Source: SAR86 cluster bacterium | GTDB lineage: Bacteria; Pseudomonadota; Gammaproteobacteria; Magnimaribacterales; Magnimaribacteraceae | Assembly (NCBI GenBank): GCA_022447065.1 | Contig: JAKUUM010000002.1 | Location: 1 to 64,000 of the forward strand | DNA: 64,000 bases | Reading direction: 5' to 3' | In this document: piece by piece, positions 1-64,000 of the stretch | Layout of the letters: every line of letters begins with the position of its first letter | Position numbering within the stretch: position 1 is the first letter of the stretch | Made by a program: the position numbers and the translations under genes | Notes under the pieces: generated by a model | The model's input: the letters and a program-made list of their open reading frames with translations, nothing else | Databases searched by the model: none | What the model was told of the DNA's origin: nothing

Positions 1-353
1 CCAGGGTCACCTTCTTTTAATCCAATAACAATTTTCTGATTAGGCCATATTATCCCCCATACATTCAACATCATGAGGGTTCCCATGGTAGCTCCTAGGA
101 TAATATCCAGTGAAACAGCTGCTTGAATTATATAAAGAAGTACTATACCAGTTAAAAAAGTAAATAAAGCGGCCCAACGAAACCACCATAAAGCTCTAGG
201 AACAAGCTTGGATACAGCATCTTTTCTTGCAGATTCTTCAGCTTCCTTAAAATATTCAGTTTGGACAAAGTTAAAGTAATACAGAAGACCTATCCAGGTA
301 ATACCCACTAAGATATGTCCCCAACGAAATAACATATTAAATAATTCTTCCAT
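1..353 (-). CDS. PuuD-like multi-pass membrane protein (partial, 3' end outside window)
   Basis: About 117 residues can be read from an ATG at 353 (preceded by AGGAG) to the window edge with no stop. The start has a hydrophobic helix with a WGHI..GITWIG pattern, then a basic stretch containing PRALWWFRW, then further hydrophobic segments. This resembles the membrane domain of the urate hydroxylase PuuD family, a family also often mislabelled as an antitermination protein in automated annotation. Whether a C-terminal cytochrome c domain follows cannot be seen. No neighbouring purine-degradation gene is present, so a role in urate oxidation is only a family-based possibility. Confidence 0.7.
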   Translation of the reverse strand, partial: MEELFNMLFRWGHILVGITWIGLLYYFNFVQTEYFKEAEESARKDAVSKLVPRALWWFRWAALFTFLTGIVLLYIIQAAVSLDIILGATMGTLMMLNVWGIIWPNQKIVIGLKEGDP

Positions 354-412
354 CGTCTCTCCTTTTGTCCCTATATTACTAGAATAAGAATAACTATGAA
401 AATTTATTAGCC

Positions 413-443
413 TTTAAAGAAAAAGGCCCCGCAGGGCCTTTCT
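413..443 (-). terminator. Rho-independent terminator after groEL
   Basis: Read on the minus strand just past the groEL stop, an 8-bp GC-rich stem (AAAGGCCC pairing with GGGCCTTT around a TGCG loop) is followed by a T-rich run. The hairpin begins within a few bases of the groEL stop, so it should end the groES-groEL transcript before the upstream start region of the gene at 353. Confidence 0.85.
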
Positions 444-445
444 CT

Positions 446-2098
<1,653 letters not shown>

Positions 2099-2106
2099 TT
2101 AATTAA

Positions 2107-2400
2107 TTATTTCTTGAGAATACCAAGAATATCGTTTTCATTCAAAACCACTAGCTCTTCGCCATCTACCTTTACAGTATTACTACCAGAGAATTGGCCA
2201 AAAACAACCATATCACCGGCTTTTACTGCTACTGCTTGGACTTTACCATTATCAAGGGTTTTACCTGGTCCTACTGCAAGAACTTCTCCCTCTGAAGGTT
2301 TCTCCGCAGCTGAACCTGGAAGGACAATACCACCCTCGGTCGTTTCTTCTTCATCGGTGCGCTTAATTAAAACGCGATCTCCTAAAGGTACAAATTTCAT
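2107..2400 (-). CDS. groES: Co-chaperonin GroES (Hsp10)
   Basis: The 97-residue lid of the chaperonin chamber. It begins [14 protein letters not shown], has the mobile-loop region around residues 17-35 ([15 protein letters not shown]) and the conserved central VGPGK turn, and ends with the ENDILGIL strand. It is the first gene of the groESL operon. The ATG is preceded by a GGAG-type ribosome binding site. A sigma32-like promoter lies about 130 bases upstream. Confidence 0.99.
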
Positions 2401-2525
2401 CTGTTCATCTCCACTTAATATTTATAAATAAACACTTTGCTAAAAAAGGCGCCATTCTAATCCAGAAAAACTGTACGTCAATCTCATTAATGACAAAAAC
2501 CACTTCTTTTTTTCTCTAAACACAA

Positions 2526-2552
2526 ATTTGGGGCTAAATTAAATTTTTCAAC
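2526..2552 (-). promoter_or_regulatory. Putative sigma32 (heat-shock) promoter of groESL
   Basis: On the minus strand a TTGAAA box (2551-2546) is separated by 12 bases from CCCCAAATTT (from 2533). This closely matches the sigma32 pattern of CTTGAA and CCCCATnT, which is known to drive groE in gammaproteobacteria. I see no CIRCE inverted repeat (the HrcA operator) in the 169 bases between fxsA and groES. Confidence 0.65.
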
Positions 2553-2569
2553 CCCTTTATCTTATTTTT

Positions 2570-2995
2570 TTACTTATCTTTCTTGTACTCGCCTTCAATC
2601 CAATCTTTATTGGTGTAACTAGATTTATCAGAAAAACTGGAAACCGGAAAGAAACTTGAAGCTAATAAAGATAAAAAAAGCTTTCTTGTGAAAGGGATTA
2701 AGCACATAAAACCAATTACATCTGTTACAAACCCTGGAGTAAGAAGTAAAGCACCTCCAACAGCTAAAAAGATTCCAGTAACTATTTCTTCTGTTGGTAA
2801 CTCAGAACGCACTAACTTGTTCCTTGCATTTATTAATGTTTTAAACCCTTGTTGTCGAAGTAGTAATAAACCTATAACCGCGGTCAAGAGAACGAGTGCA
2901 ATGGTGTTAAAAGCACCAATGGAAGTTCCTACCCGGATTAGGATATACATTTCTAATATAGGTAAACCGATGAAAATGGGTAAAAAATATTTCAT
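2570..2995 (-). CDS. fxsA: FxsA family membrane protein
   Basis: Cytoplasmic membrane protein of 141 residues. Hydrophobic helices lie near residues 4-22, 28-46 and 75-105. The LEMYILIRVG start and the GGALLLTPGFVTDVIGF signature of the family are present. In E. coli FxsA is known for relieving exclusion of phage T7 by the F plasmid; its normal role is not established. It lies directly upstream of groES, a common neighbour in gammaproteobacteria, but the promoter between them suggests separate transcription of groESL. Confidence 0.93.
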   Translation of the reverse strand: MKYFLPIFIGLPILEMYILIRVGTSIGAFNTIALVLLTAVIGLLLLRQQGFKTLINARNKLVRSELPTEEIVTGIFLAVGGALLLTPGFVTDVIGFMCLIPFTRKLFLSLLASSFFPVSSFSDKSSYTNKDWIEGEYKKDK

Positions 2996-3041
2996 TATTG
3001 CTCACTAAAATGTGGGGATGAAAAGCAAATTATCAAGTGAC

Positions 3042-4325
3042 CTAACCAGAAGAAAAAATAAGTTTCTTATTCCACAAAACATAAGAAAGAACTATTGCTG
3101 GTAGGCCTAAAGAAGCAGCATAAAGAAAGAAATTAAAATACCCAAAAGAATCTACAACAAAACCTGAAAATCCTTTAATGATTGTGGCCGGAAAGGTAGC
3201 TAAAAGAAAGAGTACAGCATATTGAGTGGCTGTAAAATGTCTGTTTGTGAGGCTTGACAATAAAGCAATCAAAGCGGTTGAGGCTACTCCTTGGCTAAAA
3301 TTATCTAAAGCTATTGTTAGAGTAAGACCTGAAACATTGTGACCAATAGTATCAAGCCACGCAAAAGCTACATTGGTAAGAAAAACTAGAATTGCCCCGA
3401 GAAGAACTACTGACATCATACTGTAACGGTAAATCAATATCCCGCCTGTAAATACACCTATCATGGTCATTAATATTCCAAAAGCATTTGTAACAATAGC
3501 AACTTCTTCTTTTGTAAATCCTGTGTCTACGTAAAAAGGCATAGCCATTGGGCCCAAAACAATATCGCTAAAACGATAAAAGATAACTAAAAATAAAATA
3601 AGTAAAATGTGGTTATCTCTGTATCTTTTTAGTAAATCAGTTAAAGGGTTTAAATACAGATTTAAAAAGGACGAAAAGGGGTTTTTTACAAGGCCACCAA
3701 CTTGAGAATCTAGTTTTTCAGGTTCAGGTATAATAAAAATTGAGAAAAGAACTAAGAAAATCATCAAAATACCTATAGAAAAATAAGCAGTAGACCAATC
3801 ATAGAAACTTGCAACAAAAAAAGTAAATACTTGGGAAACTAGAAACGCAATTCTCCACCCGCCTTGATACATGCTGGCAGCTTCTCCTTGTTCGTGATTT
3901 GAGACTAGCTCTACCCTCATTGCATCTATACAAATGTCTTGAGTAGCTGCAAAGAAACTAACTGATAAAGCAAAACCTACGAGAACCAGCAAAGAACTTG
4001 TCGGATCAGAGAAGGCCATACCAAAGATACTAATAACAACTAAAGACTGGCTAAAGACTAACCAACTCTTTCTTTGGCCAAGTAAATTTAGTATGGGCAA
4101 TTTAAGCCTGTCAACAAAAGGAGACCAAATCGCTTTAAAGGTAAACATCAATGTGATCCAGGACAATAACCCTATTGTTGATCTCGAAATATCAGCTTCT
4201 CTCAACCAAAAACCAAGAGGGTCTATCAACATCCCAAAGGGCAATCCTGAACAAAAACCTAAAGCTAAGACTATCAATAATCTAGGCTTAAAAAAGCCCA
4301 AAAAGGATTCTCTCCAAGATTTCAC
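3042..4325 (-). CDS. ampG: AmpG-like muropeptide permease (MFS)
   Basis: A 427-residue major facilitator protein with about 12 hydrophobic helices. The beginning matches AmpG: a basic lead, LGFCSGLPFGMLIDPLGFWLREA, and later QDICIDAMRVE in the fourth-helix region. AmpG imports anhydro-muropeptides released from the cell wall so that they can be recycled. An AmpD-type amidase acting on such muropeptides is encoded at 7439-7984, consistent with a recycling route. It follows yajQ by 3 bases on the same strand. Transport specificity is inferred from family resemblance. Confidence 0.85.
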   Translation of the reverse strand: MKSWRESFLGFFKPRLLIVLALGFCSGLPFGMLIDPLGFWLREADISRSTIGLLSWITLMFTFKAIWSPFVDRLKLPILNLLGQRKSWLVFSQSLVVISIFGMAFSDPTSSLLVLVGFALSVSFFAATQDICIDAMRVELVSNHEQGEAASMYQGGWRIAFLVSQVFTFFVASFYDWSTAYFSIGILMIFLVLFSIFIIPEPEKLDSQVGGLVKNPFSSFLNLYLNPLTDLLKRYRDNHILLILFLVIFYRFSDIVLGPMAMPFYVDTGFTKEEVAIVTNAFGILMTMIGVFTGGILIYRYSMMSVVLLGAILVFLTNVAFAWLDTIGHNVSGLTLTIALDNFSQGVASTALIALLSSLTNRHFTATQYAVLFLLATFPATIIKGFSGFVVDSFGYFNFFLYAASLGLPAIVLSYVLWNKKLIFSSG

Positions 4326-4328
4326 TTA

Positions 4329-4811
4329 CTAATCCCTAAAGTTCTTAAATTGGAGAGGAAGATCGTAGTTTGCTGCCTTTAACAGATTAATTACTTCTTG
4401 TAGATCGTCCCTTTTCTTGCCTGATACTCTAACGCTTTCACCTTGAACCGAGGCTTGGACTTTAATCTTTGATGATTTGATCTTCTGGGTAATATTCTTA
4501 GCCATCTCTTTATCTATACCTTCTCGTAAAAGGATATTCTGTCGAGCACTCCCCGTGGATACCTCTATCTCCTCAGCTTTTAAGCTTTTTAAATCAACGC
4601 CTCTTTTTGCTAAAGATTCTTTCAGGATAGGTAGCATTTGGTGTAACTGGAATTCCTCTTGAGAAGAAAGAGTTATCTGACCTTCACCTAAAGTAAATTT
4701 TGCTCCTTTCCCCTTAAAATCAAATCTGTTTTCAATAATTCTATTGCCTTGGTCAACACCATTAGTCACTTCATGTACATTCAATTCTGATTTGATATCA
4801 AAAGATGGCAT
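4329..4811 (-). CDS. yajQ: YajQ family nucleotide-binding protein
   Basis: A 160-residue protein matching the YajQ family (UPF0234) along its whole length: the MPSFDIKSE start, NRFDFKGKGA, and the C-terminal VRVSGKKRDDLQEVI and DLPLQFKNFRD. Family members bind nucleotides or tRNA, and some bind cyclic di-GMP; its role here is unknown. It is first in a two-gene run with the AmpG-like permease. It is divergent from the cobalamin riboswitch transcript, so the space around 4812-4895 must hold promoters for both directions. Confidence 0.95.
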   Translation of the reverse strand: MPSFDIKSELNVHEVTNGVDQGNRIIENRFDFKGKGAKFTLGEGQITLSSQEEFQLHQMLPILKESLAKRGVDLKSLKAEEIEVSTGSARQNILLREGIDKEMAKNITQKIKSSKIKVQASVQGESVRVSGKKRDDLQEVINLLKAANYDLPLQFKNFRD

Positions 4812-4895
4812 CTTGATCTCCTTAACCCAAAATAAGAGGCTATTGATCCAGAAATTATAATAAAAAGATAGTTTTTAAGACTAAACTACACTATT

Positions 4896-5064
4896 GCGGT
4901 GCCAGGATAATCTTGGATAAACGGGAAACTGGTGTATGTATTAATTCCAGTGCTGCCCTCGCAACGGTAATAGAAGAATTTGAAACATTAGCCACTGCGG
5001 AATTCGTGGGAAGGCGTTTCAAGCTTCATTTTAGTGATGACTTCTTAAGCCCGGATACCGGCCG
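4896..5064 (+). promoter_or_regulatory. Cobalamin (B12) riboswitch
   Basis: The conserved blocks occur in order: GGTGCC at 4898; a GGGAAACTGGTG-type segment; the B12-box core GCTGCCCTCGCAACGGTAA around 4952-4970; GCCACTG at 4991; GGGAAGGC near 5008; and the closing CCGGATACCGGCC near 5050. This is the aptamer that senses adenosylcobalamin. It lies directly before the BtuB-like receptor gene, ending about 36 bases before its ATG. No obvious intrinsic terminator follows, so control by masking the ribosome binding site is more likely (inference). Short ORFs crossing this element are not genes. Confidence 0.96.
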
Positions 5065-5099
5065 TAAAAATATGTTCAATCCGTTACGAAAGGTGACTG

Positions 5100-6893
5100 A
5101 TGAAAAAGAAATACTTAAATATTTTAAGCTGCTTGTTAGTTTTAGCTTTAAATGCAGAAGAAGAAACTGTTGAAGAAATTGTAAGCATCGCTTCTGAGAA
5201 TCCCAAGAGCATGAAACAAGTTCTTGCTACTGTCGATGTCCTTGATAAAGACGAGCTTAATAGGCAAGTTGCCATAGATGTTATTGGTATCCTAAGTAAC
5301 TCTTTAGCTTTAGACACAAGTAGCAATGGTGGGCCAGGTCAATATGCTTCTATATTTTTAAGAGGGTCAAACAGCAATCATACCTTAGTAGAAATAAACG
5401 GGGTCAAGATTAATCCTAATACTGCGGGCGGAGCTTCTATTAATAATTTAGATCCAAGCCTTATATCTCAAATTGAAGTTGGCTCAGGTCCATTTTCTTC
5501 GACTTATGGCTCTGAAGCTATTGGTGGTGTGATAAATATTTCTACTATCCAAGATCGGGAAGAATCACTTTTACAAGTAGCTATTAGTAGTGGTGCAGAT
5601 AATTTTAGAAGGGAAAGCTTACAGACAAATTGGTCGGAGAAAAATAAATCTTTCAATATTCTCCTTCTAAACTCAAAAACTAATGGTTTCCCTAGTCTCC
5701 TCAATTCTTCGATAGACAGGGGTTACTCAAATAAAAGCTTGGTTGGTTCTTTTGATCTTAAAAGCGAAAGAACCAATGCCCAGCTTTCTACCTGGTTATC
5801 AAAAGGAAATACAGAATATTTAGGTTTTCAAGGAGATCCTTTGTCGCAAAATTATAAAACCTCAGCTCACTCGTTAAACATTACTAGTAAGATTAGAAAT
5901 TCTTATTTGGTTTTACTGAATTTAAGTTCTTCGAAAGACTTAATTCATCAACATCAAGAAAATTACCTGGGTTTTAAAGACATCACTGAGACAGACAGTA
6001 ATAATTTTGAGATTTTGATTCAGAAACAGGCCAAAGATTCATCTTTCTCAACGGGATATTTACAAGAAAAACAAAAAGTAAACTACTCAAGTTTTGGAAC
6101 TCAGTTTAAAAAAAACCTAAAAACTAAGTCTCTAATGGCACAGACCAGTCTTAATTTCAGGAGTCATCTATTATTAATTAAATTACGTTACTCAAATCAT
6201 GATTTATACGGCAACCAAGAATCCTGGAATATAAACTACAAAAAGAATTTTAATCCTGCTTGGTCGATAAGATTGAGTTCTGGCTCGGCTTTCAGATCCC
6301 CCAACAGTTCTGAGTTATATGGTTATGGATCAAATATTAACCTTAAACCAGAAAGCTCCAAAGGATATGAAATAAGTGTAGATAAAATAATTAAGGAGTC
6401 GACTTTAAGTTTGTCGGTATTCAAGAACGACATTGACAATCTCATCAATTTCGATTTTCAAGAATTCATCTTAAAAAATATTGAACAAAGTTCTACAAAA
6501 GGCTTAGAACTGAGATACCTATGGAAAAATAAATTCATCGGTGGACGGCTATTAATTAGATATCAAGACCCTAAAGATCAAATGGGTCAACAACTAGCTA
6601 GAAGGTCAAAAAAATCTATAAGCCTTAATATTTATAGAGAGTCTGGTCTAGGCACATTCAACTTAAATCTTTCAGCTTTTGATAAAAGAAAAGACTTTGG
6701 AGGAGTAATTCTTCCTGAATACAGCCTAATACATTTGTCATTTGTTAAAGAGATTTCAGACCAATTAGCCTTTTCAATGAGGCTAGAGAATATCCTAGAT
6801 AAGGAATATTTTACAGCTTCAGGATTTAACGGATATTATCAAAATCAAGGCAGGTCTTTATGGTTAAATGCTACTTATAAACTTAGGCAATAG
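5100..6893 (+). CDS. btuB: TonB-dependent outer membrane receptor, BtuB-like (corrinoid uptake)
   Basis: A 597-residue outer membrane beta-barrel receptor. There is a signal peptide (residues 1-18, ending about LNA), a TonB-box-like ETVEEIVSIA stretch, then a plug domain (about 35-150) with IFLRGSNSNHTLVEING and GPFSSTYGSEAIGGVINI. The rest is barrel, with FRSPNSSELYG and a terminal LENILDKEYFTASGFNGYYQ region. The riboswitch just upstream and the adenosyltransferase 2 bases downstream make a cobalamin-type substrate very likely. The last residues are KLRQ rather than the usual terminal aromatic residue. The inner-membrane BtuCDF transporter is not in the window. Confidence 0.9.
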   Translation: MKKKYLNILSCLLVLALNAEEETVEEIVSIASENPKSMKQVLATVDVLDKDELNRQVAIDVIGILSNSLALDTSSNGGPGQYASIFLRGSNSNHTLVEINGVKINPNTAGGASINNLDPSLISQIEVGSGPFSSTYGSEAIGGVINISTIQDREESLLQVAISSGADNFRRESLQTNWSEKNKSFNILLLNSKTNGFPSLLNSSIDRGYSNKSLVGSFDLKSERTNAQLSTWLSKGNTEYLGFQGDPLSQNYKTSAHSLNITSKIRNSYLVLLNLSSSKDLIHQHQENYLGFKDITETDSNNFEILIQKQAKDSSFSTGYLQEKQKVNYSSFGTQFKKNLKTKSLMAQTSLNFRSHLLLIKLRYSNHDLYGNQESWNINYKKNFNPAWSIRLSSGSAFRSPNSSELYGYGSNINLKPESSKGYEISVDKIIKESTLSLSVFKNDIDNLINFDFQEFILKNIEQSSTKGLELRYLWKNKFIGGRLLIRYQDPKDQMGQQLARRSKKSISLNIYRESGLGTFNLNLSAFDKRKDFGGVILPEYSLIHLSFVKEISDQLAFSMRLENILDKEYFTASGFNGYYQNQGRSLWLNATYKLRQ

Positions 6894-6895
6894 CT

Positions 6896-7438
6896 ATGGC
6901 AAAGAGAATCACAAAAGTAATTACAAAAAAGGGGGATGATGGTTCCACAGGAATGGGCGACGGTTCTAGAGTTTCTAAATCTAGTTCTTTAATTGTTGCC
7001 ATCGGTGAATTAGATGAACTTAATTCCTGGATAGGATTATTAACTTCTTTGAAAGAGCTAGAGGATCAAAAGGAATTCTTATTAAGTGTTCAAAATCGTC
7101 TTTTCGATATAGGAGGTATATTAACTACAAAATCAGACATACCTCTTAAGGCAGGTTATTTAAAGGATTTAGAATATCAAACCAATAACATGAATAAAGA
7201 ATTACCTCATTTAGAAAACTTTGTACTTCCAGGAGGCAAACCGGAATCCTCAGTAATTCACATAGCTAGAACTGTGTGTAGAAGAGCAGAGAGAACTTTG
7301 ATAAATGCAGACACAAATGAGGCAGTGGAAAAAAGTTGTCTTGTTTACCTAAATAGACTTTCAGACTTCCTATTCGTATTAGCTAGGAAAGTAAATCTAG
7401 ACTCAAGTATTGAAGAATTACTATGGTCTCAGGACTGA
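6896..7438 (+). CDS. Cob(I)alamin adenosyltransferase, PduO type
   Basis: Converts imported cob(I)alamin and ATP to adenosylcobalamin. The 180 residues cover the PduO/MMAB fold: the N-terminal ATP-binding TKKGDDGSTGMGDGSRVSK, GELDELNSWIG, then the conserved CRRAERTLI and YLNRLSDFLFVLAR helices. The ATG is 2 bases after the btuB stop, so the two are probably cotranscribed under the B12 riboswitch. With no cobalamin synthesis genes nearby, the unit looks designed for scavenging. The gene meets ampD tail to tail with no spacer. Confidence 0.95.
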   Translation: MAKRITKVITKKGDDGSTGMGDGSRVSKSSSLIVAIGELDELNSWIGLLTSLKELEDQKEFLLSVQNRLFDIGGILTTKSDIPLKAGYLKDLEYQTNNMNKELPHLENFVLPGGKPESSVIHIARTVCRRAERTLINADTNEAVEKSCLVYLNRLSDFLFVLARKVNLDSSIEELLWSQD

Positions 7439-7984
7439 CTAACCTAAGGAATCTTTATATCTAGACCAATCAAATGATTCTCCAGGATCCGTTTTTCTTC
7501 CTGGAGCTATATCCTTATGTCCGACTATACGATGCTTACTAATGCCTGAATAATTTTCCATAAGAGACTTAGTTACACCTACGAGTGAAGAATACTGCTC
7601 CTCAGAGTATGGTTTTGTATTGGTTCCTTCAAGTTCAATGCCGATTGAAAAATCATTACATTCCTTTTTGCCTTCAAATTCTGACACTCCTGCATGCCAA
7701 GCCTTTTTACTAAAATTAACAAATTGAGTAAGAGTACCTTTTCTATCAATAAGAAGATGACTAGAAACTTTTAGGTCGATAATTGTTTCAAAATAAGGAT
7801 GAATAGAAGGATCTAATTTATTCAAAAAAAAATCTTCTACGTATCGCCCACCAAATTCACCTGGAGGAAGACTTATATTATGAATAACAAGGAGATTAGG
7901 TTTAACTCCTTTGGGTCTTTCAGAGGAGTTAGGAGATTCTAATATTTTCGCTTGATCTAGAAGATGATTAGTTACCGTGAACAA
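7439..7984 (-). CDS. ampD: AmpD-type 1,6-anhydro-N-acetylmuramyl-L-alanine amidase
   Basis: Cytoplasmic zinc amidase that cuts the stem peptide from anhydro-muropeptides in wall recycling. The 181 residues carry the Amidase_2 fold: LLVIHNISLPPG with the first zinc His, KKAWHAGVS, CNDFSIGIELEG, and the C-terminal GHKDIAPGRKTDPG with the second His and Asp ligands. There is no signal peptide, which fits AmpD rather than periplasmic AmiD. It pairs functionally with the AmpG-like permease at 3042-4325. Confidence 0.94.
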   Translation of the reverse strand: MFTVTNHLLDQAKILESPNSSERPKGVKPNLLVIHNISLPPGEFGGRYVEDFFLNKLDPSIHPYFETIIDLKVSSHLLIDRKGTLTQFVNFSKKAWHAGVSEFEGKKECNDFSIGIELEGTNTKPYSEEQYSSLVGVTKSLMENYSGISKHRIVGHKDIAPGRKTDPGESFDWSRYKDSLG

Positions 7985-7992
7985 TTAACCTC

Positions 7993-8724
7993 CTAGCGCC
8001 TTTTCCTCTCTTGGTGCATTGTAGGCGGCTTTCCCTTCCACATGTTGTTTTTGTACTTGGCCTCTCGGTCTTTCTCGCCTTTAAAAAAAGACACCAACTC
8101 TCTTCGATCTAGAAGCTCATCAGAATTCTTATCTAATTCTCCAAATTTCTTCTTGATTGGAGACATGAACTCTTCTTTCGAAACTTTGCTGTTACCATTT
8201 GAATCCATTTTTTTAAACCTCATGTCCTTAGCAACTTTGGGACCAATAGAACGACCTTCAGCCAGCTCTTTGTTAGTTAAGAATCCGTCTTTATCCTTAT
8301 CTAAAGCTGTGAAGATAGCTTCACGTACTTCTTTTTTGGCTTCCGGATTTCCATCAGGAGGACCTTTTTTAATGCGCTTTTGTCGATGATTTGATCGTCC
8401 TTTGGAAGCAGAAATAAATTCGTTCTTATCAATTCTCTGATCATCATTTCTATCCAATCTATCGGCCATCTTCGAAAGCATCTTCTCTCCTCTCACCTGT
8501 TCCTCAACATCCATCTCCTGTCTGGTAATATTGCCGTCAGAATTTCGATCCAGTAAAGAAAACATTTTTTCGCTCTTTGAACTAAATTCTGAAAAGCTTA
8601 AAACTCCATTGTTATCTCTATCCATATGTAACATATTTTTATGCTGCTTTCTTGGTTCAGCTTGAATGCTTAAAGAAATTAAGACCACACACAACAGCGG
8701 AATTAAGTAATTAAATCTTTTCAT
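7993..8724 (-). CDS. Exported EF-hand calcium-binding protein, six EF-hand loops
   Basis: The start is placed at the ATG at 8724, because GGAGGAG lies just before it and a signal peptide (MKRFNYLIPLLCVVLIS.., cleaved after about QA) follows. An upstream in-frame ATG at 8751 lacks both. The mature protein has about six EF-hand loops, beginning DRDNNGVLSFSEF, DRNSDGNITRQEM, DRNDDQRIDKNEF, DKDKDGFLTNKEL, DSNGNSKVSKEEF and DKNSDELLDRREL, linked by basic segments. It should be periplasmic or secreted and bind Ca2+. No specific function is recognised. The fifth and sixth loops have less regular residues and may bind weakly. Confidence 0.85.
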   Translation of the reverse strand: MKRFNYLIPLLCVVLISLSIQAEPRKQHKNMLHMDRDNNGVLSFSEFSSKSEKMFSLLDRNSDGNITRQEMDVEEQVRGEKMLSKMADRLDRNDDQRIDKNEFISASKGRSNHRQKRIKKGPPDGNPEAKKEVREAIFTALDKDKDGFLTNKELAEGRSIGPKVAKDMRFKKMDSNGNSKVSKEEFMSPIKKKFGELDKNSDELLDRRELVSFFKGEKDREAKYKNNMWKGKPPTMHQERKRR

Positions 8725-8798
8725 ATTTTCTCCTCCTGCTAAAAATAACACTTTATTGCGGCTATAGACATATAAAAATTACCTAGGTTCAAAAATAT

Positions 8799-9737
8799 TT
8801 ATTTCCTTAGTTCTTTTGGTAATTTAAAGAAAATTCCTTCATCTTGTCTATCCTGACCTCCCACTATCTCTATATCGAAGTTTGAGTTAATAACATTTAA
8901 TAATTCTTGAACTAAATGTTCTGGAGCGGAAGCCCCAGAAGTTAAACCTACTGTCTCTTTCCCTTTAAACCAGTTAAAATTTAAATCTGAAGCACTATCA
9001 ATCAGATAAGATTCAACTCCTGACCTTTCAGCAATTTCCCTTAATCTATTGGAATTAGAACTATTCTTAGAACCTATTACCAAAATAAGATCACTCTCTA
9101 GAGCAAGTTGCTTAACTGCATCTTGTCTATTTTGAGTTGCGTAACAAATATCATCTTTCCTAGGTCCTAAAATCGAAGGAAATCTCCGCTTAAGAACTTG
9201 GATAATTTCTTCAGTATCGTCTACTGATAAAGTTGTTTGAGTGACAAAAGATAAATTTTTATCATCTTTTACTGATATTTCTTCTGCTTCTTCTTTGTTT
9301 TGAACTAAATAAATATTACCTCCTTTTGAAGAGTCGTATTGCCCCATCGTTCCTTCAACTTCTGGATGATTTGCATGTCCTATCAAAATACATTCTCTTC
9401 CAGATCGAGAGTGAAGTTCCACCTCGGAATGTACTTTGCTTACCAATGGACAAGTAGCATCAAAAACTCCTAAATCTTTAGATAGAGAATTTTTTTGGAC
9501 TTCCTTGGAGACACCATGCGCGCTATAAATTACTGTCGCTCCAGGAGGCACTTCATCTATCTCTTCAACGAAAACAGCTCCCAAGTTCCTTAACTCTGCA
9601 ACTACGGTTTGATTGTGCACAACTTCATGTTTTATATATACAGGTGGCCCTTTCAGATCAATGACTTTCTTAACAATCTCTATTGCTCTGCCAACTCCTG
9701 CACAGAAACCTCGAGGGTTGGCTAAAATGATTTTCAT
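8799..9737 (-). CDS. ispH: 4-hydroxy-3-methylbut-2-enyl diphosphate reductase IspH
   Basis: Last enzyme of the MEP isoprenoid pathway, an Fe-S reductase giving IPP and DMAPP. The 312 residues contain the three cluster cysteines in [11 protein letters not shown] (residue 12), [11 protein letters not shown] (near 96) and CYATQNRQ (near 197), plus VTQTTLS and [11 protein letters not shown]. The start codon overlaps the lspA stop by 4 bases. In E. coli fkpB sits between lspA and ispH, but it is absent here. IspG of the same pathway lies at 35187-36305. Confidence 0.98.
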
Positions 9738-10210
9738 GCGTCGTTAGTTCTTTCGATGAAGAAGAAATAAGTTAGATAGATCATTATTCCAACAGTTATA
9801 TAACTATCAGCAAGGTTAAAAACATAAAAAGAATAATCCTTATAAAACAAATGAATAAAATCTACAACATAACCCAAGAAAACTCTATCCATTAAATTCC
9901 CTAATCCTCCACTAACAATGAGTACAAGAGAACTAAGCTCTAATTTGTGTTTAGAAGTTTTCTTAACAAGAAGGAAAAATAAGTAGACTAGGAGAGAAGA
10001 AATTATGAATACTAAGACCCATCTCGCTATAGCTCCTCCATCATTAAAAATACTGAAAGCTATTCCCGTATTATGGACCAAAGTAAAACTTAAGAAAGGA
10101 AGTAAATTTAGAGATTCACCCACATTCAACTGAGATGAAATCAACATCTTAGACACCTGATCTAGACCAACAAGAAATATTAGCACCAAACTTAATTGAC
10201 TTGTTTTCAT
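9734..10210 (-). CDS. lspA: Lipoprotein signal peptidase LspA
   Basis: Inner-membrane aspartic protease that removes the signal peptide of prolipoproteins. It has 158 residues and four hydrophobic helices. The catalytic aspartates are in VVDFIHLF and [11 protein letters not shown], and the NTGIAFSIF motif precedes them. Located 3 bases after ileS and overlapping ispH, in the standard ileS-lspA-ispH order. Substrates encoded in this window include the lipoproteins BamB, BamC and Pal. Confidence 0.97.
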
Positions 10211-10213
10211 CCG

Positions 10214-13000
10214 TTAAGCGAAGAGTCTTGTCTCCCCCTTTTCTCCGATATTTTCTAAACACCTATTACACAATGTGGGATGTTCTTTGATTGAACCTAC
10301 TTCCAGCCTACTGTGCCAACATCTCTCACATTTATTATTAGAAGTTTTATTAACCTTAACCCTCAAGCCTTTTAAGTCAGTTTCCTGGCCTTCTCCACTT
10401 TCTTCTAAAACTTTTGCCTCTGAAGTAATAAAAATAAATCTTAATTCTCCAGAAAATTTTTCTAGTACTTTTCTTAAATCTTTAGAACATACTAATTCAA
10501 GTTCTGCTTCTAAAGCTGAACCTATCAAGCCAGAATTCCTGGAAGATTCAATAACCTTGTTTACTTCTGATCTTATCTCTAAGACTTTTTCCCAGTCTGA
10601 ATAAGATATCAATCCTTCTGAGGATGTGATCCAATCTTCATACCATTCTGATAGGTGTACTGAAGGTAGCTGCTTATGATAGAGGAGCCAAGCTTCTTCA
10701 GCAGTAAAACTAAGGATTGGGGAAATCCAACGAACTAATGCCTCAAGTATCTGATACAAGACCGTTTGACATGATCTTCTAGCAACAGAGTCTTTGGCAC
10801 AAGTGTATAGACGGTCTTTAAGAACATCTAAATAAAAACCTCCTAAATCATTAGCACAAAAATTGTGTATTTTGTGAAATGCAACGTGAAAGCGGTAATT
10901 TTGATAGTCTTCTATTAATTCTTTTTGGAGTTTTTGAGTTTTTATCTCCATGTATTTATCTATTTCAGTTAATTCATGTTCTTTTACTCGATTCTCTACT
11001 TCAAAATCATGAATATTCCCTAATAAAAATCTAATGGTATTTCTTATTCTTCTATAAGAATCTGCAGCTCCCTGTAGCCTATCGTTAGATATAACCATCT
11101 CATTTCTAAAATCAGTTGAAGCTATCCACGCTCTTAAAACATCTGCTCCTTTTGTATTCCAGATCTCCTGAGGAGAAATAGTATTTCCGAGAGATTTAGA
11201 CATCTTTTTTCCATCTCCATCAACAACAAAACCGTGTGTGATAACACTCTTATAAGGAGGAATACCGTTTATGGCCATACTAGTAAGTAGAGATGACTGG
11301 AACCATCCTCTGTGTTGATCTGATCCCTCTAAATAAAGGTCTGCCGGGAAGTGCAGATCTTCAGTGTTTAAAACACAAGCGTGTGTTACACCTGAATCAA
11401 ACCACACATCTAATACATCTGTTGTTTTTTCATAATCAGATGAATCTTCGATGAGCTCTCCAATTTCCATTTCATGCCATGACTCTGTTCCTTCTGCTTC
11501 TATCCTTTGAGCAACCGCTTCAATTACCTTTTCGGTGTCAGGATGCAGCTGTTTTGTTTCTTTATGCACCAATAAAGGTATTGGAACACCCCAAGCTCTT
11601 TGACGTGAAATACACCAATCTGGTCTATTCAGCATACTCGACATTCTGGTTTCACCCCAACTAGGCTCCCAATTAACCTTTTCAATTGCTTTTAGAGATT
11701 TAGCCAATAAAGAATGTTCTTCCATACCTATGAACCACTGAGGAGTAGCTCTGAACATGAGAGGAGATTTGTGTCTCCAGCAATGAGGGTAACTGTGTTC
11801 ATAATCAGATACTCCAAATAAAGTATTTTCTTTCTTTAATATTTCAATAATCTTTTCGTTGGCCTTGAAAGCGAACATACCTCCAACATGTTCTTCATCT
11901 GAAGCAAAAGTTCCATTATTCTTAACTGGGCTGATAACCTCCAATTTATACTTCTGAGCCAAGCTATAATCTTCCAAACCATGCCCAGGAGCTGTGTGGA
12001 TAATTCCCGTCCCAACTTCAGTAGTTACATGATCTCCTAAGACAAATTTTGATGGTCGGTTTAAGTAAGGATGCTTGGCTTCTAAGCCCTCAAGGTCTCT
12101 TCCTTTACAAGTTCCTAAGACATTAAATTTCTTGATACCTATTCTCTCAAGTGTGCTTTCTAGTAAATCTTTGCCTATAAGCAAACCATATTCTTTTGAG
12201 TCTTCTTTAATTTGAATCAAGCAGTATTCAAACTCTCCGTTAACAGTCAAAGCTACATTTCCAGGCAAGGTCCATGGAGTAGTAGTCCAGCTCGCTACAT
12301 ATACAAGGTAGTCAACTTTAAGGTTAAAGATCGAGTTTATTCTTTTGTTATCAAGGGGGAATCCAAAATCTATTGAAGTAGAAACCTTATCCTGATATTC
12401 AACTTCAGCTTCAGCTAGAGCTGATCCACAATCTACACACCAGTGAACAGGTTTATCTCCCCTTTTTAAAAAGCCCTTCTTGATGATCTTCCCTAAGGAA
12501 CGAACAACCCCGGCTTCAAAAGTGCTATCCATTGTTAAATAAGGCTCTTCCCAGTTGCCTATGACACCCAACCTTTTAAACTCTTCTTTCTGAATCTCAA
12601 TCTGTTCCTTGGCGTAAGCTCTGCAAGCCTTTGTAAATTCCTTTGCAGAAACTTTTTCTCCCACTTTCCCGAGTTTCTTTTCAACATTTAGTTCAATGGG
12701 AAGACCGTGACAATCCCAACCAGGAGTGTAAGGCGAATACTTGCCACTAAGGCTTTGCGTTTTGATAACAATATCTTTTAGAGTCTTATTGACAGCTGTA
12801 CCGAGATGAATGGCTCCGTTTGCATAAGGCGGACCATCGTGAAGTACAAATTTTTCTTTTCCCTTTCCTTTCTCTACTAATTTCTTATAGAGATCTATCT
12901 CTTCCCAATAATCAAGTAACTCTGGCTCTTTATTAGGTAAATTTGCCTTCATGGCGAATTCGGATTTAGGCAAATTAAGAGTGTCCTTGTAGTCTTTCAT
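10214..13000 (-). CDS. ileS: Isoleucyl-tRNA synthetase
   Basis: Charges tRNA-Ile. The 928 residues contain the class I signatures GPPYANGAIHLGTA near residue 56 (HIGH motif) and KMSKSLGN in the second half, the CP1 editing domain with WTTTPWTLPGN and GTGIIHTAPGHG, and the C-terminal zinc finger CERCW...CNRC near residue 895. It sits between ribF (17-base gap) and lspA in the usual gammaproteobacterial order and is probably cotranscribed with both. Confidence 0.99.
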   Translation of the reverse strand: MKDYKDTLNLPKSEFAMKANLPNKEPELLDYWEEIDLYKKLVEKGKGKEKFVLHDGPPYANGAIHLGTAVNKTLKDIVIKTQSLSGKYSPYTPGWDCHGLPIELNVEKKLGKVGEKVSAKEFTKACRAYAKEQIEIQKEEFKRLGVIGNWEEPYLTMDSTFEAGVVRSLGKIIKKGFLKRGDKPVHWCVDCGSALAEAEVEYQDKVSTSIDFGFPLDNKRINSIFNLKVDYLVYVASWTTTPWTLPGNVALTVNGEFEYCLIQIKEDSKEYGLLIGKDLLESTLERIGIKKFNVLGTCKGRDLEGLEAKHPYLNRPSKFVLGDHVTTEVGTGIIHTAPGHGLEDYSLAQKYKLEVISPVKNNGTFASDEEHVGGMFAFKANEKIIEILKKENTLFGVSDYEHSYPHCWRHKSPLMFRATPQWFIGMEEHSLLAKSLKAIEKVNWEPSWGETRMSSMLNRPDWCISRQRAWGVPIPLLVHKETKQLHPDTEKVIEAVAQRIEAEGTESWHEMEIGELIEDSSDYEKTTDVLDVWFDSGVTHACVLNTEDLHFPADLYLEGSDQHRGWFQSSLLTSMAINGIPPYKSVITHGFVVDGDGKKMSKSLGNTISPQEIWNTKGADVLRAWIASTDFRNEMVISNDRLQGAADSYRRIRNTIRFLLGNIHDFEVENRVKEHELTEIDKYMEIKTQKLQKELIEDYQNYRFHVAFHKIHNFCANDLGGFYLDVLKDRLYTCAKDSVARRSCQTVLYQILEALVRWISPILSFTAEEAWLLYHKQLPSVHLSEWYEDWITSSEGLISYSDWEKVLEIRSEVNKVIESSRNSGLIGSALEAELELVCSKDLRKVLEKFSGELRFIFITSEAKVLEESGEGQETDLKGLRVKVNKTSNNKCERCWHSRLEVGSIKEHPTLCNRCLENIGEKGETRLFA

Positions 13001-13017
13001 AATAAGTTTTTTGCACT

Positions 13018-13965
13018 TTATACGAAATAGTTCTTTGCTGTTGTAATATCTTTAAATATCTGCTCTTTCAAGGCTGTAGTATTCTCAAATTTCTTTTCAT
13101 CTCTTACTTTCTTTAAAAATTCTACTGTTAAAGTCTGACCGTAAATTGATTGTGAGAAATCTAATAAATGCACCTCTAATACCGGCAATTCCCCTCCAAT
13201 CGTAGGTCTAATTCCCATATTAGCTATCCCGTTTAATACTTTCTTATCAAGGAGAGCCTTAACTATATAAACCCCAGAAATAGGCAGCTTGTTCTTGGGT
13301 AACCATAAATTTGCAGTTGGAATCCCAAGTTGAGCACCTAATTGTTGCCCGTAAACCACTTTTCCTGCATAGGTAAAGGGCCTGCCCAACAACTTAGTAG
13401 CTAGTTCAAAATCATTATTTGTAAGCGCTTTTCGTATCCTTGTGCTACTTACTCTTTCTCCTTCCATTTTAAAAGTCTCGGTATTTGATACTTCTATAGA
13501 ATTTTCAGATCCCCATTTTTTGAGAAGATTAAAGTCACCTTCTCTATTAGCTCCAAATCTAAAATCATCTCCTAAGATTAATTTCTTTATATTGAGCCTA
13601 AGTAAGACCTTGTCTAGAAAATTTCTTGGAGTCATGGATCTTAATTGATTATTAAATTTCAAGAAAAAGGCTAACTCAACTCCAAGTTCTTTCATCTTTC
13701 TTACTTTTTCTTGCCAGGGAAGGATTCTTGGAGGTTTAGATGCATCGAGACCTGCAGCTTCAGCAAAAAATTCTTGTGCATGGGGTTCGGTAAAAACAAT
13801 AAGTTTCCACAAACCATGAAAATCAGCTTCTTTCTGCATTGTTTTTAATATTTGTTGATGACCTAAATGAAGACCATCGAAGTTTCCAATAGTTGCAACG
13901 GTAGAGACCTCAGAATGTCTAGTTCTAAAAAGATCTATATTATTTATACCTCTTATCAAGTACAT
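13018..13965 (-). CDS. ribF: Bifunctional riboflavin kinase / FAD synthetase
   Basis: Makes FMN and then FAD from riboflavin. The N-terminal adenylyltransferase domain (about 1-185) shows TIGNFDGLHLGHQQIL near residue 26 and GERVSSTRIRKAL near 165. The C-terminal kinase domain has QLGAQLGIPTANLWLP and GIANMGIRPTIGG. Length 315 is normal. It begins 2 bases before the end of the murJ region, within the murJ-ribF-ileS-lspA-ispH run. Confidence 0.98.
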   Translation of the reverse strand: MYLIRGINNIDLFRTRHSEVSTVATIGNFDGLHLGHQQILKTMQKEADFHGLWKLIVFTEPHAQEFFAEAAGLDASKPPRILPWQEKVRKMKELGVELAFFLKFNNQLRSMTPRNFLDKVLLRLNIKKLILGDDFRFGANREGDFNLLKKWGSENSIEVSNTETFKMEGERVSSTRIRKALTNNDFELATKLLGRPFTYAGKVVYGQQLGAQLGIPTANLWLPKNKLPISGVYIVKALLDKKVLNGIANMGIRPTIGGELPVLEVHLLDFSQSIYGQTLTVEFLKKVRDEKKFENTTALKEQIFKDITTAKNYFV

Positions 13966-13967
13966 GA

Positions 13968-15473
13968 CTATCGTCTCAAATCAGCTATACGAAGACCTGA
14001 AATCCAAAGAATTCCAGCATAACTAATAATTGCAGCCGTACAGATAAGTAACAGCTTCACTGCCCTCTGAACCTGATCTAATTCACGCCACAAAACCATA
14101 TCAATATTCATTAAAGCCACAATGAAATACATTACCAAACAAGAGATAATCATCCTAGCAAAGAAAATCAGCCAACCGCTTTCAATTTGATAAATCTTAT
14201 TTTTTAGCAGCATAAATAACAATGCCATGACACTAAAATAAGCCGCAATGGAACTTGCCATAGCAAGCCCTACATGATGAAAACCTAGATAAAAAGCCAA
14301 CAGCCAAGCCAGGAGTCCATTAACAAGCATAGAAGCCAAAGCAATTTTGACAGGTGTTTGAGGGTTCTGACGTGCAAAAAAACCGGGTATTAGTACTTTA
14401 ATAAGCATAAAAGCAACTAGACCTAAAGCAAGGGCAATAAGACTTAGGGAGGTTTTCGAAGTATCAGCAGCCAAAAACTCGCCTCTCTCAAATAAAGTAA
14501 GAATGATTGGCTCAGATAGAACTACCAATCCAATTATTGCGGGAAATCCTATCAACAAAACCAAACGTATTGACCAATCCATAGTCTTAGAAAATTCTTG
14601 AGTATTTTCTGTTTGATGCAAGGATGAAAGTCGAGGAAGTATTACCGTACCAATAGCAATGGCAAAAATTCCTAGAGGTAATTGCATTAACCGATCAGAA
14701 ACATAAAGCCAAGTTGGACTGCCTGTGGGCAAGAAAGAAGCAAGTATTGTGTCCACAAGCATATTCAGTTGGGTTACCCCTCCTGCGATAATTCCTGGAA
14801 TCATCAAATAAACTACTTTCTTAACGCCAGGATGTTTTAAATCCAAAGAAAATTTAGGGAGCAGCCCTAAATTTAAAAGAGGGTAAATCTGAATCAAAAG
14901 CTGGATACATCCAGCTACAAACATACCCCAAGCTATCGCATAAACTGGTACTGCATAAAGTGGTGCTATCCATATGGCAGTACAAACAAGTACTAGGTTA
15001 TAAAACACCGGTGTGAGCGCTGGTATAGAAAACTTCCCATAAGTATTCATTATGGATCCAGATAAAGCCACCAATGAAACAAAGAAAAGATAAGGAAAAG
15101 TAATCCTCAGAATATCAGTTGCAAGTTCCTTTTTAATAGGTTCTTCGTAAAAGCCTGGAGCAAAAATCAGAACGAAAATAGGGGTGATTACTAGAACTAC
15201 TGCAGTAATAACTAACAAAGCTGAAGCAAGAACACCGAAAACATTATTAATAAGGACCTTCACTTCATTCTCAGAATTATTTTCTTTGTACTCTGAGAGG
15301 ACAGGAACGAAAGCTTGATTGAAAGCACCTTCAGCAAATATCCTTCTGAATACGTTGGGAATTTTTGTTATTACGACATAAGCATCAAGGGCAACACCTG
15401 CACCTAATAAAGAAGTAAATACAATATCTCTAGCTAATCCCAAGATTCTAGAAACAAAAGTCCAGAAACTCAC
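13968..15473 (-). CDS. murJ: Lipid II flippase MurJ (start uncertain)
   Basis: Inner-membrane flippase of the MOP superfamily that moves lipid II outward for wall synthesis. The visible 501 residues have about 13-14 hydrophobic helices and the family signatures FVSRILGLARDIVF, AFNQAFVPVL and GSIMNTYGKFSIPALTP. The GTG at 15473 has no ribosome binding site and would drop part of the first amphipathic region. The frame stays open upstream and encodes TKLLASSSIVS, as expected for MurJ, back to a CTG at 15542 that follows AAGAGG with good spacing and sits 2 bases after the msrB stop. A CTG start there is therefore plausible. Confidence 0.95.
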   Translation of the reverse strand: MSFWTFVSRILGLARDIVFTSLLGAGVALDAYVVITKIPNVFRRIFAEGAFNQAFVPVLSEYKENNSENEVKVLINNVFGVLASALLVITAVVLVITPIFVLIFAPGFYEEPIKKELATDILRITFPYLFFVSLVALSGSIMNTYGKFSIPALTPVFYNLVLVCTAIWIAPLYAVPVYAIAWGMFVAGCIQLLIQIYPLLNLGLLPKFSLDLKHPGVKKVVYLMIPGIIAGGVTQLNMLVDTILASFLPTGSPTWLYVSDRLMQLPLGIFAIAIGTVILPRLSSLHQTENTQEFSKTMDWSIRLVLLIGFPAIIGLVVLSEPIILTLFERGEFLAADTSKTSLSLIALALGLVAFMLIKVLIPGFFARQNPQTPVKIALASMLVNGLLAWLLAFYLGFHHVGLAMASSIAAYFSVMALLFMLLKNKIYQIESGWLIFFARMIISCLVMYFIVALMNIDMVLWRELDQVQRAVKLLLICTAAIISYAGILWISGLRIADLRR

Positions 15474-15544
15474 TATGCTAGAACTAGCTAGTAACTTGGT
15501 CGATTTATGATTTTTTAGAGATTCTGGTTTATCTGAATTCAGGT

Positions 15545-15937
15545 TTAATCCTCTTGTTCATCTTTGGGTTTCAGGTCTAAAGACACAGAATTAATGCAGT
15601 ATCTCAGACCTGTTGGCTCTGGACCATCGGCAAAAACATGGCCTAAATGAGATTCACAATTCTGGCAATGCACTTCAATTCTTTTCATACCTGCTGATAA
15701 GTCTTCCTGCGTTTCAACACTCTCTTTTGAAACGGGTTCCCAAAAACTTGGCCATCCCGTTCTTGAATTAAATTTACTAGAGGAGCTAAATAATTCTGCC
15801 CCACAACAAACACAATTGTAAGATCCCTCTGTTTTGGTGTCGTTGTATTTACCGCTAAAAGCAGGCTCAGTCCCATGCTTTTGAGTTACATAATTCTGTT
15901 CAGGGGTGAGATTCAGATTGTTTTTTTTATTAGTCAT
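15545..15937 (-). CDS. msrB: Peptide-methionine (R)-S-oxide reductase MsrB
   Basis: Repairs oxidised methionine (R epimer) in proteins. The 130 residues show the zinc-binding pairs CVCC and CQNC, the [12 protein letters not shown] substrate region, HLGHVF, and the catalytic RYCINS near residue 117. There is no signal peptide, so it is cytoplasmic. It lies directly upstream of murJ with an essentially zero gap and 6 bases downstream of the desaturase gene. Cotranscription with both is likely. Confidence 0.97.
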
Positions 15938-15943
15938 AAAAAA

Positions 15944-16867
15944 TTATCTTGATGTGGCTTTCTTCAAAACTGCAAAATACGAATTTTCGATACACATCTG
16001 ATCGGAATAAGAATGTTCTTTAAGCATTTCATGAACTTTAGGTAAATTGTACCAAGGACAAATTGTGAACAAATGATGCTCCAAGTGGTAATTAACGTGA
16101 TGAGGAACCATTAAATACCTCAACAATGAAGAAGCTTTTGTAGTTCTAGTGTTATTAAGATTGGTATCTCCAGGCGTAACTGAATGTTCAGCAATATTTC
16201 TTATTCTTACTATCAAACTGTAATATGTAAAAGCTGGAATCCACCAAAGAAGGAAATAAATAGACCAGTGCAAGAAAATCGAAATAACAGTAAAAATAAC
16301 AAGATTAGTTATTAAAAAGCCACTAATCTTGTCAGTTATCTTTTTTATTTTCCCTGTTAAATCATCTGCCTTAGAAGAAAAAATTGATTTAAGGGTAATT
16401 GAGTATCTCCTAAATCCTGTTAAGCCAGTTAAATCTCTGAAAACTTTTCTACGAAAGCTTGCTTTTGTTATAGGAAAAGGAGCACTTAAAGATAAATCTG
16501 GGTCTTCTTCCGATTCAGTAAATCTATGATGAGCAAGGTGATATGGTCTATATGGTCGGTTGTCTAAAAAAATTGGAAAATCACAGAACCACTGGGAGGC
16601 AAAATCATTAATCCGTACATCGGAGAATAAAAGATTATGTGCTCCATCATGTGCAAGAACTGCTAAAGCAAATTGTCTACTCCCTATAACCACCACAGAA
16701 ATAAGAAAAGTTAAAGCATTAGGGAAAAAGAAGAAAAAACCCATGGCAGCAATAATTTGCAGCCAATTAAAAAAGATTGAAACGACATTAATCCAATCTC
16801 GTTTCTCTCTTATTTCCTCAATTTGTTCTTTTGAAAGAAGGTCTAGTGGTTTGTAATCTTTTGGCAT
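15944..16867 (-). CDS. Membrane fatty acid desaturase family protein
   Basis: A 307-residue integral membrane di-iron enzyme. Three histidine boxes are clear: HDGAHN near residue 73, HLAHH near 110 and HHVNYHLEHH near 255. Two pairs of hydrophobic helices flank them. Members insert double bonds in, or hydroxylate, acyl chains or carotenoids. The HHVNYHLEHHL box suits acyl-lipid desaturases, which adjust membrane fluidity in cold marine settings (inference). Substrate and bond position cannot be assigned. The 220 bases before it hold no recognisable gene and probably its promoter. Confidence 0.88.
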   Translation of the reverse strand: MPKDYKPLDLLSKEQIEEIREKRDWINVVSIFFNWLQIIAAMGFFFFFPNALTFLISVVVIGSRQFALAVLAHDGAHNLLFSDVRINDFASQWFCDFPIFLDNRPYRPYHLAHHRFTESEEDPDLSLSAPFPITKASFRRKVFRDLTGLTGFRRYSITLKSIFSSKADDLTGKIKKITDKISGFLITNLVIFTVISIFLHWSIYFLLWWIPAFTYYSLIVRIRNIAEHSVTPGDTNLNNTRTTKASSLLRYLMVPHHVNYHLEHHLFTICPWYNLPKVHEMLKEHSYSDQMCIENSYFAVLKKATSR

Positions 16868-17087
16868 TACTCCTTTCTCCTGATAGGAATTATATATAAG
16901 GATGAGGTAAAGGCATATCCGTATAAAAAAACGGTTAATAAATGACAGTTTTAATAATTTGATTTCCCTTAGTTAGCCGTTATTTGAGTAAAGGGTTGTA
17001 CAAACGTTCACCCACTCATGTTCAGGTGTTCTAAGAGTTGGAAAAGTACTTACACTTATTGAAAATGTAGGATCTTTTATATAGTTT
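16868..17087. other. Intergenic region without a recognisable gene
   Basis: This AT-rich stretch lies between the acyltransferase stop and the desaturase start. It contains a small CCGT/ACGG hairpin around 16920-16935 and no convincing RNA gene, repeat or terminator. The desaturase promoter is presumably here but I could not pick confident boxes. Confidence 0.4.
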
Positions 17088-17840
17088 CTACTGTTTCTTA
17101 GAAGGAGTAACTAAGCTTCTAATCCAGCCTAAAAAATGGTTTTGTTTTAAATCAATTTTATCCAGGTAATCATATAATTCTTCAAGAGCTTTAGGATCCT
17201 TAAAAAGATCCATTCTGGTAACCTTTTGCTTTTTTGGATCTAGTTCTTTAATAATCCCAGCAGGATTACCTCCCACGATAACATTTTCTGGAACGTCTTT
17301 AACCACGATAGCTCCTGCAGCAACAATGCTGTTTTGTCCAATGGTTACTCCCTTCCCAACAACGGCTCTATCTCCAATCCAGACATTATCTTTTAGCTCT
17401 ACTTTTTTTGTGCTTCCAACAGGTTCTGCCCTTTTGTAAAGGCCATGCCAGTCTGCATCAGAAACATAAGATCCGTTGGCAAACATGCATCCCTTCCCAA
17501 TTTTGATTTCAGTAGCAGCCGCTATACGGACTCCGGGTGTAAAAAGACAATAATCATCAACGTAAATCTTCCCATTGAATTCTCCTAAATTCCAAGTCGT
17601 TAATCTGATATAGCTATCTGAAGTGGCTACAAAGGTCGCACTCTTTCCTACATTAATGCCCTTTCCAAATATTTCTACATACCTGGCTCCCATAAAAGTG
17701 GGTCTCTCACCAAGAGTTTCAAATTGAGGTGCTAAATGATATTTGATGTACAGGTTTACAAAACCCGAAACTAATCTCTTTAGCCAAAAAGGACGATTGT
17801 CTTGTCTGATAGAATTTCCTCCAAGATACTTTATTTCCAC
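17088..17840 (-). CDS. Hexapeptide-repeat (left-handed beta-helix) acyltransferase
   Basis: A 250-residue protein whose middle (about 60-205) has the isoleucine-patch repeats of the LbH acyltransferase superfamily: FTPGVRIAAATEIKIGKGC, then VWIGDRAVVGKGVTIGQNSIVAAGAIVVKD and GGNPAGIIKEL. This C-terminal pattern is typical of the maltose/galactoside/chloramphenicol acetyltransferase and capsule-type acetyltransferases. A His in DADWHGLY is the probable catalytic base. The acceptor is unknown. It is divergent from the MATE exporter, with 21 bases between the two starts. Confidence 0.85.
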   Translation of the reverse strand: MEIKYLGGNSIRQDNRPFWLKRLVSGFVNLYIKYHLAPQFETLGERPTFMGARYVEIFGKGINVGKSATFVATSDSYIRLTTWNLGEFNGKIYVDDYCLFTPGVRIAAATEIKIGKGCMFANGSYVSDADWHGLYKRAEPVGSTKKVELKDNVWIGDRAVVGKGVTIGQNSIVAAGAIVVKDVPENVIVGGNPAGIIKELDPKKQKVTRMDLFKDPKALEELYDYLDKIDLKQNHFLGWIRSLVTPSKKQ

Positions 17841-17861
17841 ATGATAAAATAGCTTTCCTCC

Positions 17862-19268
17862 ATGGAACAGCCTTTAACAGCAGAAAAAAGAAGTTTCTTT
17901 ATTTCTAAAAAAACAAGAGAAGAAACAAAAAGCTTTGCAAAGCTTGCTTTTCCTATGTTCTTTTCTCAAATCGCCCTTGCATTTATAGGAGTGAATTCTG
18001 TAATTCAAGCAGGTAATTACTCTCCAGATGTCTTGGCAGGTATCCTCATGGCTAACAGTCTTTGGTTTCCTCTATTTTTAGGTTTAGGAGGAATTATATT
18101 CTTTGTTACACCAATGGTCGCACAACTTTATGGGGCCAATAAAATGCAAGAAATAGGCCCTTTGGTGAGACAGGCTATGTGGTTAGTAATTCCTATTGTT
18201 TTATTAGGAGTATTGTTATTAAGCCTCGGACCTTCTTTCTTAAAGTTAGTTGGGGTAGACGAGGGAATTATTGAATATGCTAATGATTATCTAAGTACTT
18301 TCATTTTTGCGATTCCTGCCATTTTGTTAATGCAACCTTTAAGGTCTTTGAGTGAAGGTATAACCAAACCAGTGCCCATTGCAATTATTAACTTCATCTT
18401 GCTAGGAATGGCGATAATAGGTAATTATTGTTTTATTTTTGGAAATTTCGGTTTTCCTGAAATGGGCGCAAGAGGAGCAGGATTATCTGCCATTATTGGT
18501 ACTTGGACAGCACTTACCATTTTAATTGTGTATTTAAGACTCAGTGCCAATTACAAGCATACTCAATTCTTTTCACGTTTTGATTGGCCTTCTTTGAGCA
18601 CTATAAAAGAAATTTTAAAAGGAGGGCTACCACTTGCAGCAAGCAATTTTATTGAGTTAAGCATGTTCAGTGGAGCTACTCTCGTCCTTGGTAGTTTAGG
18701 AAGTCAAGTTGTCGCATCTCATGGAATAGCTATAAACATTGGAGGTTTATTGTTTATGGTCCCATTAAGTATAGGTATGGCAGCTGCAGTGAGGGTAGGA
18801 ACTAAAGTTGGGGAAAGAGACTTTAAAGCTGCCAGATATAGCTCGTTTTACTCGCTCAAATTTGGAGGAACTTTAGCTCTATTTAGCACTTTATTCTTAC
18901 TTTTATTTGCTGAATTACTAGTCAGTTCAATATGGCCAAATGATCCCGAAGTTATAGAGTTGGCGGTAATCCTTCTTATGTTTGCTGCTTTTTTTCAAGT
19001 AGCGGATGGTTTAGCTATGTGTGGTATGGGCAGCTTAAGAGGTTACAAAGATACAGTCGGACCTATGCTAATTATGTTAGTAGCCTATTGGTTGTTTGCA
19101 CTTCCTTTTGGTTACAGCCTTGCAGTAACAGATTTCTGGACCATACAACTTGGAGCTCAAGGTATGTGGGTTGGCATGTGCATAGGTCTTGTTATAGCTG
19201 CAGCATTAATGATTTGGAGATTAAATTATATAACTAATAGATATTTAACAATCAGATATGAAAATTAA
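17862..19268 (+). CDS. MATE family efflux transporter
   Basis: A 468-residue membrane exporter with 12 predicted helices in two related halves, matching the MATE family (NorM/DinF type). The first helix region reads FAKLAFPMFFSQIALAFIGVNSVIQAG, and the second-half repeat begins KEILKGGLPLAASNFIELSMF. Such proteins expel cationic drugs or metabolites using a Na+ or H+ gradient. No clear ribosome binding site precedes the ATG at 17862. Its 3' end overlaps the TusA-like gene by 11 bases. The substrate is unknown. Confidence 0.93.
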   Translation: MEQPLTAEKRSFFISKKTREETKSFAKLAFPMFFSQIALAFIGVNSVIQAGNYSPDVLAGILMANSLWFPLFLGLGGIIFFVTPMVAQLYGANKMQEIGPLVRQAMWLVIPIVLLGVLLLSLGPSFLKLVGVDEGIIEYANDYLSTFIFAIPAILLMQPLRSLSEGITKPVPIAIINFILLGMAIIGNYCFIFGNFGFPEMGARGAGLSAIIGTWTALTILIVYLRLSANYKHTQFFSRFDWPSLSTIKEILKGGLPLAASNFIELSMFSGATLVLGSLGSQVVASHGIAINIGGLLFMVPLSIGMAAAVRVGTKVGERDFKAARYSSFYSLKFGGTLALFSTLFLLLFAELLVSSIWPNDPEVIELAVILLMFAAFFQVADGLAMCGMGSLRGYKDTVGPMLIMLVAYWLFALPFGYSLAVTDFWTIQLGAQGMWVGMCIGLVIAAALMIWRLNYITNRYLTIRYEN

Positions 19269-19503
19269 AGCAGAAGGTCTTCTTTGTCCTGAGCCTATAA
19301 TGATGCTTCACAGAGCCATGCAAAAAGTAAAACAGGGTGAACAAATTGAACTTTATGCTACCGATCCTTCTACCGAAAGAGACGTTGACAGGTTTTGTGA
19401 TTTTCTAGGACATAATCTCTTGAAAAAAGAAACTTCTACTGAACCTTTTTATTTCCTTATCGAAAAGCAAGGAAACAAAAAAGTTGAAAAAATATTTAAA
19501 TAG
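19258..19503 (+). CDS. TusA-like sulfurtransferase family protein (SirA/YedF fold)
   Basis: An 81-residue protein with the CPxP signature (GLLCPEPIMMLHRAM, Cys near residue 10) and the later DPSTERDVDRFCDFLGH segment of TusA/SirA proteins. The conserved Cys carries a persulfide in TusA, which feeds tRNA 2-thiouridine synthesis. The start overlaps the MATE gene end by 11 bases. A second, more divergent TusA-like gene lies at 50022-50246. Of the two, this copy keeps the canonical CPEP motif and is the better TusA candidate by motif, though its neighbourhood is not the usual one. Confidence 0.9.
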   Translation: MKIKAEGLLCPEPIMMLHRAMQKVKQGEQIELYATDPSTERDVDRFCDFLGHNLLKKETSTEPFYFLIEKQGNKKVEKIFK

Positions 19504-19544
19504 GGGATAAATAAAGCTTTAAAAGTTAACAAGAAGGAAGATAA

Positions 19545-20570
19545 ATGACTGAATTAATTAACAAGAGATGGGTTCTCAATAAAAGACCAGTGGGAATGCC
19601 AGAAGATGAGTGCTGGAAATTAGTAGAGCTTCCAGTACCAGAGATCGAAGAAGGAAATATATTAATTAAGACTCTTTATTTGTCCATTGACCCTTATATG
19701 CGAGGGAGAATGAACGATGCCAAGTCTTATGCGGACCCTATTAAGCTAGGTGAAATTATGACGGGGGAAAGCGTGGGTACGGTAATAGAAAGTAAATCTG
19801 ATAATTTTAAGGTAGGAGATTATGTATGCGCTCATCGCGGTTGGCAGAGCTACATAGTTGCCCCTGGAAGTGATAGACAATTATTTAGAGCCGATCCAGA
19901 TATAGTACCTCTTTCCACCTATCTGGGTACCGTCGGAATGCCAGGTAGAACCGCTTATTTTGGTTTACAAAGAGTTGGTAAACCTAAAGCTGGAGAAACG
20001 GTAGTCGTGTCTGCAGCCTCTGGTGCAGTAGGCACAGTCGTGGGTCAATTGGCTAAGATCTTAGGTTGCAGGGCAGTTGGCGTGGCCGGAGGGGAAATGA
20101 AATGCTCTTATGTCACTGAAGAGCTAGGATTTGATGCTTGCGTTGATTACAAAGCAGGTAACTTGGAAGGAGACCTAAAGCAAGCCTGCCCCAATGGGAT
20201 TGACATTTATTTTGAAAATGTAGGCGCTGAAGTGTCTAAAGCGGTGGCCAAGAACTTGAATCCTGGTGCAAGAATTCCTATTTGTGGTTTTATAGCTCAT
20301 TACAATTCAACTAACTTCGAGAATGAGGAAACTCCTTTCCATGTATTCGGAGCTTTGGATCCTGTTCCTGAACATAGATTCTTTGTTGTAACCGAATGGT
20401 TTGAAGAGTGGGAAGAAGCTACCAAGGAACTTTCAAACTGGATAAAAGAAGGAAAGATCAAGTACAGAGAGACAGTGACCGAAGGATTGGAAAATGCTCC
20501 CCAAGCCTTACGAGATGTTCTAACCGGAAAAAACTTTGGGAAACAAGTAGTTAAAGTAGCAGAACAATAA
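19545..20570 (+). CDS. NADP-dependent MDR oxidoreductase, CurA / leukotriene B4 dehydrogenase type
   Basis: A 341-residue zinc-free medium-chain reductase. The N-terminal NKRPVGMPEDECWKLVELPVPEI and the DPYMRGRM motif are the mark of the NADPH-dependent alkenal/one reductase group, to which E. coli CurA belongs. The Rossmann segment AASGAVGTVVGQLAKILG begins near residue 160. These enzymes reduce the C=C bond of alpha,beta-unsaturated ketones or aldehydes. A ribosome binding site (AGAAGGA) precedes the ATG. It ends 5 bases from the convergent crotonase gene. The substrate is not predictable. Confidence 0.93.
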   Translation: MTELINKRWVLNKRPVGMPEDECWKLVELPVPEIEEGNILIKTLYLSIDPYMRGRMNDAKSYADPIKLGEIMTGESVGTVIESKSDNFKVGDYVCAHRGWQSYIVAPGSDRQLFRADPDIVPLSTYLGTVGMPGRTAYFGLQRVGKPKAGETVVVSAASGAVGTVVGQLAKILGCRAVGVAGGEMKCSYVTEELGFDACVDYKAGNLEGDLKQACPNGIDIYFENVGAEVSKAVAKNLNPGARIPICGFIAHYNSTNFENEETPFHVFGALDPVPEHRFFVVTEWFEEWEEATKELSNWIKEGKIKYRETVTEGLENAPQALRDVLTGKNFGKQVVKVAEQ

Positions 20571-20575
20571 CAGAA

Positions 20576-21424
20576 CTACTCTCCAAGCCATTTTAAATTA
20601 GAAATTACATCTATTTCTTCTTCAGAGTTAAGAAGTGATCTCATGGCTCTAGCCGCATCTTTAGAATTCATTGTTTTATTGAAAGCTTCCTGTTCCACTA
20701 ATAGGGCTTCTTCTAAAGGCAAATCCATTCCTCTGTGTATTGCCTTTTTAACTTCTCGTAAAGCTATTGGAGCCCTGTTCGCTAAAACCTGACAATATTC
20801 TTCTAAAGACTCTATAAAAGATTTTTTTGGAAGTATCTTATTGATAACCCCAAAATCAAGGGCCTGAGTGTTTGATATTAACTGTCCATGAAGAATTAAA
20901 TCTAATGCCCTTGAAGATCCAATTAGCCTGGCTAAGCGTTGTGTCCCTCCTCCTCCAGGAAGAATCCCTACACCAGTTTCGGGCAGTCCAATAAAATAAT
21001 CACCTTCTGACATAACTCTTAGATCACAACCCAATGAGAACTCACATCCTCCTCCGGCTGTATTACCATTAATACCAGCAACTACAATGGCATCAAGATC
21101 TCTAATTTTAAGCAACATCTTATGAAATCCATGTAATTCCTTTTTGGAATTTTTTTCACTATCAACAGATTTCTTATCATTCTTACTTATATTGCGTTCA
21201 GCAGTTTCTGCCAGCTCTCCTACTTCGTAGTGCTTTATAAAAACATCCTCACCTGATCCAGTAAATGCTAAAACTCTCAAATCGTTATTAGCCGACAAGG
21301 AATCTAGAAAGTCATGGATTTCTAAGACTCCTTTTGAAGTTAGAGTATGAGTGGGAGGATTTGATAAATAACAGATAATTATTTGTCCTTTATCCTCAAT
21401 TCTTAAGTGACTGTAATCTACCAT
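20576..21424 (-). CDS. Enoyl-CoA hydratase/isomerase (crotonase) family protein
   Basis: A 282-residue crotonase-fold protein. The oxyanion-hole motifs are present ([23 protein letters not shown] near residue 120 and [23 protein letters not shown] near 150), as is the trailing [11 protein letters not shown]. The glutamate in LPETGVG matches a catalytic position of hydratases. A charged insert (about 75-98, SEKNSKKE-type) is unusual. It overlaps sucD by 7 bases and so appears to be the last gene of the sdh-suc transcript. The exact CoA substrate is unknown. Confidence 0.9.
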
Positions 21425-22290
21425 CCTGTTATCTCCCCAATCCCTTTGCCTATATCTGCGGGACTTCTTACTGTGTGAACTCCGGCCGCTTCCAAGGCTT
21501 TAAATTTTTCTTCAGCCGTCCCTTTTCCTCCGGCAATTATTGCCCCTGCATGACCCATTCTTTTGTCTGGAGGAGCCGTTACACCGGCAATATAAGAAAC
21601 TACTGGCTTGGACACATTACTCTGAATAAATTCTGCTGCCATTTCTTCAGCAGTTCCCCCTATTTCCCCGACCATAACAATGGCTTCAGTTTCTGAATCT
21701 TCTTCAAAAAGGGTAAGTATGTCTATAAAGCTTGATCCTGGTATGGGGTCTCCTCCGATTCCAACGCAACTACTTTGACCAAACCCTAAATCGCTTGTCT
21801 GTTTAACAGCCTCGTAAGTTAAAGTTCCCGATCTTGATATAACTCCAACCTTTCCAGGTAAATGTATATTTCCCGGCATAATTCCCATTTTACTCTCTCC
21901 AGGTGTAATAACGCCTGGACAATTGGGACCAATTAACCTGACTCCTAAATTATCGCATCTCATCTTAACTTCCAGCATATCTAAAATTGGAATTCCTTCA
22001 GTTATGCAAACAATAAGATCTAATCCTGCCTCAGCTGCCTCAAGGATAGCTTCTTTACAAAATCTTGCTGGCACGAATATTAAGGTAGCTGTAGCTCTGG
22101 TTGCACTAACGGCTTCTTTAACATCGTTAAAAACAGGTAAATCTAGATGAATTTGTCCTCCTTTACCTGGAGTCACTCCAGCCACAAGACTTGTGCCATA
22201 ATCGAGACACTGTTCACAGTGTAGGGTAGCTTGAGAACCTGTAAAACCTTGACAGATCACCTTGGTATCTTTGTTTATCAGGATACTCAA
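21418..22290 (-). CDS. sucD: Succinyl-CoA synthetase alpha subunit
   Basis: With SucC it interconverts succinyl-CoA and succinate with formation of ATP or GTP. The 290 residues start [20 protein letters not shown], carry the CoA-binding Rossmann fold, [12 protein letters not shown], and the phospho-histidine loop [10 protein letters not shown] near residue 246. It overlaps sucC by 4 bases and the crotonase by 7. This is the step after the 2-oxoglutarate-oxidising enzyme, whose usual genes (sucAB) are missing from the locus. Confidence 0.99.
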
Positions 22291-23455
22291 GAATTTTCTC
22301 CTTTGGAGGCTTTTACTACAAATTTAGCTGCTTCTTCTAATCCATTAGCGTTTATGATATTAAGTCCACTTTTGGATAGCTTTTCTGAGCCAAGTTCAGC
22401 TTTATTGCCTTCTAATCGAACAACAACTGGGACATTTACGCCTACCTCTTTAACGGCTTCGATTATTCCATCAGCAATAACATCGCATCGAACAATACCA
22501 CCAAAAATATTAATTAAAACTGCTTGTACGTTTTCATCGGATAAAATTATTTTAAAAGCTTCAGAGACCCTTTCAGGGTCCGCAGCACCACCGACATCAA
22601 GAAAATTAGCTGGTTCACCTCCATGAAGTTTGATGATATCCATAGTTCCCATAGCTAACCCAGCTCCATTAACCATACAGCCGATATTACCTTCTAGAGC
22701 TACATAACTCAGCTTCCACTTGGAAGCAAGGGATTCTCTTTGATCTTCTTGAGAAAGATCATTCATCTCAGCCAGTAACTCTTGCCTGAACAAGGCATTA
22801 GAATCAATATTTATCTTAGCGTCTAAACAAATTAGATTCCCATCAGCGGCTACAACCAAAGGATTTATTTCAAGCAAGGATAAGTCTTTTTCTACAAACA
22901 TTTTCGCTAGTGAGAGATACAACTTTTCAAATTGTTTCTTCTGAGACTCACTCAAACTTAACTGGGAAGCAAGGCTCTCAGCTTCTTGAGATTTGGGTCC
23001 AGCTATAGGGTCTATTGCAATTTGAAATATTTTCTCAGGAGTCTTAGAAGCCACTTCTTCTATATTGACCCCTCCTTCTTGAGAAGCCATGAAAACAAGT
23101 CTTTGAGAAGCTCTATCTATAACAGCTCCGAGGTATAGTTCTTCTGAAATATTTGTGCATTCTTCTACTAAGATTTTGCTAACAGGTTGGCCCGTTTCAT
23201 CGGTTTGATATGTAACTAAGTTTTTCCCAAGCCACTTTTCAGCAAAAGCCTCAGCTTCTTCAACAGTATGCACCAACTTAACTCCACCTGCTTTACCTCT
23301 ACCGCCTGCATGAACCTGAGCTTTTACTACCCAACGATCTCCTTCTAGAGCTTCAATCGCTTTTTTTATATCTAAAGAACTATTCACAGCTACGCCATTA
23401 GAAACTGGTATTCCATATTCTCTAAAAAGCTCTTTAGCTTGGTATTCGTGAAGAT

Positions 23456-23459
<4 letters not shown>
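22287..23459 (-). CDS. sucC: Succinyl-CoA synthetase beta subunit
   Basis: ATP-grasp subunit, 390 residues: [19 protein letters not shown] start, [17 protein letters not shown] near residue 46, [10 protein letters not shown], and the C-terminal [16 protein letters not shown]. The ATG overlaps the terminal TGA of the decayed lpd reading frame, so sucC translation was probably once coupled to lpd. A ribosome binding site (GAAAGAAG) lies inside the lpd remnant, which may explain why that 3' end has been kept. Confidence 0.99.
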
Positions 23460-24662
<1,203 letters not shown>

Positions 24663-24663
<1 letters not shown>

Positions 24664-26456
24664 TAGTATTTCCTCTCTTCTGGTTGAAAAGCTTTTACCA
24701 TGTTTGGTCTAAAATTTACATCCCTTTTTAAGACAGATTTTGTAGATGAAAAATAAATAGAGTGTTTAAGCCAGTTATTATCATCTCTTTCCGGGTAATC
24801 AACTCTCGCATGTGCCCCTCTGCTCTCCCTACGTTCGTTTGCAGTTATCGCTGTAGCTTCAGCTACCTCAAATAAATTTTGCATTTCTAGAGCTTCAACT
24901 CTGGCTGTATTAAAAATAGTTGACTTATCTTCTAAATACATATTTTCTACTTCTTCCCTAGTATTAGCCAAGTCCTTAATTCCTTTTTCCATTAAATCTT
25001 CTCTTCTAAAGACACCAAAATTATTTTGCATATTTTCCTGCATCTCTCGCTTAAGACTAGCTGTTTGTTTTCCTTGCTTTGATGCGTTTAAGTTATTTAA
25101 TCTCTTCAAAGCTCGATTTATATCTTCTTCTGAAGATTTTTTTAAATCCACTCCTTGTTTTAAAGATTCTTCTATATGTTTTCCAGTTGCCCTGCCAAAC
25201 ACAACTAAATCTAGTAATGAATTGCCACCCAGTCTATTGCCTCCATGTACTGAGACACATGCCACTTCCCCTGCTGCATAGAGTCCACTTACAACAGTAT
25301 CCGATCCATTTTTTAATGTTATAACTTGTCCGTTTATATTTGTAGGCACTCCTCCCATCATGTAATGACAAGTAGGAACAACAGGTATAGGTTCAACGGC
25401 AGGATCAACATGAGCAAATGCCTTACATAGCTCCGTTACTCCAGGTAACCTTTGATGTACGACTCCAGGTTCAAGGTGGTCCATTTTCAGCTCGATATGA
25501 TCTCCTTTTGGACCGCAACCTCTTCCTTCTAGAATTTCTAAGGCCATTGACCTGGACACCACATCCCTACTTGCTAAATCTTTTGTGATTGGAGCATACT
25601 GCTCCATAAATCTTTCACCATCTTTATTTATTAAGTAGCCTCCTTCTCCCCTACAACCCTCTGTAACTAATGTACCTACTCCATAAATGCCGGTTGGGTG
25701 AAATTGCCACATCTCAATATCTTGAACGGGCAAACCTGCCCTTAACGCCATTCCTATGCCATCACCAGAATTGATTAAGGCATTGGTTGTAGAAGCATAA
25801 ATTCTTCCTGCACCTCCTGTAGCTAAAACGGTGGCCTTAGATCTAATATAAAAAATTTCTCCTGATTCAATTTCAAAGGCAACTATGCCGGTAATCTCTT
25901 CGTTGGAGTTGACAACAAGATCAATGGCAAACCATTCATTTAGAAAATTTGTTCCTGCCTTTAAGTTGGCTTGATAGAGAGTGTGCAGTAGGCTATGGCC
26001 TGTTCTGTCTGCTGCTGCGCAAGTTCTCGAAGCTTGACCGCCTTTACCATAGTCTTTTGATTGCCCTCCAAAAGGTCTTTGGTAAATTCTACCGTCTTCT
26101 GTTCTGGAGAAAGGAAGTCCCATATGTTCCAGCTCAAAGACAGCCTTAGGGCCCTCATTGCACATGTATTCAATGGCGTCCTGATCGCCTATATAGTCAG
26201 AGCCTTTGACAGTGTCAAACATATGCCACCGCCAATCATCATCAGGGTCATCGCTCTGTATAGCGCATGTAATGCCGCCTTGAGCAGATACTGTGTGGGA
26301 TCTAGTAGGAAAAACTTTAGATATGACTGCTATATTTAATCCTGATTCTGCTAATTGAAGGGAGGCTCTCATACCAGCCCCACCGCCACCAATAATAATG
26401 CTATCGAAGTCCATAGCAGGTAGATCTTTACCATTTATGATTTCGTCAACTTTCAC
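24663..26456 (-). CDS. sdhA: Succinate dehydrogenase flavoprotein subunit
   Basis: Oxidises succinate to fumarate in complex II. The 597 residues contain the FAD-binding [18 protein letters not shown] near residue 23, the [10 protein letters not shown] region with the covalent-FAD His, QFHPTGIYG, the catalytic [10 protein letters not shown] arginine region, and the ending [17 protein letters not shown]. It is downstream of sdhD by 6 bases and overlaps sdhB. Confidence 0.99.
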
Positions 26457-26462
26457 ATTCCA

Positions 26463-26813
26463 TTACCAAATAATTATTAATGACCAAAGAAGAATGGTCC
26501 CTATTATCCCAGCACAAAGGCTTCTGTAAATCTTATAAATAGGATTTCCTAATGAGCCTAATCTGTCTGGAGTTAAATAGTCACTACCTATTGCCCAAGT
26601 ACCTATCCAGGTGTGTACACAAAAAGAAAAAAGAAATAGAGAAGTAAATACTTTCATCAATATATTCTCAAATAATGCATTCCATAAACTGAAAGTGAGT
26701 GGAGAATTCATCGTTATGTAAGCTATTAAAAATAAGAAGTAACCAAGGAGGATTAGCGAGCTTATTCTTATGATTAAGAAGTCTCTAGTTCCAGAACCGA
26801 AAATTCCTTTCAT
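26463..26813 (-). CDS. sdhD: Succinate dehydrogenase membrane anchor subunit D
   Basis: A 116-residue membrane anchor with three hydrophobic helices (about 16-33, 52-72, 91-113). The VHTWIGTWAIGSDYLTPD segment holds the His expected to ligate heme b and the adjacent quinone-site residues. Position between sdhC (1 base gap) and sdhA confirms the identity of this otherwise variable subunit. Confidence 0.94.
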   Translation of the reverse strand: MKGIFGSGTRDFLIIRISSLILLGYFLFLIAYITMNSPLTFSLWNALFENILMKVFTSLFLFSFCVHTWIGTWAIGSDYLTPDRLGSLGNPIYKIYRSLCAGIIGTILLWSLIIIW

Positions 26814-26814
26814 C

Positions 26815-27204
26815 TCAACAAAAGATAAAAATCAAGGTTGTAATAGAAATAAGGACAAACATCACATTGTAAATCCAAGAAATTATAGAGCCTGACTTTA
26901 GTTGTTCTCCTACTCCAAAGAAATCTGTGATTAGCTTTTTTATCCCAATTAGAGAGTGATAAAAAATAGTAATTGATATTAAAAATATTAGTATTTTTAG
27001 GGAAAAATTATTTCTTAAATCACTTAAGAGTTGTACAAACTCTTCTTCCGAAGTTAGAGACCTATTAAGCATCCAAACCAGAACTAAATAAGTTGAAAAT
27101 AATACAAAGCCTGAAACTCTATGCAAAAATGATGAAATGCCTATTATGGGAAGGTTGATTGTTAAAATGTTTAAATATACTGGACGGTTATCTTTTTCTT
27201 TCAT
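26815..27204 (-). CDS. sdhC: Succinate dehydrogenase cytochrome b556 subunit C
   Basis: A 129-residue three-helix membrane subunit and the first gene of sdhCDAB. It has the family start RPVYLNILTINLPIIGISSFLHRVSG (the S..HR.SG quinone-site signature, shown here only in part) and the heme-side FYHSLIGIKKLITDF. In the second motif the second His of the common HxxxGIRH pattern is a Lys. The 68 bases upstream, after the MFS gene, contain an AATTATAAT-like -10 candidate. No citrate synthase gene is adjacent. Confidence 0.94.
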   Translation of the reverse strand: MKEKDNRPVYLNILTINLPIIGISSFLHRVSGFVLFSTYLVLVWMLNRSLTSEEEFVQLLSDLRNNFSLKILIFLISITIFYHSLIGIKKLITDFFGVGEQLKSGSIISWIYNVMFVLISITTLIFIFC

Positions 27205-27272
27205 CAGGTTTAAATGTCAAAGTAGCTCAGGTTGGAAAGCAGCGTAATTATAATTTGGCATTAAAATGAATG

Positions 27273-28463
27273 CTATAAAGTTTTATCAACTAAGTCTCTT
27301 TTATTGATATAGAAAGCTATTAAGAAGACCAAAAGGAATAGGGGGATTGTGGACCAAAAGGGTAGTGCCGGAGATGACTCATACAAAAAACCTGCTATAA
27401 AGGGACCAATAGAAAAGCCCAATCCTGGGCCTATCATAGCTAAACCTACAGCAGCTCCTTGACTTTTTGAGTCGGCATTTAGAGAAGCCGCTGCTGTATA
27501 TCCTGGTGTGCCTAAACCCATCCCAAGCCCAATAATAGCCATACCTAAAATGTAAAAATTGAAATCAACAGCATTGACAGCCACCAAGGTACCTAAAACA
27601 AAGAAGGGAGTTGACCACTGAACAAGTCTTATTGGAGCTACTTTTAACTTCTGAACTATGGTCAACTGGGCAATTACTGAAGTAAGCGCCATACATCCTA
27701 AAGCCACACCCAATTTTTGTTGGGTCATTAATATAGAAAAAGAAAAAGTATCTTGGAGATAGAAAGCTGTAATGGATTGAATTATTGCAAAAGAAGAAAA
27801 TATCAGGACACCGGTAGAAATAAGAAGAACATTTTTTTTGTCAAAATTAAACTTGGAACTTGTAAGATCTCCTTCTTGTTTTTCAAAAGATTCAGGTAAA
27901 TAAAAAAATACAAAACCCAGTGCTAGCAACATTAAAGCTGACATAATCAAGAGAGGTATCAGCCTGCCATAAGGTTCAAATGAAGCTGGGAAAATAGTTG
28001 TATTGGCTAAAAGATAAGCAATAAAAGCAACCAGAACTGGGCCAAGGATTGTTCCTACATTATTTGCTGCTCCAAACTGCCCCATACCGGCAGACCTGTT
28101 CTCTTCGGTAGTAATATCGGCTATTGAAGCTCCTGTTGCTGGTCTCATACCAGCTCCTAAGGCAGAATTAATAACTCTTGCTAACAAAATAAAGAATATA
28201 AGCAGAGTGAAAGTGAAATAACCAATTAGACCTAAATAAGCTATGGAACAAAAAAGAATGGTCGAAACGATATACCCTATGAGACCAATCAAAAGTACAA
28301 ATTTCCTTCCTTTCTTATCACTCAATCTTCCCCAGTAAGGAGTAAAAACGAGAAACATCAAAGCAGAAAAAGAGACTAAAGTCGTAATCAATTTAACGCT
28401 AAAACCTAACTCTCTACCTATAAGTGGCATTGTTTGCCAGTAGACAGATTGACCCATACTCAC
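27273..28463 (-). CDS. Major facilitator superfamily transporter (TetA/MDR type)
   Basis: A transporter of at least 396 residues with about 12 helices. The motif between helices 2 and 3 is GRLSDKKGRKFVLLIGLIG, typical of drug:H+ antiporters (DHA1), and ARVINSALGAGMRPATGASIAD resembles the fourth/fifth-helix region of TetA-like proteins. The ATG at 28463 has no ribosome binding site and cuts the first helix in half. The open frame continues upstream encoding NKRILALLLPTIIFVS to just after the peptidase gene, where AAGGAAAG precedes an ATT at 28523. The true start is therefore uncertain. The substrate is unknown. Confidence 0.88.
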   Translation of the reverse strand: MSMGQSVYWQTMPLIGRELGFSVKLITTLVSFSALMFLVFTPYWGRLSDKKGRKFVLLIGLIGYIVSTILFCSIAYLGLIGYFTFTLLIFFILLARVINSALGAGMRPATGASIADITTEENRSAGMGQFGAANNVGTILGPVLVAFIAYLLANTTIFPASFEPYGRLIPLLIMSALMLLALGFVFFYLPESFEKQEGDLTSSKFNFDKKNVLLISTGVLIFSSFAIIQSITAFYLQDTFSFSILMTQQKLGVALGCMALTSVIAQLTIVQKLKVAPIRLVQWSTPFFVLGTLVAVNAVDFNFYILGMAIIGLGMGLGTPGYTAAASLNADSKSQGAAVGLAMIGPGLGFSIGPFIAGFLYESSPALPFWSTIPLFLLVFLIAFYINKRDLVDKTL

Positions 28464-28518
28464 AAAAATTATTGTGGGTAACAGTAGAGCAAGGATTCTT
28501 TTATTTTTTTCTCTAGAA

Positions 28519-30672
28519 TTAATTAACTTCTTTCCTTGTTTTTTTATCTATTCGCAAAAGAAAAGCATATTCCATCGCAACTTCTTCTAGACTTGCAAAT
28601 CTCCCACTGGCCCCACTATGACCCGCCGAGAGATTCACTTTCATTAATATAGGATCACTTGATTGATTATATTCTCTCAATTTAGCAACATATTTTGCCG
28701 CTTCATAATATTGAACTTGGGAATCCCATAAACCTGCAGTTACTAAAATGTTTGGATAGTTGTAATGACCTATATTGTCGTAGGGAGAGTAATTTAGTAT
28801 GTATTTAAACTCTTCTTCATTTTCTGGATTTCCCCACTCATCATACTCTCCTGTAGTGAGAGGTATTGAAGGATCAGACATGGTGGTTAGAACATCAACA
28901 AAAGGAACATTAGAAATAACTCCATGATAAAGGTTAGGTTCCATATTGATCACTGCTCCAATTAATAGACCACCTGCACTTCCTCCACCAGCATAAATTC
29001 TATCAGGATTAGCATAACCTAAATCCTTCAGACCCTTGGTTACGTCTATAAAATCATAAAAGGTATTTAATTTTTTTAGCATTTTTCCATTTTCATACCA
29101 TTCTCTACCCAATTCTTGACCACCTCTTACATGAATTATTGCAAAAACAAATCCTCTATCAAGAAGGGAAATCCTAGTGGAGCTAAAACCTGCATCTACC
29201 GAGTAACCATAAGAACCATAACCATATACAAAAAGGGGATTTTTACCTTTTCTAAACTTATCTCTCTTATAAACCAGAGAAACAGGAACTAAGGTTCCAT
29301 CTCTAGCTTTTATTTCTATTCTCTCTACTTTATAAACACTGGGAGAAAAAGCTCCTAATACCTCTGCTTGTTTCAAAAGCTTTTTTCTTCCGTTCTCAAG
29401 ACTGTATGAGTAAATACTATCTGGAGTTCTCATACTTGAATATCCAAAATAAAGTTTAGTGCTTTCATACTCTGGATTAGCCGCGAAATAGGCTGCATAG
29501 GTAGGATCATTAAATTTAATCTTTCTTTCTAATTTTCCAGTTTTATCCATTACTTTTAAGTGCCTTAACCCATTTTCCCTTTCTAGTAGAACTATGTTTG
29601 AAGGATAAGCGAGAAAAGATTGCAATAGAACTTCATCTCTATGAGGAATTATTTCTTTCCATTTGAATTTATCTAAGGGTTCTTTTAGATCTGTTTCCAT
29701 TAATCTAAAATTCTTAGCTTTCCAGTTTGTTAAGACTAATAACCTGTCAAGATCATCTTCTACTGAATACAAATGATCCTTTTCTCTAGAAAAAATAACT
29801 TTTGGCCTTTCTTCTGGTTTGGAGGATTCTATAAATAATGTTTCACTGCTGGTAGTACTAGAAATATTTATTTCAATGAATCTCATTGAACGAGAATTTC
29901 CTACTGAAACATTAAAAGTTAAATCTTTCTCCTCATAAACTAGAACATCTTCAGATTGCTGTTCACCAAGCTTATGCCTATAAACCTTAAAAGGTAGAAG
30001 AGTTTCAGAGTCTCTAAGAACGTAAAATAAGTACTTTCCATCTGAAGACCAGGCCAAGTCCCCCGAAGTTCCAGAAATAACATCTTCAAGAAATTTATTT
30101 GAAATAAGATCTTTTATTCTGACTTTATATTGTCTCCTTCCAGAAGTATCTTCAGAAAATGCCATTAAATTTTCTAAAGGAGATATGCTCCAGTTTGCCA
30201 ACTGAAAAAATTCAGAATTCTGAGCAAGTTTATTTACATCCAAGATAATCTCTTCCTTTTTTGATTTAAGTTTCTTACGCATATAAATTGCGTGTTCTTT
30301 TTCAGGTTCATACCTCCTGTAGTATTCAAAGGAACCCATGGGAATTGGTACAGAATCTTCTTTCTTAGGTATTCTCGCTGTTATTTCTTCAAAAAGTTCA
30401 TCTCTTTTATCGAGTCCGGCTTTAAACCAGTTTTCTAGATAGGTGTTTTCAGATTTGAGATGATTTATAACTTCAGATTTTTTTCTGCTGTCATCTCTCA
30501 TCCAATAATAATTATCAATGCGCTCCGTGCCATGAGCTTCGAATTTAACTGGCACTTTCTTTGGGTTTGGTGGGTTTAGTTCTTTCAAGTCTTCTATATA
30601 TACTTCATTGAAGCCAAGAAAAAAAGAGCTGGCTAACAGAAAAAATAAAAGTTTAATGCTCTTGTCTTTCAC
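28519..30672 (-). CDS. ptrB: Prolyl oligopeptidase family serine peptidase, oligopeptidase B-like (S9A)
   Basis: A 717-residue two-domain enzyme: an N-terminal signal-like hydrophobic segment (about 7-20), a beta-propeller (about 100-430) that filters substrates, and a C-terminal alpha/beta hydrolase. The catalytic Ser is in GGGSAGG near residue 562, Asp near 650 (GLWDSQV) and His near 684 (AGHSGASGRF). The YWMRDD and YGYGSYG motifs match oligopeptidase B, which cuts short peptides after basic residues. The probable export signal is unusual for OpdB, which is normally cytoplasmic. It shares one base with the der stop region. Confidence 0.92.
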   Translation of the reverse strand: MKDKSIKLLFFLLASSFFLGFNEVYIEDLKELNPPNPKKVPVKFEAHGTERIDNYYWMRDDSRKKSEVINHLKSENTYLENWFKAGLDKRDELFEEITARIPKKEDSVPIPMGSFEYYRRYEPEKEHAIYMRKKLKSKKEEIILDVNKLAQNSEFFQLANWSISPLENLMAFSEDTSGRRQYKVRIKDLISNKFLEDVISGTSGDLAWSSDGKYLFYVLRDSETLLPFKVYRHKLGEQQSEDVLVYEEKDLTFNVSVGNSRSMRFIEINISSTTSSETLFIESSKPEERPKVIFSREKDHLYSVEDDLDRLLVLTNWKAKNFRLMETDLKEPLDKFKWKEIIPHRDEVLLQSFLAYPSNIVLLERENGLRHLKVMDKTGKLERKIKFNDPTYAAYFAANPEYESTKLYFGYSSMRTPDSIYSYSLENGRKKLLKQAEVLGAFSPSVYKVERIEIKARDGTLVPVSLVYKRDKFRKGKNPLFVYGYGSYGYSVDAGFSSTRISLLDRGFVFAIIHVRGGQELGREWYENGKMLKKLNTFYDFIDVTKGLKDLGYANPDRIYAGGGSAGGLLIGAVINMEPNLYHGVISNVPFVDVLTTMSDPSIPLTTGEYDEWGNPENEEEFKYILNYSPYDNIGHYNYPNILVTAGLWDSQVQYYEAAKYVAKLREYNQSSDPILMKVNLSAGHSGASGRFASLEEVAMEYAFLLRIDKKTRKEVN

Positions 30673-32051
30673 TATTTTTTGTTTCTTTTAATCATTCTCT
30701 TTCGTTTCTTTTTTTGCTTCCCGGTTAGCTTATTCACCTTTCCTTCAAAAGGGTTCTTTGTTTCTACAAACTCTATAAACAAAGGAGTAGATTTTAGCCT
30801 AAGAGCTACTCTAAAAAAATTCTCTATGTATTTTTTATATGTTCTCTGAAGTTTCTTTAAATTGTTTCCATGAATTACCAGAATTGGTGGGTTTTTTCCA
30901 CCCTGATGAACATAACGTAATTTAGGTCTAAATCGACCCACTAACGATGGCGACTGTTGTCGCACTGCTTCAATCAGGATTTTGTTGAGTAAATTCGTAT
31001 CTAAATCTTCAGTACTAGAAAGATAGGCTTCTTGAGCCAAATTTAAGAGTGATCGTATTCCTATACCTATCTTTGCAGAAATTAAATGTACGTGAACAAA
31101 CTTAGCAAAGCTCAATCTTCTTTCTACTAACTTTTTGAGTTCTTCCTTTTGCTCCTCATTTAGAAGATCTATCTTATTTGCAACTAAAATGACTGGTCTA
31201 CCAAGAGAAAGGATAAGTCCTAAAAGGTGCATATCTTGATCTACTAAAGGTTCTTGAGAGTCAATTAAATGTATTACTACCTGCGATATTTTAACCGCCT
31301 CTAAGGATTGACTCACAGAAGACCTTTCAGTTTCTTCAACAATGGAACTTTTCTTTCTAACGCCCGCTGTATCTATAAGAATGATGTTCTTATTTCTAGA
31401 TTTAATAGGAATCTCTATTGAATCTCTTGTTGTCCCAGATTTTTCGGAAACTAGAACTCTTTCTTCACCAATGAGTTTATTCGTTAAGGTAGATTTGCCT
31501 ACATTTGGTCTTCCAATTATCGAAATCCTTAAATCTTTTTTATTGTCATGATCGAGAAGTTCTTCGTAAGGTGATATGTCCGAGAGTATATTTTTTATAT
31601 CTCCGAGACCCAAATTATGCGCTGATGAAGCCAATAATTGATTTGTAAATCCTAGTTCTTCAAATTCAGGACTTAGAGCTTCATGTTTAATGTTATCTAC
31701 TTTATTAATTATTAGATAAATAGGTTTACTTGTCTTTCTTAATCTCTTGGAAATCTCCTTATCTAAGGCTGTTAGCCCATCTTTTACATCAACTATAAAA
31801 AAAAGAATATCAGCTTCTTTTATAGCTAATTCAGTTTGTTCTAAAACATCTTTTGATAAGTCTGAAGAATCAGAACTAATGCCTCCGGTATCTATTAAAA
31901 TAGCAGAAGAGCCCTTAGCTTGCCCATATTGTCTGTCTCTTGTTAGTCCTGAGAATTTTGCAACAAGAGCCGTATTCGAGCCGGTCAAATTGTTAAAAAT
32001 ACTGGATTTACCTACATTGGGTCGACCCACTATAGCTACTATAGAAGACAT
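30672..32051 (-). CDS. der: Ribosome-assembly GTPase Der (EngA)
   Basis: GTPase needed for maturation of the 50S ribosomal subunit. It is 459 residues long, with two tandem G domains (GRPNVGKSSIFN near residue 8 and GRPNVGKSTLTN near 178, each followed by DTGG or DTAG and NKVD or NKID) and a C-terminal KH-like domain ending in a very basic GKQKKKRKRMIKRNKK tail. It follows bamB in the conserved hisS-yfgM-bamB-der order. Confidence 0.99.
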   Translation of the reverse strand: MSSIVAIVGRPNVGKSSIFNNLTGSNTALVAKFSGLTRDRQYGQAKGSSAILIDTGGISSDSSDLSKDVLEQTELAIKEADILFFIVDVKDGLTALDKEISKRLRKTSKPIYLIINKVDNIKHEALSPEFEELGFTNQLLASSAHNLGLGDIKNILSDISPYEELLDHDNKKDLRISIIGRPNVGKSTLTNKLIGEERVLVSEKSGTTRDSIEIPIKSRNKNIILIDTAGVRKKSSIVEETERSSVSQSLEAVKISQVVIHLIDSQEPLVDQDMHLLGLILSLGRPVILVANKIDLLNEEQKEELKKLVERRLSFAKFVHVHLISAKIGIGIRSLLNLAQEAYLSSTEDLDTNLLNKILIEAVRQQSPSLVGRFRPKLRYVHQGGKNPPILVIHGNNLKKLQRTYKKYIENFFRVALRLKSTPLFIEFVETKNPFEGKVNKLTGKQKKKRKRMIKRNKK

Positions 32052-32092
32052 TAATAGACCTATTTATTAAAGAATGAATTAATTATAAAGAT

Positions 32093-33253
32093 TTATTCTA
32101 TGGATAAGAAAAATAGCCTTCCTGAATTATCAGTAATAGCTAATTTATTTCCTTCAGATGATATCTCTAAGATGGGATTTTTTGAGAGTTTTTTCCTTCC
32201 GATAAAAGAACCGTCAGTACTATCAAGTACGTGTATATAACCCTCAAAATCTCCAACAACTATGTTTCCTCTCACATTTACTGGAGAACTCAGATCTCTT
32301 AATTTTAGACCTTCTTGTTGCCACAGAATTACACCTGAAGATAACCCAAATCCTTTTATGATGTCCTTTTCATCTATCGCCACAATTCTTGATCTAGACT
32401 CAACCAAGTCCTTAGTAGTTGAGATCTTTTCTTGCCAAATAGGTTTGCCTTGCAGCAAATCTATAGCAGTAATATTTCCTTGATAAGAGGCTGAAAAAAG
32501 CACATCATTTGCCACTACTACCTTTCCATCAATATCTACTATTCTTTCCAACTCTGAAGTACCTTCGTTTATAGTTACAGGCAATTCAAATCTAATTGCT
32601 CCTGAAGCAGGATAGATCATAGCTACCGTGCCATTGGCAAAACCAGTAAAAATAAATCCTTGCCTTAAAACAGGAACAGAAGTACCTCTTAAGCTCAAAC
32701 TTGGTACCGACGCTTGATGGATCCATTTTTGGTCTCCTGTATCTAAATCAAAACCCGTGATACTTCCATCAGCTCCCTGAGCAACTACAACATTCCCATC
32801 TGTAACAGGACTGGAAAGTATTTCGCTGGTAGCTTGTGCTCTCCAAATTTCTCTTCCATCTTCTTGAGCTAAAGCAACAACTTCACCGTCCAAAGTTGCA
32901 TAAAGGATTTTCTTAAATCTAGATTCTAATCCACCTGAAACTTGATCATTTGTTTCACGAGTCCACAACTTCCTTCCATTTGCAACTTCGAATGCAAATA
33001 ACTCTCCTTCAGGATTAATGTAATAAAGATTATCACCTGAAAAAGAGGGCGAGATTCTTCCTAAACTTTGAACCTTGCCTACTTTGGCATCCCATAATTT
33101 TATAATGTTTACTTTTTGAGTTATGTTTTCCAAAACAGTTGGAAATTCAACTTCTTCATCATCTCCCCAAAACTTTAGCCAGCTTAAACTAGTACAGCTA
33201 ATTAAGATTAAAGAAAGAAAGAAGACAACAGAAAATTTAAAGACCATGTACAT
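32093..33253 (-). CDS. bamB: Outer membrane assembly lipoprotein BamB
   Basis: Component of the BAM complex that inserts beta-barrel proteins. A lipoprotein signal ends in the lipobox LISC near residue 20, followed by an eight-bladed PQQ-type propeller with repeated GxxxWxxx...G blades such as ANGRKLWTRETN, EDGREIWRAQ and DTGDQKWIHQAS. The 386 residues match the family. It lies between yfgM (3-base gap) and der. BamC of the same complex is at 46512-47510. Confidence 0.96.
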   Translation of the reverse strand: MYMVFKFSVVFFLSLILISCTSLSWLKFWGDDEEVEFPTVLENITQKVNIIKLWDAKVGKVQSLGRISPSFSGDNLYYINPEGELFAFEVANGRKLWTRETNDQVSGGLESRFKKILYATLDGEVVALAQEDGREIWRAQATSEILSSPVTDGNVVVAQGADGSITGFDLDTGDQKWIHQASVPSLSLRGTSVPVLRQGFIFTGFANGTVAMIYPASGAIRFELPVTINEGTSELERIVDIDGKVVVANDVLFSASYQGNITAIDLLQGKPIWQEKISTTKDLVESRSRIVAIDEKDIIKGFGLSSGVILWQQEGLKLRDLSSPVNVRGNIVVGDFEGYIHVLDSTDGSFIGRKKLSKNPILEISSEGNKLAITDNSGRLFFLSIE

Positions 33254-33256
33254 GCT

Positions 33257-33895
33257 CTAAGTCTCCAAGTCAGCTAATTTCATTTTTAATAAAGCTTGAA
33301 TAGAAGGATTCTGAGTTGATTCGATGGCCAATACATAACTCAATCTTGCCTGCGCGAACTGCCCTAACAGTTCTTCAGCATCACCCTTAACTTCATAAAG
33401 TGAGCCATCCATGTTATTTGATTGATCAATTATTTCTAATGCTCTTGAGGGATTATTGTTAGCTATTAAAACTCTAGCTAATCTTAAGCGAGCTGTGATT
33501 TCAATTGGATTGAAATCTGATCCCCACCTTGAAGAGTGTCTTTCCAGAATCCACTCTAAGTGTTTTTCAGCTTCTTCTAAATCATTCTGATCTACATGAA
33601 ATTTAGCAATGTGAAAAGTAACCAGATCTGCATAAAGGCTATCAGGATAAATCTGGACTATTTCACGGGCAATAATTTTTTCGTCTTCTTTTGGATCATT
33701 TACTGAAATTATAAAATTCTCGTAGAGATCAGAAGCTCCTTGTAACTTACTGGTCGTAGCTTTTGACCAGGATTCCCAACCTATGATCCCACCTCCTACC
33801 AAAACTATTCCTAATAAAATTAAATACTTATAGCTATCCCATAAAGAACTAAGAAATTCTGTGTTCTCTTCTTCAGTTGAAGAAAGCTTGACCAT
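33257..33895 (-). CDS. yfgM: YfgM family inner membrane TPR protein
   Basis: A 212-residue ancillary factor of the SecYEG translocon and periplasmic chaperone network in E. coli. A cytoplasmic lead is followed by one transmembrane segment (about 22-42, KYLILLGIVLVGGGIIGW) and a periplasmic TPR-like helical domain with the pattern ADLVTFHIAKFHVDQNDLEEAEKHLEW. Its place between hisS and bamB is the conserved one. Sequence in this family is loose, so context carries part of the assignment. Confidence 0.92.
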   Translation of the reverse strand: MVKLSSTEEENTEFLSSLWDSYKYLILLGIVLVGGGIIGWESWSKATTSKLQGASDLYENFIISVNDPKEDEKIIAREIVQIYPDSLYADLVTFHIAKFHVDQNDLEEAEKHLEWILERHSSRWGSDFNPIEITARLRLARVLIANNNPSRALEIIDQSNNMDGSLYEVKGDAEELLGQFAQARLSYVLAIESTQNPSIQALLKMKLADLET

Positions 33896-33902
33896 TTTTA
33901 CA

Positions 33903-35177
33903 TTAGAAAAGTTTATTAAGTTTACTTATTATCTGGTCCAAATTTAAGATCTCTTGTGATGAATTTCTCCTGAGATCCTTAAATGAAATCATATTATCCT
34001 TTAACTCATCTTCTCCCACAATAAGAGCCATCTTAGCTCCGGACTTGTCCGCCCTTTTGAACTGAGAATTTGCACTCTTTGCATCTAAGTTTACTTTCAA
34101 GTTAATACTAGGAATTTTATGTCTAATTTTTTCAGCGTTAAGGAGGGCGTAAGAAACTGATTCAGGTGTTAAACATATAAAAATACAATCCAAATTAGAA
34201 CTACTAGCGGTTTCTTCTTTAGATAGACCTTCTAAAAGAAGAATTAATCTCTCTATGCCAATTGAAAATCCAACTGCAGGACATCTCTTTCCGCCTAGTA
34301 GCTCTACCAAGCCATCGTATCTTCCGCCTCCACATACAGTGTCTTGAGCCCCTAAATCTTGAGTTTTCCACTCAAAAACAGTTTTGTTGTAATAATCCAG
34401 TCCTCTTACCATCCTATGGTTTACTTCAAAAGGAATTCCAGCTTGACTAAGAACTTCCATCAAGTTATGGAAATGGCCTTTAGAATCTTCATCTAAATAA
34501 TCAAGTATTTTCGGTGCTTCCAGCAACATACTTTTTATTTTTTCTGATTTTGAATCCAAAATCCTTAGAGGATTTACTTTTATTTTTCTTTGGGAATCTT
34601 TGTCTAAATCTTTTAAGAATGGATCAAAGTAATCTTGCAAAAGATTTCGGTATTTTTTTCTTGTTTCAACACTACCTAAGCTATTAATTTCAAGATTTAC
34701 TTGATTTTCAATTCCTAAATCCTGCCATAGGCTTAGTGCCAGCATTATTAATTCAGCATCAGCATTATGATCTTCAATTCCAAAGACTTCTGCGCTTGCT
34801 TGATGAAATTGACGAGTTCTACCCTTTTGGGGTCTTTCATACCTAAACATTGGTCCCATGTACCAGAGCCGTGGAGAATCTACTCTCAAAAGATCATTCT
34901 CCAAACAAGCTCTTACACAGCCTGCTGTGCCTTCAGGTCTCAATGATATTCCATCTCCACTCTTGTCTTCAAAGGTATACATTTCTTTAGAAACTATGTC
35001 AGTAGATTCACCCACAGACCTTGAAAACAATTCTGTTTGTTCGACTAAAGGAAATCTAATCTCTTCATAGCCATAAGAACTAAAAACAGACCTGATACTG
35101 TTTTCGGTAATTTGCCAAAATCCTATGTTTTGAGGAATTACATCATTCATACCTCTTATAGATTTTATTTTGGACAT
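33903..35177 (-). CDS. hisS: Histidyl-tRNA synthetase
   Basis: Class II synthetase, 424 residues. The start SKIKSIRGMNDVIP is typical. Motif 2 is seen as MGPMFRYERPQKGRTRQFHQ near residue 107, the His A loop as VRGLDYYNKTVFEW, and motif 3 as VGFSIGIERLILLLE. A C-terminal anticodon-binding domain follows (about 325-424). It is placed between ispG (9-base gap) and yfgM as in other gammaproteobacteria. Confidence 0.99.
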   Translation of the reverse strand: MSKIKSIRGMNDVIPQNIGFWQITENSIRSVFSSYGYEEIRFPLVEQTELFSRSVGESTDIVSKEMYTFEDKSGDGISLRPEGTAGCVRACLENDLLRVDSPRLWYMGPMFRYERPQKGRTRQFHQASAEVFGIEDHNADAELIMLALSLWQDLGIENQVNLEINSLGSVETRKKYRNLLQDYFDPFLKDLDKDSQRKIKVNPLRILDSKSEKIKSMLLEAPKILDYLDEDSKGHFHNLMEVLSQAGIPFEVNHRMVRGLDYYNKTVFEWKTQDLGAQDTVCGGGRYDGLVELLGGKRCPAVGFSIGIERLILLLEGLSKEETASSSNLDCIFICLTPESVSYALLNAEKIRHKIPSINLKVNLDAKSANSQFKRADKSGAKMALIVGEDELKDNMISFKDLRRNSSQEILNLDQIISKLNKLF

Positions 35178-35186
35178 TTTTTTTAA

Positions 35187-36305
35187 TTAGCTTTTTGCTA
35201 TAAGCGAATTCTTATTTGTTTTATTTTGTATTCTTATCTTTTCCCTTATCAATGCTTCCAAATGGTCAACCAAATTCTCACTTTCTATCTTGTGATCAGG
35301 TTTGCCATCTATGTAAATTAAGTTTTTGGGTGACGCTCCCGTGACACCTATGGAAACATGTTTTGATTCCCCAGGTCCATTCACATAACAGCCTATAACT
35401 GCTACGTCTAAATCTTCAGACACATCCTCTAAACGACTTTCAAGTTCATTCATGGTTCCAATGACATCGAAATTCATTCTTGAACAACTGGGGCAGGCTA
35501 TGAAATTAATACCTCTTGATCTAAGTTTAAGACTTCTAAGTATATCGAAACCTACCTTTACTTCATTCTCAGGTTCAGAAGCTAGAGATACTCTAATAGT
35601 ATCTCCTATACCATCTAACAAAAGGGCTCCAAGACCTATAGAAGATTTGACAGTACCAGATCTAAATCCTCCTGCTTCTGTTATTCCTAAATGAAGGGGT
35701 TGATCTATAAGTTTAGAAATCTTTCTATAGCTTTCTATAGTAAGGAAAACATCTGAGGCTTTTATGCTGAGCTTAAAGTTTTGAAAATTTAGAGATTGTA
35801 GAATTTCTACATGGTTTAAGGCCGACTCTACTAAAGCATCAGAATTAGGTTCTCCGTATTTCTTTTGCAGTCTCTTTTCTAAAGAACCCGCATTTACACC
35901 TATTCTGATGGGAACATTGTAATCTTTGGCTGCGGAGACTATTTCCACAACTTTTTCTCTTTTACCTATGTTTCCAGGATTAATCCTTAAACAATCAGCT
36001 CCATTTTTTATAGCTCCAAGAGCTAGCTTGTGATCAAAATGAATATCAGCTATAAGAGGTACTTTTGCCTCTTTCTTAATTTTGCTGAAAGCAGCAAGGG
36101 AATCCTCATCAGGAACAGAAATTCTGACTAAATCCGCTCCGGCTTCAGCAAGCCGTTTAACTTGGTCTAGAGTAGAATTTACATCACGGGTATCCGTATT
36201 AGTCATGCTTTGTACAGAAATAGGAGCTCCTCCGCCAATAGGTACATTACCAACCATGATTTGTTGAGTTTTCCTTCTTTTAATTTGACTGGGCAAATTC
36301 ATCAC
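35187..36305 (-). CDS. ispG: 4-hydroxy-3-methylbut-2-enyl diphosphate synthase (flavodoxin) IspG
   Basis: Penultimate Fe-S enzyme of the MEP isoprenoid pathway. The 372 residues start with the [20 protein letters not shown] region and [13 protein letters not shown] and form the TIM barrel. They end with the 4Fe-4S cysteines in [12 protein letters not shown] and [11 protein letters not shown]. The start overlaps the end of rodZ by 26 bases. The next enzyme, IspH, is at 8799-9737. Its cluster is presumably loaded by the isc machinery encoded upstream on the same strand. Confidence 0.99.
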
Positions 36306-37140
36306 ATTTTCCTTTTGGTAAGACCAAGCAACTTACATTAGTTTTATCATTTGTGGTAGTGGCTAGATTTATCTGCGTGTCATTGTAAAACAGTTCAGCT
36401 CTCTTGCTATGGCCAATAATAATTTTAAATGGTCCTTCGCCTTCAAGATAAATTGAAGTTCCAGCTTTTGCTAATTTATATTCCAATACTGTTTTCCTAT
36501 CCATAATTTCTATCCAACAGGTTCCAGAGAAATTCAATCTGATTGTGTTTATATCGTTAGTTTTCTCTGTTCTAACAGTGGATACATCCTCTATGAAACC
36601 AGATGGCTCTTTCTCAATAATTTCGGTATTTTCTCTAAAAGCCAGCTTTTCAGGGCTTGCAGATTCAGATGTTAAGTTGAAAGAGTTTTCTTCTGTTATT
36701 CCTTTTTCCATCATTGGAACAAAGTTTGATTCATTATCCTTTTGAATTTCTGCATTATTATCAGGAAGAAGAATGAGTAACATAAATACAATAATTAATA
36801 TAACTACAACTATGTAGAGCAAAGGGAAATACCTTTTTCTTTCGACTTTCTTTTCTTTCTTTTCTGCTTTTTTCTCTTTCTTTCTTTGATCTTTTAAATA
36901 TCTTTCATAAGCCTCTAATACCAATTCTGGGTCTAAATCCAATTTCTTGGAATAAGCTCTCAAATAACCCTTTACATAAGTCGGTCCCGCCATAATAGAA
37001 AAATTATTTTCTTCTAAGGCTTCTAGATATTGTTCAGATATGCTTAACTCGGAAGCAAGTTTCTTATACTTGCGTCTTTTTTTTCTTCTTGCTTCCCTTA
37101 AAAGATGACCTGGGTTGCTTGGTTTTTCATCTTCAGACAT
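36280..37140 (-). CDS. rodZ: Cell-shape protein RodZ
   Basis: Links the MreB cytoskeleton to the wall-elongation machinery. Of 286 residues, about 10-75 form the Cro/C1-type helix-turn-helix ([48 protein letters not shown]). A strongly basic linker leads to one transmembrane helix (about 108-130), and the periplasmic part ends in a DUF4115-like beta domain beginning near [18 protein letters not shown]. It lies between ndk and ispG. The rlmN and pilF genes usually found between ndk and rodZ are missing. Confidence 0.95.
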
Positions 37141-37143
37141 AAC

Positions 37144-37560
37144 CTACTCTGAACTTAAACCTTGGGGAAAGAAATAGGCAACCTCCCGTGCTGCTGATTC
37201 TATTGAGTCAGACCCGTGTACTGCATTAGCATCTATAGACTGAGCGAAATCGTGTCTAAGAGTTCCTGGATTTGCTTCTTTAGGGTTAGTATTTCCCATA
37301 AGAAAACGATATCTAGAAATAGCATCCTCGCCTTGGATTATTAGTACTTGCACAGGACCAGAAGTCATGTACTTAATTAAAGCTTCAAAAAAAGGCTTTC
37401 CTTTGTGTTCAGCATAAAAACCTTCAGCTTGTTCTTGAGTTAGTTGTATTTGCCTTTTACTCCTTATCTTTAGTCCATAATCCTCGATTTTAGAGCAAAT
37501 ATCTTCTATATAACCCTTTTGAACCGCATCAGGTTTAATAATAGAAAGAGTAGTTTCCAT
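37144..37560 (-). CDS. ndk: Nucleoside diphosphate kinase
   Basis: Balances nucleoside triphosphate pools by phosphate transfer through a His. The ATG at 37560 ([14 protein letters not shown]) is chosen because the homologous region starts there and an AAGAAG site precedes it. A longer in-frame start at 37611 adds only unrelated residues. Key motifs are KPDAV, the [14 protein letters not shown] strand, [15 protein letters not shown], and the active His in [16 protein letters not shown]. It follows iscX in the same direction. Confidence 0.98.
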
Positions 37561-37618
37561 TAATTTCTTCTTACATAAAGTTTGTGGCGCGGCATTATAC
37601 TCACTAACCAAAAAATAG

Positions 37619-37813
37619 TTACTCTAGTTCTTCCATCCAAGCCATTTGAATAGCTTCTAAGATTTGTTCATTTGATCTATTAGGCTCATCTTCAAAATCT
37701 TCTAAGCTTAAAATCCATTTATGTAAGTCAGTAAAAAGAATATATCTAGGATCAATTTCTGGATAATTCTCTGTCAATTCAATGGCTATTTCATTTATAT
37801 CAACCCACTTCAT
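37619..37813 (-). CDS. iscX: IscX (Fe-S assembly regulator)
   Basis: A 64-residue acidic protein that binds IscS and iron and tunes cluster assembly. The sequence follows the family ([30 protein letters not shown], ending [10 protein letters not shown]). It sits 7 bases after fdx, as in the E. coli isc operon. Confidence 0.96.
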
Positions 37814-37820
37814 AAATTTC

Positions 37821-38159
37821 TTAGTTAATTTCAGAAACCATGTTAATTGTGTATTTAGGGAGTTCTATCTCTAAATCTTCAGAACCAATGACTATTTGAC
37901 AGCTCAATCTAGATTCTGGTTCAAGCCCCCACGCTTTGTCTAACATATCTTCTTCCGAATCTGTAGCTTCTTCCAAAGAAGTAAATCCTTTTCTGACAAT
38001 AACGTGGCAAGTCGTGCAAGCACAGGATAATTCGCAAGCATGCTCTACTGGAATTCCTTTATCTAAAAGAGTTTCGCAAAGAAACTCTCCTGAGGCGATT
38101 TCCAGTTCTACTCCTTCCGGGCAGATTTCTTCATGAGGATAAACTTTTACTTTTGCCAT
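37821..38159 (-). CDS. fdx: Isc-type [2Fe-2S] ferredoxin
   Basis: Adrenodoxin-type ferredoxin that gives electrons to Fe-S assembly. The 112 residues carry ligands in HACELSCACTTCHVIV (Cys near 42, 48, 51) and the fourth Cys in SRLSCQIVIG near 87. It directly follows iscA after 46 bases. In E. coli hscB and hscA lie between these two genes; here there is no room for them. Confidence 0.97.
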   Translation of the reverse strand: MAKVKVYPHEEICPEGVELEIASGEFLCETLLDKGIPVEHACELSCACTTCHVIVRKGFTSLEEATDSEEDMLDKAWGLEPESRLSCQIVIGSEDLEIELPKYTINMVSEIN

Positions 38160-38205
38160 TTTTAATATGGATATTTAATGTGGATACAGAAAAGAAGTAT
38201 GTTTA

Positions 38206-38562
38206 TCAATCTATTTCAAAGGTTTCTCCACAACCACAGACTGCTTTTACATTTGGATTTAAAAACTTCACTTCTTCATTAACGCCTTCAGACACAAAAT
38301 CTACCTTTGTACCTTTCAGATAGGTGAAAGATTGAGGATCAATATAAACTTTTAAATCTTCGCAATTAAAAACAAAATCTTCATCCGCATGGTTTTCAAC
38401 AAAATCCATGGCATAGTTATATCCAGAACAACCTGAAGCTTCTTCAACAGAAAACCTTATTCCCATATCTCCCTTCTCTAAAGAACGACTGTTCTTGAAG
38501 TGCTCTATAGCGGCACTCGACATGGTAAAACTACCAGGGTCGAAGGTTTTTGGGAGATTCAT
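38206..38562 (-). CDS. iscA: A-type Fe-S carrier IscA
   Basis: A 118-residue scaffold/carrier protein of the HesB family. The three conserved cysteines are in EASGCSGYNYAMDF and, near the end, VCGCGETF, with LNPNVK just before. An N-terminal extension of about 12 residues precedes the usual start region (MSSAAIEHF). It is positioned after iscU with a 19-base gap. Confidence 0.95.
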   Translation of the reverse strand: MNLPKTFDPGSFTMSSAAIEHFKNSRSLEKGDMGIRFSVEEASGCSGYNYAMDFVENHADEDFVFNCEDLKVYIDPQSFTYLKGTKVDFVSEGVNEEVKFLNPNVKAVCGCGETFEID

Positions 38563-38581
38563 TTACTAAAATTAATTTTCT

Positions 38582-38986
38582 CTAAATCTTAGTTTCATAA
38601 TCGTCAATAGCTTGTCTAATACTATCTTCAGCTAAAACTGAGCAATGAATTTTAATTGGAGGCAAGTCTAACGCCTTGACGATATCTACATTCTTAATAT
38701 CTCGGGCTTCTTCTAGAGTTTTACCTATCAGCATATCTACAATTTCGCTAGAGGAAGCTATAGCAGAGCCACAGCCATATGTTTTAAATTTAACATCTTT
38801 TATGATGTGCGAATCACCCTTGGACTCACATTTAATCTGTAGTCTCATAACATCACCACACGCTGGTGCGCCAACCATGCCTGTGCCTACATCTTCTTCA
38901 GAAGGATCCCATCTTCCTACGCTATTTTTTTCTGGTTCTCTTAAAGTTTTTTCAAACTTGTCTATTACTTTTTTACTGTATGCCAT
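38582..38986 (-). CDS. iscU: Fe-S cluster scaffold IscU
   Basis: A 134-residue scaffold on which clusters are built. The ligands are seen in GAPACGDVM (Cys near 43), TYGCGSAIASSS (near 70) and HCSVLAEDSIR (near 114). The segment LPPIK just before the last Cys is the LPPVK-type motif that HscA recognises, retained although hscBA is absent from the operon. A short insert after residue 15 (EKTLREPEKNS) lengthens the N-terminus slightly. Confidence 0.98.
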   Translation of the reverse strand: MAYSKKVIDKFEKTLREPEKNSVGRWDPSEEDVGTGMVGAPACGDVMRLQIKCESKGDSHIIKDVKFKTYGCGSAIASSSEIVDMLIGKTLEEARDIKNVDIVKALDLPPIKIHCSVLAEDSIRQAIDDYETKI

Positions 38987-38998
38987 TCCTATCCTCCA

Positions 38999-40216
38999 TT
39001 AATGTGAAACCCATTGTACTTTATCCATATCAACCCCGTCTTTGAACATATCCCAAAGTGGAGAAAGTTCTCTTAATTGTACTATTGACTCTCTTACTAA
39101 ATTAACTGTGTAATCAACTTCTTCCTCTGTAGTAAACCTTCCTAAGGCAAAACGAATTGAACTATGAGCAAGCTCATCTTTAAGCCCTAGAGCCCTTAGC
39201 ACATACGAGGGTTCTAAACTTGCAGAAGTGCAAGCAGAACCTGACGAAACAGCTATGTCTTTTAAAGCCATTATCAATGATTCTCCTTCCACAAAGTTAA
39301 AACTTACGTTTAAAAAACCAGGAGCTCTTCTTTCTAAATCTCCATTTAAATAAATTTCTTCCATTCCTTGTAAGCCTTGCCAAAACCTGTCCCTCAAAGC
39401 TCTGATACGTGAATTATCTGAATTCATCTCTTTCTTAGCTAGTCTAAAGGCCTCTCCCATTCCAACGATTTGATGAGTTGGTAGGGTTCCAGATCTTATG
39501 CCTCTCTCATGGCCCCCGCCATGAATCTGTGCCTCCAATCTTACTCTAGGTTTTCTTCTAACAAACAAAGCACCTATTCCTTTTGGCCCATAAGTCTTAT
39601 GGGCTGAAAAAGCCATTAAATCAACTTTAAACTTTGACAAATCTATTAAAACTTTTCCTGTGCTTTGTGCAGCATCTACATGAAAAAGAACTTCTTTCTT
39701 TCTAGTAACCTCACCTATAGCCTCAATATCATTAATTACTCCAATCTCATTGTTTACGTGCATAATTGAAACAAGAATTGTTTCTTCTGTAATAGCATTA
39801 AACACCGACTCAGGACTGATAATTCCAGATCTTTGAGGATCTAGATAGGTAACTTCAAAGCCTTCTCTCTCTAACTGCCTACAGCTGTCTAGGACAGCTT
39901 TGTGTTCTATTTTGGAAGTAATAATATGTTTGCCTTTTTTTTGGTAAAACCTAGCAGCACCTTTTATAGCTAAATTATCTGCTTCAGTAGCTCCAGAAGT
40001 CCAAACTATCTCTCTAACATCACAATTAACAAGACTTGCTACATTTGCCCTTGCTTCCTCTACTGCTTCTTCCGCTTTCCAGCCGAATTGATGAGATCTA
40101 GAAGCAGGGTTTCCAAAGTTCCCTTCTAGGGAAAGACATTCTTGCATCTTCGTAACTACTCTAGGGTCAACAGGAGTAGTAGAAGCATGATCTAGATATA
40201 TTGGCAGCTTAATCAT
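38999..40216 (-). CDS. iscS: Cysteine desulfurase IscS
   Basis: PLP enzyme that supplies sulfur for Fe-S clusters, tRNA thiolation and other uses. The 405 residues start with [16 protein letters not shown]. The PLP lysine lies in [15 protein letters not shown] near residue 205, and the mobile-loop catalytic Cys in [14 protein letters not shown] near 327. It has the length and C-terminal tail of IscS (group I), ending in MDKVQWVSH. It sits 2 bases after iscR. Confidence 0.99.
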
Positions 40217-40218
40217 AA

Positions 40219-40668
40219 TTAACCTCTAGCAATTAACCCTTCTTGCTTTCTAGCAAAAGAAGTCCTTTTATTTGCTATCACATCTTCCAAGGATTTATTT
40301 AATAAAAAACTATCTACTTGGTCATTTAGCTCAGTCCAAAGATCGTGTGCAAGACAAGTGTTACCTGAATGACAATCAGATGCTCCTCCGCACTGAGTAG
40401 CATCCATTTTATCTTCTACGGACGCAACCACTTCTGAAACATTGATTTCGGTACTTGGTCTACTTAGTCTATATCCTCCGCCTGGTCCTCTTGCAGCTTG
40501 GACAATACCTGCTTTCCTCAAATTTCTAAACAATTGCTCAAGATAGGAAACTGAAATATCTTGTCTTAAAGCTATTTGAGAAATTGAAATAAACTTGTTA
40601 CCTGACTCGTTTAAAGAAAGATCTAATAAAGCGGTGACAGCATACTTTCCTCTAGTAGTTAATCGCAT
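40219..40668 (-). CDS. iscR: Rrf2-family Fe-S regulator IscR
   Basis: Transcription factor that senses [2Fe-2S] status and represses isc when clusters are plentiful. The 149 residues have the N-terminal winged helix ([52 protein letters not shown]) and the three cluster cysteines in [21 protein letters not shown]. It is the first gene of iscRSUA-fdx-iscX. A near-perfect IscR type 1 operator overlaps its predicted promoter. The ATG has no visible ribosome binding site and may lie only a few bases from the transcript start. Confidence 0.98.
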
Positions 40669-40678
40669 AATTATGCGT

Positions 40679-40710
40679 ATTCTATATTCCCGACTAATTT
40701 TGTCAAGAAT
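40679..40710 (-). promoter_or_regulatory. iscR promoter with overlapping IscR type 1 operator
   Basis: On the minus strand TTGACA (40706-40701), 16 bases, then TAGAAT (40684-40679) form a good sigma70 promoter. Overlaying it, 40710-40686 reads ATTCTTGACAAAATTAGTC followed by GGGAAT. This fits the known type 1 IscR consensus (ATASYYGACTRWWWYAGTCRRSTAT) at nearly all positions. Negative autoregulation of the isc operon by [2Fe-2S]-IscR is well established in E. coli; it is inferred here from the site. Confidence 0.8.
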
Positions 40711-40718
40711 TTAACATG

Positions 40719-40843
40719 TGTACCTTTTTTATAATTTTAAAAGTTTGTAAAGATCTAATTATATAAAAAATATAATAAAATTTTATAGAAAAAGCTTTTC
40801 ATAAAGGTTTTTTTATGTACCATACAAATCAAAGTAAGGTACA
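40719..40843 (+). repeat. Three TGTACC/GGTACA hexamers upstream of korC
   Basis: In the AT-rich gap before korC, TGTACC occurs at 40719 and 40816, and its complement GGTACA at 40838. The last two form an inverted repeat with a 16-base spacer, ending 34 bases before the korC ATG. The arrangement could be an operator or a decayed recombination site; chance cannot be excluded for a 6-base word. Confidence 0.35.
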
Positions 40844-40876
40844 GTTAACTAAAAGAGAAATTAAGACAGAACAAGT

Positions 40877-42892
40877 ATGGATACTCGTTACCTATTCAAA
40901 AGATACAATACTTGGTGGGTAAAAGTTGCAGTTCCAAGAACTTTGCGTAACCAACTCGGTTATGATCTTAGACAGTCCCTAAAAACCCATAATCTTGAAG
41001 AAGCCCAAGATTTAAGATGGGAAGTAATTGACTCCTTAAAACATAAGATAGAAGAAACTAAGAATTCCTCTCTTGAAGATCATAATTTACAGGAAGTCAA
41101 GGTTGCTGTAGAAACCTATTTGCCTGTTACAGACACTAGTAACGCACAGTACTATCATAAAGTTGTTGACTGTCAGTATGCCTGCCCTGCCCACACAAAT
41201 GTACCTGAATACATAAGACAAATTTCACAAGGTAACTATACCGATGCTTACATGATTAACTGGGAGTCTAATGTGTTTCCAGGGATTTTAGGGAGAACAT
41301 GCGACAGGCCTTGTGAACCAGCATGCAGGAGAACCAGAACACATGAGAAACCAGTAGCTATTTGTAGACTCAAAAGGGTTGCTTATGATTATAAAGGGGA
41401 TATCTCTGAATTTCTTCCTCAAGTACCCAAAAGTAAAACAGGTAAAAAAATAGCCTTAATAGGAGGTGGTCCCGCTTCACTGACTGTAGCAAGAGATCTG
41501 CTTGTTATTGGCCATGAGTGTGTTTTATTTGAAAAAGACCATAAGGCTGGCGGTCTAATGAGAACAAATATTCCTTCTTTTAGATTGCCAATAGAAGTGT
41601 TAGATGAAGAAGTGGATTTAATTCTTAACATGGGAATTGAGACTAGATTTGATACTGAAATCAAGAGCATGAAATCGCTTCTAGATGAAAAATTTGATGC
41701 AATTTTTGTTGGTACCGGAGCGCCCAGAGGTAAAGAAATAAATATTGAAGGTAGAGAGGAAGCCAGTAAAAACATTCACATAGGAATAGATTGGCTTACC
41801 AGCATAGCTTTTGAGCATACCGACGCAATAGGAAAGAAGGTGATTGTTTTGGGTGGAGGAAATACAGCAATGGATTGTTGTAGGTCTTCATTAAGATTGG
41901 GAGCAGAAGATGTAAAAGTTGTAGTGCGTAGTCCTTTTGATCAAATGAAGGCTTCTGAATGGGAGCTTGAGGAAGCCATGGATGAAAACATTCCAATCTT
42001 TGACAATCACGTTCCTAAAAAATTTATTCTAAGAAAAGGGAAACTGACTGGAATGGAATTTGAAAAGGTGGAAGCAGTTTTTGATAAAAATGGGAAACGA
42101 TCTTTGATACCTACAGGTGAAGATCCAGTAATTTTTGAATGCGATGATGTCTTAGTAGCAATTGGGCAAGAGAATGCTTTTGAATGGATAGAAAGAGACA
42201 TAGGAATAGAATTTGGTGAATGGGATATGCCGGTAGTGGACAAAGTTACTTTTCAGTCTACTCATCCAAAAATATTTTTTGGAGGCGACGCTGCCTGGGG
42301 TCCTGAAAATATAATATGGGCAGCAGCTCATGCTCATCAAGCTGCTATCTCGATTAACAAGCTCTTTAATGGAGAAGATATATATGATCGACCTGAACCA
42401 GAATCTAACCTAGTAAGTCAAAAAATGGGGGTTCATGAATGGTCTTATGACAATGATATATCACAAGCCAAAAGATTCATTGTTCCTCATGCCGATCAAT
42501 CTATATCTCTCAAAGATATCAAAGTTGAAGTAGAGCTGGGATTTGATGAAAAACAAGCTTTTGAAGAAGCACAGAGATGCCTAAATTGTGATGTTCAAAC
42601 AGTTTTTGTTGAAGATTTATGCATAGAATGTGATGCTTGTGAAGATATATGCCCCACAGACTGTATTAATTTTATAGACATTTCCACTGAAGAAGAAATA
42701 AGAAAAAATTTGAGAGTACCAGCTTTAAATCTTGATCAAGATTTACTTGTTTCTGAGAAGCTTGAACAAACACAAAGAGTGATGATCAAAGATGAAGATG
42801 TCTGTCTGCATTGCGGATTGTGTGCAGAAAGATGCCCCACTGGTGCCTGGGATATGCAAACTTATCTTTACGAAGAAGCAAAAATTTATTAA
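40877..42892 (+). CDS. korC: KorC-like FAD/Fe-S NAD(P)H oxidoreductase with an N-terminal integrase-type DUF6538 domain
   Basis: A 671-residue fusion. Residues about 1-65 (YLFKRYNTWWVKVAVPRTLR; LRQSLKTHNLEEAQDLRW) look like the DUF6538 arm found at the start of tyrosine integrases. From about 95 the protein is a GltD/KorC-type electron-transfer flavoprotein: Fe-S cysteines in CQYACPAHTNVPEYI and CDRPCEPACRR, FAD site IALIGGGPASL near 190, NADP site VLGGGNTAMDCC near 324, and two C-terminal [4Fe-4S] ferredoxin motifs (CIECDACEDICP near 581, CLHCGLCAERCP near 641). It should pass electrons between KorAB and NADP+. No ATG occurs between the two parts, so the fusion is probably translated. The only alternative start seen is a TTG near residue 81. 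It overlaps korA by 1 base. No gltB is present, arguing against glutamate synthase. Confidence 0.88.
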   Translation: MDTRYLFKRYNTWWVKVAVPRTLRNQLGYDLRQSLKTHNLEEAQDLRWEVIDSLKHKIEETKNSSLEDHNLQEVKVAVETYLPVTDTSNAQYYHKVVDCQYACPAHTNVPEYIRQISQGNYTDAYMINWESNVFPGILGRTCDRPCEPACRRTRTHEKPVAICRLKRVAYDYKGDISEFLPQVPKSKTGKKIALIGGGPASLTVARDLLVIGHECVLFEKDHKAGGLMRTNIPSFRLPIEVLDEEVDLILNMGIETRFDTEIKSMKSLLDEKFDAIFVGTGAPRGKEINIEGREEASKNIHIGIDWLTSIAFEHTDAIGKKVIVLGGGNTAMDCCRSSLRLGAEDVKVVVRSPFDQMKASEWELEEAMDENIPIFDNHVPKKFILRKGKLTGMEFEKVEAVFDKNGKRSLIPTGEDPVIFECDDVLVAIGQENAFEWIERDIGIEFGEWDMPVVDKVTFQSTHPKIFFGGDAAWGPENIIWAAAHAHQAAISINKLFNGEDIYDRPEPESNLVSQKMGVHEWSYDNDISQAKRFIVPHADQSISLKDIKVEVELGFDEKQAFEEAQRCLNCDVQTVFVEDLCIECDACEDICPTDCINFIDISTEEEIRKNLRVPALNLDQDLLVSEKLEQTQRVMIKDEDVCLHCGLCAERCPTGAWDMQTYLYEEAKIY

Positions 42893-44721
42893 TGAAGAAA
42901 ATAGAAGCTAAAAATAAATTTGTCATAAAGTTTGCGAATGTAAACGGCTCAGGTTCTGCAAGTGCCAATCAGTTGTTTGCTAAAGGAATCTTTCGTTCCG
43001 GGATTACTGTCAGTCCAAAAAATATTTTTCCTTCCAATATCCAGGGTCTTCCAACTTGGTTCGAAGTAAGAGTCAGTGAGAAAGGATATCAAGGTAGAAG
43101 GGAAAGCGTAGATATTATGGTAGCCATGAATCCACAGTCCTATAACCAAGATGTACAAGAAATTAACCCCGGAGGCTACATCCTTTATGATTCTTCCTGG
43201 AAAAGAGATTTTGGAAGAACTGATATTAATGTAATTGAAATCCCTTTAACCAAGATCTGTTTAAAAGAGTTCGCTGATTCTAAACAAAGATTCTTATTTA
43301 AGAATATAGTTTACGTAGGAGCTCTTTCTTCTCTTTTAGGTATAGATAAAAATATTTATGAAGTCTTGATAGAAGAACAGTTCAAAGGAAAAGAAAAGCT
43401 TATAGAGCCAAATGTTAAAGCTCTAGGATTGGGGTTTAATTATGCTGAAGAAAACCTTAGAGATAGATGCGCAATTAAAGTTGAAAAGTCTAACAAAACA
43501 GATGGGATGATTTTAACTAGTGGAAATGATGCTTCTGGATTAGGGTGCATTTACGGGGGTGCAACGGTCTGCACCTGGTATCCTATTACCCCTTCTACTT
43601 CCCTCGCTGAATCTTTTACTAGTTATTGCGAGGAATTAAGGATCGAGCCTAAGAGCGATAAAAATAAGTTCGCAATTATTCAAGCCGAAGATGAATTAGC
43701 AGCAATTGGTATGGCTATTGGAGCTAACTGGAATGGAGCAAGAGGTTTTACAGCCACAAGCGGTCCCGGAATATCTTTGATGAGTGAATTTATAGGTTTA
43801 GCCTATTTTGCAGAAGTACCACTGGTTATATTTGACATCCAAAGAGGGGGGCCTTCTACCGGCATGCCTACCAGAACCCAGCAATCTGATGTTCTTACTT
43901 GTGCCTATGCTTCACATGGAGACACCAAACATGTTCTGTTAATGCCTTCAACCCCAAAAGAATGCTTTGACTTTGCTGTCGAAGCTTTTGATTTAGCTGA
44001 CAGACTTCAAACTCCAATAATCGTACTTTCAGATTTAGACCTAGGCATGAATGATTGGACCACACCAGAATTAAAGTGGGATGATTCAAGAGAATATGAT
44101 CGAGGGAAAGTTCTTTCCAAAGCAGACCTAGAAAACTTAGATACATATGGAAGATATTTAGATGTTGACGGTGATGGTATTCCTTACAGGACTTACCCTG
44201 GTACCCATCCAAATAAAGGTGCTTATTTTACTAGAGGAACTTCACATGATGAAAACGCTAGATACACTGAGGATGGAAAAGTAAATGCAAAGAATTTATC
44301 TAGACTCCTAAAGAAATATCAAACTGCTTCTGAATTAGTTCCTAGACCAGAGTTTAGGCAAGACTCCAAATTGAGCTCCATTGGAGTAATTTACTTTGGA
44401 AGTACTGATGCATCGATGAAAGAAACCTTAGATTTGTTACAAGAAGAAGGAATAGTTTTAGATGCCATGAGATTGAGAGCTTTTCCATTCAATCTAGAAG
44501 TATGGGAATTTATTGAAGACCATGATCTTTTATTCATAGTCGAGCAGAACAGAGATGGGCAAATGAGGACCTTAATTATGGCGGAAGGAGGTATTGTCCC
44601 TGACAAACTAGTGTCAATTCTTTGTTTTGATGGTTCACCTATAACCGCAGACTTCATTTTTAATAAGATAACTTCACACATTTCAGGTTATCCAGCTAAA
44701 GAAGCTTTAGGAGGGGAATAA
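42892..44721 (+). CDS. korA: 2-oxoacid:acceptor oxidoreductase, fused gamma-alpha subunit (KorA-like)
   Basis: A 610-residue subunit. The first 190 residues are the gamma (acceptor) domain (VNGSGSASANQLFAKGIFRSG, GRRESVDIMVAMN). The remainder is the alpha pyrimidine-binding domain with CTWYPITPSTSLAESF near 229, GARGFTATSGPGISLMSEFIG near 291 and RGGPSTGMPTRTQQSD. The gamma-alpha fusion and size match the KorA type known from Mycobacterium and from the Azoarcus evansii 2-oxoglutarate:NADP+ oxidoreductase. The ATG at 42892 shares a base with the korC stop; a longer in-frame ATG inside korC is not supported. 2-Oxoglutarate specificity is inferred mainly from the missing sucAB-lpd. Confidence 0.9.
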   Translation: MKKIEAKNKFVIKFANVNGSGSASANQLFAKGIFRSGITVSPKNIFPSNIQGLPTWFEVRVSEKGYQGRRESVDIMVAMNPQSYNQDVQEINPGGYILYDSSWKRDFGRTDINVIEIPLTKICLKEFADSKQRFLFKNIVYVGALSSLLGIDKNIYEVLIEEQFKGKEKLIEPNVKALGLGFNYAEENLRDRCAIKVEKSNKTDGMILTSGNDASGLGCIYGGATVCTWYPITPSTSLAESFTSYCEELRIEPKSDKNKFAIIQAEDELAAIGMAIGANWNGARGFTATSGPGISLMSEFIGLAYFAEVPLVIFDIQRGGPSTGMPTRTQQSDVLTCAYASHGDTKHVLLMPSTPKECFDFAVEAFDLADRLQTPIIVLSDLDLGMNDWTTPELKWDDSREYDRGKVLSKADLENLDTYGRYLDVDGDGIPYRTYPGTHPNKGAYFTRGTSHDENARYTEDGKVNAKNLSRLLKKYQTASELVPRPEFRQDSKLSSIGVIYFGSTDASMKETLDLLQEEGIVLDAMRLRAFPFNLEVWEFIEDHDLLFIVEQNRDGQMRTLIMAEGGIVPDKLVSILCFDGSPITADFIFNKITSHISGYPAKEALGGE

Positions 44722-44724
44722 CAA

Positions 44725-45783
44725 ATGACTTATATTGTCAAACCTATAAATCGTCATCCAAATCTTGAGACTAATGATCTTGGCCTGACAAGAAGAGATT
44801 ACGAAGGGTCTACTATATCGAGTTTGTGTGCAGGATGTGGTCATGACTCAATAAGTGCAGCTATTCTTGAAGCGTGTTTCCAACTAAACATTTCTGCACA
44901 TCAAGTTGCAAAATTATCAGGCATAGGCTGCTCTTCAAAAGCTCCTGCTTATTTTTTAAATCAGTCTCATGGATTCAATTCAGTTCATGGACGTATGCCA
45001 TCCGTTGCAACTGGTGCAAATCTAGCAAATCCAGAATTGATGTATTTAGGTGTTTCTGGTGATGGTGACACTGCCTCAATCGGCATAGGTCAATTTATTC
45101 ATGCTGCAAGAAGGCAATTAAATATTGTCTATGTTGTAGAGAATAATGGAACTTATGGACTTACAAAGGGGCAATTTTCTGCCACAAATGATCTTGTATC
45201 CAAAAGTAAATACGGCGAAGAAAATTTATTTCCTGCAATTGACCTTGCTGCAATGGCCATACTAGCTGGAGCAAGTTTTGTAGCAAGAAGTTTTTCAGGG
45301 GATAAAAATCAGTTAGTCCCTCTGCTAAAAGCAGCTATGAAACATAAAGGATTCTCTATATTGGATGTTATTTCTCCATGTGTAGCTTTCAATAACCATA
45401 AGACTTCTACAAAAAGCTACGATCACATTAGAGAACACAACGAGTCTGTATCAAGAATTGACTTTGTACCGCTAGGTCAAGAAATAAAAGCAAACTATGG
45501 TGAAGGAGAGCAGATAGATGTATCTCTTCATGATGGTTCTACCCTAACATTAGAAAAACTTTCCGAGAACTACGATCCAAGAGATAAATCTTCAGCTATT
45601 TCTCATATAATCTCTGCAGATCAAGATGGAAAAGTTCTGACTGGTCTTCTTTACATTAACCCCGAAGCTAAAGACCTCGAAGAGACACTTAACTTAACTA
45701 AGACACCCTTAACTGGTCTTACAAAAAAAGATTTGTGTCCTGGTGAAGACAAACTAAATAAGATTAATGATAGTCTTCGTTAA
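44725..45783 (+). CDS. korB: 2-oxoacid:acceptor oxidoreductase beta subunit (KorB-like)
   Basis: TPP- and [4Fe-4S]-binding catalytic subunit, 352 residues. Cluster cysteines are in SLCAGCGHDSISAAI near 35, GIGCSSKAPAYF and, later, VISPCVAFN. The TPP-Mg site is GDGDTASIGIGQFIHAARR near 111 with ENNGTYGLTKGQFS. It follows korA by 3 bases with a GAGGGG ribosome binding site. It ends 3 bases from the convergent purC, so the korCAB operon fills the whole space between iscR and purC. Confidence 0.92.
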   Translation: MTYIVKPINRHPNLETNDLGLTRRDYEGSTISSLCAGCGHDSISAAILEACFQLNISAHQVAKLSGIGCSSKAPAYFLNQSHGFNSVHGRMPSVATGANLANPELMYLGVSGDGDTASIGIGQFIHAARRQLNIVYVVENNGTYGLTKGQFSATNDLVSKSKYGEENLFPAIDLAAMAILAGASFVARSFSGDKNQLVPLLKAAMKHKGFSILDVISPCVAFNNHKTSTKSYDHIREHNESVSRIDFVPLGQEIKANYGEGEQIDVSLHDGSTLTLEKLSENYDPRDKSSAISHIISADQDGKVLTGLLYINPEAKDLEETLNLTKTPLTGLTKKDLCPGEDKLNKINDSLR

Positions 45784-45786
45784 TGT

Positions 45787-46503
45787 TCAATTGATTCCCA
45801 GTTTCTTAGCTATGGTCTGATAAGACTCAACCACATTTCCTAGGTCTTGTCTAAATCTATCCTTATCGAGTTTTTCTCTAGTTTCTGAGTCCCATACTCT
45901 GCAACCATCAGGAGTAAACTCATCACCTAAGAGTAATTCTCCCTTAAAAGAACCGAATTCTAGTTTGAAATCAACCAAAATCATTCCTGCTTCAGAAAAA
46001 AGCCTTTTAAGTGTGTCATTTACTTGAAAAGTTTTTATTTTCATTTCCTCTATTTGTTCATCAGAAGCCCATCCAAAACACTTAATATGATAATCATTGA
46101 TCATAGGGTCATGGAGTTCATCGTTTTTATAAAAAAATTCGAATGTAGGAGGATCTAAATCTAAACCTTCTTCCAATCCAAGTCTTCTACAAATACCGCC
46201 TGCGGCAACATTTCGAATCACACATTCTACTGGAACCATATCAAGTTTTTTTACCAAACTTTCTGTGTCTGACAAAAGCTTTTGAAAATGAGTAGCCACA
46301 CCTTCCTTTTCTAATATAAGCATAATAAAGGCATTAAACTTGTTGTTAGTCTTGCCCTTCCCTTCTAAGCTCTCTTTTTTTACACCGTCGAAAGCAGATG
46401 TATCATCTCTATAATGCATAATATAAAAATCTGGGTCAGAACTTTTATACAAAGATTTTGCTTTACCTGAATTAATTAATTCTCCTTTCTCTACTTTTTC
46501 CAT
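45787..46503 (-). CDS. purC: Phosphoribosylaminoimidazole-succinocarboxamide synthase
   Basis: SAICAR synthetase of purine synthesis, 238 residues. Motifs include [28 protein letters not shown] near the start, [37 protein letters not shown] and the [12 protein letters not shown] ending. It is the third gene of dapA-bamC-purC, a conserved gammaproteobacterial order. There is an 8-base gap from bamC. Confidence 0.99.
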
Positions 46504-46511
46504 AAATCAGA

Positions 46512-47510
46512 CTAAGATAATGATTGGTTAATTTCAGATAACAAATCTCTTTCAAAAGTCTTCCCTCCTTGAGATTCGCTAACAACAGTAACGGTGCATT
46601 TGCTTTTTCCTACTTTTTTTATATAAATCCTAAAGTCAGGTTGATTCGAAGCCCTATCTCTTCTAAAGAGACCCTTGATAAAACCAACTTCCTCTTCTTT
46701 CGAAAAGGTAACAAAGAAAACTCCATTAGTTCGATCAAGGTCTTGTACTGTTATAAGTGCTTCTTTAAGGGCTCTATCTACTGCCGCCCAAGCTCTTGGA
46801 AATTCTAGGTTTATTTCTATCAAGCTTGTTCCATCTTCTGACTGTTTAAGAATAGCTTTCTGGCCTAGGTTGAGATTCAGTGCCACTAAAGAGGTTCCTC
46901 CAGTAGAAGGGGCCTTGCTTAGATAATCTAATGCCTCCCTTAAAATTTTATCTTCTAGGTTGTTTTCAACAGGAACTTTTACCCAATTGTTATTAGAATC
47001 CTTCATTAAATGAGAAAGAAAAATTTCAGAACTGGCTTGTCTAATTCCATGCTCTATCTTCATTTGTAATTTTCCTTCTGAGGATCCTGAGGGCATGTTT
47101 GCACTTTCAAGAACGCCCGTATTTGGATCTTCAAAAGAAAGCCCAAAATCACCTGAAGACCAAAAATCTTTCATTAAAGGCCAAACACTACTTGGTAATG
47201 TTTCTACGTAGAGCCACCTCAGCTCTCCTAGTCTGTGCATTCTTATTTCATTAGTTGAACCTGATGAAAATACTTGAGGTGGCAATGGAACTTCATAAGA
47301 ATCTGAAGAAACTAGATTTTCCTGAGTTGTAGGAATTGGATAATAGTCAACAATAGGCCTAGTAGCCTGATCAGAAGCAACTTCCACAGATTCAGATTGC
47401 CTTTCCTTTAAGTAATCATATCTATGGTCAGTCAGTATCCAACCGCAGGAGCTAAGAAGAAAAGTTACAAGAAATAAAGAAAAATAACGGAATCTGATTA
47501 GAAATTTCAT
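46512..47510 (-). CDS. bamC: Outer membrane assembly lipoprotein BamC
   Basis: Non-essential lipoprotein of the BAM complex, 332 residues. The signal ends in the lipobox LSSC near residue 22, followed by an unstructured lead and two helix-grip domains. The second half includes LVALNLNLGQKAILKQ and PRAWAAVDRALKEALITVQDLDRTNGVFFVTF, typical of the NlpB/BamC fold. The start abuts dapA with no gap. Divergent as usual for this family; position between dapA and purC supports it. Confidence 0.92.
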   Translation of the reverse strand: MKFLIRFRYFSLFLVTFLLSSCGWILTDHRYDYLKERQSESVEVASDQATRPIVDYYPIPTTQENLVSSDSYEVPLPPQVFSSGSTNEIRMHRLGELRWLYVETLPSSVWPLMKDFWSSGDFGLSFEDPNTGVLESANMPSGSSEGKLQMKIEHGIRQASSEIFLSHLMKDSNNNWVKVPVENNLEDKILREALDYLSKAPSTGGTSLVALNLNLGQKAILKQSEDGTSLIEINLEFPRAWAAVDRALKEALITVQDLDRTNGVFFVTFSKEEEVGFIKGLFRRDRASNQPDFRIYIKKVGKSKCTVTVVSESQGGKTFERDLLSEINQSLS

Positions 47511-48410
47511 TTAATTAATAAGACTTAATTTATTTAATATTAGTTCAATTTCAGGAATATAATCTTCATCTAGATTTGTAAGTGGGAGCCTAATGCCTGG
47601 AGGAATCCTTCCCATTTTATTAAGAACCCATTTTACAGGAATTGGGCTTGTTTCGACGAACAAAGCCTGATGTAACTTCCTCAGTTTTGCATCTATCCCT
47701 TTTGCTTCTTTAAAATTTCTCCCTAAGGCCAAGTCGCATAATTCTGAGATCTTTTTAGGGACAACATTAGCAGTCACAGAAATAATTCCATGGCCTCCTT
47801 CAATTAAAAAATTACAAGCAGTAAGATCATCTCCAGAATATAAGAAAAAAGATTCATCTTTTGACTTTGTTCCTAGAATTTTTTGTAGTTGACTTAATCT
47901 TTGGGTGTCTGGTGAAGCCTCTTTTAAACCAATAATATTTTCTAAACTGGACAGAATGGCAACCGTTTCAGGTAATAAATCACATGCGGTTCTAGTAGGT
48001 ACATTATAAAGAATTTGGGGAATGTCCACTTCAGAGGCTATTTCTGAATAATGTTTAATAAGCCCTTTCTGAGTAGGTCTATTGTAATAAGGAGTAACGA
48101 GTAGAGCAGCAGAAGCACCTGCTTCTTTTGCAGCTACAGTCAAATAAATGGCTTCCTTGGTAGAGTTTGCTCCTGTTCCCGCAATTATGGGTACTCTGCC
48201 AGCAGAATGTTGGACTGACTGTTCTATTATTTGAACATGCTCAGAAATATCAAGGGTAGCAGATTCTCCTGTTGTTCCTACAACTACTATTGCAGAAATT
48301 CCTGAATCAATATGCCAATCAATTAAATCAAACAAAGACTGCCAACTAATACCGCCATCCTTTTCCATGGGAGTTACTAAGGCAACTATTGATCCTTTTA
48401 CTTTAAACAC
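47511..48410 (-). CDS. dapA: 4-hydroxy-tetrahydrodipicolinate synthase
   Basis: Condenses pyruvate and aspartate semialdehyde in lysine and diaminopimelate synthesis. The 299 residues form a TIM barrel: GSIVALVTPMEKDGGISW, GTTGESATL near residue 45, the catalytic Tyr in PQILYNVPTRTACDL near 134, and the Schiff-base Lys in IIGLKEASPD near 162. It is the first gene of dapA-bamC-purC and divergent from bcp. Confidence 0.99.
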   Translation of the reverse strand: MFKVKGSIVALVTPMEKDGGISWQSLFDLIDWHIDSGISAIVVVGTTGESATLDISEHVQIIEQSVQHSAGRVPIIAGTGANSTKEAIYLTVAAKEAGASAALLVTPYYNRPTQKGLIKHYSEIASEVDIPQILYNVPTRTACDLLPETVAILSSLENIIGLKEASPDTQRLSQLQKILGTKSKDESFFLYSGDDLTACNFLIEGGHGIISVTANVVPKKISELCDLALGRNFKEAKGIDAKLRKLHQALFVETSPIPVKWVLNKMGRIPPGIRLPLTNLDEDYIPEIELILNKLSLIN

Positions 48411-48491
48411 AACAAACTAATAGTGGTAACTTATTCTAGTTATTTAAATGAATTTCAATTAAATTTATTATATCAACAATAAGGAGAATGT

Positions 48492-48962
48492 ATGACAACA
48501 CTCAAAATAGGAAATAAAGCACCTGTTTTTAAAGGTCTATGCACTGGTAAGGGAGATGCAGACCTTTCTAAACTCAAAGGAAAGAAAGTAGTACTTTACT
48601 TTTACCCTAAAGACAGCACTCCTGGGTGTACAACCGAAGGCCAAAATTTTAGGGATCTTCATAAAGAATTTATGAAAGAGAAGGTAGTAATTTTTGGACT
48701 TTCAAGAGAATCTTTAAAGTCACATGAAAATTTTAAAACGAATCAGTCCTTTCCTTTTGATCTCATATCTGATCCAGAAGAAAAAATCTGCAAGTTGTAT
48801 GATGTTATAAAAGAAAAAAGCATGTATGGAAGAAAGTATATGGGCATTGAAAGAAGTACTTTTCTTATAGATGAAAAAGGCAAACTTGCTCATGAATGGC
48901 GAAAAGTTAAAGTAAAAGGTCATGCGCAGGAAGTTCTTGATACAGTTAAATCCTTAAATTAA
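48492..48962 (+). CDS. bcp: Thioredoxin-dependent thiol peroxidase (BCP/PrxQ-type peroxiredoxin)
   Basis: Reduces hydroperoxides, 156 residues. The peroxidatic Cys is in KDSTPGCTTEGQNFRDL near residue 45, with GLSRESLKSHENF and RSTFLIDEKGKL further on. The resolving Cys found five residues later in E. coli Bcp is Gln here; another Cys (KICKLYD) occurs near residue 98. A strong AAGGAG site precedes the ATG. The neighbourhood bepA, TusA-like gene, perM, bcp matches that of other gammaproteobacteria. Confidence 0.96.
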   Translation: MTTLKIGNKAPVFKGLCTGKGDADLSKLKGKKVVLYFYPKDSTPGCTTEGQNFRDLHKEFMKEKVVIFGLSRESLKSHENFKTNQSFPFDLISDPEEKICKLYDVIKEKSMYGRKYMGIERSTFLIDEKGKLAHEWRKVKVKGHAQEVLDTVKSLN

Positions 48963-48965
48963 GAA

Positions 48966-50018
48966 CTACTCAGTCACTTTTTGTGGCCAAGAGTTTATTA
49001 TTGCTTTTACAAAAGTAGCAAGTGGAATAGCGAAGAAAAGGCCCCAGAAACCCCAAAGACCTCCAAAGAACAGCACAGCTATAACTATTACTACTGGATG
49101 AAGTTTATTTCTTGCAGAAAACAAGAGAGGAACAAGTAAATTACCATCCAAAGCCTGGATAATGACGTACAAACCTAAAAGCCAATAAAAGTTTTCTGTT
49201 AACCCCCATTCATACAATCCAACGAGTAAGACAGGAATGGTCACTAAGATAGCTCCGAAAAATGGAATAATGACTGAGAGCCCTACCAACAAAGCTAATA
49301 AGAAAGTATAAGGAAGACCTAAAAAACTAAAAGTTAAATAGCTAACAAAGGTCACTATAAAAATTTCTATAAGCTTCCCAGTAACATAATTATAGAGTTG
49401 ATCGTTCATTTCACTAAAAATTGAATCCATCAAGCTCTTTTTTTCAGGGGCAAAGAAACTTATTAATGGCAATAGAGTATTTTTGTCTTTGACAAAGAAA
49501 AAAACCATTAAGGGAATTAGTATTGCATAAATCAAAGCGTTAAAAGCAAAACTAATTGTTCCGGCTATTTGTCCTAAAGCCTGTGATAAGAGATTACTTA
49601 TCTGAGAACTGAGATTGCCAAAAATATTCATTATTTCATCTTCCGTGAAATATTCTGGGTATGAGTCAGTTAATTTGGCTAAAGCTTGCTGCAAAGCATC
49701 AGCTAAATTTGGTAGGCTTAGTATTAGAGAATTAATTTGGGACCCTATAGAGGGTAAAACCATAAAAAAGCTAGTATACAAACCAAAGAAGATAAGCAAA
49801 GAAGTGGTAAGAGATAACCATCTTGGAAATTTATAGTACTCTAGAGTTTGAACCAGTCCATTTAAGAGAAAAGCTATAACTAAGCTGATAAGTATAGGTA
49901 GAAGAATTCCCCCAAAGAAAAATAACAAAGAAAAAGCAATGACCAGAAACAGTGCAAAATAGACTGTTTCTTCATTAAAGAAGAATCTGTCTATTAATTT
50001 CTTTATAAGATCTAACAT
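48966..50018 (-). CDS. perM: AI-2E family transporter (PerM)
   Basis: A 350-residue membrane protein with about eight helices, of the PerM/TqsA (UPF0118) family. It has the tandem N-terminal helices, a central amphipathic region (about 95-150) and the conserved C-terminal part GLSVIIPFFGAILVTIPVLLVG and VIIQALDGNLLVPLLFSARNKLHPVVI. Family members export varied small solutes; the cargo is not known. It follows the TusA-like gene by 3 bases and is convergent with bcp. Confidence 0.94.
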   Translation of the reverse strand: MLDLIKKLIDRFFFNEETVYFALFLVIAFSLLFFFGGILLPILISLVIAFLLNGLVQTLEYYKFPRWLSLTTSLLIFFGLYTSFFMVLPSIGSQINSLILSLPNLADALQQALAKLTDSYPEYFTEDEIMNIFGNLSSQISNLLSQALGQIAGTISFAFNALIYAILIPLMVFFFVKDKNTLLPLISFFAPEKKSLMDSIFSEMNDQLYNYVTGKLIEIFIVTFVSYLTFSFLGLPYTFLLALLVGLSVIIPFFGAILVTIPVLLVGLYEWGLTENFYWLLGLYVIIQALDGNLLVPLLFSARNKLHPVVIVIAVLFFGGLWGFWGLFFAIPLATFVKAIINSWPQKVTE

Positions 50019-50021
50019 AAA

Positions 50022-50246
50022 TTATTTTTTTTCTATAGTGTAAATAAAAATATTCTTTTTCTTGGATGCTTGTAGAAGTTTATTACCGCTTATTTTCGCA
50101 TAAGAAGCAAAATCCTCCCAAGAAGTAGGGTCTATAGCCGTCACCTCAAGAACATCTCCAGCACTGAGTTTAGATAAAAATAATTTAGCCTTTAATAAAG
50201 GTAGGGAACAGTCTAAATTGTTTGTATTTAAGTATTTCTTGACCAT
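50022..50246 (-). CDS. Divergent TusA-like sulfurtransferase protein
   Basis: A 74-residue protein with the TusA fold: NNLDCSLPLLKAKLFLSKL near residue 10, then VLEVTAIDPTSWEDFASYAKISGNKLL. The usual CPxPxxxxK signature is altered to CSLPLLKAK, keeping the Cys and the second Pro. It sits between bepA (divergent) and perM, the conserved position of this gene in Pseudomonas-like genomes. It may be a specialised sulfur carrier. The window holds another TusA-like gene at 19258-19503. Confidence 0.88.
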   Translation of the reverse strand: MVKKYLNTNNLDCSLPLLKAKLFLSKLSAGDVLEVTAIDPTSWEDFASYAKISGNKLLQASKKKNIFIYTIEKK

Positions 50247-50317
50247 ATTTAAAGATACTTTATGAACTGATTGTTATTATGTAAGTCAAAATACTTATTT
50301 CAAAGCTTTATAGAGAC

Positions 50318-51775
50318 ATGGCTGGCAACAAAAACTTAAGTTCAAGATTAAAGAAAAGTTTAATTTTAGTTCTTTTTTTTACTCTCCCTCTTCACTTTAA
50401 TTCAGAAGAGGTACTTCCTGAGCTTGGTGACACATCATCTTCTGCCATTTCTTTAGATTCTGAGTATAAGCTAGGCAGACTCTACATGGCTCAACTAAGA
50501 AGATCTTTACCCGACTTACAAGATCCTTTGGTACAAGACTACACAGAACACCTCATCTATAGAGTTAGTGAATACAGCCAACTAAAAGACCGAAGACTAG
50601 AAGTTGTACTTGTAGAGGATAAAAATATCAATGCTTTTGCCTCACCTGGAGGTGTAATTGGTATCTATGCAGGCTTAATTTACCATTCAGAAACTGAAGG
50701 GCAATTTGTGTCAGTAGTTGCACATGAATTAGCACACTTAAGTCAAAGGCATTTTGCTAGAAATCTGCAAAGACAACAAGACAAGAGCTTATCTAATGCT
50801 TTAATAATTTTGGCAAGCATCGCAGTAGCTGCTTCTACTAGGCCTGAAGCAATTATGGCGGGACAACAAGTTCTAGTTCAACAAGCTTTATCTTATAGCA
50901 GAAGTAATGAACAAGAGGCAGACAGAATAGGCTTCTTAACTATGATCTCAGCAGGTTTTGATCCTGAAAGCATGCCTCAAATGTTTGAAAAATTGCAGGC
51001 TCTTAGCAGATTAAGCGGTGCTAATGAACTAGAATTTCTAAGATCTCACCCTCTTACCAAGAAAAGAATTAGTGACTCTAGAATTAGAGCCAGAGAGATA
51101 AAAGGCTCTAACTATAAAAATAGTCTAGAGTTTGAATTAGTTAAACAGAGAATTTCCACCAAGTTCTATAAAACTTCTCGCCAAGCAGTATTGCAATTAC
51201 GACAAGAAAAAAGAAGAGCTAAAAACGACCGTGAAAGAATTGTTAAGGGTTATGGACTTGCCTTGGCCTTATCAAGGAGCAATAAATATAGTGAAGCATT
51301 AGAAGAGGTAAGAGAAACACTAAAATTGGACAAAGAGAATCTAATTTTACAAACGGCACTACTAGAAATTCATTTAAATGCTAAAAATGGGCTTGAAGCT
51401 TTGGCTGTAGGAAAAAATTTATTGGAAATAAACCCTGTTAATTATCCGATCTCCATGCTGTACGCCAGAGCTCTCATGGATCAAAAAAAGTATGATCAAG
51501 CTGAAGATGTTTTAAAGAACTTACTTTTTAAGCGAAAAGAAGATCCTCAAATCTGGTACTGGTTAGCTGAAGTTCAAGGTTTAGGAAGGAAAATAATCAG
51601 TTTACATCAATCTAGAGCTGAGTATTTCTACCTAACAGGAAATTATGACAGAGCCATAGAGCATTTAAGATATGCTTTAGAGCTTGCAGGAAATAATTTT
51701 CAACTCAACGAAGTTCTTCAAACTAAAATAGAGAACATTTTTGATACTAAAGAAGAGTTAAAAGATTTTTCTTAG
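50318..51775 (+). CDS. bepA: BepA-type periplasmic M48 metalloprotease with TPR domain
   Basis: Quality-control protease and chaperone for outer membrane protein assembly, 485 residues. A signal peptide (about 1-29) is followed by the M48 domain: NAFASPGGVIGIYAGL, the zinc motif HELAH near residue 137, and NEQEADRIGF with the third ligand. A C-terminal TPR domain (about 290-470) follows, with repeats such as LLEINPVNYPISMLYARALMDQ. Its known partners include the BAM complex; BamB and BamC are encoded in this window. Its 3' end overlaps that of the HIT gene by 4 bases. Confidence 0.96.
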   Translation: MAGNKNLSSRLKKSLILVLFFTLPLHFNSEEVLPELGDTSSSAISLDSEYKLGRLYMAQLRRSLPDLQDPLVQDYTEHLIYRVSEYSQLKDRRLEVVLVEDKNINAFASPGGVIGIYAGLIYHSETEGQFVSVVAHELAHLSQRHFARNLQRQQDKSLSNALIILASIAVAASTRPEAIMAGQQVLVQQALSYSRSNEQEADRIGFLTMISAGFDPESMPQMFEKLQALSRLSGANELEFLRSHPLTKKRISDSRIRAREIKGSNYKNSLEFELVKQRISTKFYKTSRQAVLQLRQEKRRAKNDRERIVKGYGLALALSRSNKYSEALEEVRETLKLDKENLILQTALLEIHLNAKNGLEALAVGKNLLEINPVNYPISMLYARALMDQKKYDQAEDVLKNLLFKRKEDPQIWYWLAEVQGLGRKIISLHQSRAEYFYLTGNYDRAIEHLRYALELAGNNFQLNEVLQTKIENIFDTKEELKDFS

Positions 51776-52113
51776 CCGGGTGGCCAGCTAAACTCTCTTC
51801 CAGCAATAAGGTGAATATGAAGATGAAAAACTGTTTGGTGTGCATCTGCTCCATTATTTACAACTAATCGAAAAGCATCTTCCACACCTAAGTCTCTGGC
51901 GACTTTACCTGCTACAAGAAAAAGATGTCCTAATAATTCCTGATCTTCTTTATTTGAATCAGAAATCTTTTCTATCGACTTCTTTGGAATTATTAATAAG
52001 TGAGTTGGGGCTATGGGATTAATGTCTTTGATCACTAGGCAAATATCATCCTCATAATGAATTTCTGCTGGTAATTCTTTGTCTATTATCTTTTGAAAAA
52101 TAGTATCTGTCAT
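51772..52113 (-). CDS. HIT family nucleotide-binding hydrolase (HinT-like)
   Basis: A 113-residue histidine-triad protein: TIFQKIIDKELPAEIHYEDD at the start and the triad HLHIHLIAG near residue 97 (preceded by HQTVF). HinT enzymes hydrolyse adenosine 5'-phosphoramidates; the physiological substrate is usually unclear. It follows the DUF1543 gene by 6 bases and converges on bepA. Confidence 0.95.
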   Translation of the reverse strand: MTDTIFQKIIDKELPAEIHYEDDICLVIKDINPIAPTHLLIIPKKSIEKISDSNKEDQELLGHLFLVAGKVARDLGVEDAFRLVVNNGADAHQTVFHLHIHLIAGREFSWPPG

Positions 52114-52119
52114 AAAAAA

Positions 52120-52389
52120 CTATAAACCCTTTGAATCATCGTAACTGAGAATCTCTTGTTTCTGAGGATTTTTTTCTTCAGATAAAGAAACTTTATACCC
52201 ATCAACGTATGAAAGTTCTTTTATCCCATCTATATGCATACGTTTATCTTGAAATTCTTTTAACTCTAAAACTTTCTCTTTAGCCTTTTTTGGATTTTCA
52301 GCAGCTATAAAGAAATTCACATGATGTTCATAAATACCTTCTCCAATTGAAGGGTCGTAATAACCTACATGTACCATATACAAATTCAT
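52120..52389 (-). CDS. DUF1543 domain protein
   Basis: An 89-residue small protein matching the DUF1543 pattern (MVHVGYYDPSIGEGIYEHHVNFFIAAENPKKAKEK, shown only in outline; then IDGIKELSYVDGYKVSL). No catalytic motif or membrane segment is visible. It lies in a minus-strand run with the HIT protein and a DUF3147 membrane protein. Function unknown. Confidence 0.8.
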   Translation of the reverse strand: MNLYMVHVGYYDPSIGEGIYEHHVNFFIAAENPKKAKEKVLELKEFQDKRMHIDGIKELSYVDGYKVSLSEEKNPQKQEILSYDDSKGL

Positions 52390-52420
52390 TTTTAGACCTT
52401 AAGTTATCGTTTGCTGGCTA

Positions 52421-52765
52421 CTATAAACGAATTCCAAAACGCGAGAGTAAAGAAATATACACAAAGTAAACTAGAGCAGTAACAGTTATAGAAATAAAGA
52501 AAGAATAGAAAAAATCTAATTTTTTTAATGCCAATGGAAGCACAATAAAGAAGGTCAAAGAAGGTGGGATCAATAGCAAAATGGAGTTAGAGAGATCAAC
52601 AACTGATCTAACATTCTTAGTATCTAAATAAAGCCATGTTATTGCCAGTGCCGAAATTAGGGGTATGGAAGCTAATACTCCAGCTAAAAAACTAGATCTT
52701 CGAGCTATTTCGGAAATTGCGACAATAATCAAAGCCGTAAGGATAGTTTTAATGACCAAATACAT
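52421..52765 (-). CDS. DUF3147 family membrane protein
   Basis: A 114-residue hydrophobic protein with four predicted helices (about 3-20, 27-46, 61-79, 88-108) and the family's GVLASIPLISALAITWLYLDT segment. Function unknown. It is divergent from the hypothetical gene at 52816, with 50 bases between starts. Confidence 0.82.
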   Translation of the reverse strand: MYLVIKTILTALIIVAISEIARRSSFLAGVLASIPLISALAITWLYLDTKNVRSVVDLSNSILLLIPPSLTFFIVLPLALKKLDFFYSFFISITVTALVYFVYISLLSRFGIRL

Positions 52766-52815
52766 GACACTTTTTCTGGTTCTATTTAAGTTCTTAAGTA
52801 TTATTATAGAAAAGA

Positions 52816-53400
52816 ATGAATAAGAGCAAGAATAAAGATGTAAAACCTAGTTTAGAAATTTCACAGAAGGAACTCCAAGAGTTTATGGAAACCTTAGATC
52901 CTAAAAGAAATATTCAAGACTTAGCTGCTACAGCTGCAGAAATAATTGCTTCTGCTGGTTTATCCACTAATTGGAATGACATATTACCTATGCTCGACGA
53001 TGAAGAGATAGCTGAACAATTAAGATTAGCCTCACATATAATTTTTAGAGCGAAATTAGTACTTGAAGAAATGGAAAAAAACCCTTCATCAAAAAACATT
53101 GTTTACAACACTATGTTAATGATGGACACATTGGAATTTGCCAATATAAAAGGTTATTTACCTTCTTCATCAAAAGTAAATTTCAATAAAATGCAAACAC
53201 AAACTTCTTCGTTAGCTATTGCAGTTAAGAAAGAAAAAATAATAGATACGATAAGAGAATTAGCCAAAGATTATCCCGCTAAAGGTATAACTTGGCTTCG
53301 GAAAAGAGCTTCTGCTTTGCTTAGTTCAGAAGAAAAAAGAGGCTACAGCTACAGACAAATTGTTAGAGATACTAAAGGGATGAGAATAAAAAAGGGTTAG
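52816..53400 (+). CDS. Hypothetical protein beside tRNA-Lys
   Basis: A 194-residue, mostly helical and charged protein that I do not recognise. It starts with a Lys-rich lead, then QKELQEFMETLDPKRNIQDLAATAAEII and acidic MLDDEEIAEQLRLAS. It ends in a basic segment (WLRKRASALLSSEEKRGYSYRQIVRDTKGMRIKKG in outline) that could bind nucleic acid. There is no signal peptide or membrane helix. It has codon usage like its neighbours and an uninterrupted frame, so it is probably a real gene. It ends 22 bases from the 3' end of the convergent tRNA-Lys gene. Confidence 0.7.
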   Translation: MNKSKNKDVKPSLEISQKELQEFMETLDPKRNIQDLAATAAEIIASAGLSTNWNDILPMLDDEEIAEQLRLASHIIFRAKLVLEEMEKNPSSKNIVYNTMLMMDTLEFANIKGYLPSSSKVNFNKMQTQTSSLAIAVKKEKIIDTIRELAKDYPAKGITWLRKRASALLSSEEKRGYSYRQIVRDTKGMRIKKG

Positions 53401-53422
53401 CTTTTACTCTTAATTGTCTGGA

Positions 53423-53497
53423 TGGTGGGCCGTCTGCGATTCGAACGCAGGACCAATTCCTTAAAAGGGAACTGCTCTACCGCTGAGCTAACGGCCC
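53423..53497 (-). tRNA. tRNA-Lys (anticodon UUU)
   Basis: Read on the minus strand, the acceptor stem is GGGCCGT/ACGGCCC, the D-stem GCTC/GAGC, and the anticodon stem GTTCC/GGAAT with loop CTTTTAA giving anticodon TTT. The T-arm is CTGCG-TTCGAAT-CGCAG, and CCA is encoded. The sequence is very close to E. coli tRNA-Lys. Confidence 0.98.
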
Positions 53498-53547
53498 AAA
53501 CCCGGCATTATACATAGTAATAATCATTAGTTTGGTATAGTTAAATT

Positions 53548-53637
53548 GTGAAAGAACCCTCCTTAACCCTATCTCTCCTACTAACAGCTGGTAATGCTTG
53601 GCTGAAAGTTTTATGTCAAATAGTTTATGGTTGTTAG
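53548..53637 (+). other. Possible 29-codon leader ORF overlapping the next start
   Basis: A GTG at 53548 opens a 29-codon frame with a hydrophobic LTLSLLLTAGNAWLKVL core and ends at TAG 53635-53637, overlapping the ATG at 53627 in another frame. The downstream gene has no visible ribosome binding site, so translational coupling through this small ORF is conceivable. It could equally be chance. Confidence 0.25.
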
Positions 53638-54322
53638 TTCTCCATTAAATGTAGTTTGGTCAAGAATTCAAAATTTGATTGGGCTGTCTTTAATATTGTT
53701 TTTTTTTACTTTGCCCAATCCGAGATTTGTTTTTGTATCATTGGCTCTATGGATTTTCACCTCAACAGTTGTTACTGCATTATTGCAAAAAACCAGATTT
53801 ACCTTAGCCAATATCATTACCCTTTCTAGAGCTTTTGGATTAGTAACTTGTTCTGTTATCCTAGCTCATAACGGATATATTTCTAATTTGTCTGTTTTTA
53901 TTTTAGGAATCTGTTTACTGGCAGATGCTTTAGATGGCTACTTAGCTAGACTCTTTACTACAAGTTCAGCAGGAAAGATACTTGACGGAGAAACTGATCA
54001 ACAATTTGTTCTACTTACAGCCTCTGCTTGCTACATACTCTTACACATGCCCTTTTGGCTGTTATTCTTTCCTTGTATTAAATATATTTTTGGAATTTTC
54101 TACGAATTATTCAAATTATCAGTAAGAGAAAATAGTGGGGAAAAAAGAAGGAAAATTATTGCTGCAATAGTAATGATAATTTTATTTATAAACTTAACCT
54201 CCTTGATTAATGAAGAAACTGGAGTCTTAATATCTTCCTTTGGATTTCTCTTACTATCATATTCTTTTATAGCAGATCTAATCAGGTCAATTCAAACAAA
54301 ATTGAGAAATGAGCCGCAGTAA
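53627..54322 (+). CDS. CDP-alcohol phosphatidyltransferase family membrane protein
   Basis: A 231-residue integral membrane enzyme. The signature D-x2-DG-x2-AR-x7/8-G-x3-D-x3-D appears from about residue 100 as DALDGYLARLFTTSSAGKIL then DGETD, with all four Asp present. About five to six hydrophobic helices surround it. Such enzymes transfer a phosphatidyl or other phospho-alcohol group from a CDP-linked donor; the acceptor cannot be inferred. It is the first gene of a coupled cluster and overlaps the methyltransferase gene by 14 bases. Confidence 0.88.
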   Translation: MVVSSPLNVVWSRIQNLIGLSLILFFFTLPNPRFVFVSLALWIFTSTVVTALLQKTRFTLANIITLSRAFGLVTCSVILAHNGYISNLSVFILGICLLADALDGYLARLFTTSSAGKILDGETDQQFVLLTASACYILLHMPFWLLFFPCIKYIFGIFYELFKLSVRENSGEKRRKIIAAIVMIILFINLTSLINEETGVLISSFGFLLLSYSFIADLIRSIQTKLRNEPQ

Positions 54323-55022
54323 GAATAAACAAAACAAAATTAAAGACTGGTTCGACGAAACATATAAGGAAAAAGGTTTTTCTTACCTCAGGCCACCCAG
54401 AGCTTACAAAGCTTTTATTAATATTTTAAAGTTAAAGTCGGGTAATTCAGTTCTTGATGTAGGTTGTGGTCCAGGGCTCTTTTTAAAACTAGCACATGAA
54501 ATTGGGTGCAACTGTTCAGGTATAGATTTATCTCAACAAGCTGTATCAATGGCTCAAAGCTATGTTCCTGAATCAGATATTCGTTTGGGAAATGCAGAAA
54601 ATTTACCTTTCTTGGACAACAGTTTTGATGTTGTAGTTTGTCTTGGCGCTTTGGAACGTTTCGTTAATCTTGAGGAAGCTCTAGCGCAACAACTTCGCGT
54701 TGCAAAAGAAAATTCTCTTTTTTGTTTCTTGGTTAGAAACTCAAACAGTTTTTTGTGGTTTTTTAACATGAAAATACTAAAACGCCAAAATAGAGCTGGG
54801 CATCAAAATGCAAAGTCACTTGATCAGTGGATTAATTTATTTGAATCTAATGAGTTTACTATTGAAAAAATTTTTCCAGATCAGTGGCCGTTACAAAAAA
54901 TTACTTCTTTCCTTCCATTAGGTATAAGAAGAAAACTTTTGCCCACTATACATAATGGGGTATTGCCTCTTCGGTTTGCTGGAGAGTTTGTATTTCTTCT
55001 CTCAGCTAAGACCTCTTCATAA
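54309..55022 (+). CDS. SAM-dependent class I methyltransferase
   Basis: A 237-residue enzyme with a clear Methyltransf_11 core: motif I VLDVGCGPGLFLKLA near residue 48, GIDLSQQAVSMAQS, LGNAENLPFLDNSFDVVVC. A hydrophobic C-terminal stretch (VLPLRFAGEFVFLLSA) may associate with membrane. Its start lies inside the end of the CDP-alcohol transferase gene. The substrate is unknown; context suggests a lipid or the cluster's product. Confidence 0.9.
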   Translation: MSRSKNKQNKIKDWFDETYKEKGFSYLRPPRAYKAFINILKLKSGNSVLDVGCGPGLFLKLAHEIGCNCSGIDLSQQAVSMAQSYVPESDIRLGNAENLPFLDNSFDVVVCLGALERFVNLEEALAQQLRVAKENSLFCFLVRNSNSFLWFFNMKILKRQNRAGHQNAKSLDQWINLFESNEFTIEKIFPDQWPLQKITSFLPLGIRRKLLPTIHNGVLPLRFAGEFVFLLSAKTSS

Positions 55023-55038
55023 TATATTGTTTGGTTAA

Positions 55039-56649
55039 ATGGAAAGACCAATTCACTACCAGGTCTTTTGGGCCATTATGGCCGTTTTATTGTTAAATTC
55101 TTTCCTTTCAACATCTGTTACTTCGGGAAAATGGTTTAGGTTAAGTTCAGATCTACTTTTCCTTCTACCTTTGTTAATAATAGCTACATCTTTTTCCAAA
55201 AGGCCTAATTACTGGATCCACCTCTTTAGTATATTAATTTGTATCCTTGGTCTTTATAGATTTCTGAACTTACTTACGGATTTGATTTTTCATCGGCCCT
55301 TTTCTTTCTTTGATGTACTTCTAATACCTGAATTAGATTATTTAGTAAATCAGAGTCTAACTACTATTGAGAAAAGCTTCTTAGTGCTTTCAATTCTTAT
55401 CATAGCTATGGTTAGTTATACATTTATATTTCTATTTAGCCGTCTGTTAACTAAATCATTCAGCTTAAGTATAAAAAATACTACTGCAGGAATCTTATTA
55501 GGATTTGGGTTGATAGTTTTCATTCAGTTTTTGGTTATTCTTAAAGAAGGATCAAATTTTAGTTTGACTCGGGGTCCATATATTAAAGACTTTATATATT
55601 TCTTTGACAGAGCAATAAAAGATGTAAGGTTAAATGAGAATCAGTATCTACTAAAACAAGAAATAAAATTAGCTAATAGTTCCTTAGATGAAAATGCTTA
55701 CGATCTCTCCAGATTAAGTAACACAAATGTAATTGTTATATTTATTGAATCTTATGGAGCTGTATTAGTTGAAAATCCAGATCTACTTAATCCTTATAAG
55801 AAATTTTATTCTGAAATGCAGACTTTGTTGGAAAAAAAATCTTTCTCCATGGTTAGTGGCTATTCTGAAGCACCCGACGGTTCATGGAATTCTCGACTCA
55901 GTTTTTCAACTGGAACAAATATTACTCACAGATACATAGCGAACTTAGCAATGGTATCTAATTTGACCACTTTAAATCAAAAATTCTCACAACTAAATCA
56001 TACAACTCTAAGCTTTATGCCAGGCGTTACTGAACCTGTCTTATATATAGAGACCTTTTTTGACTTTCAGAATAGAATACGATTTTGGAACTTAGATTGG
56101 CCTAAAGACAAGTCTTTTGTTGGTTGGCCAGTTATCCCTGATCAATATGCTTTAGAGTGGCTGGGGAGAAAGCCTACTCTTAAAAATATTACACCTTTTT
56201 ATGCAGAGATAGTGCTGTCCAGCAGTCATTCTCCTTTCGGAAGAGTACCCTCTTACATAACTGATGGAACTTTCAATTTGGAAGACTATCATTCAAGAAT
56301 TCAAGGAAAGAAAGACTCTTTGAGCATTTTTTCTTACCTAGAATCAAGTCCTGAAAAATACATGATCTCTATTGAATACAGTCTCCGTTCCTCATTTGAT
56401 TTTATTTTGAAATATCTTGATAAAGAAGACCTAATTATTCTTATAGGAGATCATCAACCGCCCGTGCATAGGACTGATTCTTTTCTTGTCCCAGTTCACA
56501 TTATTAGCGGTAATAGAAGTCTATTAAGTCCATTTAAAAAATTAGGTTTTCAAAAAGACCTATTCTCTTTAGAAGTTAAAAGAAATATTAGTCATGAAGA
56601 CTTTGCACAATTTATTTTGGAGAGCTATTCTTCTCATCAACGAGAATGA
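55039..56649 (+). CDS. Membrane-anchored sulfatase / phosphoglycerol-transferase-like enzyme
   Basis: A 536-residue protein: five transmembrane helices (within about 8-180), then a periplasmic alkaline-phosphatase-superfamily domain. Metal and catalytic landmarks are IFIESYG near residue 234, the presumed nucleophile Ser in APDGSWNSRLSFSTG near 281, SSSHSPFGRVP, and the metal-binding IGDHQPP near 470. LtaS and EptA relatives use Thr as nucleophile; here the aligned residue seems to be Ser, as in many uncharacterised members. It probably transfers or removes a phospho- or sulfo-group on an envelope molecule. It follows the methyltransferase by 16 bases. Confidence 0.85.
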   Translation: MERPIHYQVFWAIMAVLLLNSFLSTSVTSGKWFRLSSDLLFLLPLLIIATSFSKRPNYWIHLFSILICILGLYRFLNLLTDLIFHRPFSFFDVLLIPELDYLVNQSLTTIEKSFLVLSILIIAMVSYTFIFLFSRLLTKSFSLSIKNTTAGILLGFGLIVFIQFLVILKEGSNFSLTRGPYIKDFIYFFDRAIKDVRLNENQYLLKQEIKLANSSLDENAYDLSRLSNTNVIVIFIESYGAVLVENPDLLNPYKKFYSEMQTLLEKKSFSMVSGYSEAPDGSWNSRLSFSTGTNITHRYIANLAMVSNLTTLNQKFSQLNHTTLSFMPGVTEPVLYIETFFDFQNRIRFWNLDWPKDKSFVGWPVIPDQYALEWLGRKPTLKNITPFYAEIVLSSSHSPFGRVPSYITDGTFNLEDYHSRIQGKKDSLSIFSYLESSPEKYMISIEYSLRSSFDFILKYLDKEDLIILIGDHQPPVHRTDSFLVPVHIISGNRSLLSPFKKLGFQKDLFSLEVKRNISHEDFAQFILESYSSHQRE

Positions 56650-56650
56650 G

Positions 56651-57775
56651 ATGGAAAAAGTGGTTAATATAAGAGAGGCAATTACAACCTCTTCTTGCTA
56701 CAAGTCAAGTGAACTTGACCTGGAAAAAACTTCAGATGAATTATGGACGGCTTTACTATCTTGTAAAAAATTTTTATCCACTGTTTCTTTTCTTCCAAAA
56801 AGGCAATATTTCATTAAAAATGAAGATGAAAATTTTTGGGAATATTTTGTGCCAAAAGCAAATAGTCCATTTAAGCCTATAAATGAAAAAATTTGCTATG
56901 TCATTGAAATACAATCAGGTTCAAACTTAGAAGGTGAAGGATTTTTTGGTCTTGAAGATCAAAAAAATAAAACCGTATTAGCTTTTCATGTTGATGACAT
57001 AACTCAACTAAATCTAAATACTAAAATAGAAAAAATATTTGATTTGGAGAATGAATTGAGAAGACCTGCAACTTCTATTAGTTTGTATTTACCTATTATT
57101 TTAGGTGAATGGCGAGCTAGGCAAAATTCTTCCGTATTTGTAACGGGTCATTTGACTCAATCAGAAGATGGGAAAATAACCAAAAAAGATGGCACTCCCG
57201 TTTGGTTAGGCGGAGAAATGGATAAGAAGCATACTCATAGACTAAGAAGTCTGCATGAATCTTTATTGATTGGCTCGAAGACTTTTCGAAATGATAATCC
57301 CAAATTAACAGTAAGACATTGCAAGGGTAAAAATCCTATTCCTATAATTTTTAAAGACTCTCACACAAGTTTTTTTAATAAAGATCTGTTCAAAGTTAAA
57401 AATAGAGAAGTTTTTCTTCTGTGTAGGGATCAAAAGCAACAATCAAACTATGAAAACCTTCAATGCAGGATAAACGAATTAAATTTTAATGTTAATAAAG
57501 CAGTTTTTTCTCCAAAAGAAATCTTAACTAAGCTCGAGCAGAAAGGTATTCATTCTGTTTTTATCGAAGGTGGAGGAATTACCATCTCACATTTTCTTAC
57601 TTCTAATTTATTGGATCGTTTTCACTTACAAATTACAAACAGAAAAATCGGTTCAGGAGTTAATTCTTTTACTCTTCCTGCTTCTTCATCTATTGAAGAG
57701 ATCCACTCTTTAAATAGAATAGATTACAAAATTAAAGATCAAACATTGATTGACTATTCTCCTGTTAGTTCATGA
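56651..57775 (+). CDS. RibD C-terminal (reductase)-like protein with a novel N-terminal region
   Basis: The start is taken at the ATG at 56651, one base after the preceding stop; an earlier in-frame ATG at 56594 lies within the sulfatase gene. The C-terminal part (about 160-374) has the RibD_C/dihydrofolate-reductase fold: FVTGHLTQSEDGKIT, HRLRSLHESLLIGSKTFRNDNPKLTVR, and SVFIEGGGITISHFL near the end. This fold reduces ribose-linked pyrimidine or pterin intermediates with NADPH. The first 150 residues match nothing I recognise and replace the deaminase domain of true RibD. A riboflavin role is doubtful; the cluster context points to another heterocycle pathway. Confidence 0.85.
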   Translation: MEKVVNIREAITTSSCYKSSELDLEKTSDELWTALLSCKKFLSTVSFLPKRQYFIKNEDENFWEYFVPKANSPFKPINEKICYVIEIQSGSNLEGEGFFGLEDQKNKTVLAFHVDDITQLNLNTKIEKIFDLENELRRPATSISLYLPIILGEWRARQNSSVFVTGHLTQSEDGKITKKDGTPVWLGGEMDKKHTHRLRSLHESLLIGSKTFRNDNPKLTVRHCKGKNPIPIIFKDSHTSFFNKDLFKVKNREVFLLCRDQKQQSNYENLQCRINELNFNVNKAVFSPKEILTKLEQKGIHSVFIEGGGITISHFLTSNLLDRFHLQITNRKIGSGVNSFTLPASSSIEEIHSLNRIDYKIKDQTLIDYSPVSS

Positions 57776-57800
57776 TTTAAATAAGATAACTAAAAGAATT

Positions 57801-58865
57801 ATGTTAAAAATTGAACTGCTTCAACCCCCAAGAAGTAACCAACAATCTGGGGGTTACTTGTTTAACGAAAATATAACTAAGCTTCTGAAAGAAAAAGGAA
57901 TCTGTAAGTTAGTAGAAGTAAAAAAAGAAAACCTTATTGAATATATATCAGAGGCTTCCTTCAAAAGAGTTGTTATTGTTTTAGATAGTATTTATCTTCA
58001 ATTCATAGATTTTTCTGAAATAAAACCTTTGTTGAGAGAAGAAAACCTTAAAATTATTCTCTTATTACACTTGTTACCAAGTAGTGACTTAGATAAAGAA
58101 TCGTTTGATAATCAAATATTAAAAAAATTGAACTCTAGAGAGTTAGCCTGGATTAAGCAAAGTAATTTAGTAATTATAGTTACTGGCAGCAGTTACAAGA
58201 AAGAACTTTTAAAACATCGTGTTTGTTCTTCAAGAGTTAAAGTTGTCAACCCAGGTCAAGAAAGCTATCCATTTAAGACTATTAAAGTTGGAGAATCTAA
58301 AAAAATCCATTATCCGATAAAAGGCATTAGTGTTGGTACTATATCGCCAAGGAAAAACCAAATTCTCCTTGTGGACATGCTTTCAAAAATTAATCCAAAG
58401 TTATATCGATGGACCTTTATAGGAAACAAACAGTTATTTCCTGAATATACTAAAAAGGTAATGAATATGGCAAATAAGGGTAACTGGAAAGCTAGCTTAT
58501 TTTTTGTTGGTCAAGTTCATCATTCCAAGGTACTAATGAGTCTTACTGATTCGGATCTTTTTGTATCTACTTCAGTAAAAGAATCTTATGGCATGTCCGT
58601 AGCTGAAGCTTGCTCTGTAGGTTTACCTGTTTTGTCATTTAATACAGGCGATTTTTCTAGTTGGGTAAAACATAATCAGAATGGATATTTAATTGATCAA
58701 GATGATATTCGGGGTATGCAAAATAAATTAAATGATGTTATTAGTGATTTAAGTATATTGACTGGTTTGAAGGATGTAGCTAAAAAAAATAGTTCAGGAA
58801 TTCATTTTCCAACTTGGGAAGAAAGTAGTACAAAATTAGAAAAAATCTGTCGAACAATTTACTAA
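57801..58865 (+). CDS. Glycosyltransferase family 4 protein
   Basis: About 354 residues from the ATG at 57801 (MLKIELLQPPRSNQQSGGYLFNENI in outline); a TTG start at 57750 would overlap the previous gene and adds unrelated residues. The GT-B fold is supported by the GGYLFN start loop, the second-domain opening GTISPRKNQILLVDML, and the nucleotide-sugar motif SVKESYGMSVAEACSVGLPVLSF near residue 260 with a canonical E-x7-E spacing. Donor and acceptor are unknown. It sits between the RibD-like gene and the dehydrogenase, within the coupled cluster. Confidence 0.9.
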   Translation: MLKIELLQPPRSNQQSGGYLFNENITKLLKEKGICKLVEVKKENLIEYISEASFKRVVIVLDSIYLQFIDFSEIKPLLREENLKIILLLHLLPSSDLDKESFDNQILKKLNSRELAWIKQSNLVIIVTGSSYKKELLKHRVCSSRVKVVNPGQESYPFKTIKVGESKKIHYPIKGISVGTISPRKNQILLVDMLSKINPKLYRWTFIGNKQLFPEYTKKVMNMANKGNWKASLFFVGQVHHSKVLMSLTDSDLFVSTSVKESYGMSVAEACSVGLPVLSFNTGDFSSWVKHNQNGYLIDQDDIRGMQNKLNDVISDLSILTGLKDVAKKNSSGIHFPTWEESSTKLEKICRTIY

Positions 58866-58867
58866 AA

Positions 58868-59842
58868 ATGCAATCATTAAGTTATTGGGTTGTTAAAGCC
58901 AACGAAGGTGAGATAAGAGAAGCAAAGCTTTTTGAAAAAAAGGAAAGCACATTAGTTAAAACATTATTATCTGGAGTAAGCACAGGAACTGAAAAACTAG
59001 TTGGGAAAGGCAATGTGCCAAGATCGGCATTTAATTTTATGTCCGTTCCTTATATGAAAGGAAATTTTGATCTTCCAATTAAGTATGGATACAGCTTGGT
59101 AGGAGAACCGCAGAGTGGTGATTACAAAGGCTCAAGGATTTTCGTTATGCACCCTCATCAAAATTTATGTTTTGTATCCAATGAAGATTTATTTATTTTA
59201 CCAGATGAAATTTCGAACGAAAAAGCTATTTTGATTCCCAATATGGAAACTGCTTTAAATGCCATTTGGGATGCGGAACTTAAACAAAAGGATCGCATAG
59301 GTATTGTGGGAGCTGGTACTTTAGGAATTTCTGTTGGGTTTGTTCTTGCAGCAAAGGACTTTAATTTCGTTATGATAGAGAAAAATACAAAACGTCTAAA
59401 AGACTCATTGGAACTTAAATGGATCCCGCTCTCAAAATCAGAAGCCAGTAATCAAACCCAATCTTACGATATAATATTTCATACATCTGGTTCTTCTCAA
59501 GGACTACAAAGATCAATAGATCTAGGAGGGTTTGAGAGTAGAGTTATTGATTTAAGTTGGTATGGATCAAATAAAGTCAACCTTAATCTGGGAGAGTCTT
59601 TCCATTGGGAGAGGAAGAAAATTATTTCTTCCCAAGTTTCTCACATAGCACTTCCAAAAAGAAAGCTGATAAAAAAGAAAGATAGACTGAAAGAGGTTAT
59701 TGACCTATTGAGAGATCCTGTTTTAAATAAGTTTAGAAGACATGAAGTAGGATTTAATAACTTACCTAGATTTATGAAACAGTTATATGCTAATAAAGAT
59801 GTTGGGTGGTCGCCAATAATTAACTATCAAAATATAAGCTAA
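58868..59842 (+). CDS. Zinc-less MDR (alcohol dehydrogenase-like) oxidoreductase
   Basis: A 324-residue medium-chain dehydrogenase/reductase. The GroES-like half has SGVSTGTEKLVGKG and KYGYSLVGE; the Rossmann half has IGIVGAGTLGISVGFVLA near residue 147. The catalytic Cys/His zinc ligands and the four-Cys structural zinc loop of classical ADH are not apparent. It resembles the group often labelled zinc-binding alcohol dehydrogenase near pterin-synthase-like genes. It starts 2 bases after the glycosyltransferase and overlaps the next gene by 1 base. The substrate is unknown. Confidence 0.85.
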   Translation: MQSLSYWVVKANEGEIREAKLFEKKESTLVKTLLSGVSTGTEKLVGKGNVPRSAFNFMSVPYMKGNFDLPIKYGYSLVGEPQSGDYKGSRIFVMHPHQNLCFVSNEDLFILPDEISNEKAILIPNMETALNAIWDAELKQKDRIGIVGAGTLGISVGFVLAAKDFNFVMIEKNTKRLKDSLELKWIPLSKSEASNQTQSYDIIFHTSGSSQGLQRSIDLGGFESRVIDLSWYGSNKVNLNLGESFHWERKKIISSQVSHIALPKRKLIKKKDRLKEVIDLLRDPVLNKFRRHEVGFNNLPRFMKQLYANKDVGWSPIINYQNIS

Positions 59843-60219
59843 TGTACAGTTTAGCAGTTAACGATTTTTTTATGGTAGCCCATAGCTTAAAAGGAGAAGA
59901 GTTTGGTGTTGCTCAAAATCTGCATGGCGCAACTTTTGAAATTACTACTGAGTACAAAGTTGAAAAACTTAATTATTCAGGAGTAGTTATTGACGTTACC
60001 GTTGCAACAGAAATTTTAAAAAAGGTTACAACCACATTAAATTATAAGAATTTAGACGAATTAAAAGAATTTAAAAAATTAAATACAACTATGGAGGTAC
60101 TCTGCGAGTATATTCACAACCAAATTTCAAAACATTTGTCAGGAGATTTTGAAGGCACTCTAAAAGTTGTTATTAAAGAAAGTCCGTTAGCTCATTGTTC
60201 TTATGAAAATAAAATCTAA
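59842..60219 (+). CDS. 6-pyruvoyl-tetrahydropterin synthase / QueD-fold protein with altered active site
   Basis: A 125-residue protein with the T-fold pattern of PTPS/QueD: FFMVAHSL (His14), NLHGATFEI (His28), SGVVIDVTVATEILKKV, NTTMEVLCEYIHNQI and VVIKESPLAHCSY. In canonical enzymes the central motif is C-x3-HGH, giving a catalytic Cys and two zinc His. Here it is A-x3-HGA, so the Cys and the third zinc His are both absent. The reaction is therefore probably not the standard pyruvoyl- or carboxy-tetrahydropterin one. It is the last gene of the coupled cluster. Confidence 0.85.
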   Translation: MYSLAVNDFFMVAHSLKGEEFGVAQNLHGATFEITTEYKVEKLNYSGVVIDVTVATEILKKVTTTLNYKNLDELKEFKKLNTTMEVLCEYIHNQISKHLSGDFEGTLKVVIKESPLAHCSYENKI

Positions 60220-60276
60220 ACTCCACTTAGCCATATTGCTTCAACTGTAACCGGTGATGTAATTTACTATGACTAG

Positions 60277-60951
60277 TTAATTTGACTCTTGAATGGAGGT
60301 TTCCATAGATTTTTTTGCTAACTCAGCTGCTCCAGTATCAGGGTATTCTTGGATCAATTTGGAGAAGTGAGAAGTTGCGGCTTCTTCATTTAACAAAATT
60401 CTTTCAATTACTCCTAATTTATAAAGTGAATCAGGAGCTCGATTGTGTTCACTGAATTCTTCGGTAACTACTAAGTAATTCTCTCTTGCATCTTCTAATA
60501 GATCCTGAGCTAAATATAGTTCTCCAGACCAGAAATAAGCATCCGCAGAATAATTTCCTTCAGGAAAATAAATTATTAACTTTCTAAAAGCTTCTAATGC
60601 TTCTGAGTATCTGGAAGCATTAAATAACTCCAGAGCTTTCTTGTATAAATCAATTTCTTCGGAAAAGGATTGATTAGAAGTGTTTAAACTCTCATTGTCT
60701 AAGTCTTCTAACTCATCAGAAAGCAAGTCGTGCAATCTTTTGTCTAAGTCTAGATATCTTTGTTGCTGGAGTTCTTGATAGCGCTCAATTAAATAAGTGT
60801 TTTCTTCTACGAGACCTCTAAGCGTGGCTATTTCTTGTTCTAGAGCATTGAGTTTCTGGTAAATCAGATCCAAAGGTTCTTCTTCATCGGAATAAGAATG
60901 AAGCGAAAGTACTAAAGCAAATACAAAATATAAACGAATTAATTTCTTCAA
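60277..60951 (-). CDS. cpoB: Tol-Pal associated periplasmic TPR protein CpoB (YbgF)
   Basis: Coordinates outer-membrane constriction with wall synthesis at division. It has 224 residues: a signal peptide (about 1-22), an N-terminal coiled coil (about 28-75) that trimerises and contacts TolA, and a C-terminal TPR domain (about 100-220) with LYKKALELFNASRYSEALEAFRKLI-like repeats (outline) and FPEGNYSADAYFWSGELY. It follows pal by 14 bases, completing tolQRAB-pal-cpoB. Confidence 0.95.
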   Translation of the reverse strand: MKKLIRLYFVFALVLSLHSYSDEEEPLDLIYQKLNALEQEIATLRGLVEENTYLIERYQELQQQRYLDLDKRLHDLLSDELEDLDNESLNTSNQSFSEEIDLYKKALELFNASRYSEALEAFRKLIIYFPEGNYSADAYFWSGELYLAQDLLEDARENYLVVTEEFSEHNRAPDSLYKLGVIERILLNEEAATSHFSKLIQEYPDTGAAELAKKSMETSIQESN

Positions 60952-60965
60952 ATAGTTTTTAAAAT

Positions 60966-61436
60966 TTAAAGTACTTTAATTTCAGCCCTTCTATTTTTAC
61001 CCCACGCGGCTTCATTGGAGCCGTAAGCAACTGGTTTTTCCTCTCCATAACTAACCGTTGTTAATTTGCTGGAAGCAACACCATTTACACGAAGTAATTC
61101 TGAAACAGCATTTGCTCTCTTCTCTCCTAAGGCTAAGTTGTATTCTCTTGTACCCCTTTCATCACAATGACCTTCTATTCTAACCCTAGCCGAAAGATTC
61201 GATTTCATTGCATTTGCCAATTCACGAATTTCTAAAATAGCGGAAGCACTAAGATCATACTTGTCATAGTCAAAATATATCGTTCCTTCTTCTATTGCGT
61301 CAGCTTCTGAGTACTGAGTTTCGGAAACTACAGAAACTATAGTTGCATCAACTGCCCGATCGACGGAAACTGAAGCACAACCACTAAAAGAACATATTAT
61401 GGCGGCAATGACTAAAAACTCTTGAAATAGACTCAT
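60966..61436 (-). CDS. pal: Peptidoglycan-associated lipoprotein Pal
   Basis: Anchors the outer membrane to the wall. The ATG at 61436 is chosen: AAGGAG precedes it and a lipoprotein signal with lipobox FSGC follows. The longer frame up to 61544 would overlap tolB. The 156-residue protein has the OmpA-like domain: IYFDYDKYDLSASA, VRIEGHCDERGTREYNLALGEKRANAV (outline) and a GKNRRAEI ending, with the Asp and Arg that bind diaminopimelate. Confidence 0.97.
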   Translation of the reverse strand: MSLFQEFLVIAAIICSFSGCASVSVDRAVDATIVSVVSETQYSEADAIEEGTIYFDYDKYDLSASAILEIRELANAMKSNLSARVRIEGHCDERGTREYNLALGEKRANAVSELLRVNGVASSKLTTVSYGEEKPVAYGSNEAAWGKNRRAEIKVL

Positions 61437-61471
61437 ATCTAGCTCCTTATGCTCAATTATACTTTCTTTGT

Positions 61472-62809
61472 TTAAAATAACCTCCTCGAATTTATCAGCC
61501 TTTGTAGAGGTGACCAGTCGAAAGCTTTTAATAACGGAGACCAACTGGGCCCTGATACTTCACCTGAACTAGTTGGTAGAACAAACCGTGTTTTTCCATC
61601 TATTGATATACCAGCCAGAATATTTTTTTCATCTTTTTTCGTTGCGTAAATTATTACCTTTCCATTTGGAGAAATTGTTGGAGATTCATCTAATTGGGTA
61701 TCCGTTAATATCCTCAGCTTGCCTGTTCTTAAATTCTGAACCGCTATGTGAAACAGGCCTTCTCTCCTGTGCACGAATATAAAACTTCTACCATCTGGCG
61801 TGTATCTAGCTCTTGCGTTATAAGTTCCTTCAAAAGTTTTTCTTCTAATCTTCCTACTAGAAACTGTTATTTCATATATCTGCGGCGAGCCGCTTCGATT
61901 GGATGTAAATATTATTTTCCTTCCATCAGGTGACCAGTCGGGTTCTGTATCAATGCCAATATGGTCGGTTAATTGTTTCCAAGTATTTTTCTTCACTTCG
62001 TAAAGGTAAATATCTGGATTGTCTCCTTTAGAAAGGACTGCAGAAAGATACTTATCAGTTGGAGACCAATTGGGGGAGCTATTAATTCCTTTTTCCGATT
62101 TTAAAGCTTTTCTTTTTCCCGTATAAAGCTCTTGAATAAAAATTCTTGAAGTACCTTCCTCAAATGAAACATAAGCCAAGCTTCTACCATCAGAAGACCA
62201 ATCCGGAGACATCAAAGGTTCTACAGAGGAAAAGAGTACCGAATCATTTCTGCCATCTATGTCAGCCACTTTGAGAAAATATTTACCCCGAGTGGAATTT
62301 TCTTTATTTATATAAGAAATTTTGGTTGAAAAAATTCCTGGTAAGCCATTTATTTCTTTATAAATTCTATCGCTAATAACATGTGCCAAAGAGTTTAAAT
62401 AAGAAATTGAACCTGAACTAATAGATCGTTGTATTACTTTCTCTCTAGTTACGTTGACAATGGAAAAATTCACTATTACTTCTTCTGGCATTTCACCTTG
62501 AGAAGCTGAACCTACAACAAGATAATCAACTTTTAAAAGTTTCCAATCCCTATAAAGGATTTCTTTTTCATTTTTTGGAAGGCTTAGCATTTCTTTAGTT
62601 GACAAGGCTTCAAACTCTCCAAAAGACTCAAGGTCGGACGAAATAATTTGATTTAAATATTCTCTAGGAGGATCTTGTAAATTCCATGAAATAGGCACTA
62701 TGGCTATGCGAATTGGATCTGTTATACCTTCGGTGATCTCTATTCTTAATTGCGCTATTAGAAAAGAACTAAAAAAAATCAATAAAATCAGGCAGATTCT
62801 ATTTATCAT
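61472..62809 (-). CDS. tolB: Tol-Pal system translocation protein TolB
   Basis: Periplasmic protein of 445 residues: signal peptide (about 1-19), N-terminal alpha/beta domain, then a six-bladed propeller with DWSSDGRSLAYVSFE, NWSPTDKYLSAVLS, DWSPDGRKIIFTSNRSG and similar blades. It shuttles between TolA and Pal. The C-terminus extends some 15 residues beyond the usual WSP ending (FDWSPLQRLINSRRLF), a small lineage-specific tail. It lies 3 bases after tolA. Confidence 0.97.
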   Translation of the reverse strand: MINRICLILLIFFSSFLIAQLRIEITEGITDPIRIAIVPISWNLQDPPREYLNQIISSDLESFGEFEALSTKEMLSLPKNEKEILYRDWKLLKVDYLVVGSASQGEMPEEVIVNFSIVNVTREKVIQRSISSGSISYLNSLAHVISDRIYKEINGLPGIFSTKISYINKENSTRGKYFLKVADIDGRNDSVLFSSVEPLMSPDWSSDGRSLAYVSFEEGTSRIFIQELYTGKRKALKSEKGINSSPNWSPTDKYLSAVLSKGDNPDIYLYEVKKNTWKQLTDHIGIDTEPDWSPDGRKIIFTSNRSGSPQIYEITVSSRKIRRKTFEGTYNARARYTPDGRSFIFVHRREGLFHIAVQNLRTGKLRILTDTQLDESPTISPNGKVIIYATKKDEKNILAGISIDGKTRFVLPTSSGEVSGPSWSPLLKAFDWSPLQRLINSRRLF

Positions 62810-62812
62810 TTT

Positions 62813-63424
62813 CTAATTTTTAGGATTAAACACTAAGGTAAAATTTCTAAAGTGAGCATCAAATAATTTTCTACTCATGTTTAGACCTTCGAATTTAATA
62901 ACTTTCTCAACTGCATCAAGAGCTGAATTGTCAAAAGCTTCATTACCGCTGCTTTTAGTTAACCTTATTCCTACAATTTCTCCAGTTGGAACCAACATAA
63001 TAGTTAGTTCAGAAGTCATTCCTTTTATTGTTGAAGAAGGTTGTTTCCAATTGATCATTACTTGCTGTCTAATGAGATTCGAAAAAATTGAAATTTCTTC
63101 TACTGAGCTCAAAGATTCTCTCTTCATTATTTGTTCCATCAGGAGATTTTTTTCAATCTCGATGGTTTCTATCTCGATTTTAGTATCAGCAGCTTGAATA
63201 GGAGGAGAAGTGATTATAGGTTCTCTATTAATAACCTTCTTTATCTTTTTTAGGTTATTTTTTTTTGTAATACTTTGAGGCCTTTCAAAGACTAAATACG
63301 CAGGCATAGGATCTACCTTATTCAGAGAGTAAAGACTCTCTATTTGAAAGAAATTAGCAAAAGCAAGCACTAAACCCATGTGAAGAATTACCGATATGGA
63401 TAAGCCTGCGTAATAATTTTGCAT
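62813..63424 (-). CDS. tolA: TolA (TonB-like C-terminal domain, short form)
   Basis: A 203-residue inner-membrane protein that spans the periplasm. It has one N-terminal transmembrane segment (about 7-27), a short basic helical middle (about 50-105) and a C-terminal TolA/TonB-fold domain (about 110-200) with NWKQPSSTIKGMTSELTIMLVPTGEIVG in outline. It is roughly half the length of E. coli TolA because the long Ala/Lys-rich helix is very short. It overlaps tolR by 1 base. Confidence 0.9.
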   Translation of the reverse strand: MQNYYAGLSISVILHMGLVLAFANFFQIESLYSLNKVDPMPAYLVFERPQSITKKNNLKKIKKVINREPIITSPPIQAADTKIEIETIEIEKNLLMEQIMKRESLSSVEEISIFSNLIRQQVMINWKQPSSTIKGMTSELTIMLVPTGEIVGIRLTKSSGNEAFDNSALDAVEKVIKFEGLNMSRKLFDAHFRNFTLVFNPKN

Positions 63425-63852
63425 TATTCTTTTAAAGGGGCCTGAGTTATTAAACCCACGTCTTGCGCTCCAGAAGCCTGAAGGACAGACATTAGTTCCA
63501 TTACCTTCTGATACTTAACATTACCATCCCCCCTTACAACCACCTGTAAAGAAGGATTAGCTGTTAAAATTTTTTCTACTTGTATAGAAAGATCCTTCAA
63601 ATTAAGTGGTATATCTTTACTTGATTGAGTCTCAAGAAAAAATACCCCGTCAAATCTAATTGAAATAATAAGTGGATCACTTTTTTCTCTAGGCAGAGGC
63701 TCTGATAGAGTTTCTGGAAGGTTTACTAATATCCCCTGAACCATTAAAGGTGCTGCAATCATAAAGACCACTAGTAGTACCAACATAACATCAATATAAG
63801 GAACAACATTGATTTCAGAAAGTAGTTTTCTTCTACGCCTACGTGAACTCAT
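63424..63852 (-). CDS. tolR: TolR
   Basis: ExbD/TolR-family partner of TolQ, 142 residues. The cytoplasmic basic lead (SSRRRRRKLLSEINVVPYIDVMLVLL in outline) runs into the single transmembrane helix with the proton-channel Asp in PYIDVMLVLLVVFM. A periplasmic domain follows, with VVVRGDGNVKYQKVMELM and the QDVGLITQ ending. It overlaps tolQ by 2 bases. Confidence 0.98.
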   Translation of the reverse strand: MSSRRRRRKLLSEINVVPYIDVMLVLLVVFMIAAPLMVQGILVNLPETLSEPLPREKSDPLIISIRFDGVFFLETQSSKDIPLNLKDLSIQVEKILTANPSLQVVVRGDGNVKYQKVMELMSVLQASGAQDVGLITQAPLKE

Positions 63853-64000
63853 TTCTTATAAACATCTCGATGTAAAACAATGGAGAATTCATCCATAAAA
63901 TCTTCAAAATTCGAGATAAGTGCTTCAACCGAAGTTGTGTATCGGTTGTAAGCTATCAAAGCAGGGATAGCTGCAAATAATCCTATAGCAGTAGCAATAA
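63849..64000 (-). CDS. tolQ: TolQ (partial, 5' part outside window)
   Basis: About 50 C-terminal residues read from the window edge to the TGA at 63851-63849. The segment ATAIGLFAAIPALIAYNRY is the last transmembrane helix of TolQ with the typical Thr and Pro, followed by NFEDFMDEFSIVLHRDVYKK. With TolR it forms the proton-driven motor of the Tol-Pal system. Confidence 0.95.
   Translation of the reverse strand, partial: IATAIGLFAAIPALIAYNRYTTSVEALISNFEDFMDEFSIVLHRDVYKK

Follow-up and report, generated by a model that had tools for sequence, protein, structure and literature searches.

What does a streamlined 1.5-Mb genome gain from seven tightly packed genes that set flavin- and pterin-type enzymes beside a glycosyltransferase and membrane lipid enzymes? 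The genes lie at positions 53627–60219 of the window, by which we mean the whole 64,000-nucleotide stretch analyzed, and their retention under purifying selection in so small a genome argues for a useful product. We favor the reading, to which we give a probability of about 0.45, that these genes form a PTPS-IV cluster whose product is a glycoconjugate, secreted or bound to the envelope, built on a reduced pyrimidine or pterin-like core.

Layout, recurrence and genomic setting of the cluster

All seven open reading frames (7/7) are intact on the plus strand of the window, at the coordinates given with each gene below, and encode in order a CDP-alcohol phosphatidyltransferase family (CAPT) membrane enzyme, a class I SAM-dependent methyltransferase, a membrane alkaline-phosphatase-superfamily (AlkP) phosphotransferase, a RibD_C-type reductase without a deaminase domain, a GT4 glycosyltransferase, a BchC-like MDR alcohol dehydrogenase, and a PTPS-IV protein. 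Two start codons were corrected. The RibD-like frame as called from 56594 overlapped the upstream gene by 56 bases, and its start was moved to an in-frame ATG at 56651, directly after the stop of the AlkP gene (56649); the glycosyltransferase start was moved from a TTG at 57750 to an ATG at 57801, because the protein of the neighboring genome G001 starts there. The intergenic spacings are then −14, 16, 1, 25, 2, and −1 bases, and the tight packing claimed in the preliminary description stands after these corrections, no gap exceeding 25 bases and every overlap being short.

The same description treated the seven genes as one unit and named failure to co-occur elsewhere as one refutation; they do co-occur. 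Of the loci sampled around close homologues of the dehydrogenase, 32/32 have the PTPS-like gene next to it; the glycosyltransferase of the set is present in nearly all of them and the RibD-like reductase in most. A scan of genome contigs with a PTPS alignment recovered more than 580 further loci, Cyanobacteria, Actinomycetota, and Bacteroidota among them; a contig scan with a single RibD-like sequence gave no match, the peptide patterns being too specific. Gene families were counted in 84 loci of at least 18 kb, which contain PTPS (84), MDR (82), glycosyltransferase (80), methyltransferase (69), RibD-like (66), GTP cyclohydrolase II (34), MdoH (31), CAPT (27), AlkP-type (16), and creatininase (15) genes; related clusters also add a flippase-like protein and mdoG. 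Between the cluster copies of the window genome (G000) and G001, dN is 0.13–0.29 and dS 1.1–1.2, indicating purifying selection. Linkage recurring across loci, recurrence of the gene set in distant phyla, and selection on the copies together exclude a chance neighborhood, and the set behaves as a co-inherited unit. Once the whole cluster is defined by its reductase, dehydrogenase, glycosyltransferase, and methyltransferases, to which some versions add cyclohydrolase, deformylase, lipid transferase, phosphotransferase, or glucan genes, its product becomes findable.

The window copy of the cluster forms an island, acquired horizontally, next to a tRNA-Lys gene. A tRNA-Lys(TTT) gene predicted by ARAGORN (53423–53497, minus strand) forms its left edge; in genus-mates without the cluster the tRNA-Lys gene directly adjoins cpoB, and most relatives lack the cluster.

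The PTPS-IV protein and the RibD-like reductase

The last gene (59842–60219, plus strand) codes for a 125-aa T-fold protein (PF01242, E=3e-22) of the PTPS-IV subfamily (COG0720/IPR007115), a known orphan group with an FGPAQ signature. By profile it matches its Streptomyces coelicolor orthologue SCO6650, whose structure is solved (PDB 3d7j, E=2.7e-57) and which shares the subfamily and the FGxAQ signature; the window protein reads FGVAQ, with one substitution, and that of G001 FGQAQ. NCBI labels the orthologues "6-carboxytetrahydropterin synthase" and assigns them a queuosine GO term, which would make the gene queD and the cluster a by-product of queuosine annotation. We regard this as practically dismissed: the PTPS-I (QueD) motif CxxxHGH with its three zinc histidines is absent, the window protein having FGVAQNLHGAT, all 117 of 117 cluster members carry FGxAQ and HGA[TS], and by profile the protein resembles QueD only weakly (E=2e-4). 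Aligned by profile to the PTPS-II structure 3i2b, the protein has also lost the catalytic cysteine and the Asp-His pair (LDHKNLD), reading GPAQ..HGA and LNYKNLD instead. Because the protein lacks the cysteine needed for PTPS/QueD catalysis, as well as one of the zinc histidines and the Asp-His pair, the "QueD" annotations are wrong, a QueD or biopterin function is rejected on residues, and, as a correction to the preliminary description, PTPS- or QueD-type catalysis is impossible. The conserved Thr and Glu positions, which anchor the pterin in PTPS, are retained. Judged from these residues, the protein appears to keep a pterin-type site while losing the catalytic residues of PTPS and QueD. PTPS-IV is thus a large orphan subfamily mislabeled in databases as queuosine or biopterin enzymes despite a crystal structure in the PDB.

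Two genes upstream of the dehydrogenase, the RibD-like gene (56651–57775, plus strand) codes for a protein matching PF01872 (E=1.1e-27, residues 182–364). Its closest profile matches are diamino-ribosylamino-pyrimidinone phosphate (DARPP-type) reductases (6p8c, E=3e-40, and 2azn), and the reductase motifs are intact, with Q189, D192, G193, E325, G326, and G327 conserved. The zinc deaminase domain of bifunctional RibD has no match in the protein; an N-terminal extension (about residues 1–155, numbered from 56594) is unrelated to the deaminase, is modeled mostly with pLDDT below 50, and has no assigned fold. Reductase-only RibD_C proteins of this kind belong to the archaeal and fungal riboflavin pathway (PDB 2azn). 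RibD-like matches in relatives of the same order (21–32% identity, frames of ~335–392 aa) look like ordinary riboflavin RibD rather than members of the cluster. The flavin- or pterin-type chemistry first proposed is supported.

SCO6655-type GTP cyclohydrolase II of S. coelicolor produces a formylated pyrimidine. Among the cluster cyclohydrolases the zinc cysteines are kept in 42/42, and the residue corresponding to E. coli RibA Tyr105 is Tyr in 39/42; the enzymes of two Streptomyces have Met there, the SCO6655 substitution, and the window cluster has no cyclohydrolase. A coupling of creatininase to the Tyr-to-Met enzyme was considered and is not general, given Tyr in 39/42. BrbF of Sinorhizobium meliloti, a creatininase-family protein, deformylates the first pyrimidine intermediate (PMC9478397), which would explain the creatininase genes of related clusters; together with GTP cyclohydrolase II they match the first steps of riboflavin synthesis plus BrbF.

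Could the cluster simply be part of an F420-type or riboflavin-type cofactor route? RibD_C and GTP cyclohydrolase II are shared early steps, and an unpublished remark quoted in PMC5041015 links PTPS-IV to archaeal F420 synthesis. However, neither lumazine synthase, riboflavin synthase, FO synthase, nor any other F420 or flavin gene occurs among the identified conserved neighbor families, the first three being absent also from the window cluster, and the glycosyltransferase is nearly universal; unlike the riboflavin pathway, the cluster has a glycosyltransferase, a dehydrogenase, and PTPS-IV in place of the late synthases. We consider such a route very unlikely.

The preliminary description knew of no pathway with this gene set, and in the literature searched we found no pathway description for the gene combination or for SCO6650 and SCO6655. 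The neighborhood has not gone entirely unremarked: SCO6650 is in the PDB, and within that literature the subfamily is named in PMC5445326 and PMC5041015 only, the former noting RibD_C and PF00925 as frequent neighbors of PTPS-IV without strict requirement. In the window a RibD_C gene lies in the neighborhood of the PTPS-IV gene and PF00925 does not; in contrast to the PTPS-IV/SCO6650 system, the window cluster has neither a cyclohydrolase nor a creatininase gene but does carry CAPT, AlkP, and methyltransferase genes.

Candidate lipid and envelope enzymes

The CAPT gene (53627–54322, plus strand; 231 aa; PF01066, E=4.6e-13) encodes the full motif DALDGYLARLFTTSSAGKILDGETD starting at residue 100, and the pattern DxxDGxxARx(7-8)GxxxDxxxD is intact in 38/38 cluster homologues. 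The AlkP gene (55039–56649, plus strand; 536 aa), identified by fold search and conserved residues, has zero matches in Pfam or NCBIfam; its product has an N-terminal helical membrane part followed by a periplasmic catalytic domain, and its structure model (mean pLDDT 75) matches LtaP best (4uop, E=8.5e-8), and also LtaS, GacH, and EptC. E237, S282, H397, D471, and H472 are conserved. S282 presumably occupies the nucleophile position, Ser replacing Thr, an equivalence suggested by spacing; the residue just before it is Asp in the window protein versus Thr in most family members. By modeled fold, metal-site Glu, putative nucleophile, and Asp-His, the protein is predicted to be an LtaS/EptA-type enzyme. 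It shares fold, membrane-anchored layout, and metal-site residues with the LtaS, EptA, GacH, and OpgB phosphotransferases, which, taken with CAPTs, are among the closest known systems, but identity is low (~10–18%), no family model matches, and the window protein has a different sequence leading up to the putative nucleophile.

AlkP-type genes accompany CAPT in 14/16 loci, and the two change together 4.2 times versus 0.1, with only five independent pairs, at which p cannot reach 0.05. CAPT is missing in about two thirds of clusters, so lipid attachment is not the core function. One carrier is Methylosinus trichosporium OB3b, whose cluster sits on plasmid pOB3b1 with no CAPT among the genes listed; Streptomyces and Rhizobium include carriers that do have CAPT. 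This overall distribution of CAPT would suit a core that makes a soluble glycosylated pyrimidine or pterin metabolite (a cofactor, pigment, redox mediator, or light absorber), with CAPT and AlkP as mere neighbors acting on another lipid or glycan: most loci have the MDR-PTPS-GT-RibD set without CAPT, and cytochrome b561-like and YceI-like genes adjoining some clusters would fit a redox role. Yet CAPT and AlkP sit inside the same tight operon in the window and recur with the core genes in Gammaproteobacteria, Planctomycetota, Actinomycetota, and Gemmatimonadota. A soluble product is a serious possibility, if not one on which we would bet.

In E. coli, MdoB takes phosphoglycerol from phosphatidylglycerol and places it on glucan; the fold of the AlkP protein matches the superfamily to which MdoB belongs. 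A product consisting of a sugar-modified headgroup on a phosphatidyl lipid, transferred specifically to osmoregulated periplasmic glucans, would accord with MdoH within the sampled flanks of 31/84 loci and MdoG near 8/84, all eight with CAPT. However, MdoH does not track with CAPT, the MdoG/CAPT co-occurrence is phylogenetically dependent, and searches of the window genome and of G001 found no MdoG (PF04349), for which reason a periplasmic glucan acceptor was set aside as unsupported in the window genome. We judge glucan-specific transfer improbable. Searches of the window genome for flippase-like (LPG_synthase_TM) and creatininase proteins likewise found none.

A candidate route to a glycosylated product

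For our preferred glycoconjugate, we infer the substrates, the order of the second to sixth steps, and the acceptor from the gene content, conservation, linkage, folds, and residues observed. GTP would first be opened by a GTP cyclohydrolase II, which many of the related clusters encode; in the window genome the riboflavin-pathway enzyme would presumably serve, and no PF00925 cyclohydrolase, the riboflavin-pathway one included, was found in this 93%-complete genome or in the window cluster. Like its archaeal and fungal counterparts, the RibD-like enzyme could then reduce the ribosyl chain with no deamination, yielding 2,5-diamino-6-ribitylamino-pyrimidinone phosphate, and PTPS-IV may bind this pyrimidine- or pterin-type compound and catalyze a non-PTPS step. 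The BchC-like dehydrogenase and the methyltransferase might act on the side chain or on the ring. A sugar would be attached by the GT4 enzyme (57801–58865, plus strand; ~354 aa; PF00534, Glycos_transf_1, E=5e-22). In window-type clusters, CAPT could link a product hydroxyl to the phosphatidate of CDP-diacylglycerol, from which the LtaS/EptA-fold enzyme would transfer the phospho-headgroup to an acceptor on the outer side of the inner membrane, which in species with mdoGH might be a periplasmic glucan.

No test contradicted the proposal of a heterocycle that receives a sugar and is perhaps attached to lipid or exported, and the GTP cyclohydrolase II and envelope-glucan genes of related clusters fit it; the lipid and envelope step would apply to a subset of clusters only. 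A stronger version is rather doubtful: a new class of envelope conjugate, distributed in many phyla on tRNA-targeted islands and plasmids, in which a GTP-derived diaminopyrimidine or pterin-like headgroup is glycosylated, lipidated by CAPT, and moved by the LtaS/EptA-fold enzyme to a periplasmic glycan or surface acceptor. If the lipid and envelope reading is true, flavin/pterin chemistry would here have been put to a new use.

The nearest curated model for the 324-aa dehydrogenase (58868–59842, plus strand) is the bacteriochlorophyllide hydroxyethyl dehydrogenase BchC (TIGR01202, E=8e-14), with a score of 51 bits versus a curated cut-off of 291, and unlike BchC it lies in an operon without bacteriochlorophyll genes. 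The usual motifs of MDR enzymes are CGTD and GHE; in the family alignment, invariant SxGTE and KYGY replace these zinc-ligand motifs. The 237-aa methyltransferase (54309–55022, plus strand; PF08241, E=2e-20) has relatives that are clear on sequence inspection in clusters L097 (12279–12986, minus strand) and L132 (5192–5911, plus strand).

A conserved cluster with a PTPS-IV protein

All seven genes of the cluster in the preliminary description are confirmed as intact, lying at 53627-60219 on the forward strand. They encode a CDP-alcohol phosphatidyltransferase (CAPT), a methyltransferase, a membrane alkaline-phosphatase-superfamily enzyme (AlkP), a RibD-like reductase, a GT4 glycosyltransferase, a BchC-like dehydrogenase (MDR), and a PTPS-like protein. 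Two starts are better set at 56651 and 57801, the latter backed by comparison with the corresponding gene in G001, a neighboring genus-mate with its own copy of the cluster. The operon lies between tRNA-Lys on its left and cpoB-pal-tolB-tolA-tolR on its right, gene names that follow the known tol-pal order, in a genome of 1.55 Mb that is 93% complete.

Homologues of the dehydrogenase (E of 1e-33 or better) are present in 31 of 397 other Pseudomonadota genomes, and at these loci together with that of G001 (32 inspected), the dehydrogenase lies beside a PTPS-like gene in 32, a glycosyltransferase gene in 31, and a RibD-like gene in 28. When GTDB genomes were scanned using a PTPS alignment, at least 586 relatives were confirmed, and the 80 of these that were listed include Nostoc, Planctomycetota, Saprospiraceae, Gemmatimonadota, Spirochaetaceae, Streptomyces, Micromonospora, Sorangium, and many Proteobacteria; plasmids bear further copies. 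Partners were counted over 84 loci of at least 18 kb, with identities from NCBIfam and public annotation, and the core comprises PTPS (84/84), MDR (82/84), glycosyltransferase (80/84), and RibD-like (66/84) genes. Other partners are a second methyltransferase type (69/84), a flippase-like gene (47/84, or 31/82 at a stricter cut-off), GTP cyclohydrolase II (34/84), CAPT (27/84), FkbM methyltransferase (18/84), AlkP (16/84), creatininase (15/84), and MdoG (8/84; without an NCBIfam match and named by sequence inspection). The cluster is a conserved unit, and the suggestion that its genes might not co-occur elsewhere, raised earlier as grounds for rejecting a shared pathway, fails because the partner genes recur together in both the 32 inspected and the 84 larger loci.

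The best match of the PTPS-like profile is the Streptomyces coelicolor SCO6650 structure 3d7j (E = 2.7e-57), with true PTPS and QueD matched at 1e-6 to 1e-3 only. When aligned to PTPS, GPAQ replaces the catalytic cysteine region, HGA replaces the HGH zinc motif, and LNYKNLD replaces the catalytic LDHKNLD; the first zinc histidine is kept, as are the Thr/Glu positions that serve as pterin anchors in PTPS. FGxAQ and HGA[TS] are present in 117 of 117 cluster members. The SCO6650 structure reportedly lacks the zinc and catalytic triad and keeps the pterin-binding residues. Judged by sequence, the protein belongs to PTPS-IV, a subfamily that PMC5445326 and PMC5041015 name. The PTPS-IV neighborhood includes PF01872 (RibD_C) and PF00925 (PMC5445326); the latter is labeled there as GTP cyclohydrolase I/FolE2, contrary to the Pfam model, which is GTP_cyclohydro2 (GTP cyclohydrolase II, RibA type). 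The window cluster represents a widespread orphan PTPS-IV pathway, in a version that includes CAPT and AlkP but lacks the cyclohydrolase. NCBI records at five loci (L163-L167) annotate PTPS-IV as '6-carboxytetrahydropterin synthase' with a queuosine GO term, an annotation contradicted by the loss of catalytic residues.

Proposed early steps

The RibD-like protein has intact reductase motifs and no deaminase domain, and is closest to 2,5-diamino-6-ribosylamino-pyrimidinone phosphate reductases (6p8c, 2azn). In related clusters, the GTP cyclohydrolase II conserves its zinc cysteines and catalytic residues, and two Streptomyces versions of the enzyme have Met at the position of Escherichia coli Tyr105, reportedly the SCO6655 substitution that halts at a formylated intermediate. 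The creatininase-family protein BrbF of Sinorhizobium meliloti deformylates that intermediate (PMC9478397), and the creatininase-family proteins in 15 related loci are candidate counterparts, related to it by family.

Neither a creatininase nor a PF00925 protein was detected in the 93% complete window genome, and the one cyclohydrolase of G001 lies ~0.7 kb from an ordinary RibD, which suggests that the early steps would presumably be drawn from the riboflavin pathway. The missing PF00925 GTP cyclohydrolase II, with riboflavin genes present in relatives, means that the gene was lost in assembly or that riboflavin is made by an unusual route.

Candidate sugar, lipid, and envelope enzymes

From gene content, the GT4 enzyme, the dehydrogenase, and the methyltransferases are predicted to carry out glycosylation, oxidation, and methylation. 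A pterin- or pyrimidine-derived glycoconjugate, as first proposed, is the best available interpretation, supported by gene content and residues; the product of the pathway, the lipid carrier, and the acceptor are predicted.

The full catalytic motif is present in the window CAPT and in 38 of 38 homologues. Family-model searches gave no family match for AlkP; its AlphaFold model (mean pLDDT 75) matches LtaP, LtaS, GacH, and EptC, and it has conserved residues at Glu237, Ser282, His397, Asp471, and His472. The putative nucleophile is Ser282, because its distance from Glu237 equals that between Glu255 and Thr300 in LtaS; just before Ser282, the window protein departs from most family members. CAPT is present in 14 of the 16 AlkP loci (odds ratio 30), and the dehydrogenase tree offers 5 independent pairs, a number too small for a test, with joint change of the two in 4.2 of them. 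Enzymes of the LtaS type use a phospholipid as donor of a phospho-headgroup, and it is therefore plausible that CAPT would make a special phospholipid that AlkP would use.

MdoH is found in sampled flanks from Alpha-, Beta-, and Gammaproteobacteria and Gemmatimonadota (31/84, far above one-gene-per-genome chance), and its distribution does not follow that of CAPT; no MdoG was detected in the window genome. Cytochrome b561-like genes (L052, L076, L079, L081, L115, L119, L123, and L140) and YceI-like genes (L056, L060, L062, L072, L096, and L122), named by inspection, recur beside some clusters and may hint at a periplasmic redox role for the product. Clusters of the window's own clade (L085, 7427-8101; L097, 13018-13647; L132, 4674-5225) repeatedly carry a small isoprenylcysteine-methyltransferase-like membrane protein that is missing from the window cluster.

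Probable insertion at tRNA-Lys

In two genus-mates (G002 and G003) and other family members, tRNA-Lys adjoins cpoB with no cluster between, and in the window the cluster occupies this gap. The cpoB-side tRNA-Lys copy in G001 consists of the first 43 bases only, broken just past the anticodon loop and followed by the cluster, a signature of islands that target a tRNA. Together, these comparisons (window, 53423-53497 and 60220-60276; L179, 15062-15220; L172, 3185-3305) suggest that the cluster was most likely acquired as an island inserted at the anticodon of tRNA-Lys. The window insert shows no integrase. The window tRNA-Lys (53423-53497) is intact and 92% identical to the genus-mates' copy; the differences, D loop changes and a compensated T-stem pair, look as though the island brought or rebuilt its own tRNA.

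In a quick tree with long branches, the dehydrogenase stands apart from the main proteobacterial clade, grouping with Nostoc/Scytonema, Planctomycetota, Bacteroidota, and two proteobacterial MAGs. Between the window and G001 copies, dN is 0.13-0.29 and dS is 1.1-1.2, and the low dN relative to dS indicates that the genes are kept by selection.
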